Assembly (NCBI GenBank): GCA_003241845.1
Contig: QBMN01000025.1
Span: 1 to 35,419, forward strand
Length of the DNA: 35,419 nucleotides
Source of the DNA: Shackletoniella antarctica
GTDB lineage: Bacteria; Cyanobacteriota; Cyanobacteriia; Phormidesmidales; Phormidesmidaceae
Direction: 5' to 3'
Shown here: positions 1 through 35,419 of the stretch, piece after piece
How positions within the stretch are numbered: the stretch's first letter is position 1
Layout: every line of letters begins with the position of its first letter
The notes under the pieces: model-generated
Database searches by the model: none
Told to the model about the DNA's origin: nothing
The model's input: only the letters and a program-made list of their open reading frames with translations
Translations under genes and position numbers: made by a program

Positions 1-702
1 CCCTACCCCCCCGACTTAGAGACCATAACGCGCCCTTTTGAGGCCATTCGAGCCGACTTTGAAGCTCTGGTAGACCGCACCGTGCTGCTCGACTTCACCC
101 TTGAAGAAGACGGCTTTGACCCGGTTTTCTACGGCCTTGAGGCGCTGCGCGACGCCCTCGCCGACCTGCTGCCCGAGGCCGAGGCCCAGGCCCTCTACCA
201 GCTGCTCGATGAGCAGGCCGAGGCCGCTAACCAACTTGGCGCCCTCTACCGCGACGTGGGTCGCCACTATATTTCCGCCTTCGCGGTGATCGCGGCTACC
301 CTGGGGGCGGTGCCCTTACCCTTTGCCACCATGCCGGTGCTCACGGCGCTTCAGGTGTCGATGGTGGGGCTATTGGGCAAACTCTATGGTCAAACCCTCA
401 GTCCTTCTCAAGCGGGCGGGTTGATCAGCGCGATCGCAGGCGGCTTCTTTGCCCAGGCCATCGGGCGCGAACTGATCAAATTCATCCCCGGCTTTGGTAG
501 TGTGGTCGCCGCCTCTTGGGCCGCTGCCTACACCTGGGCCTTGGGCGAAGGGGCCTGCGTCTACTTTGGCGACCTGCTCGGCGGCAAAAAACCTGATCCC
601 AAAAAGATTCAAACCGCCATGGCAGAAGCCTTTACTGCTGCCAAAGAACGATTCAAAACTGGGTCAGCCGACGCCAGTCATCCCAGCGCTAAGGAATCCT
701 AG
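1..702 (+). CDS. DUF697 / YcjF-type membrane protein, C-terminal part (5' end outside window)
   Basis: The frame is open from the first base, so the true start lies upstream of the window; the first internal ATG-like codons are not the start. The visible part begins with an acidic helical stretch. It continues with a hydrophobic, glycine-rich pair of segments (about 254-575, including LPFATMPVLTALQ and FIPGFGSVVAASWAAAYTWA) and ends in a charged lysine-rich tail. This arrangement is typical of the DUF697 domain, often found C-terminal to an Era-like GTPase domain in cyanobacteria. The GTPase part, if present, would be upstream. It is probably a membrane-associated protein whose precise role is unknown. 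It converges with the next gene, with 6 bp between stop codons. Confidence 0.7.
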   Translation, partial: PYPPDLETITRPFEAIRADFEALVDRTVLLDFTLEEDGFDPVFYGLEALRDALADLLPEAEAQALYQLLDEQAEAANQLGALYRDVGRHYISAFAVIAATLGAVPLPFATMPVLTALQVSMVGLLGKLYGQTLSPSQAGGLISAIAGGFFAQAIGRELIKFIPGFGSVVAASWAAAYTWALGEGACVYFGDLLGGKKPDPKKIQTAMAEAFTAAKERFKTGSADASHPSAKES

Positions 703-708
703 GTTCGG

Positions 709-1335
709 CTAGGCATCCTGGTCGCCGCCATGACGTTTACGCCATGCTGCCAAACCCATGCCCACTAACCCAGGCAATAGTGCCGGGGCGGGTACAGGGG
801 TAGGCTCTATAGTCAGATCGATTTTGAAGCCCAGCTGTCCAGGAATCGAAGTCAGGTTAGGGGCATCCCCTGGAGCAAATCCTAAAGGAAACACTACGTC
901 AATCCAGTTACCTGCCAGCAGCTTAACCATAGGATCTTTGCCTTTGCGGAAGGCTAAGCTGCCCGCAAGGGGAGTGATCTCAAAGCCAGTCACACGATTC
1001 TGTCCCGGTTGGCCAAAGCTGGGGGCTAGGAATCGATATATGTCTTTTCCAGAGGTGACATTGCCAAATCGGGAGTTTAGGGTGAACGAGATAGAGTTAT
1101 TACCCAGATCAATATCCCAAATGCCGCCAAATTGCTCAAGTTCTATATTTGAGCCAACAACTGCAACGTCGGTCGGCCCTTGAAAAATCTCAGGGTCTAA
1201 ATCGTCTTTATCGAGGAGGTTTGTGACTGTGACCGTGTTGCCCAGCGAGAATGCCTGAGCCGAGTCAGCCAAAATCATGCCCAACATCAGGGCAGTGCCA
1301 ACTGCCAGGCCAAGGCCTGCGAGTTTCTCCTTCAT
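709..1335 (-). CDS. Secreted protein with PTPA/PEP-CTERM-like sorting tail
   Basis: A 208-residue protein with an N-terminal signal peptide (hydrophobic run LAGLGLAVGTALMLGMILA, then an AQA cleavage-like site near residue 28). The body is mostly beta-type, with FTLNSRFGN and GFEITPL stretches. The tail has the motif PTPVPAPALLPGLVGMGLAA followed by WRKR. That is the layout of cyanobacterial PTPA-CTERM/PEP-CTERM sorting signals: a Pro/Ala motif, a transmembrane helix and a basic cluster. Family knowledge predicts export and processing by an exosortase-like enzyme at the cell surface; none is visible in this window. The start is supported by GGAGA five bases upstream of the ATG. The biological role of the body is not recognised. 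Confidence 0.8.
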   Translation of the reverse strand: MKEKLAGLGLAVGTALMLGMILADSAQAFSLGNTVTVTNLLDKDDLDPEIFQGPTDVAVVGSNIELEQFGGIWDIDLGNNSISFTLNSRFGNVTSGKDIYRFLAPSFGQPGQNRVTGFEITPLAGSLAFRKGKDPMVKLLAGNWIDVVFPLGFAPGDAPNLTSIPGQLGFKIDLTIEPTPVPAPALLPGLVGMGLAAWRKRHGGDQDA

Positions 1336-1683
1336 CTGCTTCTCCGGAGCGGGGGCTTTAAATACTTACGAGAGGCAGATGCACCGTCCGGGTAACTCGC
1401 GATTTTAAAGCTGCTGGCAGAAACTGTTGGCAACCCTGCCAGCGAAAAATTCATGCTCCGGTCACGTTCTAACAAAAAACATGGGGGTTCTGCGGGTCTT
1501 TGGCTAGAAAGTTTGCCAAGCCTTGACAAATCCATCAGTAGTCTCCCCTATGCAGCCAACCGGTGAATCCATCCTCGCGAGTGCCAAGTTTTGCCTGGCC
1601 CAGGAAGATGTCTCGCAGCAAATATCCCAAGCGGTGTCGACCGATACAGAGGATTGACCTCGTTCAATCGAAGCTATAGCCAT
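1336..1683. other. Intergenic region between divergent genes
   Basis: This 348-bp gap separates the PTPA-CTERM gene (leftwards) from the GAF-LuxR gene (rightwards). The first bases hold the leftward ribosome binding site. A TTGACA hexamer lies at 1523-1528 but has no convincing -10 at normal spacing. A minus-strand frame at 1332-1535 has no ribosome binding site or recognisable content, so I do not call it. No repeat or RNA gene is apparent. Confidence 0.5.
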
Positions 1684-3192
1684 ATGGCAAGAACACCCGT
1701 GAGTTCTGCTCTCGCCAGCGTGGATAGCTCTAGAGCTGATGTGCCCAACCAGGCCCGACTGCTGCTTGACTTGCAGCGGGTCAACAAAATTGCCCAGCGG
1801 CTGTCAGGATGTTTGGAAACAGAGACCGTTGCTCGCTTTGTCACCGACGGCCTGGTTGACCAGTTTGGCTGCGCCTTTGCCCGCATCTGGGTGGTAGAAC
1901 CTGACCAAACTGCCCTGCGGCTGGTGGCCTCGTCGGGGTTGTATACCCACACCAACGGCTCCTTTGCACGGGTGCCCATGGGGGCCTATAAGGTGGGCAA
2001 AATTGCCCAAAACCGGGTGCCTTTTCTCAGCAATCGCCTGGCCGAAGAGGCCTGGGTGAAAGACCGTGACTGGGCGATCGCCAACCGCATCCAGGGGTTT
2101 GCAGGCTATCCGCTGATGACCGGCGATCGCGTCATTGGCGTACTGGCCACCTTTAGCCACAGCCCTATGGCGGCAGAATTTTTAGAGGTGTTGCAGGTGC
2201 TCTGCATGACCGCCACCGTCGCCCTAGATGCGGCCCTGAGGGTAGACATCAAGCAGACCCTGGCGCAAGTCTCGGCTCGACCGTCGAGCCTATCTGACCA
2301 GCTCGCCACGATTTTGACCAGCACTACTATGGCCCTGGTGGGCACCGAAACCTCGCTGCCAGCGGCTACGGGCTATATCTTTGTGCAGCTAGCAGAGTTG
2401 CTCAACGACGTTGACTGCGACTACGCCCGGCTAGTGTACGGCGCCGCAGAGGTGGTGCTGGAGGCTATTGTCGCAATACCGACGGTTGCTACACTGACAG
2501 CTTCGACACCGACAGCTTCGACACCGACAGCAGACAGCGCCGATACGGCTGAAGCGATAGGTGCCCGCTGGCGATCGCACTGCCACCAGCTTGATTTTAT
2601 GGCCAGCTGTCTGGGAGGTACTTTTCAGACCCAGCCCGGCCCCCGGCAGCAGATGGTGCAACTGTCCCTGCAAATTCCCTACGGTGACGGGCTAACGGGC
2701 ACTCTGGTCAGCATTCAGTGCACCACAGCGCTGGTGCAGGTGGCGCTCACCGGCATGGCCTACAAAGCCAGACTCACCCCGAGCGACCCCGCCGACCCCG
2801 CCGCCGTGGTCATTACCGACAGCATCGCCGTTGCCCAGAGTGCCACCCAGGCTATTTGGGTGCGGGTTAATGGCTCTAGCCTGCCCCCCGCCCAGGTCAG
2901 AGCCGTAATCGACTGGACGGTCGATGCTGAGCAGCTCGCGCAGATAGTACAGCTTGTGGTCCAGGGCAAGTCGGTAGCAGCTATGCCCACCGCCGATCTG
3001 CCGCGCCCATCGGAACGAGAGCAGGAGATTATGGCGCTGCTAGCGCAGGGGTTGCGCGATCGCGACATCGCCAACCGCCTTTACATCAGCGAAAGTACAG
3101 TAAAATTCCACATCAACAACAGCCTCACCAAGCTCCAGGCCAAAAATCGCTACCAGGCCGTCTACCAGGCCGCCATCCAAGGGTGGATTTAG
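1684..3192 (+). CDS. GAF-domain LuxR-family transcriptional regulator
   Basis: A 502-residue protein. Residues of about 30-190 form a GAF sensor domain (DGLVDQFGCAFARIWVVEP; later IQGFAGYPLMTGDRVIGVLA), as in cyanobacterial light or redox sensors. No GAF chromophore cysteine motif is obvious. A middle region contains a small tandem repeat (TASTPTASTPTA). The C-terminal 60 residues are a LuxR-type helix-turn-helix (SEREQEIMALLAQG, then DIANRLYISESTVKFHINN). It therefore probably binds DNA in response to a small ligand or chromophore. There is no receiver domain, so it is not a classical response regulator. I chose the ATG at 1684; the frame also extends to a TTG at 1591, but those residues look non-coding. 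The target genes are unknown. Confidence 0.82.
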   Translation: MARTPVSSALASVDSSRADVPNQARLLLDLQRVNKIAQRLSGCLETETVARFVTDGLVDQFGCAFARIWVVEPDQTALRLVASSGLYTHTNGSFARVPMGAYKVGKIAQNRVPFLSNRLAEEAWVKDRDWAIANRIQGFAGYPLMTGDRVIGVLATFSHSPMAAEFLEVLQVLCMTATVALDAALRVDIKQTLAQVSARPSSLSDQLATILTSTTMALVGTETSLPAATGYIFVQLAELLNDVDCDYARLVYGAAEVVLEAIVAIPTVATLTASTPTASTPTADSADTAEAIGARWRSHCHQLDFMASCLGGTFQTQPGPRQQMVQLSLQIPYGDGLTGTLVSIQCTTALVQVALTGMAYKARLTPSDPADPAAVVITDSIAVAQSATQAIWVRVNGSSLPPAQVRAVIDWTVDAEQLAQIVQLVVQGKSVAAMPTADLPRPSEREQEIMALLAQGLRDRDIANRLYISESTVKFHINNSLTKLQAKNRYQAVYQAAIQGWI

Positions 3193-3294
3193 CAGCCCGA
3201 AGCTCTTGACTGGGCTGTCCAGAGGATTGCTTGACCTGGGTACGTTAGATCTAAAACGTGAGCCAGACAACCCTGGCGTTAGGAGCACAAACCA

Positions 3295-3597
3295 ATGGAT
3301 GATCTAATTAGCCTGCTTGTTCAAATTTTAATTGCGATGGCCTGTGCCTTTGCCGCCAATGTTCTAGTGCCCAGACAGGTACCCGGCAAGCTTTTAGGCC
3401 TGGTGATCATTGGCCTAATTGGCGTGTTTCTGGGCCAGTGGGTGGCCAGCTATCTGCTTCAGCAATACAGCTTCACCCCGCCCTGGCTGACCTGGAGTTT
3501 TCAAGGGGTGCCGGTGGTGCCCTCTATTATTGGCTCCACCATTGTGCTCTACGTGGTGACGGCCTTTCTTAGCTGGGGTCGCTACGGCAATCGCTAG
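3295..3597 (+). CDS. GlsB/YeaQ/YmgE-family (transglycosylase-associated) small membrane protein
   Basis: A 100-residue inner-membrane protein with three hydrophobic segments. It has the pattern of the GlsB/YeaQ/YmgE family, in which short segments contain small-residue turns such as GLVIIGLIGVFLGQW. Family members are usually about 80-110 residues and are often stress-induced, but their biochemical role is not settled. A GGAG motif (TTAGGAGCACAAACC) lies about ten bases before the ATG and supports the start. The gene follows the LuxR regulator in the same direction with about 100 bp between them. It may be its own unit. A GTAGG-bounded repeat lies just downstream. Confidence 0.68.
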   Translation: MDDLISLLVQILIAMACAFAANVLVPRQVPGKLLGLVIIGLIGVFLGQWVASYLLQQYSFTPPWLTWSFQGVPVVPSIIGSTIVLYVVTAFLSWGRYGNR

Positions 3598-3633
3598 GGG
3601 ATTAGGCGACTTCTGGAAAATAGTTTCCCCATG

Positions 3634-3653
3634 GTAGGCAGTGCCCACCCTAC
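3634..3653. repeat. Short GTAGG...CCTAC palindromic element (dispersed repeat)
   Basis: Bounded by GTAGG (3634-3638) and CCTAC (3649-3653). The 19-base string at 3637-3655 is exactly the reverse complement of 19232-19250 downstream of serA, so it is a dispersed repeat within this window. It lies between two convergent genes. Confidence 0.65.
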
Positions 3654-3758
3654 AGAGGCTACAGTCGCTGGACTTAAAGCTGGTATCTGCTTTCCTGGAA
3701 ATCTCCTTAGTCGCTAAGGATTCCTACATCCTATGGCCCTGGGCATTAGACCTGGGCG

Positions 3759-4355
3759 CTAGCGATCGCTATACCGCTCCTCCGCCCAGGGTTCGCCCCG
3801 TCGATGGTAGCCGTTGCGCTCCCAAAACCCCAGGGCCGGGTCGGCTAAAAACTCTATGCCGCTAATCCACTTAGCGCTTTTCCAAGCGTAGAGATGGGGC
3901 ACCACTAGCCGCACAGGGCCGCCGTGGTCGGGGGGCAGCGGCTCCCCAGAGAGGGTGTGGGCCAGGAAATTCTCGGGCCGGTTAAAGTCTGCCAGATCCA
4001 GGTTGGTGGTGTAGCCGCCGTAGCAGTGCAGCATCACGTGGGCCGCTGCTGGCTCCACCGTAAGCTGCGCCATCAGGTCGGTGACGCGCACCCCGCGCCA
4101 GGTCACGTCTAGCTTTGACCAGGTAGTTACGCAGTGAAAGTCAGCGGTAAACTCGCTCTGGGGCAGCGCCATCAGGTCGTCCCAGGTCAACACCTGAGCC
4201 TCAGCCAGGCCGCTGATGGTCAGCGACCAGTCAGGTGCAGCGATCGCCGGAGTATCCCCATAGGTGAGCACCGGAAACCCCTTCGCCAGGTGCTGGCCCG
4301 GCGGAACTCGATCTGCTAATTCGGGGCCAGGTTTGTGAAAGAACTTACCAGCCAT
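3759..4355 (-). CDS. Sulfite-oxidase-family molybdopterin-binding oxidoreductase
   Basis: A 198-residue single-domain member of the sulfite oxidase/MsrP (YedY) molybdopterin fold. The hallmark is FHCVTTWSK (about residues 73-81), whose cysteine 75 should ligate molybdenum. Other family motifs are HCYGGYTTNLDL, DHGGPVRLVVPHLYAWKSAKW and the C-terminal GFWERNGYH. No Tat signal peptide is visible, so unlike MsrP it is probably cytoplasmic. The substrate is not predictable. The start at 4355 (MAGKFFHKPG) is preferred over an upstream in-frame ATG at 4424, because GAGG lies six bases before it and the extra residues look non-coding. A small zinc-ribbon gene lies just upstream on the same strand. 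Confidence 0.85.
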   Translation of the reverse strand: MAGKFFHKPGPELADRVPPGQHLAKGFPVLTYGDTPAIAAPDWSLTISGLAEAQVLTWDDLMALPQSEFTADFHCVTTWSKLDVTWRGVRVTDLMAQLTVEPAAAHVMLHCYGGYTTNLDLADFNRPENFLAHTLSGEPLPPDHGGPVRLVVPHLYAWKSAKWISGIEFLADPALGFWERNGYHRRGEPWAEERYSDR

Positions 4356-4465
4356 AGATGCCTCACTGACTAGGGCAGTTCCATTGTCGCTCAACCCATG
4401 GCAACCCGATAATGTCTCAGGCAAAATTTAGGGCGTATGAGAATGGATGTATGGAAAAATAGGGG

Positions 4466-4618
4466 CTAAGCCGCGAAGTCCCGGATCAAGCGCTTGAGCC
4501 AGTGGCGCGATCGCACATCCACATAGCCTTTACATCGTGAGCACTGACGAATGCCCCGCACCCCAATGTGCAGCAGATGTTGATTGTTGCAGTGAGGACA
4601 ATGGTGTTGCTGAGCCAT
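4466..4618 (-). CDS. Small zinc-ribbon protein, 50 aa
   Basis: A short frame of 50 codons plus stop, reading MAQQHHCPHCNNQHLLHIGV at its start. It has two CxxC pairs, CPHC (residues 7-10) and CSRC (26-29), spaced as in a zinc ribbon, and a basic C-terminal half (RSRHWLKRLIRDF). The four cysteines and the coherent composition argue that it is a real gene. The ribosome binding site is weak. It lies 110 bp upstream of the molybdopterin protein on the same strand and could be cotranscribed. It may bind zinc or nucleic acid. The function is unknown. Confidence 0.6.
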   Translation of the reverse strand: MAQQHHCPHCNNQHLLHIGVRGIRQCSRCKGYVDVRSRHWLKRLIRDFAA

Positions 4619-4803
4619 AGCTTTACTTAGAAATAGCTTTATTTAGAAAAAAGGCACCAAAAATTGAAGTTGACAGTCTGGATGGAGATCAGCTGGGGGT
4701 TTACGATCCTGACACTGCCATTGTGAAAGCTGGGGCTTGGTTTTAAGGGTGCCCAGAGACAGTGTTTAAATCGTCTCCAAAGCCCAACCCACCCCCATAT
4801 CAA

Positions 4804-4837
4804 AACCGCACCCTAGCCCTTCAGCTAGAGTGCGGTT
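4804..4837 (-). terminator. Hairpin terminator downstream of ndhD2
   Basis: The arms AACCGCAC and GTGCGGTT, plus CTAGC/GCTAG, enclose a six-base loop, with one mismatch between the two paired blocks. Read on the minus strand the hairpin runs into TTTTGATAT. It lies 28 bp past the ndhD2 stop codon. Confidence 0.7.
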
Positions 4838-4865
4838 GATATCTGTCAGATCTTTCGGCTTAGGC

Positions 4866-6476
4866 CTAGTCGATTTGAGACGTAGCCAGGGTGGGCAGCT
4901 CAGCCACTGTCACCTTGGGAGCCGACAGAATGTGGGTGTAGAGGGGCGAAGTCGGTGCGGCTGCCAACAGGGTCTGCTGCACCCGGCTTGCCACCTCAAC
5001 GGTTTTCGCGTCGTACACCTGGGTGGCCAGCTTGGGGTAGAGACCGATACCGATAATGGGCACCAGCAGACAGGCCGCCACAAAGGCTTCCCGAGGGCGA
5101 ATGTCAATGATGTTTGGCGCTTTGGCCACAACCGCACCGGCATCACCGTAGAAGATCCGGCGCAGCATCGACAGCAGGTAGATGGGCGATAGCACCACAC
5201 CGACCGCAGCGCCAATGATAATCACCGTCTTAAAGGTCGTGCTGTAGACATCGCTGGTAGCCATGCCCAAGAACACCGCAATCTCGCTAACAAAACCGCT
5301 CATGCCGGGCAGAGCCAAGGACGCCATCGAAGCCGCTGTGAAGAAGGCAAAGCTGGTCGGCATCTTGCGAGCTATACCACCCATCTCATTCATATCGAGG
5401 GTTTGGGTGCGCTCGTAGGTCACCCCAGAGAGGAAGAACATCACCGCCGCAATCAACCCGTGAGAGATCATTTGCAGCACGGCACCGCTCATGCCTAGGG
5501 TAGTGAAAGTAGCACAGCCGATCAGCACAAATCCCATGTGGGCCACTGACGAGTAGGCCATGCGGCGCTTGAGGTTGTCTTGACCAAAGGCCGTTATAGA
5601 CGCGTAGATCACATTGACCACGCCGAGAATGGCCAGGAAAGGCGCAAAATAGAGATGGGCGTCGGGCAGCATCTCAATATTCATGCGAATCAGGCCATAG
5701 CCCGCCATCTTTAGCAGCACCCCGGCTAAAATCATTGACACCGCCGCAGGCGCTTCACTGTGGGCATCGGGCAGCCAGGTGTGCAGGGGAAAGATCGGCA
5801 GCTTGACCGCAAAGGCCACCAAAAAGGCTGCGTACACCCATAGCTGGAAGGTCAGGCTGTAGTCTTTCTGGGCCAGCTCCGTCAGGTTAAAGGTGACGGT
5901 ATCGCCGTAGAAGGCCATCGCTAGGGCCGCTACCAGAATGAAGATGGACCCAATGGCCGTGTAGAGAATAAATTTAGTCGCTGCATAGAGGCGTTTTTTG
6001 CCGCCCCAGATGGAAATCAGCAGGTACACCGGCACCAGCTCCAATTCCCACATAAAGAAGAACATAACCAAGTCTTGGGCCAAAAACACCCCAACCTGGG
6101 CGCTATACATCACCAGCAGCAGGCTGAAATAAAGGCGAGGGCGGCGAGTGATATTCCAAGACGCCAAAATGGCCAGAGTAGTCACCAGACCGCTCAGCAC
6201 CACCAGCGGCATGGCCAAGCCGTCGGCCCCCAAAGACCAGGTGAGACCCACCTGGGGCACCCAATCGTAGCGCTCAATCAGCTGTAGCCCAGGCTGGTTA
6301 AGGTTGTAAAAATTAGCAAACGTGTAGAGAATTAACGAAAACTCGATGAAGCCAATGCCCAGAGCGTACCAGCGCAGGGTTTGCCCATTGCGATCAGGCA
6401 GCACCGGTATCGGCAAAATTGCCAGTAAAGGCAACAAAACTAGGGTCGTCAGCCACGGAAATTGTTCGGTCAGCAT
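4866..6476 (-). CDS. ndhD2: NAD(P)H-quinone oxidoreductase chain 4 (NdhD2-type)
   Basis: A 536-residue polytopic thylakoid membrane protein, the antiporter-like subunit of cyanobacterial NDH-1, which pumps protons during respiration and cyclic electron flow. Family signatures are [40 protein letters not shown] and [16 protein letters not shown]. The C-terminal [15 protein letters not shown] and the block [21 protein letters not shown] resemble NdhD2 rather than NdhD1 as I recall those proteins. NdhD2 would place it in a respiratory NDH-1 form rather than a CO2-uptake form. I chose ATG 6476 ([14 protein letters not shown]), which aligns with family N-termini; an in-frame ATG at 6593 would add 39 non-family residues. 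A hairpin terminator follows. It stands alone here, without other ndh genes. Confidence 0.92.
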
Positions 6477-6966
6477 GACAATTCGCGTGAGTACTACAAC
6501 AAAACAGCCAGCGCATTCAGGTTCCGGTTTTAGTGTCGGTTTGAGGCGGACACACACCTTGGGCAGACATCTTTTGACAAAATGACCTACCAATGCTGTT
6601 CGCGGCGGCCTACCCTAGGCGAGGAGGTCGGAGGACTTCAGCGAGCGAGTTGTGGCCCTAGAGCGTACAACAGAGAAACAAACCGGACGACAGGTCGATA
6701 GAGAGATATACCTATCTGTGCGCTCGTTTTTAGTATAAGAAACTTAATAAACATTTGATAAGTAATTTTCGGCGAAAATCTCAAAATATTGATACTCAGA
6801 GGCCTGTCATGAAAGTACTGCAAGGCTTTGAGCTGCTTTTCACATTTGAATTAATCAGAATTATCATTCACATTTAGATACGTCAATATCTAAATTGTTA
6901 CATTCCAGCCTCTGGCCCAGGGTTGAGGCGTGGTTTCTGGCGTGGGCCAGAGGCTGCTGAGAGGGG
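6477..6966. other. Intergenic region between thrB and ndhD2
   Basis: About 490 bp. The right half is AT-rich, with TTAATAAACATTTGATAAG-like tracts near 6745, and probably holds the leftward ndhD2 promoter; I see no certain -10/-35 pair. Small frames here (for example minus-strand 6638-6823) lack family content and a ribosome binding site. The hairpin at 6906-6956 belongs to the end of thrB. Confidence 0.45.
6906..6956 (-). terminator. Perfect 14-bp inverted repeat downstream of thrB
   Basis: The arms CAGCCTCTGGCCCA (6906-6919) and TGGGCCAGAGGCTG (6943-6956) pair perfectly around a 23-base loop. This lies 10 bp past the thrB stop. There is no long T run, so it would be a non-canonical terminator or a 3'-end stabilising hairpin. 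Confidence 0.55.
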
Positions 6967-7890
6967 CTAGGTGAAGGTAACCTGTGCTCCGCTGGTCTCT
7001 AGGGCCAGCACATGGCCCTGAACTTTTTGGCCCAACTGCTCCCAGGTGTTGACCATCGCCGTGGCCACCGCCGCACTGTAAACCGCTGGGGCTAGGGCCA
7101 GCAGCGTCGGCCCTGCGCCGCTAATCACCAGGCCGTAGGCACCCGCCTCTAGGGCGGCGGCGGCAACGGCATCGTAGCCAGGGATCAGCGTTTGGCGGTA
7201 GGGCTGATGAATGCGATCGCCCATCGCCTCCCGTAGCCAGTCGCCTCGACCCGTCTCTAGCCCGCGCAGCAGCAGCCCCAGGTGAGCGGTGTTAAAAATG
7301 GCGTCGGCCCGGCTGTAGGTGGCAGGCAGCACCCGGCGAGCAGCGGCAGTAGACAACTCAAAATTGGGGACAGCCACGACGGGAATAATGTCTTTGTGCC
7401 AGGCCAGGGGGCATAGGGTTGAAATGCCATGCTCACCGGTAACGGCGAGTTGGCAGCCGCCGACAAGGGCCGGTACGACGTTGTCGGGGTGCCCCTCAAG
7501 GGCGATCGCCATCTCCACTAGCGCTGCCTGAGCTAGGGGGCGATCGCGCAGCCCGTTGGCCCCCAGCAGCCCGCCGACAATAGCGGTCGATGAACTGCCC
7601 AGCCCGCGCGCCAAAGGTACATCTAGATCGACGGCAATCTCGACGGCGGGCACCGCCAGGCCCTGCTGCTGATAAAAGTAGGCAAAGGCTTTGTAGGCTA
7701 GATTCGAGGCATCCGTAGCGACCCGCCCGGCATCCAGGCCTCTGACTGTGATGGCGACCGTTCCCGGCGCGCGATCAGTCGACGTGAAGTGGAAGCGGTT
7801 GTAAAGCGTCAGGGCTGCGCCCAAACAGTCAAAGCCGGGGCCGATGTTAGCGGTGGTGGCGGGCACAGTTACAGACACAGATGTTGACAC
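6967..7890 (-). CDS. thrB: Homoserine kinase
   Basis: A 307-residue GHMP-family kinase that phosphorylates L-homoserine in the cytoplasm, the penultimate step of threonine synthesis. The N-terminus VTVPATTANIGPGFDCLGAA and the glycine-rich nucleotide loop PLARGLGSSSTAIVGG (about residues 91-106) are diagnostic. The late motif GLVISGAGPTLLAL is the third GHMP motif. Length is normal for the family. It stands alone on the minus strand, followed by a hairpin. Three short direct repeats lie immediately upstream of its start codon (7907-7947) and could be in its 5' leader. Certainty is high. Confidence 0.96.
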   Translation of the reverse strand: MSTSVSVTVPATTANIGPGFDCLGAALTLYNRFHFTSTDRAPGTVAITVRGLDAGRVATDASNLAYKAFAYFYQQQGLAVPAVEIAVDLDVPLARGLGSSSTAIVGGLLGANGLRDRPLAQAALVEMAIALEGHPDNVVPALVGGCQLAVTGEHGISTLCPLAWHKDIIPVVAVPNFELSTAAARRVLPATYSRADAIFNTAHLGLLLRGLETGRGDWLREAMGDRIHQPYRQTLIPGYDAVAAAALEAGAYGLVISGAGPTLLALAPAVYSAAVATAMVNTWEQLGQKVQGHVLALETSGAQVTFT

Positions 7891-7906
7891 CGCAAAAGCC
7901 TCCGGT

Positions 7907-7947
7907 AGTTTAGGAACGCACTTTAGGAACGCAGTTTAGGAACATTT
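7907..7947. repeat. Three tandem copies of a 13-bp unit upstream of thrB
   Basis: The unit TTTAGGAACGCA, or a close variant, occurs three times in a row at 7907-7920, 7921-7933 and 7934-7947; the last copy ends in ATTT. It lies 17 bp from the thrB start codon. It could be a slippage product or a repeated operator; I cannot decide which. Confidence 0.6.
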
Positions 7948-8021
7948 GCCAAAGCCAGTATCTCTTGTTACGGGCCATCATTCCAGCCTGTGGAGCGCGG
8001 ATGTCCCAGTCCTCCGGGCGT

Positions 8022-8037
8022 TTCTATTAGGATAGAA
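8022..8037. promoter_or_regulatory. Small inverted repeat upstream of the SLH gene
   Basis: TTCTAT and ATAGAA are separated by TAGG, 33 bp upstream of the SLH gene start. It could be an operator or part of a promoter. The evidence is only the symmetry. Confidence 0.25.
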
Positions 8038-8069
8038 GGCAAATATCTAAGGGCTGTTTAGGAGACCGC

Positions 8070-8516
8070 ATGATGGTAATAACGACATTGGGTCAATGGG
8101 GATTAAGGGCCGCCCTGGGCTTTGGCCTGGTCGCCTTGGCAACGGTAGAGCCAGCCCAGGCCAGCCCCGCCCCCCTGATTGCCCCAGGCGACCTCTCGGC
8201 CCAGGCAGAGGGACAAACTCTGGTACTACCTTTCACCGACGTGCCCACCGATCACTGGGCCTATCAAGCTCTGCTAAATCTGGCCGGGGTCTATGGCTGC
8301 GTCAGCGGCTACCCCGACGGCACCTTTCAGGGCGAAAACGCCGTCAGCCGCTACGAGTTTGCGGCGGGCATGGACTCCTGTCTAAACGTGCTGGCAGAGA
8401 TGGCAGCCCAACAGGCTCAGGCGCGCGATCGCGAGGTGCAATCACTGATCCAGTCCATGGAGCAGTCCCTCGGTGAGCTGCGAGATCTGGAGTCTGACCT
8501 GCCCGAGACTCCCTAG
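8070..8516 (+). CDS. Stand-alone SLH-domain exported protein (porin N-terminus-like)
   Basis: A 148-residue protein. It has a signal peptide (hydrophobic residues about 10-25, ending VEPAQAS), a single S-layer-homology domain (residues about 50-105, with FTDVPTDHWAYQALLNLAG, YGCVSGYPDGTF and SRYEFAAGMDSC), then a predicted coiled coil rich in Gln, Glu and Leu. This is exactly the N-terminal arrangement of cyanobacterial SLH-OprB (iron-uptake) porins, but the beta-barrel domain is absent and no barrel sequence follows. It could be a genuine short periplasmic peptidoglycan-binding protein or the surviving head of a deleted porin. AGGAG five bases before the ATG supports translation. It converges with thrS. 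Confidence 0.8.
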   Translation: MMVITTLGQWGLRAALGFGLVALATVEPAQASPAPLIAPGDLSAQAEGQTLVLPFTDVPTDHWAYQALLNLAGVYGCVSGYPDGTFQGENAVSRYEFAAGMDSCLNVLAEMAAQQAQARDREVQSLIQSMEQSLGELRDLESDLPETP

Positions 8517-8527
8517 GTGTGGCACAA

Positions 8528-8585
8528 CCTCGGTTTCTTTTCCTGCCAGCCCAGGAGTGTTACACCAACAAGCAAGAAACCGGGG
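8528..8585. terminator. Inverted repeat between convergent SLH gene and thrS
   Basis: CCTCGGTTTCTT (8528-8539) pairs with AAGAAACCGGGG (8574-8585), with one G-T wobble, around a 34-base loop. It lies in the 82-bp gap between two converging genes and could terminate either transcript. Confidence 0.45.
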
Positions 8586-8598
8586 CGATTGGTGCAGC

Positions 8599-10422
8599 CT
8601 AGAAGTCTTCGCGGGCGGCGATCGCCCCGGCCACCCGCTCTACCACCTCGGTCACCGGCAGTGCCCCCAGTTCGCCCTGGGCGCGGGTGCGAATGTTGAG
8701 GGCATTGGCTTCCACTTCCTTTGCCCCAACCACGGCCATGATCGGAATTTTGGCCTTTTCAGCATTGCGCACCATCTTGCCGAGGCGATCGCCGCTAGCA
8801 TCCACTTCCACCCGCACGCCCCTAGCCAGCAGCTGATCGACCACCGACTGGGCAAAGCCAAGCTGTTCTTCGGTCACCGGCAGCAGCCGCATCTGCACCG
8901 GAGCTAGCCACAGGGGAAAATCTCCGACGTACTCTTCAATCAAAATGCCGATCAGCCGCTCCAGCGAACCAAAGGGGGCGCGGTGAATCATCACCGGGCG
9001 CTGCCGCGAGCCATCCTCCGCCACATACTCTAGGTCAAAGCGCTCTGGCAGGTTGTAGTCGACCTGCACGGTGCCCAGCTGCCACTCCCGCTCTAGGGCA
9101 TCGCGAAAGATAAAGTCGAGCTTGGGGCCATAAAACGCCGCCTCCCCAGGAGCCTCAAAATACTCCATGCCCAAGGTTTGCACGGCCCGGCGAATGGCAT
9201 TTTGAGAGGTCTCCCACACCTCATCGCCGCCAATGTACTTGGTCGACTCTGGGTCGCGAAAGCTTAGCCGCGCCTTGAAGTTTTTCAGCTTCAGGCTGCG
9301 AAACACCGTGAGAATCAGATCCACCACCTTGAGAAACTCGTCGTCAAGCTGCTCCGGGCGCACAAATAGGTGCGAGTCATCCACCGTAAAGCCTCGCACC
9401 CGAGTAAGCCCGCCCAACTCTCCCGACTGCTCATAGCGATACACCGTGCCAAACTCCGCCAGCCGCAGGGGCAGCTCCCGGTAAGAGCGCAGCTCACTCT
9501 TATAAATTTGAATATGGAAGGGGCAGTTCATCGGCTTCAGCACAAAGCCTTCCTCCGTCAGGCGAGCGGCGTCATCGTCTGCCATTAGCGGAAACATGTC
9601 TTCCCGATAGTTTTGCCAGTGGCCCGAGATTTTAAACAGGTCTACCCGCGCAATGTGGGGCGTCACCACCGGCAAGTAGCCCCGCTTGGTTTGCTCTTCC
9701 TTAAGAAATGTTTCTAGGGTCGAACGCAGCACTGTCCCCTTGGGCGTCCAGAGGGGTAGGCCTGGCCCCACATCGTCGGCAAAGATAAATAGGCCTAGCT
9801 CTTTACCCAGCTTGCGGTGGTCGCGGCGCTTGGCTTCTTCGCGGCGGCGTTTGTATTCCTGCAATTGCTCGGGGGTTTCCCAGGCGGTGCCGTAGATGCG
9901 CTGGAGCTGAGCGCGCTGCTCGTCGCCGCGCCAGTAGGCCCCGGCCACGCTCTCTAGCTCAAAGGCCTTGGGGTTGAGGTCGGCGGTGCTGTCCACGTGG
10001 GGGCCAGCGCAGAGATCCCACCACTGGTCACCCAGGTGATAGAGGGTAATGGGATCCTGCAAATCCTGCAAAATCTCCAGCTTATAGGGTTCGCCCAGGG
10101 CCTCAATGCGCTGCTGGGCCTCTTCGCGGGTCACGGTTTCTTGAACTACCGGCAGCTTTTTGTTGATGATCTTGATCATCTCTTTTTTGATCGCCTTCAG
10201 ATCTGGCTCGGTGAAGGGCTCTGGGCTGTCAAAGTCATAGTAGAAGCCATAGTCAATCGAGGGGCCAATGGTGACCTGCACCTTGGGGAACAGCGTCTGC
10301 ACCGCCATCGCCATCACGTGGGAGAAGGTGTGGCGAATGCGCTTGAGCGATTCCGACTCGCTGGTGCGAGGCAGCGCCATAGGCACATTGGCTTCAGATA
10401 CAGAGAGGTCGGTTTGAGCCAT
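8599..10422 (-). CDS. thrS: Threonyl-tRNA synthetase (without N-terminal TGS domain)
   Basis: A 607-residue class II aminoacyl-tRNA synthetase that charges tRNA-Thr. The editing domain is intact at sequence level: HTFSH (residues 31-35) and the CAGPH motif give the HxxxH plus cysteine site that removes mischarged serine. The catalytic core has MNCPFHIQIYKSEL (zinc cysteine), DDSHLF (zinc histidine) and IHRAPFGSLERL (third zinc ligand). The C-terminal anticodon-binding domain begins near PLWLAPVQMRLLPV. Compared with the E. coli enzyme it lacks the roughly 60-residue TGS domain; there is no room for one before HTFSH. An internal Met (MALPRTS, residue 15) is an alternative start. Certainty is high. 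Confidence 0.97.
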   Translation of the reverse strand: MAQTDLSVSEANVPMALPRTSESESLKRIRHTFSHVMAMAVQTLFPKVQVTIGPSIDYGFYYDFDSPEPFTEPDLKAIKKEMIKIINKKLPVVQETVTREEAQQRIEALGEPYKLEILQDLQDPITLYHLGDQWWDLCAGPHVDSTADLNPKAFELESVAGAYWRGDEQRAQLQRIYGTAWETPEQLQEYKRRREEAKRRDHRKLGKELGLFIFADDVGPGLPLWTPKGTVLRSTLETFLKEEQTKRGYLPVVTPHIARVDLFKISGHWQNYREDMFPLMADDDAARLTEEGFVLKPMNCPFHIQIYKSELRSYRELPLRLAEFGTVYRYEQSGELGGLTRVRGFTVDDSHLFVRPEQLDDEFLKVVDLILTVFRSLKLKNFKARLSFRDPESTKYIGGDEVWETSQNAIRRAVQTLGMEYFEAPGEAAFYGPKLDFIFRDALEREWQLGTVQVDYNLPERFDLEYVAEDGSRQRPVMIHRAPFGSLERLIGILIEEYVGDFPLWLAPVQMRLLPVTEEQLGFAQSVVDQLLARGVRVEVDASGDRLGKMVRNAEKAKIPIMAVVGAKEVEANALNIRTRAQGELGALPVTEVVERVAGAIAAREDF

Positions 10423-10754
10423 TGGTCAGTGGGTAGGGCGGCAAAGATTTAGATTATAGTTTAGCGAATATTGAGCCAACCCTTAGCGCCTGAGCAGGCC
10501 GAGGGTACGGTTATCTCTCCCTGATTCTATAGATGAAATTCCCCACAACGTCTGTCGCAGTTGGATATGATATTCATTGACGGCCAAGGCTAAGAATGTA
10601 AAGCTGCCGTTGCAGGATATTCACAGGAAAGAATTACCTTTCCCGTCTTGTGTTATGCTGTGTTCCGAAATATAGGGCCAGCGCCTGCGCAAGTTTCAAG
10701 AGTGTGCAGACTGGCTCTTAGCCAATGTTCTGAAGAGCTTTTTTAATCGAAAAT
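10423..10754 (+). other. Hairpin-rich leader region before the DUF4327-like gene
   Basis: A 332-bp gene-free stretch. A candidate promoter is TTGACG (10577-10582) with TAAAGC (10599-10604) at 16-bp spacing. Downstream come a hairpin GGAAAG/CTTTCC (10626-10643), a GCGCCTGCGC dyad near 10681-10690, and a terminator-like hairpin ending in six Ts at 10744. Transcription from here would give a structured 5' leader or a short RNA ending before the gene. Confidence 0.4.
10714..10744 (+). terminator. Terminator-like hairpin with T run, ten bases before a start codon
   Basis: GCTCTT (10714-10719) pairs with AAGAGC (10733-10738), followed by TTTTTT (10739-10744). The DUF4327-like ATG is at 10755. It could be an attenuator in that gene's leader or the end of an upstream small RNA. 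Confidence 0.5.
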
Positions 10755-10991
10755 ATGACTGAAGCAATTGCCGACTTAGTTGTCGCTCACCCGATGGTGA
10801 AATTTCAGCGCCAAGTTGAGTCTCTAGTTAAGAAATCTAAAGTGGTTAGCCCCAACGACCCCATCTGGAAGATCGCCTTTCTGTTTGGCGATGACTGGAG
10901 CCACTGGAAGCAGGAGCTAGAGGAGTTTGACTTCTCTACCCTAGACCCGATCCGAGAGCTGCTAGCGGTGCAGTCTTGGGAAGAAGATTAA
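10755..10991 (+). CDS. DUF4327-like small conserved protein
   Basis: A 78-residue soluble protein. The pattern of a helical N-terminus (VKFQRQVESLVKK), then PNDPIWKIAFLFGDDWSHWK, ELEEFDF and LLAVQSWEED, resembles the cyanobacterial DUF4327 family as I recall it. Family members end in a similar acidic tryptophan motif after a 'precedes-E-L-E' core. No function is established. There are no membrane segments or cofactor motifs. No strong ribosome binding site is visible, and the T run of a terminator-like hairpin ends ten bases before the ATG. Family membership is from memory and moderate in certainty. Confidence 0.6.
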   Translation: MTEAIADLVVAHPMVKFQRQVESLVKKSKVVSPNDPIWKIAFLFGDDWSHWKQELEEFDFSTLDPIRELLAVQSWEED

Positions 10992-11024
10992 GGAGGTTTC
11001 CAGGAAAGAAAATACCACCCGTAG

Positions 11025-11043
11025 GGGCGCAGAGCCTGCGCCC
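11025..11043. terminator. GC-rich hairpin between convergent genes
   Basis: GGGCGCAG (11025-11032), loop AGC, CTGCGCCC (11036-11043): a perfect 8-bp stem, preceded by GTAGG. It lies between the DUF4327-like gene and the phosphatase gene, which converge. There is no T run. It may be a bidirectional stop or one of the GTAGG-type repeats. Confidence 0.5.
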
Positions 11044-11135
11044 TTAGGAGGCCACAAAATCCTTGGGTATTTTCGTTGTCAGAATTCTCCTAAGTTCGTA
11101 TCAGCTCAGAAGCTTTCAGGTCAGAGGTGATATCG

Positions 11136-12986
11136 TTACAAGCCTGCTAGCGATGTCATGTCTGGCTGAAGTTTGATGCGCACCAGGATGGTTGTGATGT
11201 TGTCATGGCCATTTTTTTCGTTAGCCAAATCAATCAACTGAGCTACCCCAGACTCTAGGTTTGCCCGAGAGCTGAGTAGGCCCGTCACATGGCTATTGAC
11301 ATGGCGCTCTAGCAAGTCGTTATCGCTCAGACCATCGGAGCACAGCAGCAGCAGCGTGTCTTCGGTAATTTCGTGGTAAGCAATGCTGGGAAACAAATCT
11401 TCTTTACTTCTTGGGCCTAGGGCTTGGGTGAGCTGATAGGCATCGGGGCGAGCGTAGGCCAGGGCTGGCTCTACCCCCCGGTTGATTTCTCGCTGGCCAA
11501 CTTCGTGGTCTAGGGTAATCTGTCGCAGCCCCCTTCGTTTGCTGTAGCTATAGAGGCGGCTATCGCCCACATGGGCCACGGCAATGTCTAGGTTGTGCAC
11601 CAGCGCCATGACCAAGGTGGTGCCCATGCGCCCAACCCCTGAAGTGGCGTTGGATTGGTTGATGTCAAAGATGGCTTGGTTGGCGGTGGTCACCGCCTCG
11701 GCTAAAACGCTCTGGTCGGGCAGGTGGTCGCCCCAGTGCTGGGTTAAGTAGTCTCGCAGGGTGCGCACTGCGAGCTGGCTGGCAACCTCTCCGGAGGCGT
11801 GACCACCCATGCCATCACAAAGAATATAAAGCCCTTTAGACCGCAGTACGGTGCCCTGGGGGCTGCTAACTCTGTGGAGCTGAGTTTGGGTAAAGAACCA
11901 GTCTTCGTTGTGGTGGCGCTGCTGACCTACGTGGCTTTGACCAGCGTCATCTAGGTTAGCCAGCTTCATGGGCAGCACCATAGTGGGTGCTTCGATGCCA
12001 CCGCTGCCTTCGTCTTCGGCAATCTCCTGGGTGTCGAAGACCGCATCTGACTCTAGGTCTAGATCGTTCAGGGGCATGTCTAGCTCAGCCTCTGGGCCAG
12101 GGGCGATTGCTTCGGTGTCAGACCAGGTGGTGTCTGGTAAATTTGGCATCGGCTCTTGATAGGTTTGGGCCATCTCGGCAAGGGTGTCTTGGAGATGGTT
12201 GAGGTTGAGCACTGTGCCTTTGATCAGGGCATCTACCAAGGCCTGCACCGCTGGCGGCAGGGTAGTCGAGCTGCTGTCTACCAGAGCTTGCCACATTTGG
12301 CCCAGGGCCGAAAGCGGTGGGGGCGACTGATTGGTTTCTTGGTCAATCTGGGTGAGGCAGAGCAGGCTGTTTTCGCTGAGGGCAAGTCGCTGGGGGTTGA
12401 GCAGGGTAGCTTGGCCGTGCCAGGGGGCCAAGGCCTGCCACAGCAGGGTGGTCTCAAATAACCACTGGATGTGTTGCAGTGGCTCATCAAGGGCCGCCCA
12501 CCCCATGCCCAGGGATAGCCAGATGCTGCGGTCTTCGATTAGAAGCAGGGTGCGATCGCCGGTCGACCAGGCGTTGTGCAGCTCAGGAATAATCGGGAAA
12601 TAGTCGGCCTGGAGCGCCATGTAGGGGTAGGCAGGAGCCGGCACGGTAGCCGCTAGGGGTTCATTGGCAGGGTCGAGGGTAGGGGTTTCAAGCCAGGCCT
12701 GCTGTAGCGCTTGCAGGGGCGAAGTGGCCTCGGGCCGGCAGTCGAGCACCATGAGCACCGCCGGTTCAGAGGAAAAAATGCCAGATGGTGGATCGATTAG
12801 GCGGTAGCGCTGATCGGCGTCTAGGTAAGAGTGGCTGCCGTCAACAGCAGCCGGAATAATCGCCGATGGCGCAACCCCAGGGGCAGGAATATCAATTACT
12901 CGCCAGCGCTGGAGTGGTTGACCACATTGTTCGCAGGATCGCTGTGAATCAGTATTTTCAAACTCACAAGAAGGGCAACTCAGCAT
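11136..12986 (-). CDS. PP2C-type serine/threonine phosphatase with N-terminal zinc ribbon
   Basis: A 616-residue protein. Residues 4-21 form a zinc ribbon (CPSC and CEQC). A long middle region (about 60-330) resembles the kinase-like or regulatory part of cyanobacterial phosphatases and is rich in acidic residues near 280-340. The C-terminal PP2C domain (about 350-605) carries HNEDWF, LCDGMGGHASGE, GTTLVMAL, AHVGDSRLY, CSDGLSDND and GHDNITTI. These supply the aspartates that bind the two manganese/magnesium ions. It should dephosphorylate Ser/Thr in cytoplasmic targets and so oppose Ser/Thr kinases; no kinase is in this window. The zinc ribbon probably mediates binding to a partner. Confidence 0.9.
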   Translation of the reverse strand: MLSCPSCEFENTDSQRSCEQCGQPLQRWRVIDIPAPGVAPSAIIPAAVDGSHSYLDADQRYRLIDPPSGIFSSEPAVLMVLDCRPEATSPLQALQQAWLETPTLDPANEPLAATVPAPAYPYMALQADYFPIIPELHNAWSTGDRTLLLIEDRSIWLSLGMGWAALDEPLQHIQWLFETTLLWQALAPWHGQATLLNPQRLALSENSLLCLTQIDQETNQSPPPLSALGQMWQALVDSSSTTLPPAVQALVDALIKGTVLNLNHLQDTLAEMAQTYQEPMPNLPDTTWSDTEAIAPGPEAELDMPLNDLDLESDAVFDTQEIAEDEGSGGIEAPTMVLPMKLANLDDAGQSHVGQQRHHNEDWFFTQTQLHRVSSPQGTVLRSKGLYILCDGMGGHASGEVASQLAVRTLRDYLTQHWGDHLPDQSVLAEAVTTANQAIFDINQSNATSGVGRMGTTLVMALVHNLDIAVAHVGDSRLYSYSKRRGLRQITLDHEVGQREINRGVEPALAYARPDAYQLTQALGPRSKEDLFPSIAYHEITEDTLLLLCSDGLSDNDLLERHVNSHVTGLLSSRANLESGVAQLIDLANEKNGHDNITTILVRIKLQPDMTSLAGL

Positions 12987-13292
12987 CCTAGCGATGATCC
13001 AAAGTTAGGCCAGCCAGCCGTTAATTCACAGAAACCACGTTACAGAAACCACCAGCCCTGGGCGCACTGATCAGATGCAGCTAAGAATCAGGATTGATGC
13101 CAAAATCTGGTTTTAAAGCCACTCTCACCCACCAGGAAAACAGTGTAAGAGTTACTCTATCGCCTATTGAGTATTGCATGGGTGAAACCCAAAGAACCTT
13201 GCTGCAAGCCTATGGTAGCTTAATGCCCTGGTTCTAACATGCTTAACCCATCGATTTTTGACCTAGCCTAGGCCAAGTTGCGGCGGGTAGCG
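12987..13292. other. Intergenic region upstream of the phosphatase gene
   Basis: A 306-bp gap. It has two copies of ACAGAAACCAC (13028-13038 and 13042-13052), 14 bp apart. A GAACC/GGTTC dyad lies near 13196-13231. No protein frame with content or RNA gene is apparent. The phosphatase promoter is probably here but not identifiable. Confidence 0.4.
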
Positions 13293-13886
13293 CTAGAGCC
13301 GCAGCAATGCTTGCTGCTCTGCTGGGGTCGTGAATCGCCATTCACCCGGCTGTAGTGAACCTAGGCTGAGGTGGGCGATCGCCACGCGCACCAGCCGCAG
13401 CGTGGGGTGGCCAACGGCGGCGGTCATGCGGCGCACCTGGCGGTTTTTACCCTCCTCAAGCGTCATTTCTAACCAGGCGGTCGGAATGCTCTGGCGATCG
13501 CGAATCGGCGGATCTCGCGGCGGCAGGGGCGGTGCGGCGGCCAGCAACTCAACCCGGCAGGGACGAGTGCGATCGCCCTTGATAGTCACTCCCTGGCGCA
13601 GCTGGGCTAGGGCCGATGGGTCTGGCCCATGCTCGACCTGTACCCAGTAGGTGCGGGGGTGGGCAAACCGTGGATCGCTGAGCCGATGCTGCACTTGGCC
13701 ATGGTTGGTGAGCAGCATCAGCCCTTCGCTATCGCGGTCTAGCCTCCCCACCGGATAGATATGGGCAACCGGAACAAAGTCTTGCAGGGTCAGTCGTGGC
13801 GAGTCATTAGCCGGGGGCGTGCTCCCCTGGCTGAACTGACTTAGCACGTTGTAAGGCTTATAAAACAGAACAAATTGGTACGCCAT
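13293..13886 (-). CDS. Pseudouridine synthase, RsuA/RluE family
   Basis: A 197-residue RNA-modifying enzyme that isomerises a uridine in rRNA. The catalytic motif GRLDRDSEGLMLLT (residues 47-60) carries the nucleophilic aspartate 50. EGKNRQVRRMTAAVGHPTLRLVRVAI is the second family signature. There is no N-terminal S4 domain, which fits the RluE subgroup (short forms acting on 23S rRNA) rather than RsuA/RluB. The exact target is not deducible. It is oriented away from the membrane-protein gene that follows on the plus strand. Confidence 0.88.
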   Translation of the reverse strand: MAYQFVLFYKPYNVLSQFSQGSTPPANDSPRLTLQDFVPVAHIYPVGRLDRDSEGLMLLTNHGQVQHRLSDPRFAHPRTYWVQVEHGPDPSALAQLRQGVTIKGDRTRPCRVELLAAAPPLPPRDPPIRDRQSIPTAWLEMTLEEGKNRQVRRMTAAVGHPTLRLVRVAIAHLSLGSLQPGEWRFTTPAEQQALLRL

Positions 13887-14115
13887 ACCCCTGCCCTAAA
13901 CCAGATCTGGACGGCGGGGCAGATTTCGCCGAGAGCCAACGGGATGTTGTCGGAGAGGCTGCGCTAAAAGCGCTAAGACATAGCCCCCATAGGCTGAGAT
14001 TTGATTGACCGGCTGCAACATTTCATTGCAACGTTTGTGGAAATGTTGAGAAACACCAGCGAAAGAGTTCTGGCCGATATGCTGATCCCTATAGGACTGA
14101 CTGTGGCAGGACACC

Positions 14116-14433
14116 ATGATGGAATTCGGGAATAAGTATCGTTTCACTTGCACCCTCACCTTTGGTGATATCTACGGCCAAATTATTGCCTGGCTGGTCA
14201 TTTTATTCATTAGCTTGGCGACATCCCTGGCGCTGATGGGCGCTCGACAGCCCGTGGTTGCTCTGGCTACAGTAGGGCTGATCTTGGTGCTTTCCCTCCC
14301 CTTCCTGCTGTTTGCCTTCGTCACCACCCTGTTCAACCACATTGAGTTTGAGGCGGTGGAAGCTGGCCAGGCTGAGACCAGCTCTTCAGCTAGTCCGGTT
14401 AGCTCGACTGCCCCAGCGCAGGCTCTGATCTAA
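14116..14433 (+). CDS. Small membrane protein of unknown function
   Basis: A 105-residue protein with two adjacent hydrophobic segments (about residues 22-42 and 50-77), then a charged and Ser/Ala-rich tail (EAGQAETSSSASPVSSTAPAQ). It should span the membrane twice with a soluble C-terminus. GGCAGGACACC before the ATG is a plausible ribosome binding site. A minus-strand frame covering part of it (13896-14159) looks like a shadow. It converges with the TPR gene with a single base between stop codons. I do not recognise a family. Confidence 0.7.
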   Translation: MMEFGNKYRFTCTLTFGDIYGQIIAWLVILFISLATSLALMGARQPVVALATVGLILVLSLPFLLFAFVTTLFNHIEFEAVEAGQAETSSSASPVSSTAPAQALI

Positions 14434-14434
14434 C

Positions 14435-15313
14435 CTATTCGGCTGGGTCTTCGGCGGCCGGGGCTGGCGCTGGAATATCTACTGTTTCACCACTAGCCCC
14501 TGGCTCTGGCTGGCCTTGGGCAGACATCAGCTCGACTTGGTCTTTGAACTGAGCCGGTGCCAGGGCTGTAGCCTGGGCAAAGAGCGCCTGGGCTGAGTCG
14601 GCGTCTCCCTGCTCTCGCACCACCAGTGCCTTAGCTAGCACCGGGCGAAAGTCTTCTGGAGCGACAGCAATGGTTTCGTCATAGATGGCCAGCGCCTGGT
14701 CAGGGCTGTTGGATTCTACATGCACCTGGGCCAGCAGCAGCTTGACCGCGATCGCATCAATGCCGGTCGCCGTCCCCTCTAACTGCAAGCGGTCGTTAGT
14801 TTTAAGGGTGTCTTGCAGCAGGCCAATGGCGGCCTGAGGGCGACCCTGCTGCACCAGCAGCACCGTTAGCCCCTGGAGCGCGTTCATATTGCCGGGCTGC
14901 TGATCGATTACCTGGCGGTAGGTTTGGGCCGCCCCTTCTAGGTCACCCATTTGCTGTTTGGTTTGGGCCAGTAGCACCGCGTAGTCGGGTACACCGGGGT
15001 TGAGCTCGACCAGTTTTTCTAGGGGGGCAACGACTCCCTCAATGTCATTGAGCTGAATGCGGGCATCCACCAGGCCCTCAAGGGCGGTCTGATTGTCGGG
15101 TTCGCGCTCTAGCACCATCTCGTAGCCTCGGGCCTGGGCTTCTAGCTCGGCCTGCATAGAGGTGGGGTCGGCGGCGGGGGGAGCCTCGGCGGCATCGTTT
15201 CCCCGACGGCTGCTAGCACCGCCCAAAAAAGGCAATAGTGACAGCGACAAGAAAGCGGCTAGGGCCAGGGTCAAAACGGTGCCAACGAGCCAACGGTTGC
15301 GTTTTGCGGTCAC
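14435..15313 (-). CDS. TPR-repeat membrane-anchored protein
   Basis: A 292-residue protein. A basic N-terminus (MTAKRNR) and one hydrophobic helix (about residues 8-30) suggest anchoring to the membrane, with the rest in the periplasm or thylakoid lumen side; the orientation is inferred. The remainder is built of tetratricopeptide repeats, for example AALEGLVDAR-like units (MVLEREPDNQTALEGLVDA, VIDQQPGNMNALQGLTVLL, ETIAVAPEDFRPVLAKALVV). TPR proteins act as assembly scaffolds. The partner is unknown. The C-terminus is Pro/Ala rich. Confidence 0.82.
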   Translation of the reverse strand: MTAKRNRWLVGTVLTLALAAFLSLSLLPFLGGASSRRGNDAAEAPPAADPTSMQAELEAQARGYEMVLEREPDNQTALEGLVDARIQLNDIEGVVAPLEKLVELNPGVPDYAVLLAQTKQQMGDLEGAAQTYRQVIDQQPGNMNALQGLTVLLVQQGRPQAAIGLLQDTLKTNDRLQLEGTATGIDAIAVKLLLAQVHVESNSPDQALAIYDETIAVAPEDFRPVLAKALVVREQGDADSAQALFAQATALAPAQFKDQVELMSAQGQPEPGASGETVDIPAPAPAAEDPAE

Positions 15314-15789
15314 GGGTCTACCTCATCTGGGGGTGCAAGGAGCTATGGGGAATATCTTTAGGCCAACAATCTTAGCGCGTTAGCTCCAGGCTAGAGTTTG
15401 GCCACAGATCTGGGCCTAGGACAGACCCTCAATCTAGGACAGTATTGAGCCAATGCCAGGGCTACAGTAACAAAGAAATTGATAAGAAACTCAGAAACAA
15501 TACGGATTGCTGACCGTCAGCGATGGAAAGTTAGATCAACCACCCCGGGTCGCGTGCGATCGCAAGATCTTAAGTCTGCCCTGTTGAAGGCTAATTGGGG
15601 CTAATTGATAGAGTGGCTGCGTCGGTCAGATTTTAAACCCCTGACTAGCGAGGCCGGCTGCCTTTAAAGATTGACCCCAACAATGCATATAAACAGTGGA
15701 TGTTACGCTAGGCTTACAGGCTAAGTCATGCGCAAGTTTGCCGTTGCGCTCGGGTGGCTAGTTCATGTTGAGAGTGGATCGGTGGTGTC
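15314..15789. other. Intergenic region between divergent genes
   Basis: A 476-bp gap upstream of the TPR gene (leftwards) and the proline-rich gene (rightwards). A TATAAA hexamer at 15688-15693 could be a -10 element, but a -35 at proper spacing is absent. A HIP1 site lies near 15557. The short frame from 15728 overlaps the downstream gene in another phase and is not called. Confidence 0.4.
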
Positions 15790-16851
15790 ATGGGTTCTGC
15801 AGAGCAAGACGCATCTAAAAGCGATATCAAAGCTAGCGATATCAAAACTAACGACGGGCAAAGGGCGGCGGCGAAACCACCGTTAATGCGGCCGGTTCGG
15901 CCTCCGGTGGCCCCGGAGCCCAGCGTGGTGACGGTCAAACCAGCGCCCAAGACACCTGAGCCTGCCGCTGTGGCCAAGCCCGCTGCCGCTTTAGTGGCAG
16001 AGCCAGACCCTGAGGCCTATCGCTACCAGCCCATTGCGCCCCCTAGCGAGCCGATGCAGTACCGGGCTATTGGTCTAGTGCGAGGCACCTACGAGCCTAG
16101 CGAGGCCGACCAGCTCAACCGAGGCAATCTCACCACTGAAGACGGCCATGTGATTGATTCGGTGTTGCTGGGGCGCATTACCAGCCTGGTGAAAAAGCAC
16201 ATCGATCTATCGGCCCCTCACCTGTGGGTGGTTTATCCCCGCACTCGCCGCGAGCTTGATAACGACGACCAAGATTTGCACCTGCAAATCGTCGGCGTTT
16301 GGGAGCCAGAAACCCTGGGGTTACCTGGTGAAGCCCCCGCTAGCGACGCAGCAGAACCCGCAGAAAAAGCGGCGGCTCCAGACCTGGCTGACCTGCCCCC
16401 CGTGGACGATAACTTCTTTTCCATTCGCGGTGAAGTCATCAAGTACACGCCAGAGGATCAGTGTATTGCAGTCAAAATTCTTCAGGGGCCAAAGCGCAGC
16501 CCAGGCACGGCCAAACCCTTTAAGCTGCTGCTGCACGGCACCATTGAAGGCCGCACGGTCGGCTATTTTTGGGACTTTAAAGTGAAGCGCGACGCTAAAG
16601 TGCTCGTGCTTAGCGAATCAACTGTGGTGGGCATTGTGCCGCCTAAGAAGCGCCCCCAGGGGAGCGGCAGTGCTCCGCGAGGCGGCCAGCCAGGGATGCG
16701 CAGTGGGCCTGGGGGCAGTCGGCCCCCAATGCCTAGCCGTAAGCCCACTGGGGTGGCGGGCAGCGATTCCGGAACGGAACGCCCTGCGAATCGCCCCAAA
16801 AAGCGGGAGCACCCCCCCGAGGCTAGCCCCGAACCCAGTCAAGATAAGTAA
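15790..16851 (+). CDS. Conserved-looking proline/alanine-rich protein, unknown function
   Basis: A 353-residue protein. Residues 1-75 are low-complexity (Ala/Pro/Lys) with a small internal repeat (SDIKASDIK). The middle, about 85-180, is an ordered domain (YRAIGLVRGTYEPSEADQLN, LGRITSLVKKHIDL, LWVVYPRT). A second ordered domain follows (about 210-285: FSIRGEVIKYTPEDQCIAVK, GYFWDFKVKRDAKVLVL). The tail is a basic, glycine/proline-rich disordered segment. The two ordered parts look related in their RGxxxxYxPE pattern, perhaps a duplicated beta-rich domain. I do not recognise it; the basic tail could bind RNA or acidic proteins. Confidence 0.7.
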   Translation: MGSAEQDASKSDIKASDIKTNDGQRAAAKPPLMRPVRPPVAPEPSVVTVKPAPKTPEPAAVAKPAAALVAEPDPEAYRYQPIAPPSEPMQYRAIGLVRGTYEPSEADQLNRGNLTTEDGHVIDSVLLGRITSLVKKHIDLSAPHLWVVYPRTRRELDNDDQDLHLQIVGVWEPETLGLPGEAPASDAAEPAEKAAAPDLADLPPVDDNFFSIRGEVIKYTPEDQCIAVKILQGPKRSPGTAKPFKLLLHGTIEGRTVGYFWDFKVKRDAKVLVLSESTVVGIVPPKKRPQGSGSAPRGGQPGMRSGPGGSRPPMPSRKPTGVAGSDSGTERPANRPKKREHPPEASPEPSQDK

Positions 16852-16857
16852 GCAGCT

Positions 16858-18042
16858 TTAGCTGCCCATGGCATCTTGGGGCAAAAAGGCTCGGTCTTGG
16901 GGCAGAGGCGCTACCGGGGCCGCCAGCTCAAATTCTCCGGCCTCAATCCACTGTTTGAGTTCACTGGCCACCTGGCGGGCCAGATAAATGCTGGCCAGCG
17001 GCGCTGTACGCACCGGCTGTCCCTCGATGGCAATGCTGCCCGACTTGAGCTGGGCGTAGCTGACCAGCCCAAAGGTGGGCCGCACCCGCCGAGGAATTGA
17101 GAAATCCATCACCGGGGCCACAATATCGGCATCCTGCACGGCGCAGTAGGCCGCCACCTGCTCGTTGAGGATGGGGATGGGCACGCCAACCCCCAGCATG
17201 AGCGAGGGGCCATAGCCCTTGAAGTAGCAGCCCCGCACCCACTCAGGCCGCATTTGCTTGGCATCGCCGATCAGCGCTAGGGTGGCGGCGGGGCCAATGG
17301 GGGTACGGTTGGGCAGCCGCCGCTGGAGCGGAAAGTGCTGGGTGCCCTCCCAGGCCACGTAGCCCACGCCGCCACCCAAGAAAATCCGGGTGCCGATGCC
17401 GATCACCTCCAGATCTGGGTCATTTAGCAGCGGCGAGAGGGCACCGGGGTTGGCGTAGACGGCGTTGCCCAGGCGCGGTTGCAGTGGGCCAAGGTAGGTC
17501 GAGAGAGTGCGATCGCCCCCGTTCACCCCGACAATAAAATTTTGGTACAGCCCCCGAGGGCTAAACAGGTAAAACTGATTAATCGTGTCGCGGGTAATGG
17601 TGGTTTCGAGCGCCGTGCGGGGGTAGCAGTCGGTGCCGTGGCCCGTGGCCTGGACCGCTACACTGCGCCCCGCAATCAGGTCGGCAATCACGTGGCCACC
17701 CCCCTGCTCGCGCACAGTTTCAGCGTCGCCCAGGTCAGCCCCGCGCCCGGCCACAGCGGGCTGGCTGGCTCCGATGCACACATCCACTGCGCCAAAGCCC
17801 GCGTAGGCGGGCACCCCATCGAGATAGCACTCCAGCAGCTTGATAGGTGGGTCGGTGTGGCCCAGGTTGAGCATCGCCCCCGACGATTCCATCGGCTCAA
17901 AGGTGCCGGTGACCACTACATCCACCGCCTTGGCGGCGGCGGTGATGCCCTGCTCTTGAGCATAGAGCTTAAAGGCTTCGGCGGTTTGCACCACCGCCTT
18001 GCCCTGGCGAATTTTGTCGTTAATGCTGTCGATGGTACGCAT
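16858..18042 (-). CDS. Homocysteine biosynthesis protein (HcyBio, DUF39)
   Basis: A 394-residue member of the HcyBio/DUF39 family (COG1900-like). Family members in methanogens help form homocysteine from aspartate semialdehyde and sulfide. Visible family features are the N-terminus RTIDSINDKIRQGKAVV, GMLNLGHTDPPIKLLECYLD-type sequence, VDVCIGASQ, the glycine-rich GHVIADLIAG, and GTDCYPRT. Cysteines 72, 89 and 139 are candidate sulfur carriers. Many relatives have C-terminal CBS domains; here there is none. It is the last gene of a minus-strand group after prmA and a small membrane protein, ten bases downstream. The exact substrate in this organism is inferred from family only. Confidence 0.85.
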   Translation of the reverse strand: MRTIDSINDKIRQGKAVVQTAEAFKLYAQEQGITAAAKAVDVVVTGTFEPMESSGAMLNLGHTDPPIKLLECYLDGVPAYAGFGAVDVCIGASQPAVAGRGADLGDAETVREQGGGHVIADLIAGRSVAVQATGHGTDCYPRTALETTITRDTINQFYLFSPRGLYQNFIVGVNGGDRTLSTYLGPLQPRLGNAVYANPGALSPLLNDPDLEVIGIGTRIFLGGGVGYVAWEGTQHFPLQRRLPNRTPIGPAATLALIGDAKQMRPEWVRGCYFKGYGPSLMLGVGVPIPILNEQVAAYCAVQDADIVAPVMDFSIPRRVRPTFGLVSYAQLKSGSIAIEGQPVRTAPLASIYLARQVASELKQWIEAGEFELAAPVAPLPQDRAFLPQDAMGS

Positions 18043-18051
18043 GGGCCTAGC

Positions 18052-18261
18052 TTAACTATTACCGCCGCGTCGCAGCCAAAATAGACCACCCATGAACACC
18101 GAGGGAGCCACCAGCAGCCCCACCACCACCGCCAGGGTCGGATTGTTTTGCCCAGCAGCAGAGCCTGCGAGCAGGGTCGGCAGTGCGTACTTAATGACTG
18201 CGCTGATCGTCCCAGAGAGCAACAGGACTTTAGCGGCAAAGCCGAGGTTAGAAGCGTTCAT
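18052..18261 (-). CDS. Small membrane protein coupled to prmA
   Basis: A 69-residue protein with two hydrophobic segments ([20 protein letters not shown] and [20 protein letters not shown]) and a short basic end (RRGG). Its ATG (18259-18261) overlaps the prmA stop codon (18258-18260) as ATGA, the usual arrangement for coupled translation, which decides this start over an upstream in-frame ATG at 18312. It ends 9 bp before HcyBio. The function is unknown. Its position between a methyltransferase and a sulfur-metabolism gene makes a role in the same operon possible but unproven. Confidence 0.7.
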
Positions 18262-19163
18262 AGTCCTGGGGATCGCCTTACATTCAGACAGCACCAATCC
18301 TGCCGCCGCCACAGGGTGGCCACCACCCAGCCGTGCTGCTCTAGGGTATCGGCCACCAGCTTCGACTGGTCGAGCAAAATGCCGCTGAGAATGCCCCAGC
18401 CGTCGGCGGTGACAAGGGTGTGCATCTGAGGGATCAGATCCATAATCACCTCCGCCAGAATATTGCAGACAATGCCGTCTACGGGGGCGTCGATGGCGGC
18501 GGCGATCGCCTCCAAACTGCCGTGCAGCAGCGGCAGCTCCGCCTCCGTCAGCCCATTCAGCGCCCGGTTGCCCATGGCCGAATGCACCGCTAAATCGTCG
18601 GTATCCGCCGCGTAGGCTTTTTTGGCCCCCAGCAGCAGCGCCCCAATCGAGAGAATGCCGGAGCCACAGCCAATGTCGGCAATGGTGACGTCGGCTCGCT
18701 CGTGGGTGAGCCGCATTTCGAGCGACTCTAGGCAGAGCTGGGTGGTGGGGTGGTTGCCGGTGCCAAAGGCCACCCCTGGGTCGAGGCGCAGCACCAGCCG
18801 CTGGTTGTCGTCCGGTGGTTCGAGCCAGGCGGGGGTGATGAGAAAGCGATCGCCAATCGGCTCGGGCCGCCAGTGCTCCTTCCAGCTCTTAGACCAGTCT
18901 TCTTCGTCAATCAGCTGCCAGCTAATACGGGGCAGCACTTGGCCGCTGCACAGCGCATCCTGCTTGACCAACAGCGCTAAAGCCGAAAGATCGAGCAATT
19001 CTAGCCGATGCTGCGGAAAATAGGCCTGCACAATGCAGGACGACCCTCGCTGTTGGGTCGAGGTGCCTTGGCTGCCAAAGCTGTCAAACCGCCAGAAAAC
19101 CGTATCCTCCAGGGCCGGATCGCACAGTACCTTTACTTCCCACCAGGTGTTGACCACAGCCAT
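18258..19163 (-). CDS. prmA: Ribosomal protein L11 methyltransferase
   Basis: A 301-residue S-adenosylmethionine-dependent methyltransferase that methylates ribosomal protein L11. The SAM-binding motif is [20 protein letters not shown]; the acidic motif AADTDDLAV and the catalytic-side motif [12 protein letters not shown] follow. [15 protein letters not shown] is a PrmA signature. Two start codons are possible: MPRM at 19172 or [12 protein letters not shown] at 19163. I prefer 19163 because family members begin just before WWE. Its stop overlaps the start of the next gene. It lies downstream of serA on the same strand with a GTAGG element between. Confidence 0.94.
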
Positions 19164-19233
19164 TCTAGGCATTGCCTCGCAATTATCAAGATTGGGCCTG
19201 CCCCGTGCGGGCTAAAGCTCCAAATTTTCGACT

Positions 19234-19307
19234 GTAGGGTGGGCACTGCCCACCGCCCACCACGTTAGCAACCACAGCTTGAGCGCCCTACGCTTTGCCC
19301 ATCCTAC
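19234..19307. repeat. GTAGG-bounded inverted-repeat element overlapping the serA stop
   Basis: The left end GTAGGGTGGGCA (19234-19245) and the right end TGCCCATCCTAC (19296-19307) are imperfect inverted repeats. A 19-base part (19232-19250) also occurs, reversed, at 3637-3655. GTGGGCA and TGCCCAC inside the left arm form a separate dyad. The right end covers the serA stop codon. It resembles a miniature non-coding element. Confidence 0.6.
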
Positions 19308-20884
19308 AAATTAACGGTATAGGCATCGCGAATCCCCGGCACCTTGAGAATTTCATCCAAAATGCCCTCAGGCAGAGGATCGTCGAGGCTCAGGGCCATC
19401 ACCGCGTCGCCCCGGACAATTTTGCGGCCCACCTGCATGCTGGCAATGTTGACGTTAAAGCTGCCCAGCAGCGAGCCAATCTTGCCGATAATGCCCGGCA
19501 TGTCGCGGTGCAGGGTGAACAACATGTGCTGGGTCGGCGGCACGTTGATGGGGAACTCGTCGATGTCGGTAACGCGAATCTCGCTGCCCCCCAGCAGCAC
19601 CCCGGTGACCGAGTGCTCGCCCAGGCTGCCCTTGGCCGACAGGTTCAGCGACCCGGTATAGTCGCGAATGTCGGCGTCGCGGGTCTCAATCACGTGAATG
19701 CCGCGCTCTTTGGCCTCAATCGAGGCGTTGACATAGTTGACCCGCTCTTGCAGCGCGTGGGAGAGCAGCCCCTTCAGCGCCGCCACCATGATCGGCTGGG
19801 TGTCGCCCCCGGCGATGTCGCCCTGGAGCCGCACGGTGAGTTCTTCGACCCGGCCCCCGGCCAGCTGGCCCACCAGGTTGCCCAGGGTCTCGGCCAGTTG
19901 CAGGTAGGGGCGCAGCTTTTGCATCACCTCGGGGCGCAGACCGGGGATATTCACCGCCGATCGCGCCGGTAGCCCCAGCAGCACATCGCGAATTTGCTCC
20001 GCCACGTCAATGGCGACATTCACCTGGGCCTCTTCGGTAGACGCGCCGAGGTGAGGCGTCAGAATGATCCCCTTGCCCAGCTCCCGCAGCTCCGACTCAC
20101 CCAGGGGTTCAGACTCGTAGACATCCAGCGCTGCGCCGCCGATGGTGCCCTCTTTCAGCGCCTTGGCCAGGGCCGCCTCGTCGATAATGCCGCCGCGAGC
20201 GCAGTTGATGATTCGCACCGTGGGCTTCATCGTTGCCAGGGCTTTTTCGTTCACCAGGTGGGTGGTTTCGGGGGTCTTGGGCAGGTGCAGGGTAATGTAG
20301 TCGGCCTCGCGGAACAGCAGGTCTAGATCGACCAGGCGGCAGCCGAGCTGTTCGGCCCGCTCGGCAGAAATAAACGGGTCATAGGCCAGCAGCTTCATGC
20401 CCATGGCCCGCGCCACGGTCGCCACGTGGGAGCCAATCTTGCCCAGACCCACGACCCCCAGGGTCTTCTTGTAAATTTCGACTCCGGTAAAGTCCTTGCG
20501 CTTCCATTCGCCTTCCTTGACGGAGCGATCGGCGCTGGGAATGTAGCGCGACATCGACATCATCATCGCCAGGGCGTGCTCTGCCGCCGCAATGGTGTTG
20601 CCCTCCGGCGAGTTGACCACCACAATGCCCCGCCGGGTGGCCTCGAGCACGTCTATGTTGTCTACGCCGACCCCGGCCCGGCCAATAATTTTGAGGTTCT
20701 GGCCCGCATCGATTACCGCCTTGGTCACCTTGGTGCCAGAGCGAATCATCAGCGCATCGTAGTCGCCAATGGCGGCCACCAGTTCTTCAGGAGAAAGGCT
20801 GGTGTTGACATCCACCTGGGCGACCTGGGAGAGAATATCGAGGCCCGCCTGGTCAACGGGGTCAGAAACTAGAACCTTGGGCAT
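19304..20884 (-). CDS. serA: D-3-phosphoglycerate dehydrogenase
   Basis: A 526-residue enzyme that oxidises 3-phosphoglycerate to phosphohydroxypyruvate, the first step of serine synthesis. An N-terminal substrate domain flanks the NAD-binding Rossmann fold (TLGVVGLGKIGSHVATVARAM) with the catalytic elements NCARGGIIDEAAL and ILTPHLGASTEEAQ. An intervening ASB-type domain (about 320-445) precedes a C-terminal ACT domain (LFTLHRDMPGIIGKIGSLLG), typical of the long type-I enzyme and possibly serine-regulated. The stop codon TAG is formed by the edge of a GTAGG repeat. It is the first gene of the minus-strand group leading to prmA and HcyBio. Confidence 0.97.
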   Translation of the reverse strand: MPKVLVSDPVDQAGLDILSQVAQVDVNTSLSPEELVAAIGDYDALMIRSGTKVTKAVIDAGQNLKIIGRAGVGVDNIDVLEATRRGIVVVNSPEGNTIAAAEHALAMMMSMSRYIPSADRSVKEGEWKRKDFTGVEIYKKTLGVVGLGKIGSHVATVARAMGMKLLAYDPFISAERAEQLGCRLVDLDLLFREADYITLHLPKTPETTHLVNEKALATMKPTVRIINCARGGIIDEAALAKALKEGTIGGAALDVYESEPLGESELRELGKGIILTPHLGASTEEAQVNVAIDVAEQIRDVLLGLPARSAVNIPGLRPEVMQKLRPYLQLAETLGNLVGQLAGGRVEELTVRLQGDIAGGDTQPIMVAALKGLLSHALQERVNYVNASIEAKERGIHVIETRDADIRDYTGSLNLSAKGSLGEHSVTGVLLGGSEIRVTDIDEFPINVPPTQHMLFTLHRDMPGIIGKIGSLLGSFNVNIASMQVGRKIVRGDAVMALSLDDPLPEGILDEILKVPGIRDAYTVNL

Positions 20885-21028
20885 GGGTCAGCCATAAAAA
20901 TGTCACAGGGATCTACTTTACTTCAAAGGCGGAACCGGACATTAGTGTGGGGAGCACTTTTGGGCGGGTGGATGGGGATGGGTCTGCGAGAATTTTGGAT
21001 TGACGATTTTGGTTTTTGGTAGGGGCGA

Positions 21029-21055
21029 TAGGGTGCATCCGCCCAGCGATGCACC
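21029..21055. repeat. Dispersed repeat with hairpin, copy 1
   Basis: Begins TAGGGTGCATCCGCCC; GGTGCATC (21032-21039) pairs perfectly with GATGCACC (21048-21055). A related copy is at 28006-28033. It lies between serA and hemW. Confidence 0.55.
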
Positions 21056-21142
21056 TTTAAAGAAGCTCCGTAACTATTTTGTAAACTGCGCTTTCGCCAT
21101 GCAGTGAGGGCTGTAGAGAGGGCCATTGCAGGAAAAGTCACT

Positions 21143-22354
21143 TCACCTGTCACCTAGGTCTTCTAACGCCCGAAAACAGTCAGAAAGAACCACATTGGAG
21201 AACAGAAAACCTTCAGGATCGCTGAGGTGCAAACAGTGGAGAGCATCCCAAGTATCGCCTTCGGCAATCACTAATCCTGCCTGGATGTGGGGCTTTAGGG
21301 TTTGATGGAGAATTGCCCAGGTAGCTGGGGCGCAATGGGAACGCAGCTCATCTCCACCAATTCCCTCCTTCAGCCGTAGCCCTACCATCAGGCGATCCAA
21401 CAGCTGCTCTATCGGCGGTGTCGGCGGTTCGCTGTAGATGCCCCCAGCGGCCTGAAAGGACTTGACCCACTCGCCATAGGTCGCCAGGGTGCGGGGACGA
21501 CCGACGCGCTGGTGCTGGGTATAGCTAGCCGCCCCGAGGCCAAAGCCGTAGTAGGGCTGGTTGCGCCAGTAGGTCAGGTTGTGCTGACATTGGTGCCCCG
21601 GCAGGGCGTAGTTTGAGACCTCGTAGTGCTCGTAGCCCTGGGCCGGGAGAAATGTCTGGGCCAGCCGATACATGGTGGCGGTTTGCTCGTCTGTCGGCAG
21701 TGGGGCATCGCCGGGCTGGTAGCGTTTGGCGAAAACGGTTTGGGGTTCTACCGTCAGATCATAGATCGATAGGTGGTGGGGATATATGGCCACGGCTTTG
21801 GCTAGCCCAGTTTCCCAGTCGGCGATGGTCTGGTGAGGTAGGCCGGAGATTAAATCCAAGCTCCAGTTCGGCATCTCAACCTGGTGCAGCCAGTCCACCG
21901 AGCGGTAAACATCAGTGACGCGGTGGTAGCGGCCACAGCTTTCTAGGGTGGTATCGTTCAACGCCTGGACTCCCAGACTAATGCGATTGACGCCTGCGGT
22001 TAGATAACCTTGCAAATGCTCCAGATCAAAGGTGCCAGGATCCATTTCCATAGAGATTTCGGCATCTGGGGCAACGCCAAAGTGGTGATTGAGCTGAGTC
22101 AGAATTTTTTCAAGCTGGTGGACGGAGAGCAATGAGGGGGTGCCGCCGCCAAAGAAAACGGTTTTGAGTGGGTGTTCGTTCAGCTTTGGAGTGGTAGCGA
22201 TTTCCTTACAGACCGAATCCACATAACTTGCCACGGTGCCGGAGGTCTCGCCCCGCTGGTGGTTGCCGAGCACTGAAATGGGGAAGTCGCAGTAAAAGCA
22301 GCGGCGGCGGCAAAAGGGAATGTGAACGTAGGCGGAAGCGGGGCTGTCGGTCAT
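21143..22354 (-). CDS. hemW: Radical SAM heme chaperone HemW
   Basis: A 403-residue radical-SAM enzyme of the coproporphyrinogen III oxidase-like group. The [4Fe-4S] motif is CRRRCFYC (cysteines 15, 19, 22 of HIPFCRRRCFYCDF). GGGTPSLL, DLISGLPHQT and HNLTYWRNQPYYGFGLGAAS are HemW signatures. These distinguish it from true HemN oxidases, so the likely role is inserting or delivering heme to respiratory enzymes. It overlaps the upstream MOSC gene by four bases (ATGA), so translation is probably coupled. It ends about 260 bp from serA. Confidence 0.9.
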   Translation of the reverse strand: MTDSPASAYVHIPFCRRRCFYCDFPISVLGNHQRGETSGTVASYVDSVCKEIATTPKLNEHPLKTVFFGGGTPSLLSVHQLEKILTQLNHHFGVAPDAEISMEMDPGTFDLEHLQGYLTAGVNRISLGVQALNDTTLESCGRYHRVTDVYRSVDWLHQVEMPNWSLDLISGLPHQTIADWETGLAKAVAIYPHHLSIYDLTVEPQTVFAKRYQPGDAPLPTDEQTATMYRLAQTFLPAQGYEHYEVSNYALPGHQCQHNLTYWRNQPYYGFGLGAASYTQHQRVGRPRTLATYGEWVKSFQAAGGIYSEPPTPPIEQLLDRLMVGLRLKEGIGGDELRSHCAPATWAILHQTLKPHIQAGLVIAEGDTWDALHCLHLSDPEGFLFSNVVLSDCFRALEDLGDR

Positions 22355-23130
22355 GGGTTCAAGCTAACACCATCCCCAACCTTGAGGACTTGCCCGCCCT
22401 GACCGACAATGTTGGTATTGACCGCCAGCCGGTAGAAGTGGTTGAACCGCTGACGCGGTGCCCAGTCTGGCAGAGTAGCCAATCGCTGCTGGCTAAAGTT
22501 CTTTTGAAAACTCTGGGTGGCAGATCCGGTGAGGGCGTCGCGGGTGGGCATCACGCAGCGCTGGCAGGGGTTGATGCCCTCTAGCACCACGTCGCCGATC
22601 GCAAACCGAACCGGGCTGCCGTCGGTGCTAAAGAGCTGGTCTTCCCAGAAGGGGGGCACGCCGTCGATTTCGAGGTTGGTGCGAAAACGGCGGCGGGTTT
22701 CGTCGAGGGTGAGGTTGTGCCAGGCGGCAACGGCTTCCAGGGTCGCCGTGCTGATCACCGTTGGCCCAGCGGCATCGGTGTCGTCGGGAAAGCCGAGGGC
22801 ATGGTTTTCTTGCAGGGTGACGGGCTGCTGAAAGTAGTCGCTGAGCCAGGCTTCTAGCGCTGGGCGCTGCTGTTGGAGGTCAAAGGTGCCGACGGGTTCC
22901 TGGCCATCGACGGCGAGGGTGATGGACTTACTATCCGCAGAGAAAGTGGAGCGCAGTCGGTGGATGGCGGCGTTGCGCTTGCCGTTGACAAAGTGGTTTT
23001 GGGCATCGAAGAGGGCATAGGTGCGATCGCCCACCAGCGCCCCACTACCCAGAACCTGGGCCTGGGCCACCGAAACCCCATCCAGCGACTTAACCGGAAA
23101 AATATCAATGCGGGCGAGATGGCAGGTCAT
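22351..23130 (-). CDS. MOSC-domain protein (molybdenum cofactor sulfurase C-terminal-like)
   Basis: A 259-residue protein with an N-terminal MOSC_N beta-barrel (ARIDIFPVKSLDGVSVAQAQ, VGDRTYALFD) and a C-terminal MOSC domain. The conserved cysteine motif is NPCQRCVMPTRD (about residues 187-198), which in related proteins handles sulfur or reduces N-hydroxylated substrates with the molybdenum cofactor. No PLP-dependent sulfurase domain is fused. Its stop overlaps the hemW start (ATGA). It may be relevant that a molybdopterin oxidoreductase is encoded at 3759-4355, but they are far apart. The substrate is not predictable. Confidence 0.85.
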   Translation of the reverse strand: MTCHLARIDIFPVKSLDGVSVAQAQVLGSGALVGDRTYALFDAQNHFVNGKRNAAIHRLRSTFSADSKSITLAVDGQEPVGTFDLQQQRPALEAWLSDYFQQPVTLQENHALGFPDDTDAAGPTVISTATLEAVAAWHNLTLDETRRRFRTNLEIDGVPPFWEDQLFSTDGSPVRFAIGDVVLEGINPCQRCVMPTRDALTGSATQSFQKNFSQQRLATLPDWAPRQRFNHFYRLAVNTNIVGQGGQVLKVGDGVSLNP

Positions 23131-23181
23131 TGCAAACTGGGACGATAATTGAGGAGTCTCTGTCAGAGGAGCGGCACTACG

Positions 23182-23415
23182 ATGGCTGACCTACTTGAGC
23201 AAGCTATTGCCCGCGTCAAAGCGCTATCGGTCGATGAGCAAAATACGATCGCAACTTTGATTCTAGAAGAACTCGAAGACGAAAGCCGCTGGGATACATC
23301 GTTTGCTGGATCTCACAATCTGTTAGCTGAGCTAGCCGCAGAAGCGATGGCTGAGTATCACGCGGGCAACAGCCAAGAGTTAGACCCCAAAAAGCTTTTG
23401 CTGAGAAGACTCTAA
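23182..23415 (+). CDS. Orphan RelB-type antitoxin-like protein
   Basis: A 77-residue protein, MADLLEQAIARVKALSVDEQ onwards. An N-terminal helix with the 'LS.DEQN.IATLILEELE' pattern and an acidic DESRWD then a 'LLAELAAEAMAEYHAGN' tail ending DPKKLL match the cyanobacterial antitoxin proteins that usually precede a RelE/ParE toxin. No toxin frame follows: the next gene is cobM. It may be a solitary antitoxin or a remnant. The ATG at 23182 (GAGGAG eleven bases upstream) is preferred to a TTG at 23149. It diverges from the MOSC gene with 51 bp between. Confidence 0.65.
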   Translation: MADLLEQAIARVKALSVDEQNTIATLILEELEDESRWDTSFAGSHNLLAELAAEAMAEYHAGNSQELDPKKLLLRRL

Positions 23416-23447
23416 CCCTTGACAAATACCGCTTTGCGTTCAATGTC

Positions 23448-23484
23448 AAAAAAAAGGCCCCTGAGTTAGCTATCCTCAGAGGCC
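23448..23484 (-). terminator. Strong intrinsic terminator on the minus strand, with no minus-strand gene feeding it
   Basis: On the minus strand, GGCCTCTGAG and CTCAGGGGCC form a ten-pair stem (one G-U wobble) around a nine-base loop, followed by eight Ts (23455-23448). On the plus strand the wobble would be a C-A mismatch and no T run follows, so the minus orientation is favoured. No minus-strand protein gene lies upstream for over 4 kb; cobM and the guanidine cassette are on the opposite strand. Confidence 0.85.
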
Positions 23485-23617
23485 CGAATCAGGGTGCATC
23501 TACCGTTCCCATCTCCTGAGACGGCGGCGAAATTCCGGGGAAATACCTGGGGTTTACGGATACTTGAAACAAACTGGCTATGATCCAGTAGCTGTGTGAA
23601 TTGTTGACATTTGCTCT
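23448..23617 (-). ncRNA. Candidate small or antisense RNA ending at the 23448 terminator
   Basis: The minus-strand terminator needs a transcript. The 5' end is not identified; a start between about 23500 and 23617 would give a small RNA of roughly 50-170 nt. A start further right would make an antisense RNA to cobM. No known RNA family (tmRNA, SRP, 6S, Yfr1 motif) was recognised, and no good promoter pair was found. Confidence 0.4.
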
Positions 23618-24496
23618 ATGGCTAGCCCTGTGACCTCCCCTAAAATCCAAGATTTTTCCATTATTGCTCCCCATGGGGATACAGCCCTGGCACCGGGGGT
23701 TTACATCGTCGGGGCCGGGCCGGGCGACCCAGAGCTGTTGACGGTCAAGGCCCAGCGCATGCTCAGCCAGGCCGATGTGATTCTCTACGCCAACTCCCTG
23801 GTGCCCCAGCAGATTTTGGCCTGGACTCGCCCGGAGGCCGAGCGCATTGGCACCGCCACCCTGACCCTGGAGAGCATTTTGCCGCTGATGGTGGAGCGGG
23901 TGCGGGCCGGAAAGTCGGTGATTCGCCTGCAATCGGGCGACCCCAGCCTCTACAGCGCCATCCACGAGCAGATTCAGGCTTTGGCCGAGGCCGAGGTGCC
24001 CTTTGAGGTGGTGCCGGGCATCAGCGCTTACCAGGCGGCGGCGGCGAAACTCAACGCCGAGCTGACCATTCCCGGCCTGGTGCAGTCGATTATTCTCACC
24101 CGCATCAGCGGACGTACTCAGGTGCCCGAGGCGGAGGACTTGGCCAGTCTGGCCGCCCACAAGACCAGCCTGTGCCTCTACCTCAGCGCCCGCCATGTGG
24201 AAGAGTCTCAGGCGCAGCTGTTGAAGCACTACGAGCCAGACACCCCGGTAGCCATCTGCTTTCGCATCGGCTGGCCCGACGAGCAGCTGTTGGTGGTGCC
24301 GCTGGCGGAGATGGCCAAAACCACCCGCGAGAAAGACTTGATTCGCACCACGCTGTACGTGATCAGCCCGGCGCTGCGGGGGCAAAAGGTCAGGTCGCGC
24401 CTCTACAATCCCGAGCACACCCATCTGTTTCGCCCGCGCCATGGCTCAGCCACTCCTTCCGACTCTACCCAGGATGCGGTGCTCCCCCAGGCTTGA
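23618..24496 (+). CDS. cobM: Precorrin-4 C11-methyltransferase
   Basis: A 292-residue SAM-dependent tetrapyrrole methyltransferase of cobalamin (B12) or pseudocobalamin synthesis. Diagnostic motifs are GVYIVGAGPGDPELLTVKAQ, LYANSLVP, VIRLQSGDPSLYSAIHEQ and EVVPGISAYQAAAAKLN, which identify the C11 enzyme (CobM/CbiF). The last 30 residues are a variable tail. No strong ribosome binding site is visible. No B12 riboswitch consensus is visible upstream. Other cobalamin genes are not in this window. The stop codon overlaps the -35 candidate of the guanidine leader. Confidence 0.93.
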   Translation: MASPVTSPKIQDFSIIAPHGDTALAPGVYIVGAGPGDPELLTVKAQRMLSQADVILYANSLVPQQILAWTRPEAERIGTATLTLESILPLMVERVRAGKSVIRLQSGDPSLYSAIHEQIQALAEAEVPFEVVPGISAYQAAAAKLNAELTIPGLVQSIILTRISGRTQVPEAEDLASLAAHKTSLCLYLSARHVEESQAQLLKHYEPDTPVAICFRIGWPDEQLLVVPLAEMAKTTREKDLIRTTLYVISPALRGQKVRSRLYNPEHTHLFRPRHGSATPSDSTQDAVLPQA

Positions 24497-24521
24497 CCGG
24501 AGCTAGTTCTGGGCTTAGAGT
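24493..24521 (+). promoter_or_regulatory. Candidate promoter of the guanidine leader
   Basis: TTGACC (24493-24498) and TAGAGT (24516-24521) are separated by 17 bp, placing a start near 24528, just before the riboswitch aptamer. The -35 overlaps the cobM stop. It fits the consensus only partly. Confidence 0.45.
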
Positions 24522-24539
24522 AAGCTCATTAAAAAATTT

Positions 24540-24651
24540 GAGCCTCTAGGGTTCCGGCTTGGCTGTAGGGCTAGGTGCCTGGTCCGAGAGAGGCGGGTTG
24601 GCGCAGTCTTATTTTATGGCCAGCTACACGGCGGGATAAAAGCCCGGGAGA
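24540..24651 (+). promoter_or_regulatory. Guanidine-I riboswitch (ykkC motif) aptamer
   Basis: Three conserved blocks of the ykkC-I/guanidine-I aptamer occur in order: CTAGGGTTCCGG (24546-24557), CTGGTCCGAGAGA (24579-24591) and ACACGGCGGGATAAAAG followed by CCCGGGAGA (24626-24651). The class binds free guanidinium and normally switches genes on. Here it precedes a guanidine-hydrolase-type gene by about 105 bases, which agrees with that logic. The final helix shares bases with the terminator described next. Confidence 0.96.
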
Positions 24652-24701
24652 TCGAGAGAGGTTGAGAGGTCAACTTCTTAAATCTCTCGGGCATTTTAGT
24701 T
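24642..24701 (+). terminator. Riboswitch expression platform: competing terminator
   Basis: GCCCGGGAGAT (24642-24652), the last part of the aptamer, can instead pair with ATCTCTCGGGC (24682-24692), eleven pairs with one G-U. This is followed by the U-rich ATTTTAGTT. A small internal hairpin GTTGA/TCAAC (24661-24674) lies in the loop. Guanidine binding would hold the aptamer helix and prevent the terminator, predicting an ON switch by antitermination. Confidence 0.8.
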
Positions 24702-24757
24702 GCTCTGGTTAAGATTGCGATTTACTTGGCATAGTGCACCCCTGCGAGGCTCTACTC

Positions 24758-25951
24758 ATGACTGAATCTGCTAACGATCCTGTATTTCAAAGCCCCAATG
24801 GCAGCTCCTCTGAGGCCCAGCGGGCGCTGGAGATGGAAGCCCGTCTGCCGATGACGGGCTGGCAGCAGGAGGTCTCCCAGGGGTTGGAGTATGGCCTAGA
24901 GGCGGCGGCGAGCATTCGCGATCGCACCATCCCCACCTTTTCTCGCGGCGAGCTGCCCCACTACGCGGGCATCAACACCTTCCTCAAAGCGCCCTACATC
25001 GAAGACGTACGCCGGGTCGGCGAGTTTGACGTGGCGATCGTCGGCATTCCCCACGACAGCGGCACCACCTACCGCCCCGGCACCCGCTTTGGCCCCCAGG
25101 GCATTCGCCGCATCTCGGCCCTCTACACCCCCTACAACTTTGAAATGGGGATTGATTTGAGAGAAAGCATCACCCTCTGCGACGTGGGCGATGTGTTCAC
25201 CATCCCCGCCAACAACGAAAAATCCTTCGACCAGATCTCCAAGGGCGTGGCCCACGTGTTTGCCTCTGGGGCATTTCCGATTTTGCTGGGCGGCGATCAC
25301 TCCATCGGCTTCCCCACGGTGCGGGGTATCTGCCGCCACCTGGGCGACAAAAAAGTCGGCATCATCCACTTTGATCGCCACGTTGATACCCAAGAGACCG
25401 ACCTCGACGAGCGCATGCATACCTGCCCCTGGTTCCACGCCACCAACATGGCCAACGCCCCGGCCGAAAACCTCGTGCAGTTGGGCATTGGCGGCTGGCA
25501 GGTGCCGCGCCAGGGAGTGAAGGTCTGCCGCGAGCGGGCCACCAACATTCTCACCGTCACCGACATTACCGAAATGGGGCTGGATGCCGCCGCTGACTTC
25601 GCGATCGCCCGCGCCACCGACGGCACCGACTGCGTGTGGATTAGCTTCGATATCGACTGCATCGACGCGGGCTTTGTGCCCGGCACCGGCTGGCCCGAAC
25701 CCGGCGGCCTGCTGCCCCGCGAAGCCCTCTATCTGCTCAAGCGCATCATTCAAGAAACCACCGTCTGCGGCATCGAAGTGGTGGAGGTGTCGCCCCCCTA
25801 CGATGTCAGCGACATGACCTCGCTGATGGCCACCCGCGTGATCTGCGACACCATGGCCCACCTGGTCAAGTCGGGCCAGCTGCCCCGTCGCGAGAAGCCG
25901 TCGTACATTCACGAAGAAGCGAATATGAACGTCGATGAGCCGTGGCAGTAG
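24758..25951 (+). CDS. gdmH: Guanidine hydrolase (GdmH-type, arginase/ureohydrolase superfamily)
   Basis: A 397-residue member of the ureohydrolase superfamily, in older annotation agmatinase (SpeB). The metal-binding motifs are GGDHSIGFPTVRG (D180, H181), HFDRHVDTQETD (D206, H208, D210) and SFDIDCIDAGFVPG (D298, D300). The long N-terminal extension and the DRHVD variant of the usual DAHxD resemble, as I recall, Synechocystis Sll1077. That is the nickel-dependent guanidine hydrolase GdmH, which splits guanidine to urea and ammonia. The context supports this over agmatinase: a guanidine riboswitch upstream and HypA/HypB-like nickel chaperones downstream. ATG 24758 is chosen because GAGG lies eight bases before it; a GTG at 24734 is in frame. 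Substrate specificity remains inferred. Confidence 0.88.
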   Translation: MTESANDPVFQSPNGSSSEAQRALEMEARLPMTGWQQEVSQGLEYGLEAAASIRDRTIPTFSRGELPHYAGINTFLKAPYIEDVRRVGEFDVAIVGIPHDSGTTYRPGTRFGPQGIRRISALYTPYNFEMGIDLRESITLCDVGDVFTIPANNEKSFDQISKGVAHVFASGAFPILLGGDHSIGFPTVRGICRHLGDKKVGIIHFDRHVDTQETDLDERMHTCPWFHATNMANAPAENLVQLGIGGWQVPRQGVKVCRERATNILTVTDITEMGLDAAADFAIARATDGTDCVWISFDIDCIDAGFVPGTGWPEPGGLLPREALYLLKRIIQETTVCGIEVVEVSPPYDVSDMTSLMATRVICDTMAHLVKSGQLPRREKPSYIHEEANMNVDEPWQ

Positions 25952-25960
25952 GGAACCGCC

Positions 25961-26335
25961 ATGCACGAAACCGATATGACCAAGGCGCTGATTCTCACTG
26001 TGCGCGACTGGTGGGAGGCACAGCCCGGTCAGCCTGCGATTGAAAAGGTCTATCTGACCGTGGGCAAGTTTACCTGCGTGGAGCCAGTGGGCTTGCAATT
26101 TGCCTTTGAGGTGCAGATCCGGGGTACTTTTTTGGAGGGGGCAGAACTGGTGATCAGCGAAACGCCGCTGATTGCCTACTGCCACGACTGCCAGAGTGAG
26201 TATCGACCCGAAATCGGGCTGCAATACGCCTGCCCCACCTGCAAGTCGCCCATGGGCGACATCCGCTCCGGGCGCGAGCTGAAGATTGATCGGGTAGAGT
26301 ATGCGGAGGTGACTAGCCCAACGACTCTCCTTTAG
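25961..26335 (+). CDS. hypA: HypA-like nickel metallochaperone (for guanidine hydrolase)
   Basis: A 124-residue HypA/HybF-family protein. The N-terminal MHE supplies the nickel-binding histidine 2 and glutamate 3. The zinc site is CHDC (74, 77) and CPTC (91, 94). It starts 9 bp after the gdmH stop, so it is probably cotranscribed under the riboswitch. In Synechocystis the equivalent gene (sll1078) acts with its HypB partner to load nickel into GdmH rather than into hydrogenase. No hydrogenase genes lie in this window. The MHE start is required for function and decides against the in-frame Met at residue 6. Confidence 0.9.
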   Translation: MHETDMTKALILTVRDWWEAQPGQPAIEKVYLTVGKFTCVEPVGLQFAFEVQIRGTFLEGAELVISETPLIAYCHDCQSEYRPEIGLQYACPTCKSPMGDIRSGRELKIDRVEYAEVTSPTTLL

Positions 26336-26400
26336 GCCTGGTATAAGCTGAGATTGAGATAAAAGCAACAGGCCACTAGTGGTCTCTCAAGCCTCAACTT

Positions 26401-26476
26401 GTAGGTTGGGTGAAGCGCTAGCGGAACCCAATAAAGCTTACTGCTGTTGGGTTTCACTTCGTTTTACCCAACCTAC
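26401..26476. mobile_element. MITE-like palindromic element between hypA and the TA pair
   Basis: Perfect 11-bp terminal inverted repeats GTAGGTTGGGT (26401-26411) and ACCCAACCTAC (26466-26476) surround an inner GAACCCAA/TTGGGTTTC dyad, so the 76 bp can fold into one long hairpin. Similar palindromes are common in cyanobacterial intergenic DNA. No coding content and no clear target-site duplication are seen. It lies 38 bp before the antitoxin-like gene. Confidence 0.7.
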
Positions 26477-26513
26477 GCGAACCCTAATTTTTAGTTTTGA
26501 CGCTGCACTAGCC

Positions 26514-26837
26514 ATGACCACCCAAAGCCGCTTTTTAGATCAGTTGCAGGTGCTCAACGCCCTCTATCAAAGGGGCTATCACAGCGACATCATGGAGCGC
26601 TCCCTCGCCAAAATCATCGATTTAGAGCGTAGCCAAGCCCTGCAACAGGCCTCAGACCTTCAGGCCCAGCTCCAAGTTTATGAAACTCGGTATCAGATGT
26701 CCTCAGACACCTTCTATCAACAGTTCAACGCTGGAGAGCTGGGCGACGGCATGGATTTCTTCGAGTGGAGTGCCTTTTACGATATGTGGCAATCCGTTCA
26801 GACCCGCCTTGGTGTTTTGCAATCTATCGGTAGCTAA
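26514..26837 (+). CDS. Putative antitoxin partner of TumE-like toxin
   Basis: A 107-residue mainly helical protein: FLDQLQVLNALYQRGYHSDI, then a coiled-coil-like LERSQALQQASDLQAQLQVY, then SSDTFYQQFNAGELGDGMDF and FFEWSAFYDMW. Cyanobacterial genomes often have such a gene directly before a TumE/DUF6516 toxin, so I call it the antitoxin by position and pattern. The ATG at 26514 is used; an in-frame GTG at 26379 lies before the palindromic repeat and would read through it. The stop codon overlaps the next start by one base (TAATG). Confidence 0.65.
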   Translation: MTTQSRFLDQLQVLNALYQRGYHSDIMERSLAKIIDLERSQALQQASDLQAQLQVYETRYQMSSDTFYQQFNAGELGDGMDFFEWSAFYDMWQSVQTRLGVLQSIGS

Positions 26838-27229
26838 TGGATGCTCAGCAATATCTTACCGAGATCAAATCCAGACTAGTTGCCAGTCCTGTAGTTGAGA
26901 CCTTCTCAATTGTTGAGGACAGAGATCTGAACGACAGAGGTTACTTTCGGGCTCGGGTCACGCTGACAAACGCTGATTTTCTCGAAATTGCAGAATACTT
27001 CATTATCATCGACGACCAACCCCAGCCAGACCGCTACCGCTACCAATGGATGGATGGCACCCAGAAAATACTCCGCAGGCGTTGGGATAACGTTCCCCAC
27101 TTTCCAGATTTACCCAGCTTTCCCCACCACGTCCACGTCAACGCCGAAGACAATGTTCAATCCTCCAGGCCAAGAGGTATTACAGAATTTCTGGCTTTCC
27201 TAGAGGCAGAAATTTTGCCAGAGCATTAG
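26837..27229 (+). CDS. TumE-family (DUF6516) toxin-like protein
   Basis: A 130-residue protein. The pattern FRARVTLTNADFLEIAEYFI, then YRYQWMDGTQKILRRRWDNVPHFP, then FPHHVHV matches the DUF6516/TumE toxin family as I recall it; the tryptophan, arginine and final histidine cluster are characteristic. Family toxins act with a preceding antitoxin. Its ATG overlaps the antitoxin stop by one base, so translation is probably coupled. The pair sits between hypA and hypB, which are adjacent in the equivalent Synechocystis cluster, suggesting insertion. Toxic activity is not shown. Confidence 0.7.
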   Translation: MDAQQYLTEIKSRLVASPVVETFSIVEDRDLNDRGYFRARVTLTNADFLEIAEYFIIIDDQPQPDRYRYQWMDGTQKILRRRWDNVPHFPDLPSFPHHVHVNAEDNVQSSRPRGITEFLAFLEAEILPEH

Positions 27230-27256
27230 CCTAGTCATTCGTACTAGTCCCACTCT

Positions 27257-27283
27257 AAAATCCAAAATCCCCAATCCAAACTC
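27257..27283. repeat. Short heptamer-like direct repeats before hypB
   Basis: AAAATCCAAAATCC followed by CCAATCCAAACTCC: iterated (A)AATCC(A) units of about seven bases, of the short tandem repeat kind seen in cyanobacterial intergenic DNA. It ends a few bases before the hypB start. Confidence 0.45.
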
Positions 27284-27288
27284 CCCCC

Positions 27289-28008
27289 ATGCATCAAACC
27301 TTCGACGCTGCTTTAGGAATCGATCTGCTCCACGTCAACCAGGCGGGGGCTGACCACAACCGCGCCCACTTTGATCGCTGGGGCATCACCTGCATGAATA
27401 TCATGAGCAGCCCAGGGGCGGGCAAGACGGCGCTGCTGGAGCGCACCCTGGCGGAGCTGCACGGAGATCTGGCGATCGCCGTCATAGAAGGCGACATGAC
27501 CACCGAGCTGGATGCCGATCGCCTGCGCCAGTACGGGGTGCCGGTGGTGGCAATTAATACGGGGCGATCGTGCCACCTCGATGCCAAAATGGTGGCGGGG
27601 GGCATTCATACCCTAGAGCACAGCTACGACCCCAATGCTCTAGATCTGGTGCTGGTCGAGAACGTGGGCAACCTGGTGTGCCCCGCCGAGTTTGAGGTGG
27701 GCGAACATGCCAAAATCGCGCTGCTGAGCGTCACCGAAGGGGAAGACAAGCCCCTCAAATACCCGATCATGTTCCAAGAAGCCGACTGCCTGCTGATTAC
27801 AAAGGTGGATTTGGTTCCGTATCTGGACGTGAGCATCGAGCAGATTGCGGCGAACGTACGGCAGATGAACCCCCACGTCACCATCATTGCGGTTTCAGCT
27901 AAGACCGGGGAAGGGCTGGAGGAATGGTTTGAGTGGGTGAAATTAACGGTCGCCACCCCTGGTGAATTGCGCGTTCAAGCTCCCACCGCAGAGACGACCC
28001 ACGCGTAG
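27289..28008 (+). CDS. hypB: HypB-like nickel-inserting GTPase
   Basis: A 239-residue SIMIBI-class GTPase of the HypB family. The P-loop is SPGAGKT (residues 41-47); [15 protein letters not shown] and [14 protein letters not shown] are switch and specificity (NKxD-like TKVD) motifs. The dimer-interface metal site is C95-H96 (GRSCHLDA) with C131 (NLVCPAEF), matching the E. coli C166/H167/C198 set. The cysteine-rich N-terminus of E. coli HypB is missing; the N-terminal part has histidines. It is expected to drive nickel delivery to GdmH with HypA (like Synechocystis sll1079). The toxin-antitoxin pair separates it from hypA. A repeat forms its stop codon. Confidence 0.92.
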
Positions 28009-28033
28009 GGTGCCATCCGCGCAGCGATGCGCC
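28006..28033. repeat. Dispersed repeat, copy 2, forming the hypB stop
   Basis: Begins TAGGGTGCCATCCGCGC and is related to 21029-21055 with about three differences. Its first three bases are the hypB stop codon (TAG). Confidence 0.55.
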
Positions 28034-28044
28034 AACCAAAGCCC

Positions 28045-28557
28045 CTAGGAAGGCCCTAGCAGTCGCCGCATGGCACCGCCGACGGCCCGCTTCATTTGCT
28101 GCTTGCGCCGCCAACTCTGAAATTCTTTGCGGTAGCCATACTCGTTGGGGCGGTAGATGCGCCAGGCATCCCAGCTGGCTTGGATTGCCCAGGGGCCGAA
28201 TGTGAGATAGAGCAGCCAGTTCCAGAGCCAGCCACCGGTCGCTAGCTGAAACACCAGCACGCAACCACCCATAATCAGCAGCCGAGACAGGTTGTGCTGA
28301 AACCGCTGTTTGCGCTGGCTGTCGAACAGTCTTTGGTCAGCGAGTTCGTATTTTTTCACATCCCACTCGCGCTCGGCGGCGGCGATGGTGTCGGCGGCGA
28401 TGCCCATTTCGTCGGCAATCTCTAGCAACTGGGCGCGGGAGAGTTTGCCCGACTCAGTCTGGCTGGCGATCGCCAGGCTCAAAATCTGCTGAGCATCTTC
28501 AGCGGGGTACAAAAACTCGCCATCGCTGATGTATGAATCGGTTACTAAATCAGCCAT
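28045..28557 (-). CDS. 2TM-domain protein
   Basis: A 170-residue protein. The N-terminal half is soluble and helical, with YPAEDAQQILSLAIA, then KLSRAQLLEIADEMGIAADTI and AEREW, a small helical module. The C-terminal part has two close hydrophobic helices (LLIMGGCVLVFQLATG and WNWLLYLTFGPWAIQAS) followed by a basic region rich in RKQQMKR. This corresponds to the 2TM domain family seen with sensory proteins. It is probably in the membrane with both ends in the cytoplasm. The function is unknown. It converges with hypB. Confidence 0.75.
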   Translation of the reverse strand: MADLVTDSYISDGEFLYPAEDAQQILSLAIASQTESGKLSRAQLLEIADEMGIAADTIAAAEREWDVKKYELADQRLFDSQRKQRFQHNLSRLLIMGGCVLVFQLATGGWLWNWLLYLTFGPWAIQASWDAWRIYRPNEYGYRKEFQSWRRKQQMKRAVGGAMRRLLGPS

Positions 28558-28737
28558 TGCCGCCCCTGCCTGTCAAAACTCTCTTTCTTTTTTATAAACA
28601 AAATTGGCGGTTTTGGGGGTGTGGTCAGGGTACGGAAAACCTATCGTCACAGGCGCGATCGCCAGCAATGGTGAGACCTGCGCTGGTTCGGGCATGCTAG
28701 CGGGTGGATACGCATCTTAACCATCGGAGTGTGCACT

Positions 28738-29130
28738 ATGACTCAACTGGTCCCGATCCGCCTAGAGGATGGCACCGAAATCTACATGGAGGCTACTGAA
28801 GACGTGGTTGCTCCAGCCTCAGCCTCCCTTGGCTCAGAAATCTACGGCGAAACGACCCGCACGGCCAAGGGCTTGGGCATGCCTAGCCAGGCCGTACAGG
28901 CCCATGCGGCCCAGAGCTTTAAGGCCATTGAAGGCACCATTCGCACCTACACCACCTACACCATGAACGCCTTCAAAGACATGGCCACCGCCAATGTCGA
29001 AAAAGTCACCCTAGAGTTTGGCCTCAAGGTCGGCGGAGAGGCAGGAGTTCCCTACGTTACTAAAGGCACCGCAGAGAGCAATCTAAAAATCACGGTGCAG
29101 TGCTCGTTTGACCAAGAGACTCACCAATAA
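28738..29130 (+). CDS. Trypco1 / CU044_2847-family protein
   Basis: A 130-residue protein. The start MTQLVPIRLEDGTEIYMEA and the end VEKVTLEFGLKVGGEAGVPY, VTKGTAESNLKITVQCSF form the pattern of the trypsin-co-occurring domain 1 (CU044_2847) family. Members are linked by genome surveys to proteases and effector-associated conflict systems. Here it has no obvious protease or NTPase neighbour: the flanking genes are a 2TM protein and dxs. The start ATG 28738 is supported by GGAG eight bases upstream; a GTG at 28729 is also in frame. The role is unknown. Confidence 0.72.
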   Translation: MTQLVPIRLEDGTEIYMEATEDVVAPASASLGSEIYGETTRTAKGLGMPSQAVQAHAAQSFKAIEGTIRTYTTYTMNAFKDMATANVEKVTLEFGLKVGGEAGVPYVTKGTAESNLKITVQCSFDQETHQ

Positions 29131-29270
29131 CTTGGCAGCTAACAAGGAGACTCAGGGCTATGGGGGATAAAGCTTTGAGCGCATAAGCAAAGACAAAAAT
29201 GTGGCCGATCATTGGTTAAAATGACAATTTCTGCCACCAGCTCATGGCCCAGAGATCGCAGCCCCTGGTT

Positions 29271-29295
29271 GGCAGGAGGAAAGTTTCCTCCTGCC
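29271..29295 (-). terminator. Perfect 12-bp palindrome downstream of dxs
   Basis: GGCAGGAGGAAA (29271-29282), one spacer base, and TTTCCTCCTGCC (29284-29295). It is 11 bp past the dxs stop and probably terminates dxs, although no long T run follows. Confidence 0.55.
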
Positions 29296-29306
29296 GCCTA
29301 GACGTC

Positions 29307-31214
29307 TTAGCGCACCAGCACTGGCTTCTCAACCTGGTAGGTGGCGAGAATGCGCTCGGCCATCTGGGGCGGGGTCAGCCCCAGCGATGCCTTCGACTGG
29401 TCATGGGTAGCGTGGTCGACCAGCACATCGGGCACGCCGATGCGCAGCACCGAGGCGGGCACCTGGGCGTCTAAAATCGACTCGGCCACGGCGGAGCCGA
29501 AGCCGCCCATCAGACAGCCTTCTTCAAAGGTCACCACTTTGCCAATTTCCCGCACCAGGGGCAAAATCAGCTCCTCGTCGAGGGGTTTGGCGAAGCGGGC
29601 GTTGACCACAGTGGCCTCAAGGCCGTGCTCGCTGAGAATCTCGGCGGTCTGCATAGCTGGGTAGACCATGGAGCCGTAGCCTAGCAGCAGCAGATCGTCG
29701 CCCCGGCGCAGCACCTCGGCCTTGCCAATGGGTAGGGGTTCCCAGCCTTCTTCCATCAGTGGGGCACCGTAGCCGTTGCCTCGGGGGTAGCGCATGGCGA
29801 TCGCCCCTTTCTTGTACTCTATCCCCGTCACAATCATGCGCTGTAGCTCGGCCTCGTCCTTGGGGGCCATCAGCACAATGTTGGGAAGGCAGCGCAGGTA
29901 GGCGATGTCGTAGAGCCCCTGGTGGGTCGGCCCGTCGGCCCCGACAATGCCCGCCCGGTCGAGGCAGAAGAACACCGGCAGCTTTTGAATGCAGACGTCG
30001 TGGACAATCTGGTCAAAGCCGCGCTGCAAGAAGGTGGAATAGATCGCCGCCACCGGGCGCATGCCCTCGCAGGCCAAACCCGCCGCCAGCGTGACGGCGT
30101 GCTGCTCGGCAATGCCCACGTCAATGTACTGCTTGGGCAGGGCCTGCTGGAGCTTGTCTAGCCCGGTGCCCGTGGCCATGGCGGCGGTGATGCCGACAAT
30201 CTTGGGGTTGTTTTCGGCCAGCTTGATCAGGGTTTCGGCAAACACCTTGGAATAGCTGGGGGGCTTGGGCTTGGTGGAAGGAATCCCCTTGCCGGTGGAG
30301 AGATTAAAGGGCGACTGGGCGTGGTAGCCCACCTGGTCTTTTTCGGCGATCGCATAGCCCTTGCCCTTGGTGGTCACCACATGCACCAGCACCGGGCCGG
30401 TGTGCTTATGGGCCTCTTTGAAGGTAGCGATCAGCTCTTGTAGATTGTGGCCATCCACTGGCCCCATGTAGGTAAAGCCCAGTTCTTCAAACACAGCCCC
30501 CACCTTGGGCACCGCCAGCCGCTTCATGCCCTCTTTCACCCGGTCTAGCTCGGGGGAGAGCGATTCACCCACAAAGGGCAGGTGCTTAAACTGCTCCTCT
30601 AGGTTGTCGGTGAGAAACTGCACCGGCGGGCTGAGGCGTATTTTGTTGAGATAGCGCGGAATTGCCCCCACGTTGGGCGAGATCGACATTTCGTTGTCGT
30701 TGAGCACCACCAGCAGGTTGGTGTTGGGCAGGTGCCCGGCGTGGTTGATCGCCTCTAGGGCCATGCCGCCGGTCAGCGCGCCGTCGCCGATGATGGCCGC
30801 CACCTTGTAGCTGTCGCCGCTCAGGTCGCGGGCCAGGGCCATGCCCAGGGCCGACGAAATACTGGTGGAGGCGTGGCCCGCGCCAAAGTGATCAAACCTG
30901 CTTTCGCTGCGCTTGAGGTAGCCCGCGACGCCATCTTTTTGGCGCAGGGTGTGAAACTTGTGGTAGCGGCCGGTGATCAGCTTGTGGGGATAGGCCTGGT
31001 GGCCCACGTCCCAGGTGACTTTGTCGCGGTCGAGGTCAAGGGTTTGGTACAGCGCCAGGGTTAGCTCTACTACCCCCAGCCCTGGGCCTAGGTGCCCCCC
31101 GCTGGCCGCCACGGTCTCAAGGTGCTTTTCGCGAATCTGGCGGGCCACGTCTTCGAGCTGCCGAATGGTCAGACCGTGGAGTTGATTGGGGTGAGTTATG
31201 TCACTCAGGTGCAT
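29307..31214 (-). CDS. dxs: 1-deoxy-D-xylulose-5-phosphate synthase
   Basis: A 635-residue thiamine-diphosphate enzyme that joins pyruvate and glyceraldehyde-3-phosphate, the first step of the MEP isoprenoid pathway feeding carotenoids, chlorophyll phytol and quinones. The thiamine-binding motif runs from [13 protein letters not shown] to [12 protein letters not shown]. The pyrimidine domain has [17 protein letters not shown] and [15 protein letters not shown]. Length is standard. The start ATG 31214 ([15 protein letters not shown]) fits family N-termini. It is transcribed alone on the minus strand. Confidence 0.97.
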
Positions 31215-31345
31215 ACTGCCTTAACCTCTGCGTCACGCTATGGAGTTTTTCCTGCTACTCTTCACTGTAGAAGATTCAACGATTAGAAACATTGGGGACG
31301 GTGGTACCGGCTACCCAATGCCAATCTAAGACTAACTCTGCTGAG

Positions 31346-31363
31346 TTAATTCTCTGTAATTAA
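31346..31363. promoter_or_regulatory. AT-rich inverted repeat upstream of two divergent genes
   Basis: TTAATT (31346-31351) and AATTAA (31358-31363) flank CTCTGT in the dxs / cysteine-repeat-protein intergenic region. A possible rightward promoter TTGACT (31364-31369) with GATTAA (31387-31392) at 17 bp lies beside it. It is suggestive only. Confidence 0.3.
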
Positions 31364-31430
31364 TTGACTAACAGTCTGTAACCACTGATTAAGCCTGTTA
31401 ACTAAGCGATATAACCTTTAACGTTCTGTT

Positions 31431-31955
31431 ATGGTTCATTTTTTTGCCTTTGCGACCCCTCGCCATTGCTCATCAATACCGTTTGCTCTGATTGCCGGGC
31501 TGGCGACTCCCCTGGTGCTGCTGGCGGCTCCCGGAGCGATCGCCAACGATTTTGAGGTCTGCACCAGCCGCCTGATCGAAGCGGGTATAGACGGCTCTGA
31601 GGCGGCTGGGGCCTGCGGAAAAGCCCTGCACCCTGCGGATCTATCGAGCTGCACCCTCGACGTTGTCGGCGTCGCCGATGTCGATGTTGAGCAAGCCCTG
31701 CTGGCCTGCCAGAGCGATCGCCGCCCCCAGGAGCTGGCCACCTGCGTTAGCGATATTCACCAGAGCCTTGAGATCGCCAGCTCCACAGTGGTGCTGAACA
31801 ACTGCCGCCGCAGCGTTTTGCCCACGCGCTTTGCCGACTGCGTGGTGGGGGTAGCCACCGCCGCGACCCTGACCCCGGCGGAGTCAATGAGCCGCTGTAG
31901 TGCCGCTGGCTACCGCCCTGAGGATGTGGCCCCTACGTTTATTTTCTCTCGCTAG
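31431..31955 (+). CDS. Exported protein of four two-cysteine repeats
   Basis: A 174-residue protein. It has a signal peptide (hydrophobic residues about 16-36, ending GAIAND). The mature part is four tandem repeats of about 31 residues, each with two cysteines spaced Cx17C, Cx18C, Cx19C and Cx18C: starting FEVCTSRLIEAG, SSCTLDVVGVAD, ATCVSDIHQSLE and ADCVVGVATAAT. The regular pairs suggest one disulfide per repeat in an oxidising compartment. The last residues are FIFSR. I do not recognise the function. The stop overlaps the stop of the convergent DUF362 gene (CTAG at 31952-31955). Confidence 0.75.
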   Translation: MVHFFAFATPRHCSSIPFALIAGLATPLVLLAAPGAIANDFEVCTSRLIEAGIDGSEAAGACGKALHPADLSSCTLDVVGVADVDVEQALLACQSDRRPQELATCVSDIHQSLEIASSTVVLNNCRRSVLPTRFADCVVGVATAATLTPAESMSRCSAAGYRPEDVAPTFIFSR

Positions 31956-32752
31956 CCCAGCGTCTCTAGGCGTGTCTCTAGGCGTGTCTCTAGGGCGCTG
32001 ATGTAGTCGGGCAGCTCTTCTTGGCCGACCTGGCAGGCGGTGCGGTCTACCGCCAGCAGGTTGTCGCCATAGATCACCTGGCCAATGGGGATGCTGCTGC
32101 CGCGATCGGGCTGCCAGTCGCGGCTGATGAATTTTTGGGTGCAGTCAACTACACCGCCCGCAAAAAAGTGGCCCAGGGTGGAGTAAACATCCTGCAAAAC
32201 TAGGGGCACTGAGGGACGGTGCAACTGCCCACGGGAACTGGGACTGCGGGCTTTGTAGCGCTCTCTGGGAAACAGTCCGTAGAGGTTTTTGAGGGAGGCC
32301 GAAATCAGCGGCGCGCCCTTGAGCTGGGTGCGCTTAAAGGCGCTGACCGACAGGCAACAGTCGACCTCCTGAAGCAGCTTGGGTGCCCACATGGTCTTAA
32401 ACCGCACCGGGCTGGGCGAGCGGTTGGGGTACTCTTGCAGTTCTAGCTCATCGGCGTTGAGCAGCTGCACCCCCTCGCTCAAGAGCTGGTGGACGCCGAC
32501 CCTAGCCATGATGGTGTCGAAGGCCACCTTAGAGCAAACGCCTTCGACGATGAGAATTTCGGCCTTGGGGCTGTGCTGCCTGAGCGATCGTACCACCTCT
32601 CCTAGCACCGCCATGCTCACGGTGGCGGGCGGGCCTACCGGGTAGCCCAGATTGGGTTTGACCAAAATGCGGTGGGCATTTTGGGCGGCGACGGGCGGAA
32701 TGTACTCGAAGCGATCGCTTGGGGTCGTTACCACCTGAGCTAAAACGGGCAT
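31952..32752 (-). CDS. DUF362-domain protein
   Basis: A 266-residue protein of the DUF362 family. Visible family features are RILVKPNLGYP, EILIVEGVCSKVAFDTIMARVG and VDCCLSVSAFKRTQLKGAPLISASLKNLYGLFP. DUF362 proteins often accompany iron-sulfur domains, but none is fused here. The start ATG 32752 (MPVLAQVVTTPS) is preferred. An in-frame ATG at 32794 would read through a 15-bp tandem repeat. The C-terminal end (ETRLETRLETLG) is encoded by a 12-bp repeat (about 31960-31994). The function is unknown. Confidence 0.8.
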   Translation of the reverse strand: MPVLAQVVTTPSDRFEYIPPVAAQNAHRILVKPNLGYPVGPPATVSMAVLGEVVRSLRQHSPKAEILIVEGVCSKVAFDTIMARVGVHQLLSEGVQLLNADELELQEYPNRSPSPVRFKTMWAPKLLQEVDCCLSVSAFKRTQLKGAPLISASLKNLYGLFPRERYKARSPSSRGQLHRPSVPLVLQDVYSTLGHFFAGGVVDCTQKFISRDWQPDRGSSIPIGQVIYGDNLLAVDRTACQVGQEELPDYISALETRLETRLETLG

Positions 32753-32767
32753 GCGGTCTATCCCTAA

Positions 32768-32812
32768 GGGCTGTATCAAACAGGGCTGTATCAAACAGGG
32801 CTATATCAAACA
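32768..32812. repeat. Three tandem copies of a 15-bp unit
   Basis: GGGCTGTATCAAACA at 32768-32782 and 32783-32797, then GGGCTATATCAAACA at 32798-32812. It lies between the 23-residue membrane peptide gene and the DUF362 start. Confidence 0.75.
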
Positions 32813-32817
32813 GGACT

Positions 32818-32889
32818 CTAGCTCACAAACTGCATCACTATGATGCCGATGGCCCAGGCAAACAGCACCCAGGGAATTAGGCTCGTCAT
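32818..32889 (-). CDS. Predicted 23-residue membrane peptide
   Basis: The frame encodes MTSLIPWVLFAWAIGIIVMQ followed by FVS and a stop. Apart from the first three residues and the tail it is one hydrophobic helix with two tryptophans and no charged residues. AGGAG (32902-32898) lies exactly eight bases before the ATG, a very good ribosome binding site. The size and single helix are like the tiny subunits of photosystem and cytochrome complexes, but I could not match it to PetL, PetN, PsbM, PsaM or similar. It lies upstream of DUF362 on the same strand, 65 bp from its start. Confidence 0.55.
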   Translation of the reverse strand: MTSLIPWVLFAWAIGIIVMQFVS

Positions 32890-33112
32890 CGCTGGCTCTC
32901 CTTATATATTCTTTCGGCAATAAAAAATCTCTGGTTTTACTGTAGTAGGGTCATGGAGCCATTCCGAGGGCAGAAAACCGTACCGCCCCCTTCGCTAGGG
33001 GCTAGGTAGCGGCAAGGAGAAAACTCAGCTACGGGGTTTACTTCCCCCGCTTGTGTCGCGTATAGTAGTGGACTGTGGCTGTGACAAAAGGTCTTACGAC
33101 TAGAGAAACCCA

Positions 33113-33415
33113 ATGGCTAAGAAAAGCATGATTGCGCGGGAGCGCAAGCGGGAAAAAATTGTTGAGCAATACGCCAAGAAGCGCCAAGCGCTCTTGGAAG
33201 AGTTCAACAATGCTGAGAATCAGCAGGAACGGGTGGTAATTCACCGCAAAATCCAGCAGCTTCCCCGCAACAGCGCGCCGACTCGTCTGCACAATCGCTG
33301 CTGGATGACTGGGCGTCCCCGCGGCTACTACCGCGACTTTGGCCTGTGCCGCAACAAGCTGCGCGAAATGGCTCACCAGGGTCTGCTGCCCGGTGTCGTT
33401 AAGTCGAGCTGGTAA
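33113..33415 (+). CDS. rpsN: 30S ribosomal protein S14
   Basis: A 100-residue ribosomal protein of the small subunit. [20 protein letters not shown] and the C-terminal signature of [20 protein letters not shown] and [18 protein letters not shown] are typical. It has none of the four zinc-ligand cysteines of the zinc form, so it is the long zinc-free type usual in cyanobacteria. It stands as a single gene followed by a strong bidirectional terminator. Confidence 0.97.
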
Positions 33416-33477
33416 GTTAGTTCTTCAATATTTGAACTTCAAAGGCTCCTGCAAGAAGCCCTGGAAGTTCTCTATCT

Positions 33478-33508
33478 AAAGGGGCCTGAGCATTGTTCAG
33501 GCCCCTTT
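33478..33508. terminator. Strong hairpin terminator after rpsN
   Basis: AAAGGGGCCTGA (33478-33489) and TCAGGCCCCTTT (33497-33508) form a perfect 12-bp stem with a seven-base loop. Ts end the right arm and As the left arm, so it can act on rpsN and on the convergent Uma2 gene. Confidence 0.8.
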
Positions 33509-33541
33509 GTGGTGGGAATTTCTATTAAATTTCATAGTCCT

Positions 33542-34117
33542 CTACCCCCAAATCTCGGCCATTACTAGTATAAAACCGGGCAGCACCTCTTCTCCAGAGA
33601 GTTGCTCTGGCTGGCTCAGATACTCCGTAGGGCGATCCACGCGATAGATTTCCACTCGTTTTTCCTGGGGGTCAATCAGCCATCCCAGTCGCACCCCGCA
33701 ATCGCGATATTCGGCCAGCTTGTGCTGAAGCGTAGCCAGTTTATCCGTTGCCGACCGCAGCTCAATCACAAAATCGGGGGCCAGGGGTAAAAAATTGGCT
33801 GGGTCTGGGGCCAGGGTTTCAATGCGGGCTTTTTCGACCCAAGCTACATCGGGCGAACGATCAGCCCCGTTGGGAAGAGAGAACCCGGTGGAAGAGTCAA
33901 GCACAATACCTAACTGAGCTTGACGATTCCACAGATTCAAGTTGGTGGTTAAGTCTGCATTGCGCTTACCAGATTCCCAGCCCGTAGGTGGCATGAGGAT
34001 TAAATCTCCTGTGCTGCTGCGCTCAAGGCGAATGTCATGATTGACTTTGCACAGCTCATAGAACTGCTCGCGGGTGAGCTGTACCACCGGGTCGAGGGTT
34101 AGGGTCAGTGAAGTCAT
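33542..34117 (-). CDS. Uma2-family protein (DUF820, predicted PD-(D/E)XK nuclease fold)
   Basis: A 191-residue protein of the Uma2/DUF820 family, abundant in cyanobacteria. FYELCKVNHDIRLERSSTGDLILMPPTG, RSPDVAWVEKARI, PDFVIELRSATDKLATLQHKLAEYRDCGVRLGWLIDP match the family. The aspartate of RSPDVAW and glutamate of FVIELRS are the candidate catalytic residues. Members are predicted to have a restriction-endonuclease fold but a cellular role is not established. Length is standard. It converges with rpsN across the shared terminator. Confidence 0.88.
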   Translation of the reverse strand: MTSLTLTLDPVVQLTREQFYELCKVNHDIRLERSSTGDLILMPPTGWESGKRNADLTTNLNLWNRQAQLGIVLDSSTGFSLPNGADRSPDVAWVEKARIETLAPDPANFLPLAPDFVIELRSATDKLATLQHKLAEYRDCGVRLGWLIDPQEKRVEIYRVDRPTEYLSQPEQLSGEEVLPGFILVMAEIWG

Positions 34118-34149
34118 AGCCCTAGGATAATGGCTGAACTAATGGATGA

Positions 34150-34548
34150 CTAATGGACGTCGCTGGCGGCATCTCTGCCATCTTGCAGCGAGCCCACGTG
34201 GTTGGCTTCGAGGGTGGTGGAGCGACCGCAGCAGCGGTCGATGCCTAGACTGTCAAAAAGCAGATCGCCCACAGCGTTGGCCACGGTAAACTCGCCGTAG
34301 AAACTCTCGGAAAAGTCAAAGGCCTGCATTTCGGTCAAAATAGCCATCACCAGACAGCCCACGTCGTTTTCGCCCTCCATGCGCTGGCGCACAAACACTT
34401 GGGAGGCGCGCTCGGCAATGGTGTGGTTGGCGGGCTCTGGTAGATATTCGGCATTTAGCCAGGTGAGCAACGCCGCCTTGAGCCACTGCCCTTCCTGTAG
34501 AGCATCGTCTGGGGGCGGTAGCACAATCGGGCTGAGGGGATCAGTCAT
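34150..34548 (-). CDS. Conserved-looking protein of unknown function
   Basis: A 132-residue soluble protein beginning MTDPLSPIVLPPPDDALQEG. The body is helical (WLKAALLTWLNAEYLPEPAN, IAERASQVFVRQRMEGEND, CLVMAILTEMQAFDFSESFY) and contains a CC pair (DRCCGRSTTLEA) near the end. The N-terminus with short Pro-rich linker suggests a peripheral or scaffold protein. The first in-frame Met (34662) would add 38 residues that look non-coding, so 34548 is chosen. It diverges from aat with 136 bp between. I do not recognise it. Confidence 0.7.
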   Translation of the reverse strand: MTDPLSPIVLPPPDDALQEGQWLKAALLTWLNAEYLPEPANHTIAERASQVFVRQRMEGENDVGCLVMAILTEMQAFDFSESFYGEFTVANAVGDLLFDSLGIDRCCGRSTTLEANHVGSLQDGRDAASDVH

Positions 34549-34684
34549 CGTTGGGTTGAGGAAACCTAGGAAAACCTTCTGTACACTCAATACTACCGCC
34601 TTAGATTCCGACCCTCGGGTTGAAGTCGGTTGAGCGTAAAGAATCATCATCTGCCAGATCACCTTCCCTGTTCAACGAACTGCC

Positions 34685-35272
34685 GTGACTCCAACCAAGT
34701 ACGACCTAGATGCCATTATTCGAGGTTACTCCCAGGGATATTTTCTGATGGCCGACGGCGAGGGCGACGACCTGGGCTGGTATTCGAGCCGCCAGCGCAC
34801 GGTGATCCCGCTGGATGATCGCTTTCGCTACCCCAAATCGCTGCGGCGATCGCTCAACCAAAACCGCTTTCAAGTCGCCATTAACCAGGCTTTTGAGGAG
34901 GTGGTCAGCGGCTGTGCCGATCGCGATACCACCTGGATTTCGGCGGAACTCAAGCAGGTCTACACCGAGCTATATCGGGCGGGCATGGCCTACAGCTTTG
35001 AAACCTGGCAGGGCGATGAACTGGCGGGGGGGATCTTGGGCCTAGTGATCGGCGGGGCGTTTATTGGCGAGTCGATGTTCTTCCGCATTTCTGAAGGCTC
35101 AAAGGTAGCCATGGTAAAGCTGGTGGAGCACCTGCGCCAGCGCCACTTTGCCCTATTTGACGCCCAGATGATGAACCCGCATTTGGAGCGGTTTGGGGCT
35201 TACGTAATGGGCGATCGCGATTACAAAAGCCTGCTAAAGATTGCCCTCAAGCAAAACTGCCGATTCCTCTAG
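34685..35272 (+). CDS. aat: Leucyl/phenylalanyl-tRNA-protein transferase
   Basis: A 195-residue enzyme of the Aat family that adds Leu or Phe to proteins with N-terminal Arg or Lys, marking them for ClpS-dependent degradation (N-degron pathway). Signatures are [74 protein letters not shown] and [16 protein letters not shown]. The start is a GTG at 34685. It is slightly short compared with E. coli Aat but complete. It diverges from the unknown gene on the left. Confidence 0.95.
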
Positions 35273-35280
35273 CCGATTAG

Positions 35281-35403
35281 CGTGCTCCGGCGACGGCAGG
35301 CAGCGTGGCTCGGCCCCATACCAGCGATCTCCTCACCGCCAAGCTGTTTGGCCAGCGCATTGCCGCCGTCGAGCGCTGGGGCAGGGTTCCGGTTGCGGCA
35401 TAG
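35281..35403 (+). pseudogene. Possible C-terminal remnant of an NAD(P)H-oxidoreductase-like gene
   Basis: The frame is open from 35281 (after TAG at 35278-35280) to TAG at 35401-35403 and reads RPHTSDLLTAKLFGQRIAAV, then ERWGRVPVAA. This resembles the C-terminal helix of WrbA-like flavodoxin-fold oxidoreductases, but no N-terminal part is present; the aat gene ends just upstream. Only a GTG at 35305 could start it. It is a weak call that may be chance. Confidence 0.25.
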
Positions 35404-35419
35404 GGGGGCGGTGTGAGGG

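Follow-up and report, generated by a model that had tools for sequence, protein, structure and literature searches.

To the left of cobM in Shackletoniella antarctica, a small RNA gene of the NsiR1 family, about 58 nt in length, is located on the minus strand at 23448-23505 of the window, which is here the whole 35,419-nt stretch of DNA that was analysed. Taken alone, the locus is an unremarkable member of an already known RNA family, and it is very probable that the full joint reading holds, namely that an NsiR1-family gene is read from a DIF1-type promoter of the HetR pathway and that its product represses targets by pairing through its 5' end. We infer the transcription, the HetR/HetZ control and the mode of action of this RNA alike. 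In addition, a survey of cyanobacterial genomes suggests with good, somewhat lesser confidence that NsiR1 is an ancient HetR output of essentially every HetR-bearing cyanobacterium; it would have two promoter classes, hardly vary in its pairing region and occupy loci (cobM, hetF, ddl) older than heterocysts.

Structure, family identity and conservation of the RNA

Scanning the whole window with cmscan returned two matches over their gathering scores, a Guanidine-I riboswitch and NsiR1 (RF02399). The NsiR1 match is located at 23505-23449 (-), scores 42.2 bits against a gathering score of 39 and covers model positions 1-60 of 60, and the 5' end was predicted from where the model begins (its position 1) and from the distance to the -35 box. 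The riboswitch (24535-24652 (+), 83.9 bits) precedes a gene of the arginase family (24761-25951 (+), PF00491), which we take to be a probable guanidine hydrolase.

On the minus strand, the 58-nt RNA begins with a conserved 18-nt 5' region (CGGTAGATGCACCCTGAT, 23488-23505), presumed to be the pairing region, which is followed by a terminator stem-loop (23455-23485) and by eight Us. The stem-loop is composed of 11 pairs and a 9-nt loop (5' arm GGGCCUCUGAG, 23485-23475; loop, 23474-23466; 3' arm, 23465-23455), and the first U of the U-run (23455-23448) also closes the outermost G-U pair. Folding of 23488-23448 (-) yields -20.6 kcal/mol (z = -4.62), a value equalled by none of 200 shuffles, and a wider stretch of 100 nt folds no better than shuffles (z -0.93). 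Over 23448-23505 the fold energy is -22.1 on the minus strand versus -16.7 on the plus strand, where the stem has a mismatch. The original prediction, according to which the stem is perfect only as a minus-strand RNA, since the plus strand has a mismatch where the minus strand has a G-U pair, and is followed by eight Us, is therefore correct on both points; its extent of 23448-23617 was too long and has been shortened to about 23448-23505. The terminator is absent from a consensus terminator scan of 18000-30000, which we attribute to the loop limit of 8 used in that scan, as the loop here has 9 nt.

With a score over the gathering cut-off, the conserved 5' region and a 3' intrinsic terminator, the window copy has the features of RF02399 membership. 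The S. antarctica genome contains four RF02399 matches over the cut-off, dispersed on four contigs, among which the window copy scores lowest (42.2 versus 49, 49.2 and 54.7 bits), and a 17-base core, GGTAGATGCACCCTGAT, is exact in all four.

Judged by their flanking proteins, the named relatives that come closest among the loci compared are L153 (Leptolyngbya isolate ULC186bin1, 91% identity in cobM) and L152 (Nodosilinea nodulosa PCC 7104, 84-93% identity in the flanks of the ddl-linked copy). The 5' region of the window copy is identical to that of the cobM-linked L153 copy at 18 of 18 positions, and of the 11 stem pairs two are changed on both sides, two on one side and seven not at all, none being broken; every stem change in L153 keeps the pairing. 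Identity to L153 is 82-100% within the element (82-83% in the spacer, the promoter and the stem-loop segment) and 58% past the terminator. Stems were compared directly because a MAFFT alignment of 14 cobM-linked copies aligned them poorly. Among the matches listed, a stem of 7 bp or more abuts the U-run in 116 of 139 distinct copies (named records not classed as heterocystous and further genomes, a set in part pre-selected for the T-run by the search pattern), compared to 3.2% of shuffled spacers.

Taken together, the full-model RF02399 match, the promoter-like box described below, the conserved 5' region and the pair-preserving stem changes support the earlier proposal of an unannotated small RNA running leftwards. 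The two next genes to the right, cobM (23618-24496) and the arginase-family gene, are both on the plus strand, as had been stated. To the left, a 77-aa reading frame is found at 23182-23415 (+), and since it has no Pfam or NCBIfam match, its former label as an antitoxin gene is unverified.

Promoter motifs and genomic neighbourhoods

DIF1 is a TCCGGA motif centred near -35 that is present in the promoters of patS, patX and hetR (PMC7377430), and in Nostoc such promoters are described as dependent on HetR/HetZ, which has been shown for nsiR1 too (PMC7377430, PMC9045159). The window copy has this NsiR1-type motif at -35 with one mismatch, as CCCGGA (23534-23539 (-), -34 to -29 from the predicted start), together with a weak -10-like hexamer, GGAGAT (23511-23516 (-)), recognised by sequence only. 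The CCCGGA variant is common to the cobM-linked copies of the window, L153 and L252.

To place the motif in a broader context, contigs were scanned for the 17-base core followed by six Ts within 16-45 bases, which returned at least 117 stretches whose titles all read as cyanobacterial. The matches listed contain 192 copies, of which 99 belong to heterocystous genera, 60 do not and 33 are unclear, by our own classification of the genera. The 80 upstream bases were present for 96, 60 and 33 of these, respectively (three dropped); among the matches listed, exact DIF1 was found in 63/96 heterocystous, 34/60 non-heterocystous and 21/33 unclear copies, and DIF1 with up to one mismatch at the fixed distance in 94/96, 59/60 and 33/33, counts in which the copies of one array are not independent. 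The background at random positions of model-found loci is 0.23% for exact DIF1 and 3.5% for up to one mismatch. Similarly, 52 loci found by the Rfam model include 26 with exact DIF1, 13 with one mismatch, seven with the palindrome GGGN5CCC instead (background 2.5%), two with neither motif and four unscored (two of which lack the core, and two near contig ends that, scored separately, have DIF1 with one mismatch). DIF1 or the HetR-type palindrome, a site requirement taken from PMC4192349, thus precedes 46 of the 48 scored copies, and both copies with neither motif come from HetR-less genomes. Within the family to which S. antarctica belongs, NsiR1 is present in all eight genomes, S. antarctica included, and 23 further loci have DIF1 within one mismatch (21) or the HetR-type palindrome (2), three truncated loci of one array among them apparently being the same copy.

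The neighbourhoods of NsiR1 are recurrent. In the window, the head-to-head neighbour is cobM (23618-24496 (+)), encoding precorrin-4 C11-methyltransferase (TIGR01465, 330 bits, cut-off 259.65), and the same head-to-head arrangement of cobM with an NsiR1 copy, no more than about 215 nt apart, is seen in all 14 loci of the cobM cluster, with L252 as a fifteenth such locus; L067, where the cobM-like match is partial and weak, was left out of this count. None of the 14 is from a genus classed as heterocystous. A further arrangement was observed in Spirulina sp. SIO3F2 (L059), where two near-identical cores with DIF1 boxes are located in tandem upstream of cobM. Genes resembling hetF, a cluster named from one member, are head-to-head with NsiR1 in all 26 of their loci (16 with heterocystous titles, 10 other), and the nearest exact copy is at most 2.4 kb away. 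Furthermore, in S. antarctica (L001) and in L069, L152, L165 and L175 an NsiR1 copy immediately precedes ddl in the same orientation, and the arrangement is otherwise in L037, L089 and L119; such ddl-upstream copies might serve as a leader or undergo read-through. Because these cobM, hetF and ddl neighbourhoods recur, several NsiR1 loci look old and vertically inherited.

Co-occurrence with HetR and a possible second NsiR1-like class

The same draw of 386 cyanobacterial genomes was used for RF02399 and for HetR (PF03574), and yielded an RF02399 match at E <=0.001 in 95 and HetR in 80. At E <1e-6, 78 genomes have both, two have NsiR1 only (G229, G308), two have HetR only (G058, G083) and 304 have neither, a coincidence that spans 15 families and for which the Fisher value is not a fair probability, as the genomes are related to one another. 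Both G058 and G083 contain a weaker NsiR1 copy with one core mismatch and a GGGN5CCC site, so that all 80 HetR genomes have some NsiR1 match. The presence of NsiR1 in every HetR-bearing genome of the sample indicates that the family probably predates heterocysts.

Among the 306 HetR-less genomes, 15 have an RF02399 match, namely G229 and G308 with their strong matches, seven genomes of genus g31, five of family f20 and one of family f31. The seven g31 genomes match weakly, and the two HetR-less ones inspected (L188, L191) have a single copy whose core carries one mismatch and which is preceded by neither promoter motif; the core was absent from the one f20 match and the one f31 match inspected. 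In G229 (about 320 contigs, completeness 99), the assembly may have missed HetR, or the gene may have been lost recently, as HetR-type palindromes precede four of its NsiR1 copies. A search for the HetR protein in five HetR-less genomes, run without a positive control, found none.

Long complementary targets were sought with the complement of the 17-base core, allowing up to two mismatches, which occurs at 56 places in 11 genomes compared to one for a reversed control pattern. Rfam matches account for 46 of these places, and six of the other ten are further NsiR1-like copies (L266, L268-L271 and L274, in G170, G215, G011, G027, G002 and G008) that are not listed by the Rfam model; in each of them the core is preceded by a GGGN5CCC palindrome, with no DIF1, and followed by a hairpin. 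The remaining four (L265 in S. antarctica, L267, L272, L273), with no such hairpin and neither promoter motif, look like chance matches. As all 56 places are NsiR1 copies or apparent chance matches, no target emerged from this search. GGGN5CCC with no DIF1 is also found at L182, L189, L190, L197, L201-L203, L253 and L262, and the start of the class differs from the usual NGGTAG. These copies appear to make up a second NsiR1-like class, with promoters of the direct HetR-site type, and part of the class escapes the Rfam model; at up to two core mismatches, no copy of this class was seen in the S. antarctica genome.

The host itself has two HetR genes, the first of which passes the NCBIfam HetR equivalog cut-off (503.2 versus 489). 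Upstream of the first hetR there is a 103-aa frame with three RGSGR motifs (L035, 2646-2957 (-)) and TCCTGA 61 bases before its start, which we take to be PatX-like. In Leptolyngbya BL0902, the effects of PatX have been judged basically independent of HetR, unlike in Anabaena (PMC11298460). No nifH over the cut-off was found in S. antarctica (best 220 versus 394 bits; three of 14 control genomes are over), and the organism is therefore taken as non-diazotrophic and heterocysts are not expected in it. A hetF homologue is present (the partial query scores 573.5 bits against NF045509 HetF, under the full-length cut-off of 1200), and its locus (L236) contains no NsiR1 core with fewer than six mismatches.

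Proposed mode of action and alternative readings

By analogy with Nostoc, the window RNA is most likely a HetR-pathway RNA that acts in trans and pairs via its 5' end. RNA polymerase would start near 23505 (-) from the DIF1-type promoter, which is probably switched on via the HetR pathway (in Nostoc via HetZ), and would produce an RNA of about 58 nt that stops at the hairpin and U-run (23455-23448), the stem-loop serving presumably both as terminator and as 3' protection. The conserved 5' region would then base-pair with target mRNAs close to where translation begins and repress them, as NsiR1 does in Nostoc, and its near-invariance argues for conserved targets paired in trans. In Nostoc, nsiR1.1 is described to repress hetF as an antisense RNA, and NsiR1 pairs in the translation initiation region of the hetP-like alr3234 (PMC9045159). 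The second target in S. antarctica probably differs from alr3234, because no HetP-family match (NF037966) was found in this genome, in a search in which no control genome was over the cut-off either. In duplex tests with five leaders (patX, hetR, the second hetR, cobM and the arginase-family gene), none paired clearly better than mononucleotide shuffles; the best was the hetR leader, which 9, 13 and 14 of 100 shuffles matched for three of the copies and 41 for the window copy. The tests on the leaders of patX, both hetR genes and the arginase-family gene were accordingly taken as negative.

The head-to-head position of cobM in the 14 cobM-linked loci and in L252 raises the question of whether the RNA acts in cis, pairing with an extended cobM leader and lowering corrinoid synthesis as nsiR1.1 acts on hetF in Nostoc, where hetF starts at -256 inside nsiR1.2, so that its leader overlaps nsiR1.1 (PMC8406250). 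Overlap with the RNA would indeed arise if cobM were transcribed from a start left of 23505. However, the RNA does not overlap the cobM coding region, its 5' end is located 112 nt upstream of the cobM start codon, with transcription leading away from the gene, and a candidate cobM -10 box, TATGAT (23579-23584 (+), unchanged in L153), is positioned between the two and could start cobM without overlap. Moreover, the same core is present in the three other S. antarctica copies, none of which is beside cobM, and shuffled leaders pair with the RNA as well as the proximal cobM leader does. The antisense role on cobM that the original prediction had offered is thus rejected as the main role, and we consider the cis-antisense reading unlikely overall.

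The low score of the window copy among the four, its DIF1 mismatch and its weak -10 hexamer could also be signs of a decayed NsiR1 copy that is no longer transcribed or functional, yet the 5' region is fully kept, the stem changes relative to L153 preserve pairing, conservation drops past the terminator and the CCCGGA variant is common to L153 and L252, which together make decay improbable. That the hairpin and U-run belong to no RNA gene and simply end leftward read-through or act as an attenuator is scarcely credible given the full-length Rfam match, the promoter motif and the four-copy family. An NsiR1-family RNA that pairs in trans thus stays the preferred reading.

The Nostoc RNA is described as HetR-dependent and restricted to differentiating heterocysts, and the family-wide pattern seen here is not what that description would lead one to expect; the term 'heterocyst-specific' would then refer to expression in Nostoc and not to a property of the family. 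If the family is such an ancient HetR output, NsiR1 would be a third part of the HetR-PatX module. Its occurrence across all 80 HetR genomes offers a measurable output for the role of HetR-PatX in non-heterocystous filaments, and its targets could be sought in a tractable strain. For non-heterocystous Limnospira, an NsiR1-like RNA has already been published (PMC8400943), and RF02399 in non-heterocystous strains may be listed in the species list of Rfam. Beyond that paper, the available portions of PMC9045159, PMC4734099, PMC4365693 and PMC8406250 do not describe NsiR1 in such strains, nor do the accessible parts of the literature that pairs NsiR1 with 'non-heterocystous'. Within the NsiR1 literature searched, where some queries were swamped by other terms, no published report was found of the co-occurrence with HetR, the second class or the cobM locus.

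With the NsiR1 of Nostoc (Anabaena) sp. PCC 7120, the window RNA shares its length of about 60 nt, a DIF1 promoter and the presence of several slightly different copies per genome (PMC9045159), and, by the Rfam model RF02399, its sequence and terminator. The two differ in locus type, since the Nostoc copies, 12 in tandem upstream of hetF, belong to a heterocyst former, whereas S. antarctica has four dispersed single copies and no nifH over the cut-off; the tandem arrangement next to hetF, which is not in the Rfam definition, is not encountered in S. antarctica. The DIF1-promoter genes patS, patX and hetR likewise have TCCGGA near -35 (PMC7377430), but they are protein genes and the window element is a non-coding RNA. 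By description, the window RNA also resembles RNA162 of Limnospira indica PCC 8005, a measured NsiR1-like RNA of 57 nt from an organism that has no heterocysts and no N2 fixation and carries hetR-patS (PMC8400943).
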